From: Bacteroidales bacterium | GTDB taxonomy: Bacteria > Bacteroidota > Bacteroidia > Bacteroidales > GCA-2711565 | Direction: 5' to 3' | Assembly (NCBI GenBank): GCA_029938505.1 | Contig: JAOZUV010000094.1 | Span: 1 to 7,461, forward strand | DNA: 7,461 bases | Shown here: one piece after another, positions 1 to 7,461 of the stretch | How the letters are laid out: each line of letters begins with the position of its first letter | Numbering within the stretch: position 1 is the stretch's first letter | The notes under the pieces: generated by a model | The model's database searches: none | What the model was told of the DNA's origin: nothing | The model's input: only the letters and a program-made list of their open reading frames with translations | Program-made: the position numbers and the translations under genes

Positions 1-278
1 AGCCATGAAATTGCTTCTCCTTCACGATCCTCATCCGATGCTAACCAAATCATCTCAGCTTCTTTAGCTAATTTCTTTAGCTCAGCAACCACTTTCTTTT
101 TATCTGCCGAAATTTCATAATTAGGAACAAAATCATTCTCTATATCCACCCCTAAATTTTTCTTCGAAAGATCCATTACGTGTCCAAAACTGGATTTCAC
201 TAAAAACTCTTTTCCAAGAAACCCTTCTATTGTTTTTGCCTTTGCAGGTGACTCAACAATTACCAAATTTTTTGCCAT
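1..278 (-). CDS. topA: DNA topoisomerase I, N-terminal part (cut by window edge)
   Basis: Type IA topoisomerase that relaxes negative supercoils by transient single-strand cleavage in the cytoplasm. Only the first 92 codons are inside the window, and the gene continues past position 1. The visible part is the TOPRIM domain. It begins [20 protein letters not shown], with the catalytic Glu at residue 9, followed by [11 protein letters not shown] (30-40). The acidic metal-binding motif SDEDREGEA (81-89, with Asp82 and Asp84) precedes an ISW. This order and spacing are characteristic of bacterial TopA. The ATG at 276-278 is preceded on the minus strand by AGGAG, a good ribosome binding site, which fixes the start. 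It is divergent from miaB across about 190 bp. The catalytic tyrosine and the C-terminal zinc or basic repeats lie outside, so completeness cannot be judged. Confidence 0.96.
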
Positions 279-283
279 CTTCG

Positions 284-288
284 CTCCT
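284..288 (-). promoter_or_regulatory. Ribosome binding site of topA
   Basis: On the minus strand this reads AGGAG, five bases before the ATG. It is one of the clearest Shine-Dalgarno sequences in the window, where most genes have none, and it supports the topA start. Confidence 0.6.
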
Positions 289-320
289 TATTATTAATAT
301 GTTTAATTCCAATTGTGCTG

Positions 321-328
321 CAAAAGTA
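321..328 (-). promoter_or_regulatory. Possible -7 promoter element for topA
   Basis: The minus strand reads TACTTTTG, an exact match to the Bacteroidota -7 consensus TAnnTTTG. It would start transcription roughly 35 bases before the topA ATG. No good -33 TTTG sits at the usual distance; the nearest is ATTG about 27 bases away. A run of nine A (minus strand, 331-339) lies just upstream of the box. Confidence 0.4.
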
Positions 329-395
329 TATTTTTTTTTAAACTTAAAATAAAAACAATTTTTAATAAAACTAAAATACACTATTAAAATTTGTT

Positions 396-403
396 TACTT
401 TTG
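396..403 (+). promoter_or_regulatory. Possible -7 promoter element for miaB
   Basis: TACTTTTG exactly matches TAnnTTTG. Transcription would start near 410, leaving a leader of about 60 bases before the preferred ATG at 470. No convincing -33 TTTG is seen at 17-23 bases upstream, so this is a half-supported promoter. Confidence 0.4.
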
Positions 404-469
404 CCCACCTAATTAAAATCTAAACCTTTGATATCGAATAGATTTAATGAAGGTTTAAAGGGGAATATT

Positions 470-1810
470 ATGACTGATAAAACTACAAAAAAATTATATA
501 TAGAAACTTATGGTTGCCAGATGAATTTCTCAGACTCAGAAATTGTAGGCTCCATTATGTCAGAGAATAACTACAAAACAACCACAGAGATTTCGAAAGC
601 TGACCTAATTTTTATTAATACTTGTTCAATTCGAGATAATGCTGAACAACGTGTTCGCAAGCGTTTAAAAGAATTAAATGCGTTTAAGAAAAAGAATCCT
701 GATGTACGCATTGGGGTCATCGGGTGCATGGCTGAACGTCTAAAAGAAAAACTTTTGGAAGAAGAGCAAAGTGTTGATATTATTGTTGGTCCAGATGCTT
801 ATAGAGATTTACCTCAATTAATAACCACTATTGAAAGTGGTCAAAAAGCGATAAATGTTATCCTTTCTGAAGAGGAAACTTATGCTGATATTACACCTGT
901 TCGATTAGGGGAAAATAAGATTTCAGCATTTATTTCAATTATGCGTGGTTGTCAAAATTTTTGTTCTTATTGTGTTGTTCCTTATACACGAGGAAAAGAA
1001 AGGAGCCGAAAACCTGAAACCATTATCAATGAAGCCCGTGATTTATTTGAAAAAGGATATAAGGAAGTTACTCTGTTGGGTCAAAATGTAAACTCATATA
1101 AATGGGATGACGAAAATAAAGCTGATTTTTCTGAATTATTGGAACAAGTGGCTTTAATCAGTCCTTTACTTAGAGTTCGTTTTGCCACTTCACACCCTAA
1201 AGACATTTCGGATAAACTTATTCAAACAATAGCGAAATACAATAATATCTGTAATTCGATTCATCTTCCAGTACAATCAGGAAGTACTAGGGTTTTAAAA
1301 AAGATGAATCGTAAATACGATAGAGAATGGTATCTAGAACGTATTTCTACCATCAAAAAATTCATTCCTGACTGTGCTATTTCAACTGATATTATAAGTG
1401 GTTTTTGCACCGAAACAGAAGAAGACCATCAAGACACTCTATCAGTTATGAAAACTGTTGGCTACGATTATGCCTTTATGTTTAAATATTCGGAACGACC
1501 TGATACCACGGCTGCGAAAAAATTTGAGGATGATGTCTCCGAAGAAACTAAAAGTCGTCGTTTAACTGAAATTATCAATCTTCAACGAAATCTTTCACAT
1601 GAAAGTAATATTCGTGATATTGGTAAAACTTTTGAAATTTTAGTTGAAGGAATCTCTAAAAAATCAAACGAACAATTATTTGGTAGAAACAGCCAAAACA
1701 AAGTAGCTGTATTTCCTAAAAAAAAATTCAAAATCGGGGATTATGTAAACGTAAAAATTAATAGCTGTACCACAGCTACGCTAATTGGGAAGTCAATTTC
1801 TGATATTTAA
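470..1810 (+). CDS. miaB: tRNA-2-methylthio-N6-dimethylallyladenosine synthase (MiaB)
   Basis: Radical-SAM methylthiotransferase that adds a 2-methylthio group to i6A37 of tRNAs reading UNN codons. It uses one [4Fe-4S] cluster for SAM cleavage and a second auxiliary cluster. From the ATG at 470 the protein is 446 residues, normal for the family. The N-terminal UPF0004 domain carries the three auxiliary-cluster cysteines C16 (ETYGCQMN), C52 (INTCSIR) and C86 (VIGCMAER). The radical-SAM motif is C161-x3-C165-x2-C168 in [18 protein letters not shown], and a TRAM-type RNA-binding domain fills the last 65 residues or so. An in-frame TTG at 428 would add 14 residues, but the ATG at 470 is preferred: AAAGGGG lies six bases upstream and [17 protein letters not shown] is the usual MiaB beginning. 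The gene stands alone, divergent from topA and convergent with ppa. MtaB and RimO are less likely because of the QMN and SFxxPYTRG-type sequence pattern. Confidence 0.95.
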
Positions 1811-1894
1811 GAGTCATTAGATTAAAATTTGTTATCCATGACAATATTTAATTTTTTAATCTTTTCTGGTAAAATTACAATTTATTTGAAGAAC

Positions 1895-1922
1895 TGTTTT
1901 TTGTGTGAACAAGCAAAAAACA
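1895..1922. terminator. Weak bidirectional terminator candidate between miaB and ppa
   Basis: TGTTTTTTG (1895-1903) and CAAAAAACA (1914-1922) form a perfect 9-bp inverted repeat around a 10-base loop. It lies between two convergent genes, where a two-way terminator is expected. The stem is almost all A:T and there is no separate U-tract after it on either strand, so function is uncertain. Confidence 0.3.
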
Positions 1923-1945
1923 TAACCATTAAGCAACATTAAAGG

Positions 1946-2617
1946 CTAAACATCAGAAAGTGCAGATGTCAAATTATCAAATTTATGATGATAGTCCTCT
2001 ACGGATCGACGAATAATTTCATGAGCTTCATCAATTCCAAAAGTGTGAGTAATTTCAACATCCCGAGGATTACCTGGAAGATCTTTATATGTTAAAAAAT
2101 AATGTTTTAGCCGATCTATAACTAAAGAAGGGCAATCGCTGATATCCTTATAATTTCCATAAACTGCATCATTGTTAAGTACTGCAATAATTTTATCATC
2201 TGATTGGTTTCCATCAATCATTCGAAATCCACCTATTGGTCGAGCTCTAACCAAAATATCACCATGAACAATTTGTTTTTCAGTTAAAACACAAATATCA
2301 ATTGGATCAAGGTCTCCTTCAATATCATCTCGGCCCGTTTTCTCTCTGCAAAACTCAGCTACCTTCTTAGCACTAAAGGTTTGTGGTATAAATCCATAAA
2401 GAGCTGGAACAGTATTCGAATACTTCTGAGGACGATCAATACGAAGATACCCACTAACTTTATCAACTTCGTATTTTACCGTATCTGTAGTAACCATTTC
2501 AATGAAACAGGTTAAAATCTCTGGGACTTCTTTTCCAATATCAATTCCGTGCCATGGGTGAGATTTATATCTTAGCCCCATCAATCGTCCTATGGGATCC
2601 ATTAGTTTATTAGACAT
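1946..2617 (-). CDS. ppa: Soluble inorganic pyrophosphatase, family I
   Basis: Cytoplasmic Mg-dependent enzyme that hydrolyses pyrophosphate to two phosphates, pulling forward nucleotide, tRNA-charging and polymerisation reactions. The protein has 223 residues from MSNKLMDPIGRLMGLRYKSH. Family I features are present: TDTVKYEVDKVSGYLRIDRP (44-63; Glu50, Lys53 and Arg62 fit substrate and metal binding), YGFIPQT (74-80), the acidic signature GDLDPIDICV (101-110) and DDKIIAV (140-146). The usual signature is DGDPLD; here it is DLDPID, with Leu in place of Gly. The frame stays open to an upstream ATG at 2683 giving 22 more residues. The start at 2617 is preferred because the extension is hydrophobic and unlike the family, and because a promoter-like TAGTTTTG lies at 2639-2646 inside it. 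The gene converges on miaB and diverges from the polysaccharide locus. Confidence 0.94.
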   Translation of the reverse strand: MSNKLMDPIGRLMGLRYKSHPWHGIDIGKEVPEILTCFIEMVTTDTVKYEVDKVSGYLRIDRPQKYSNTVPALYGFIPQTFSAKKVAEFCREKTGRDDIEGDLDPIDICVLTEKQIVHGDILVRARPIGGFRMIDGNQSDDKIIAVLNNDAVYGNYKDISDCPSLVIDRLKHYFLTYKDLPGNPRDVEITHTFGIDEAHEIIRRSVEDYHHKFDNLTSALSDV

Positions 2618-2638
2618 TTTAATGTATTTTAGTTTCCG

Positions 2639-2673
2639 CAAAACTACTATATAAATTAAAGGCAAATAACAAA
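2639..2673 (-). promoter_or_regulatory. Putative Bacteroidota-type promoter of ppa
   Basis: On the minus strand the -7 box is TAGTTTTG (2646-2639), an exact TAnnTTTG match. TTTG -33 candidates lie at 2666-2663 (16-base spacer) and 2673-2670 (23-base spacer). Transcription would start about 15 bases before the ATG at 2617, which supports that start over the one at 2683. Confidence 0.5.
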
Positions 2674-2712
2674 TTACATACAATATTTTTTATAAAATGA
2701 TATTTAAAGTAA

Positions 2713-2725
2713 TTTGCTAAGCAAA
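2713..2725. repeat. Short palindrome over the -33 box
   Basis: TTTGCT-A-AGCAAA is a perfect 6-bp inverted repeat with a one-base centre. It covers the -33 element of the export-operon promoter. The position fits an operator, but a palindrome this short can arise by chance in several kilobases of AT-rich DNA. Confidence 0.35.
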
Positions 2726-2745
2726 CTTAAATTTTACTATTTTTG
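2713..2745 (+). promoter_or_regulatory. Putative promoter of the polysaccharide export operon
   Basis: The -33 box TTTG (2713-2716) and -7 box TATTTTTG (2738-2745, exact TAnnTTTG) are separated by 21 bases, within the range known for Bacteroides-type promoters. Transcription would start near 2752, giving a leader of about 40 bases. The -33 box is also the left arm of a 13-base palindrome listed separately. Confidence 0.6.
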
Positions 2746-2792
2746 TTTAATAATTCCGCTATTCATAACCTTTATAAACAAAGTTCTGCCTA

Positions 2793-3548
2793 ATGAAGCA
2801 AATAAATAAAATCAATTTTATATTCCCAATAATACTTATAATTATTTTTTCATCCTGTGTTTCACAAAAGAGAATGATCTACCTGCAAAACAAACAAGAA
2901 TCAATTGCTAAAAACGAATTTGTGAATGAACGCAAGGAAGATTATAAAGTTCAACCAGGCGATAATTTGTATATCAATATTACATCAATTGACGAGAAGA
3001 CAACGGCTCTTTTTAATAAAAACATGGGTACTATGAGTGGTATTGCTGCATATTTAAATAGTTATACCATTGATGATGACGGAACGATTGATTTTCCACT
3101 TACAGGGAAAATTTATATTCATAATATGACCATAGAGGAGGTTAAGGCTGAAATTCAAAAAGTAATGAATGAATATATAAAGGAAACTATTATCATAGTA
3201 AAGCTTTTAAATTTTAATATTACAATGCTTGGGGAAGTTAACGGACCAGGGCAATACAAAGTATACCAAGATGAGATTAATTTATTTGAGGCATTGGCCA
3301 TGGCAGGCGATATGAGTGAGTTTGCTAACAGAAATAATATAAAGCTAATTCGTCAAACTAAACAAGGAGCAATTATCCACACTTTAGATCTTACGGATCA
3401 AAACATTCTGGAATCTGATTTTTACTATTTAATGCCCAATGATATTATTTATGCAGAACCTCTTAAAGGAAAACAATTTGCTTTTACTGACTTTCCATAT
3501 GGACTGATGTTTTCAACAATTACGTTTATTCTAGTGTTATTCCGTTAA
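2793..3548 (+). CDS. Wza-like polysaccharide export lipoprotein (Poly_export/SLBB)
   Basis: Outer-membrane polysaccharide export protein of the Wza/BexD/CtrA family, expected to form the periplasmic and outer-membrane channel that passes capsule or exopolysaccharide to the surface together with the Wzc-like protein encoded next. The 251-residue product starts with a basic N-terminus and hydrophobic segment (about 8-20). A lipobox-like FSSC follows with the acylated Cys at 22, then VSQKRMIYLQN, a beginning typical of Bacteroidota members. A Poly_export domain spans about 50-140 (YKVQPGDNLYINI, DDDGTIDFPLTGKI). One SLBB domain spans about 141-222 (ITMLGEVNGPGQYKVY). A hydrophobic C-terminal helix at 236-250 could insert in the outer membrane as in Wza. 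It is shorter than E. coli Wza (about 380 residues) because it has a single SLBB repeat. No Shine-Dalgarno sequence is seen. The next gene starts 31 bases later, so the two are probably co-transcribed. Confidence 0.92.
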   Translation: MKQINKINFIFPIILIIIFSSCVSQKRMIYLQNKQESIAKNEFVNERKEDYKVQPGDNLYINITSIDEKTTALFNKNMGTMSGIAAYLNSYTIDDDGTIDFPLTGKIYIHNMTIEEVKAEIQKVMNEYIKETIIIVKLLNFNITMLGEVNGPGQYKVYQDEINLFEALAMAGDMSEFANRNNIKLIRQTKQGAIIHTLDLTDQNILESDFYYLMPNDIIYAEPLKGKQFAFTDFPYGLMFSTITFILVLFR

Positions 3549-3579
3549 TTTTAATTAAATCAATTTTTTGTTATAAAAT

Positions 3580-6036
3580 ATGGACGATTTTAACAATATA
3601 TATCAAGAAGAAAATATTGATATTAAGGCAATTATTGCAAAGTTTTTAAGCTATTGGCATTTATTTGTTTTAACCATTACTATCGCTTTAATCATTGCTT
3701 TTCTATTCAATAAATACACACTCCCAATTTATCAGGTTTCAACAACCGTATTGTTAGAAGATAACAAAAGTCTTGACGCACAAGGATTGGTTGGACTTGC
3801 CATATTGGGGGGGCAAAAAAAGAATTTAGTAAATGAAATTGCTATATTAAAATCTGAATCACTTACATACAGAACGCTTAGACAATTGGATTTTTTTGTA
3901 TCTTATTTTCAAACAGAGGGTTTTATCACAAAGGAGCTATATCAAAATTCGCCCATCATTATTGATTTTGATGAAAATCACCCCCAATTAGTACACTCAA
4001 ATTTTAATATCAAAATTTTATCTGATACTGAATATAAAATACATATTGAAGAAGATGAAAAATCATCCTATCTGTTTTCGACTGATAAAATCATGCAGTC
4101 TCAACAAAATATTTCTTATTCAGAGATTCATAAATTTGGAGAATTAATCATTCATCCCCTTTTTAAATTTAAAATATCCCTTAATTCAAATTTTACATTT
4201 TCTGAAAACAAGAAAAATGACCTCTATTTTAATTTCAATACATTAAGATATTTATTTGGCCAATTCAGAAATCTTAATATTGGAGCCATTAACACTAGAT
4301 CATCCATTTTATCTTTAGTATTAAAAGGGGAAAATATTCAAAAATCTATAAATTTTTTAAATCAATTAACCCATGAATACATTGAACAAGGGTTAGAAAT
4401 TAAAAATGAAGTAGCTGTTAATACTATCAATTTTATTAATGCAGAATTGTATAGTATCTCTGATTCACTAACCATTACAGAAAAAGATTTACAGGATTTC
4501 CAAATAACGAATCAAACAATGAATGTTGATTCTCAGGCAGAACAGGTATTTATTTATATAAGGCAACTAGAAATTGAAAAAGCAGATTTGTTAATTAAAT
4601 TGAAATATTATAAAAGTATTAAAGAGTATTTATTAGAGAATAATGCTGTTGAGGATATTGTTGTTCTTTCATCCATTGGAATTGAAGATCCCTTTTTAAA
4701 TAATTTAGTTAAAGAACTAACGCAGCTTTTTAATACGCGCAGTGAACTATTGTATAGCTCAACGGAAAAAAGTCCACAAGTATTAAGTCTTACTCGCCAA
4801 ATCATAAACAGTAAGAATGCATTAATTGAAAATATTAATAATATTGCAACAACTTCAAATATTGCAATTGATAATCTCAATAAACAAATTGATGATCTCT
4901 CACAAAGAGTTGATTATTTACCCAAAGCTCAAAGACAATTATTTAATATTGAGCGAAAATTTAAGTTAAATGATGCTATTTATACTAACCTGCTTCAAAA
5001 ACTTTTTGAGGCCCAAATAAAAAAAGCATCGAACCGACCAGATAATACTATTATTGATATGGCAAGTAGTTCAAAAGCTATCTCAATTTATCCTAAAAAG
5101 AGATCTAACTTTATAATTGCATTCCTTATTGGATTATTAATCCCCATAGTATATGTATTAGGAAAGGATTTTTTTAATAATAAAATCATTGAACGAAAAG
5201 ATGTTGAAAACACAACCAAGCTTCCAATTGTAGGACACATATTGCATAATAATAAAGACACAGAACTTGTTGTTGCCAAAACGCCAAAATCTTCTATCAC
5301 CGAATCATTCAGATCCATCCGTACAAATATTCAATATTTGGCAAAAGGGAAAGAGAAGCAAATTATTATGGTGACATCAGATATGGCTAGTGCTGGAAAA
5401 ACCTTTATAGCCATGAATCTGGGGTCAATTTTTGCTCAATACGATAAAAAAGCAATATTATTAGGTTTCGATCTTAGAAAACCAAAAATTTATCAGGATT
5501 TTAAACTCTCTAACTCCATCGGTTTAAGTACGTATTATATCAATAAAAATTCAGTTGAAGAGATTATTCAAAAATCCACACTTGATAATCTAGATATTAT
5601 CATGGCGGGTCCAGTTCCTCCTAATCCAGCAGAATTAATTGCCTCTACAAAAACCAAAGAACTTTTTGAAGAATTACAAAAAACATATGACTACATTATT
5701 ATTGATACTCCTCCTCTGGGATTAGTAACAGATGCATTTCTTCTAATGGAGCATGCTAATGTAAACTTATTTATAGTTAGACAACACCATACAGTTAAAA
5801 AAGTATTTGAATCCATTATTAAAGATATTGAACAAAAAGAATTTCCAAATTTTAGCATTTTAATTAATGATGTTAAATTACAAAAAGGTTCTTATGGATA
5901 CGGCTATGGATATGGTTATGGCTATGGATACGGATATGGTTACGGCCAAGGTTATGGCTACGGTCAGGGCTATTATACAGATGATAGTGAAAATGAAAAG
6001 AAATCCTTACTGAAAAGATTTTTTTCCAGATCATAA
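3580..6036 (+). CDS. Wzc-like polysaccharide co-polymerase with BY-kinase domain
   Basis: Inner-membrane chain-length regulator and tyrosine autokinase controlling surface-polysaccharide polymerisation and export. The 818-residue protein has a Wzz-type N-terminus with a first membrane helix (about 27-45), then a long periplasmic region with helical, probably coiled-coil parts (about 260-480). A GNVR-type segment (LPKAQRQLFNIERKF, 447-461) precedes the second membrane helix (511-528). The cytoplasmic kinase domain has Walker A at 603-608 (ASAGKT, Lys607), Walker A' LLGFDLRKP (627-635, Asp631; the first Asp of the usual DxD is Gly629) and Walker B YIIIDTPP (705-712, Asp709). The C-terminus is a tyrosine cluster: nine Tyr-Gly pairs (772-789), then QG, YG, YG, QG, YY, for 13 tyrosines, followed by a basic end. 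Such clusters are the autophosphorylation sites of this family. It pairs with the Wza-like protein 31 bases upstream. G7 and A7 runs occur at 3807-3821. Confidence 0.93.
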   Translation: MDDFNNIYQEENIDIKAIIAKFLSYWHLFVLTITIALIIAFLFNKYTLPIYQVSTTVLLEDNKSLDAQGLVGLAILGGQKKNLVNEIAILKSESLTYRTLRQLDFFVSYFQTEGFITKELYQNSPIIIDFDENHPQLVHSNFNIKILSDTEYKIHIEEDEKSSYLFSTDKIMQSQQNISYSEIHKFGELIIHPLFKFKISLNSNFTFSENKKNDLYFNFNTLRYLFGQFRNLNIGAINTRSSILSLVLKGENIQKSINFLNQLTHEYIEQGLEIKNEVAVNTINFINAELYSISDSLTITEKDLQDFQITNQTMNVDSQAEQVFIYIRQLEIEKADLLIKLKYYKSIKEYLLENNAVEDIVVLSSIGIEDPFLNNLVKELTQLFNTRSELLYSSTEKSPQVLSLTRQIINSKNALIENINNIATTSNIAIDNLNKQIDDLSQRVDYLPKAQRQLFNIERKFKLNDAIYTNLLQKLFEAQIKKASNRPDNTIIDMASSSKAISIYPKKRSNFIIAFLIGLLIPIVYVLGKDFFNNKIIERKDVENTTKLPIVGHILHNNKDTELVVAKTPKSSITESFRSIRTNIQYLAKGKEKQIIMVTSDMASAGKTFIAMNLGSIFAQYDKKAILLGFDLRKPKIYQDFKLSNSIGLSTYYINKNSVEEIIQKSTLDNLDIIMAGPVPPNPAELIASTKTKELFEELQKTYDYIIIDTPPLGLVTDAFLLMEHANVNLFIVRQHHTVKKVFESIIKDIEQKEFPNFSILINDVKLQKGSYGYGYGYGYGYGYGYGYGQGYGYGQGYYTDDSENEKKSLLKRFFSRS
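3807..3821 (+). repeat. G7-C-A7 homopolymer tract in the wzc-like gene
   Basis: Seven G (3807-3813), one C and seven A (3815-3821) encode Leu-Gly-Gly-Gln-Lys-Lys at residues 76-81. The frame is intact here. A run of seven G is conspicuous in such AT-rich DNA, and length change by slippage would truncate the protein after about 80 residues. Confidence 0.6.
5893..5976 (+). repeat. Tyr-Gly tandem repeat tract
   Basis: The 84 bases encode residues 772-799 of the Wzc-like protein. The basic unit is six bases, TAY-GGN, repeated nine times without interruption, then mixed with CAA/CAG-GGN units. Third positions vary (tat/tac, gga/ggc/ggt) and longer patterns such as TATGGATAYGG recur, so DNA-level expansion or contraction in multiples of six bases is plausible and would keep the frame. 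Confidence 0.85.
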
Positions 6037-6113
6037 CAAATAATATTCTATATCAACTGATTAGGATCATTAACGCCTAATTTCTAACACCCTAAGTGAT
6101 TTACATTCTTCTA

Positions 6114-6144
6114 TTGACATTTAGAAAAATATTGAGTAAGTTTG
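6114..6144 (+). promoter_or_regulatory. Putative promoter of the winged-helix/NTase-like gene
   Basis: TTG (6114-6116) and TAAGTTTG (6137-6144, exact TAnnTTTG) are 20 bases apart, fitting a Bacteroidota -33/-7 pair. Transcription would start about 6150-6152, only some ten bases before the ATG at 6161, giving a very short leader. The -7 box spans the end of the left arm and the loop of the palindrome at 6128-6156. Confidence 0.5.
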
Positions 6145-6156
6145 TTACTCAATATT
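6128..6156. repeat. 12-bp perfect inverted repeat over the -7 box (operator candidate)
   Basis: AATATTGAGTAA (6128-6139) and TTACTCAATATT (6145-6156) are perfectly complementary, separated by GTTTG. The repeat overlaps the -7 element and ends four bases before the ATG of a protein with an N-terminal winged-helix domain. A DNA operator for autorepression is the simplest reading. A translation-blocking RNA hairpin is less likely, since the predicted start of transcription lies inside the right arm. Confidence 0.7.
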
Positions 6157-6160
6157 GTTT

Positions 6161-6694
6161 ATGCTAGGCACATTAATAACTTCTAAAACGCGCATTAAGT
6201 TATTGCTCAAATTCTTTTTAAATAGCAATTCTAATGCTTATTTAAGAAATCTTGAATCAGAATTTGGGGAATCTACCAATGCCATCCGAGTAGAACTAAT
6301 ACGTTTCGAAAAAGCAGGGCTATTAAAATCCTGGTATAAAGGAAATAAAAAATTATTTAGCGCAAACACTGATCATCCACTCTTCTCAGCTATTCACAAT
6401 TTAATTTTAAAACAAATTGGGTTCGATAAAATCATCGATACTATTATTGAAAAATTGGGAAAGGTTAAGAGTGTTTTTGTTGTTGGTGATTTTGCAAATG
6501 GTATCGATACAAACATTATTGATTTAATCTTTATAGGAGATCACATTAATCAGAATTATTTGGCTGAATTGGTCATAAAAGCGGAAAAGCTAATAAAACG
6601 TCGAATTCGTTATTTAGTTTATTCTGTTGAAGATTTTGAAAATTATAAAAAAGAATATAAGGGTGTAGATCCACTATTATTGTGGAAAGAGTAA
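6161..6694 (+). CDS. Winged-helix protein with degenerate nucleotidyltransferase-like domain
   Basis: Probable transcriptional regulator; the exact role is not known. From the ATG at 6161 the protein has 177 residues. Residues 7-70 look like an ArsR/MarR-type winged helix (RIKLLLKFFLN, AYLRNLESEFGESTNAIRVELIRFEKAGLLKSW, then a wing at YKGNKKLFSAN). Residues 85-177 resemble a small MNT/KNTase-fold domain (VKSVFVVGDFANG, then IIDLIFIGD). The usual active-site GSxAxG and DxD are degraded: Gly109 is followed by Asp instead of Ser, and only Asp121 of the acidic pair remains. Catalysis is therefore doubtful and a binding or sensing role is more likely. An in-frame TTG at 6155 adds two residues but lies in the palindrome's right arm. 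The gene begins 124 bases after the wzc-like gene and has its own candidate promoter. A regulatory role in the polysaccharide locus is inferred from position and from the operator-like palindrome. Confidence 0.75.
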   Translation: MLGTLITSKTRIKLLLKFFLNSNSNAYLRNLESEFGESTNAIRVELIRFEKAGLLKSWYKGNKKLFSANTDHPLFSAIHNLILKQIGFDKIIDTIIEKLGKVKSVFVVGDFANGIDTNIIDLIFIGDHINQNYLAELVIKAEKLIKRRIRYLVYSVEDFENYKKEYKGVDPLLLWKE

Positions 6695-6696
6695 TT

Positions 6697-6717
6697 GAGT
6701 GAACAGTCAACAGTGAA
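6697..6717 (+). repeat. Left inverted-repeat arm
   Basis: Begins GAGTGAACAGTCAAC and ends GTGAA; complementary to 7175-7195 except at 6712. It begins two bases after the stop codon of the winged-helix gene. Confidence 0.85.
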
Positions 6718-6734
6718 AAAAGCTGTTGACTGTT
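6702..6734 (+). terminator. 12-bp hairpin after the winged-helix gene (possible terminator)
   Basis: AACAGTCAACAG (6702-6713) pairs perfectly with CTGTTGACTGTT (6723-6734) around a nine-base A-rich loop, starting seven bases after the stop codon. No U-tract follows, so classical intrinsic termination is uncertain. The left arm is also part of the inverted repeat that flanks the next gene, so the hairpin may belong to that repeat unit. Confidence 0.4.
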
Positions 6735-6797
6735 ATAACTAATGAATATTAGTAATTAGCCCAAATGGGACTGAGGAGGCGAAGCTATGTCCTGAAG

Positions 6798-6815
6798 ACA
6801 GTGAATAGTGAACAG
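6798..6815 (+). repeat. Degenerate internal repeat copy
   Basis: ACAGTGAATAGTGAACAG resembles the flanking arms (shared GTGAA and AGTGAACAG) in the same direction as the left arm. It ends ten bases before the four-helix-bundle ATG. Confidence 0.55.
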
Positions 6816-6825
6816 ATAAAAGAAA

Positions 6826-7170
6826 ATGGATCATAAAGAATTGGAAGTATGGAAAAAATCAATACCACTCGTTAAAGAAATTTATGAGTTGACACAAAAT
6901 TTTCCAGATTCAGAAAAATATGGTCTGGTCTCACAGATGAGACGATGTGCTGTGTCAATACCATCAAACATTGCTGAAGGATCCGGTCGAAATTCTGATA
7001 AAGAATTTATTCAATTTTTATATTACGCTCTTGGATCAATTGCCGAACTAGAAACCCAATTAATAATATCCAAAGAATTAAAATACTTATCATCAGATAC
7101 AATAACAACTAAACTCATTGAAGTTAGAAAAATATTAACCGGCTTAATCAAATACCTAAAGACAAAATGA
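6826..7170 (+). CDS. Four-helix-bundle protein (23S rRNA intervening-sequence protein family)
   Basis: Small 114-residue protein of the IVS-encoded 'S23' family, whose relatives include proteins coded inside intervening sequences of 23S rRNA and the Avd accessory proteins of diversity-generating retroelements. Family hallmarks are visible: ELEVWKKS (5-12), FPDSEKYGL (26-34), the strongly conserved QMRRCAVSIPSNIAEGSGR (37-55) and FIQFLYYALGSIAELETQL (61-79). The whole chain is helical and lacks catalytic motifs. The many basic residues fit nucleic-acid binding, as proposed for the family, but the molecular function is unknown. The family is often found as a single gene in Bacteroidota. The upstream sequence AGATAAAAGAAA offers only a purine-rich ribosome binding site. 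The gene lies between inverted repeats, 131 bases after the winged-helix gene and 36 bases before the UpxY-like gene, on the same strand. No sign of a reverse transcriptase or template repeat, so an Avd role is not supported here. Confidence 0.9.
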   Translation: MDHKELEVWKKSIPLVKEIYELTQNFPDSEKYGLVSQMRRCAVSIPSNIAEGSGRNSDKEFIQFLYYALGSIAELETQLIISKELKYLSSDTITTKLIEVRKILTGLIKYLKTK

Positions 7171-7174
7171 GCCC

Positions 7175-7205
7175 TTCACAGTTGACTGTTCACTCTTCAC
7201 TCAAT
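7175..7205 (-). repeat. Right inverted-repeat arm with duplicated end
   Basis: The minus strand carries the same core as 6697-6717 at 7195-7175. Outside it, ATTGAGTGAA is repeated (7205-7196), so relative to the left arm this copy has seven extra bases (GAGTGAA). It ends one base before the ATG of the UpxY-like gene at 7207. Confidence 0.8.
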
Positions 7206-7206
7206 C

Positions 7207-7461
7207 ATGAAAAATTCAGAAAAACAAAACATAAAACCAAATACTAGCAAACTTCTTTACTTTTGGTACGCCCTTTACACCCGTTCTCGTCAGGAAAAAA
7301 AGGTTTATCAGGAACTAACTAACAAAAATATTGATGCCTATTTACCTCTTGAAATAAAGATAAAGCAATGGAGTGACCGTAAAAAAAAGGTTGAAGAACC
7401 TATGATACGTTCATATGTATTTGTAAAAAGTAGTGAAAAAGAATATTACGATATTTTAAAT
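7207..7461 (+). CDS. UpxY/NusG-like transcription antiterminator, N-terminal part (cut by window edge)
   Basis: NusG paralogue of the UpxY/RfaH type, which rides on RNA polymerase and prevents premature termination within long polysaccharide operons. The first 85 codons are visible and the frame is open to the window end. After a polar lead of about 18 residues comes the NGN domain: YFWYALYTRSRQEKKVYQEL (18-37) with the usual WY-x-LYTR-x-R-x-E-K pattern. IDAYLPLEIKIKQWSDRKKKVEEPMIRSYVFVK follows, where the YLP and the SYVFV strand are typical of NGN folds. The KOW domain and the residues that would separate UpxY from general NusG are outside the window. The lead and the capsule context favour UpxY over housekeeping NusG. 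No Shine-Dalgarno sequence and no nearby TAnnTTTG are seen, so it may be read through from upstream. Confidence 0.88.
   Translation, partial: MKNSEKQNIKPNTSKLLYFWYALYTRSRQEKKVYQELTNKNIDAYLPLEIKIKQWSDRKKKVEEPMIRSYVFVKSSEKEYYDILN

Follow-up and report, generated by a model that had tools for sequence, protein, structure and literature searches.

A probable IVS-like cassette: a four-helix-bundle gene between complementary heptamer arrays in a Bacteroidales polysaccharide locus, with block turnover of such units in relatives

Why does a small gene of the 23S rRNA IVP family, framed by complementary repeats, lie between two genes of a polysaccharide locus, and do the gene and its repeats form one element? 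The window (the whole stretch of DNA analysed, 7,461 nt from a Bacteroidales bacterium) encodes, in order, an export protein, a tyrosine autokinase, a 179-aa regulator, the small four-helix-bundle (4HB) gene and the start of upxY, and a 512-bp unit occupies the whole gap from the stop of the regulator (6694) to the ATG of upxY (7207). An earlier note, made from the letters alone, had placed the small gene in the 23S rRNA IVS-protein family and read the unit as mobile or IVS-like. The family assignment is borne out by matches to PF05635 and TIGR02436 at E about 1e-40, above the curated cut-offs of both profiles (138.7 vs 33.8 bits and 137 vs 24 bits, respectively). The upstream regulator, which has no Pfam or NCBIfam match at E 0.001, we take to be a winged-helix regulator. 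No rRNA family matched the window at E ≤ 1, and the sole match of an Rfam scan fell below its gathering score and far away from the 4HB unit. As an aside, a glycine-tyrosine repeat (GYGYGYGY..., about 5880-5975) forms the end of the autokinase; it is coded by a simple-sequence repeat, which could vary in length.

The repeats themselves are as the earlier note described them, a 21-bp inverted repeat with one mismatch, an extra inverted copy and a third, degenerate copy (Table 1). Positions 6697-6717 and 7175-7195 are complementary at 20 of 21 bases, and this is the only pair of at least 20/21 within 1 kb when the whole window is searched; the local score of 19 between the two spacers was reached by none of 5000 dinucleotide shuffles, whose maximum was 16. 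The extra inverted copy proved to be a perfect 12-bp inverse of 6702-6713, and the degenerate copy the inner left arm. By eye, all arm copies in the window belong to one heptamer family of the AGTGAAC type, and the additional copies exist because each arm is an array of 7-nt repeats. Read inverted, the right arm is GAGTGAA-GAGTGAA-CAGTCAA-CTGTGAA, and 6694-6717 also pairs with 7182-7205 (88%), with the register off by one heptamer. The complementary ends are able to close a stem around the 4HB ORF, and the predicted RNA fold of the unit surpasses that of every one of 100 shuffles (z -4.34).

Table 1. Positions of the 4HB unit, its arms and its neighbours in the window.
Feature	Position	Strand	Basis
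Upstream regulator gene, 179 aa	6155..6694	+	ORF
Outer left arm, three heptamers GAGTGAA-CAGTCAA-CAGTGAA	6697..6717		Repeat comparison
Inverted copy of 6702-6713, local 12-bp hairpin with left arm	6723..6734		100% complementary, 9 nt between; RNA fold
Conserved leader motif GACTGAGGAGGCGAAGCTATG	6769..6789	+	In L001 (6620-6640), leader plus likely upxY start codon
Inner left arm, about two heptamers (AGTGAATAGTGAACAG)	6800..6815		Direct copy; pairs with right arm in predicted RNA fold
4HB gene (23S rRNA IVP family), 114 aa	6826..7170	+	ORF, PF05635/TIGR02436 profiles
Right arm, four heptamers, inverse of left arm plus one extra	7172..7205		Period 7, 4.1 copies
upxY (NusG-family antiterminator), 5' part, cut by window end	7207..7461	+	ORF, family profiles

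To find relatives of the locus, the upstream regulator was used in a single scan, which gave 50 loci (from Bacteroidetes, Saprospiraceae, Ignavibacteria and the like), 35 of which also contain a relative of upxY. The earlier note had proposed a search for relatives that lack the unit, and the closest relative found (L001, 73% identity) is such a case: its regulator adjoins upxY with no 4HB gene between, and another, distant 4HB gene lies just upstream of the regulator. In L001 the likely upxY start directly follows GACTGAGGAGGCGAAGCT, whereas in the window the same leader with its ATG stands upstream of the 4HB gene and runs into TCC TGA, and the N-terminus of UpxY differs from that of L001 (all by eye). 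Therefore the unit seems to have split upxY from an older leader and start; from the sequence comparison, it would have entered behind that start, and upxY would now begin elsewhere. The statement in the earlier note that the unit adds nothing to the flanking coding frames accordingly needs revision, an older upxY leader and ATG having apparently been cut off. The order is different again in L008 (upxY, 4HB gene, regulator), where GGTGAAC arrays precede the 4HB gene and their inverse follows it.

The leader motif has the consensus GACTGAnnnGGCGAAGCTrTG. Beyond the window and L001, it was found in L026 (786-806) and, upstream of the regulator, in L027, L030, L031, L035, L036, L037 and L047. A relaxed pattern gave 27 matches in 51 sequences, 18 of which are, on our own reading, the motif or a close variant, and those 18 lie on the operon strand near the regulator, upxY or a 4HB gene. 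We take the motif to resemble the RfaH ops element. The leader motif could be a recruitment site of UpxY. The RfaH ops element is described as forming a hairpin in the non-template strand (PMC5995543).

Is the architecture of the window unit peculiar to this locus? 4HB genes, recognised with a purpose-built profile, were present in 21 of 21 genomes searched, with 1 to 19 per genome. This first sample, drawn from the genomes of the 50 regulator loci, comprised 146 matches, part of which were retrieved, 30 as loci and 80 as further regions; later samples covered relatives of the genome G001, where 25 of 41 genomes matched the window protein, as well as Maribellus together with its kin. Only units whose flanks were long enough were scored, 115 of 119 at first and 152 of 156 with the stricter gap cost given below, and control genes were required to have at least 300 nt on either side. 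The two arms of a unit score at least 20 against each other in 58.3% of the 115 distinct 4HB copies, as opposed to 3.6% when arms of different copies in one genome are paired (n = 938) and 6.2% around other genes (n = 354); among other genes with intergenic space on both sides (n = 152), 9.9% reach this score. In 77 of 109 cases, with 16 expected, an arm paired strictly better with its own partner than with that of any other copy in the genome. Under a stricter gap cost, strong arms flank 71 of 152 4HB genes vs 4 of 444 other genes, one of these four being a GxxExxY gene, and with more Maribellus relatives added the count was 86 of 194. About half of the 4HB genes (81/152) have no strong arms at this cost. 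Thus, complementary arms recur around other 4HB genes, as the architectural part of the IVS-like proposal holds.

The encoded protein is under purifying selection, the median dN/dS being 0.07 over the 33 unsaturated of 56 orthologue pairs (23 were saturated). In-frame stops occur in 9 of the 146 matches; one such copy (L021, 5515-5751) still has a long right array. Among solved structures, one relative was found at E 0.001, XCC0516 (2gsc), which is described as a pentamer of four-helix bundles (PMC4990558). A protein of this kind may bind the arms.

Elsewhere, relatives of the 4HB protein were found in 37 plasmid records, mostly cyanobacterial among those listed, and phage records gave no match to the window protein. 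We scored 15 of the 30 listed plasmid copies (14 cyanobacterial, one from Gemmatimonadota): 8 of the 15 have an own-arm score of at least 18, vs 4.8% of 210 cross pairs, with the gene ends of L375, which has no annotation, set from the protein match, so that its downstream flank may begin inside the gene. One plasmid copy lies antisense between two ribonucleotide reductase genes (an nrd operon). Three others, L364, L366 and L373, are flanked by cas genes on cyanobacterial plasmids, two of them between cas6 and cas4 and one between cas10 and cmr3; L364 and L366 have strong arms, and these arms suggest that they may be cassettes hitchhiking in cas loci. Earlier lists of CRISPR-linked IVP genes may likewise contain hitchhikers.

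Since a GxxExxY gene was among the top control genes, three further small-gene families were scored in 12 genomes. An arm score of at least 20 was reached by 12 of 26 usable GxxExxY loci, 4 of 19 DUF559 loci and 5 of 24 GIY-YIG loci; these were drawn from 30 (of 55 matches), 25 and 30 loci, respectively, after removal of fragments, long proteins, three loci without a frame or with a too-short flank, and one frameless GxxExxY locus. The GxxExxY (TIGR04256) arms are of another type, for example CACGAAG, CGCAAAG and CACAGAT (L267, L270, L278, L279, L288 and others). By eye, several DUF559 and GIY-YIG genes (L296-L320 and L321-L350) stand beside mostly palindromic repeats, and arm pairing in these two families is trivial for that reason. 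These counts hint at a number of small-gene families that sit between repeats, of a type particular to each.

What the arms of 4HB units share is a period and not a sequence. The self-match of both flanks, as measured by autocorrelation, peaks at 7, 14 and 21 and more weakly at 8, 16 and 24, and of the intergenic regions beside a 4HB gene, 163 of 222 contain 7/8-type arrays by Tandem Repeats Finder, as against 78 of 275 elsewhere. The repeat units, mostly 7 or 8 nt, vary by copy (GTTGATA, GCAGTCA, GGAAGAT, AGTTCAA, GGGAGTA and many more). Upstream arms are alike (score of at least 20) in 4-5% of pairs with less than 40% protein identity, in 20% at 50-60%, in 42% at 60-70%, and in 9 of 10 above 70%. 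Arm sequence is therefore private to one copy or a close lineage, while both arms of a copy match each other; the earlier note's question whether other copies have the same arms is answered in the negative, and as private sequences the arms do not qualify as terminal repeats conserved across a mobile family. We also considered whether the repeat period follows protein clade. Period class shows 18 changes on the 4HB tree vs 24.9 when shuffled (1 of 1000 shuffles as low), and a nearest-neighbour test on 94 representatives also finds clustering (p 0.0016); with residual arm similarity taken out, however, p rises to 0.09-0.17, and we do not claim the association. Separately, long 7- or 8-nt arrays occur at distances above 600 nt from the nearest 4HB gene in L007 (3058-3354, 20.6 copies) and L002 (9624-9750, 13.5 copies), perhaps as scars of lost units.

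How, then, do arms of private sequence stay complementary? One answer, which survives better than the other alternatives and which we nevertheless consider doubtful, lies in the transcript: the arms would pair as RNA, RNase III would free the 4HB mRNA from that of the operon, and selection on the RNA stem would maintain the pairing. The fold of the window unit is in keeping with this, as are rRNA IVSs with this gene family, whose complementary ends are cut by RNase III, and the heptamers of the Coxiella element (PMC4990558). Against it, arm mismatches in 88 units show no G-U bias (165 G-U vs 189 A-C, with 474 and 493 expected), and we reject selection for sense-RNA wobble on these numbers. Units are also oriented to their neighbours like other genes, being co-directed with both in 108 of 148 cases vs 314 of 421, and arms are strong even where both neighbours lie on the opposite strand (six of eight such units reach a score of 20; the nrd operon copy is a further instance). 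The suggestion in the earlier note that an RNA stem brings the two flanking genes together gains no support from these orientations and mismatches.

The two arms of a unit mirror each other's variant order, with a mean score of 24.0 in the best register vs 11.9 after a 7-nt shift (106 units; the best register is picked as the maximum and is biased in its own favour), and the best register lies at least 5 above any 7/8-type slide in 48 of the 106 units and equals one within 1 in 24. Six genomes share one site with orthologous 4HB genes; there the arm units differ, and own pairing scores above the average cross pairing in five genomes and ties in the sixth. Across all orthologue groups, own pairing won 173, lost 93 and tied 28 of 294 ordered, non-independent comparisons. 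Co-divergence of orthologous arms is thus fairly clear at the one site and moderate overall. Given the variant order, the orthologue pairing and the lack of wobble bias, we lean towards the arms being copied from each other at the DNA level.

The behaviour of whole units was followed in Maribellus luteus (G016), whose 13 4HB units were compared with the related strain CM-23 (G062; about 89-98% identity in the flanks), all six empty sites described here coming from this one genome pair. Six units are at the same site in both (L053, L080, L128, L129, L132 and L137), L080 and L128 being adjacent near-copies in G016 that both match one CM-23 unit. At one further site CM-23 carries another 4HB gene flanked by different arms (L136 vs L197); over six genomes this site holds two unit types, with 4HB identities of 0.47 to 0.92 in the group. 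The remaining six units are absent from CM-23, arms included, the sites measuring 534 vs 36 nt (L130), 512 vs 30 nt (L131), 506 vs 5 nt (L133), 478 vs 95 nt (L134), 822 vs 19 nt (L135) and 577 vs 24 nt (L138). By eye, heptamer arrays are missing at five of the six empty sites, which argues that the arms belong to the unit; the L134 site has other, unpaired arrays. Several units fill the whole gap between the stop codon of the gene before and the start codon of the gene after. Because other genomes have the unit at L130, L131 and L138, these three are probably losses in CM-23. Thus, a 4HB gene and its two arms are one block that is present, absent or swapped at otherwise collinear intergenic sites, which bears out the turnover part of the cassette proposal.

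These observations bear on the two weaker alternatives. An ordinary, vertically inherited gene beside simple-sequence repeats, with complementarity arising by chance or local inversion, would be in line with the 7/8-type arrays of control intergenic regions and with the over-representation of heptameric repeats in Xanthomonas and Nostoc (PMC4692102); own arms, however, score far above both cross pairs within a genome and other genes, and at empty sites the arms are gone together with the gene, so that we hold this account to be improbable. A classical transposon or MITE, whose terminal inverted repeats a trans-acting transposase would recognise, would account for unit-sized gaps at collinear sites but is very improbable, as copies within a relative's genome mostly have no arm sequence in common (the own versus cross pairings above reject shared ends) and unit lengths vary. 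By eye, no target duplication is visible at the six empty sites, where flanks differ by about 2-10%.

We therefore favour, as a probable though by no means secure reading, that the 512-bp unit is an IVS-like single-gene cassette, composed of a 4HB gene between complementary 7-/8-nt arrays, of a widespread kind that turns over as a block. Copying through a hairpin or template switching during replication would keep the arms complementary at the DNA level, slippage would add or remove heptamers, and a 4HB pentamer might bind or protect the arm hairpin, promoting persistence or spread of the cassette, which the host operon may tolerate because of its position in a gap. In this window, the cassette would have landed between the regulator and upxY and cut upxY from its older leader. 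Of the mobile or IVS-like interpretation given in the earlier note, the recurring architecture and block turnover in relatives stand, and arms shared among copies and an RNA stem uniting the flanking genes do not. Block turnover is what the relatives display, and strict mobility goes further than this: the G016/G062 comparisons revealed no transposition and no site with a proven gain, and the cassette may be actively mobile. A bolder extension, which we regard as unlikely, is that 4HB cassettes are minimal selfish elements, at least in Bacteroidota and Cyanobacteria, whose protein or recruited machinery copies or measures 7-/8-nt units and mirrors them on both sides; the heptamer excess of some genomes would then largely be their footprint, and rRNA IVSs would be members that landed in rRNA.

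The architecture outside rRNA, the block turnover and the constrained protein together make the mobile-element hypothesis for rRNA IVSs testable in harmless laboratory strains, and 4HB cassettes become a possible source of heptameric repeats. They also advise caution, as a 4HB gene that lies in a cas or capsule locus may have hitchhiked there and be no part of that system. The function and origin of rRNA IVSs with an ORF were called unclear after 25 years, a mobile element being among the hypotheses (PMC4990558). In the open-licence PMC literature, so far as its text was available, no link of 4HB genes to heptamer arms was found, which leaves the absence of such a link unproven.

Among known systems, bAvd and Avd of diversity-generating retroelements (DGR) have a related profile, which the window 4HB protein matches below the curated cut-off; an identity as Avd is rejected (Avd equivalog, 25.3 vs a cut-off of 80 bits), and the five proteins of the window that were scanned include no reverse transcriptase. 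The cas-locus IVP genes, counted among CRISPR-Cas-associated functions (PMC3936711), are of the same family and lie between cas genes as do 3 of our 15 plasmid copies. Closest in design are the 23S rRNA IVSs of Leptospira and Coxiella, which resemble the window unit in having a single S23p/IVP-family ORF between complementary ends; the Coxiella element is described with a 28-bp terminal stem and tandem heptameric repeats upstream of the ORF (PMC4990558). They sit in rRNA, whereas the window unit lies between two protein-coding genes, and the Coxiella authors consider S23p expendable (PMC4990558), whereas 4HB orthologues here are under purifying selection. Finally, the heptameric arrays of Xanthomonas and Nostoc, intergenic, sometimes inverted and variable between close relatives (PMC4692102), are like the arms here in being intergenic 7-nt repeats of variable length and sequence; the available text of that study makes no connection to 4HB genes, whereas in the genomes analysed here the arrays flank 4HB genes in inverse complement.
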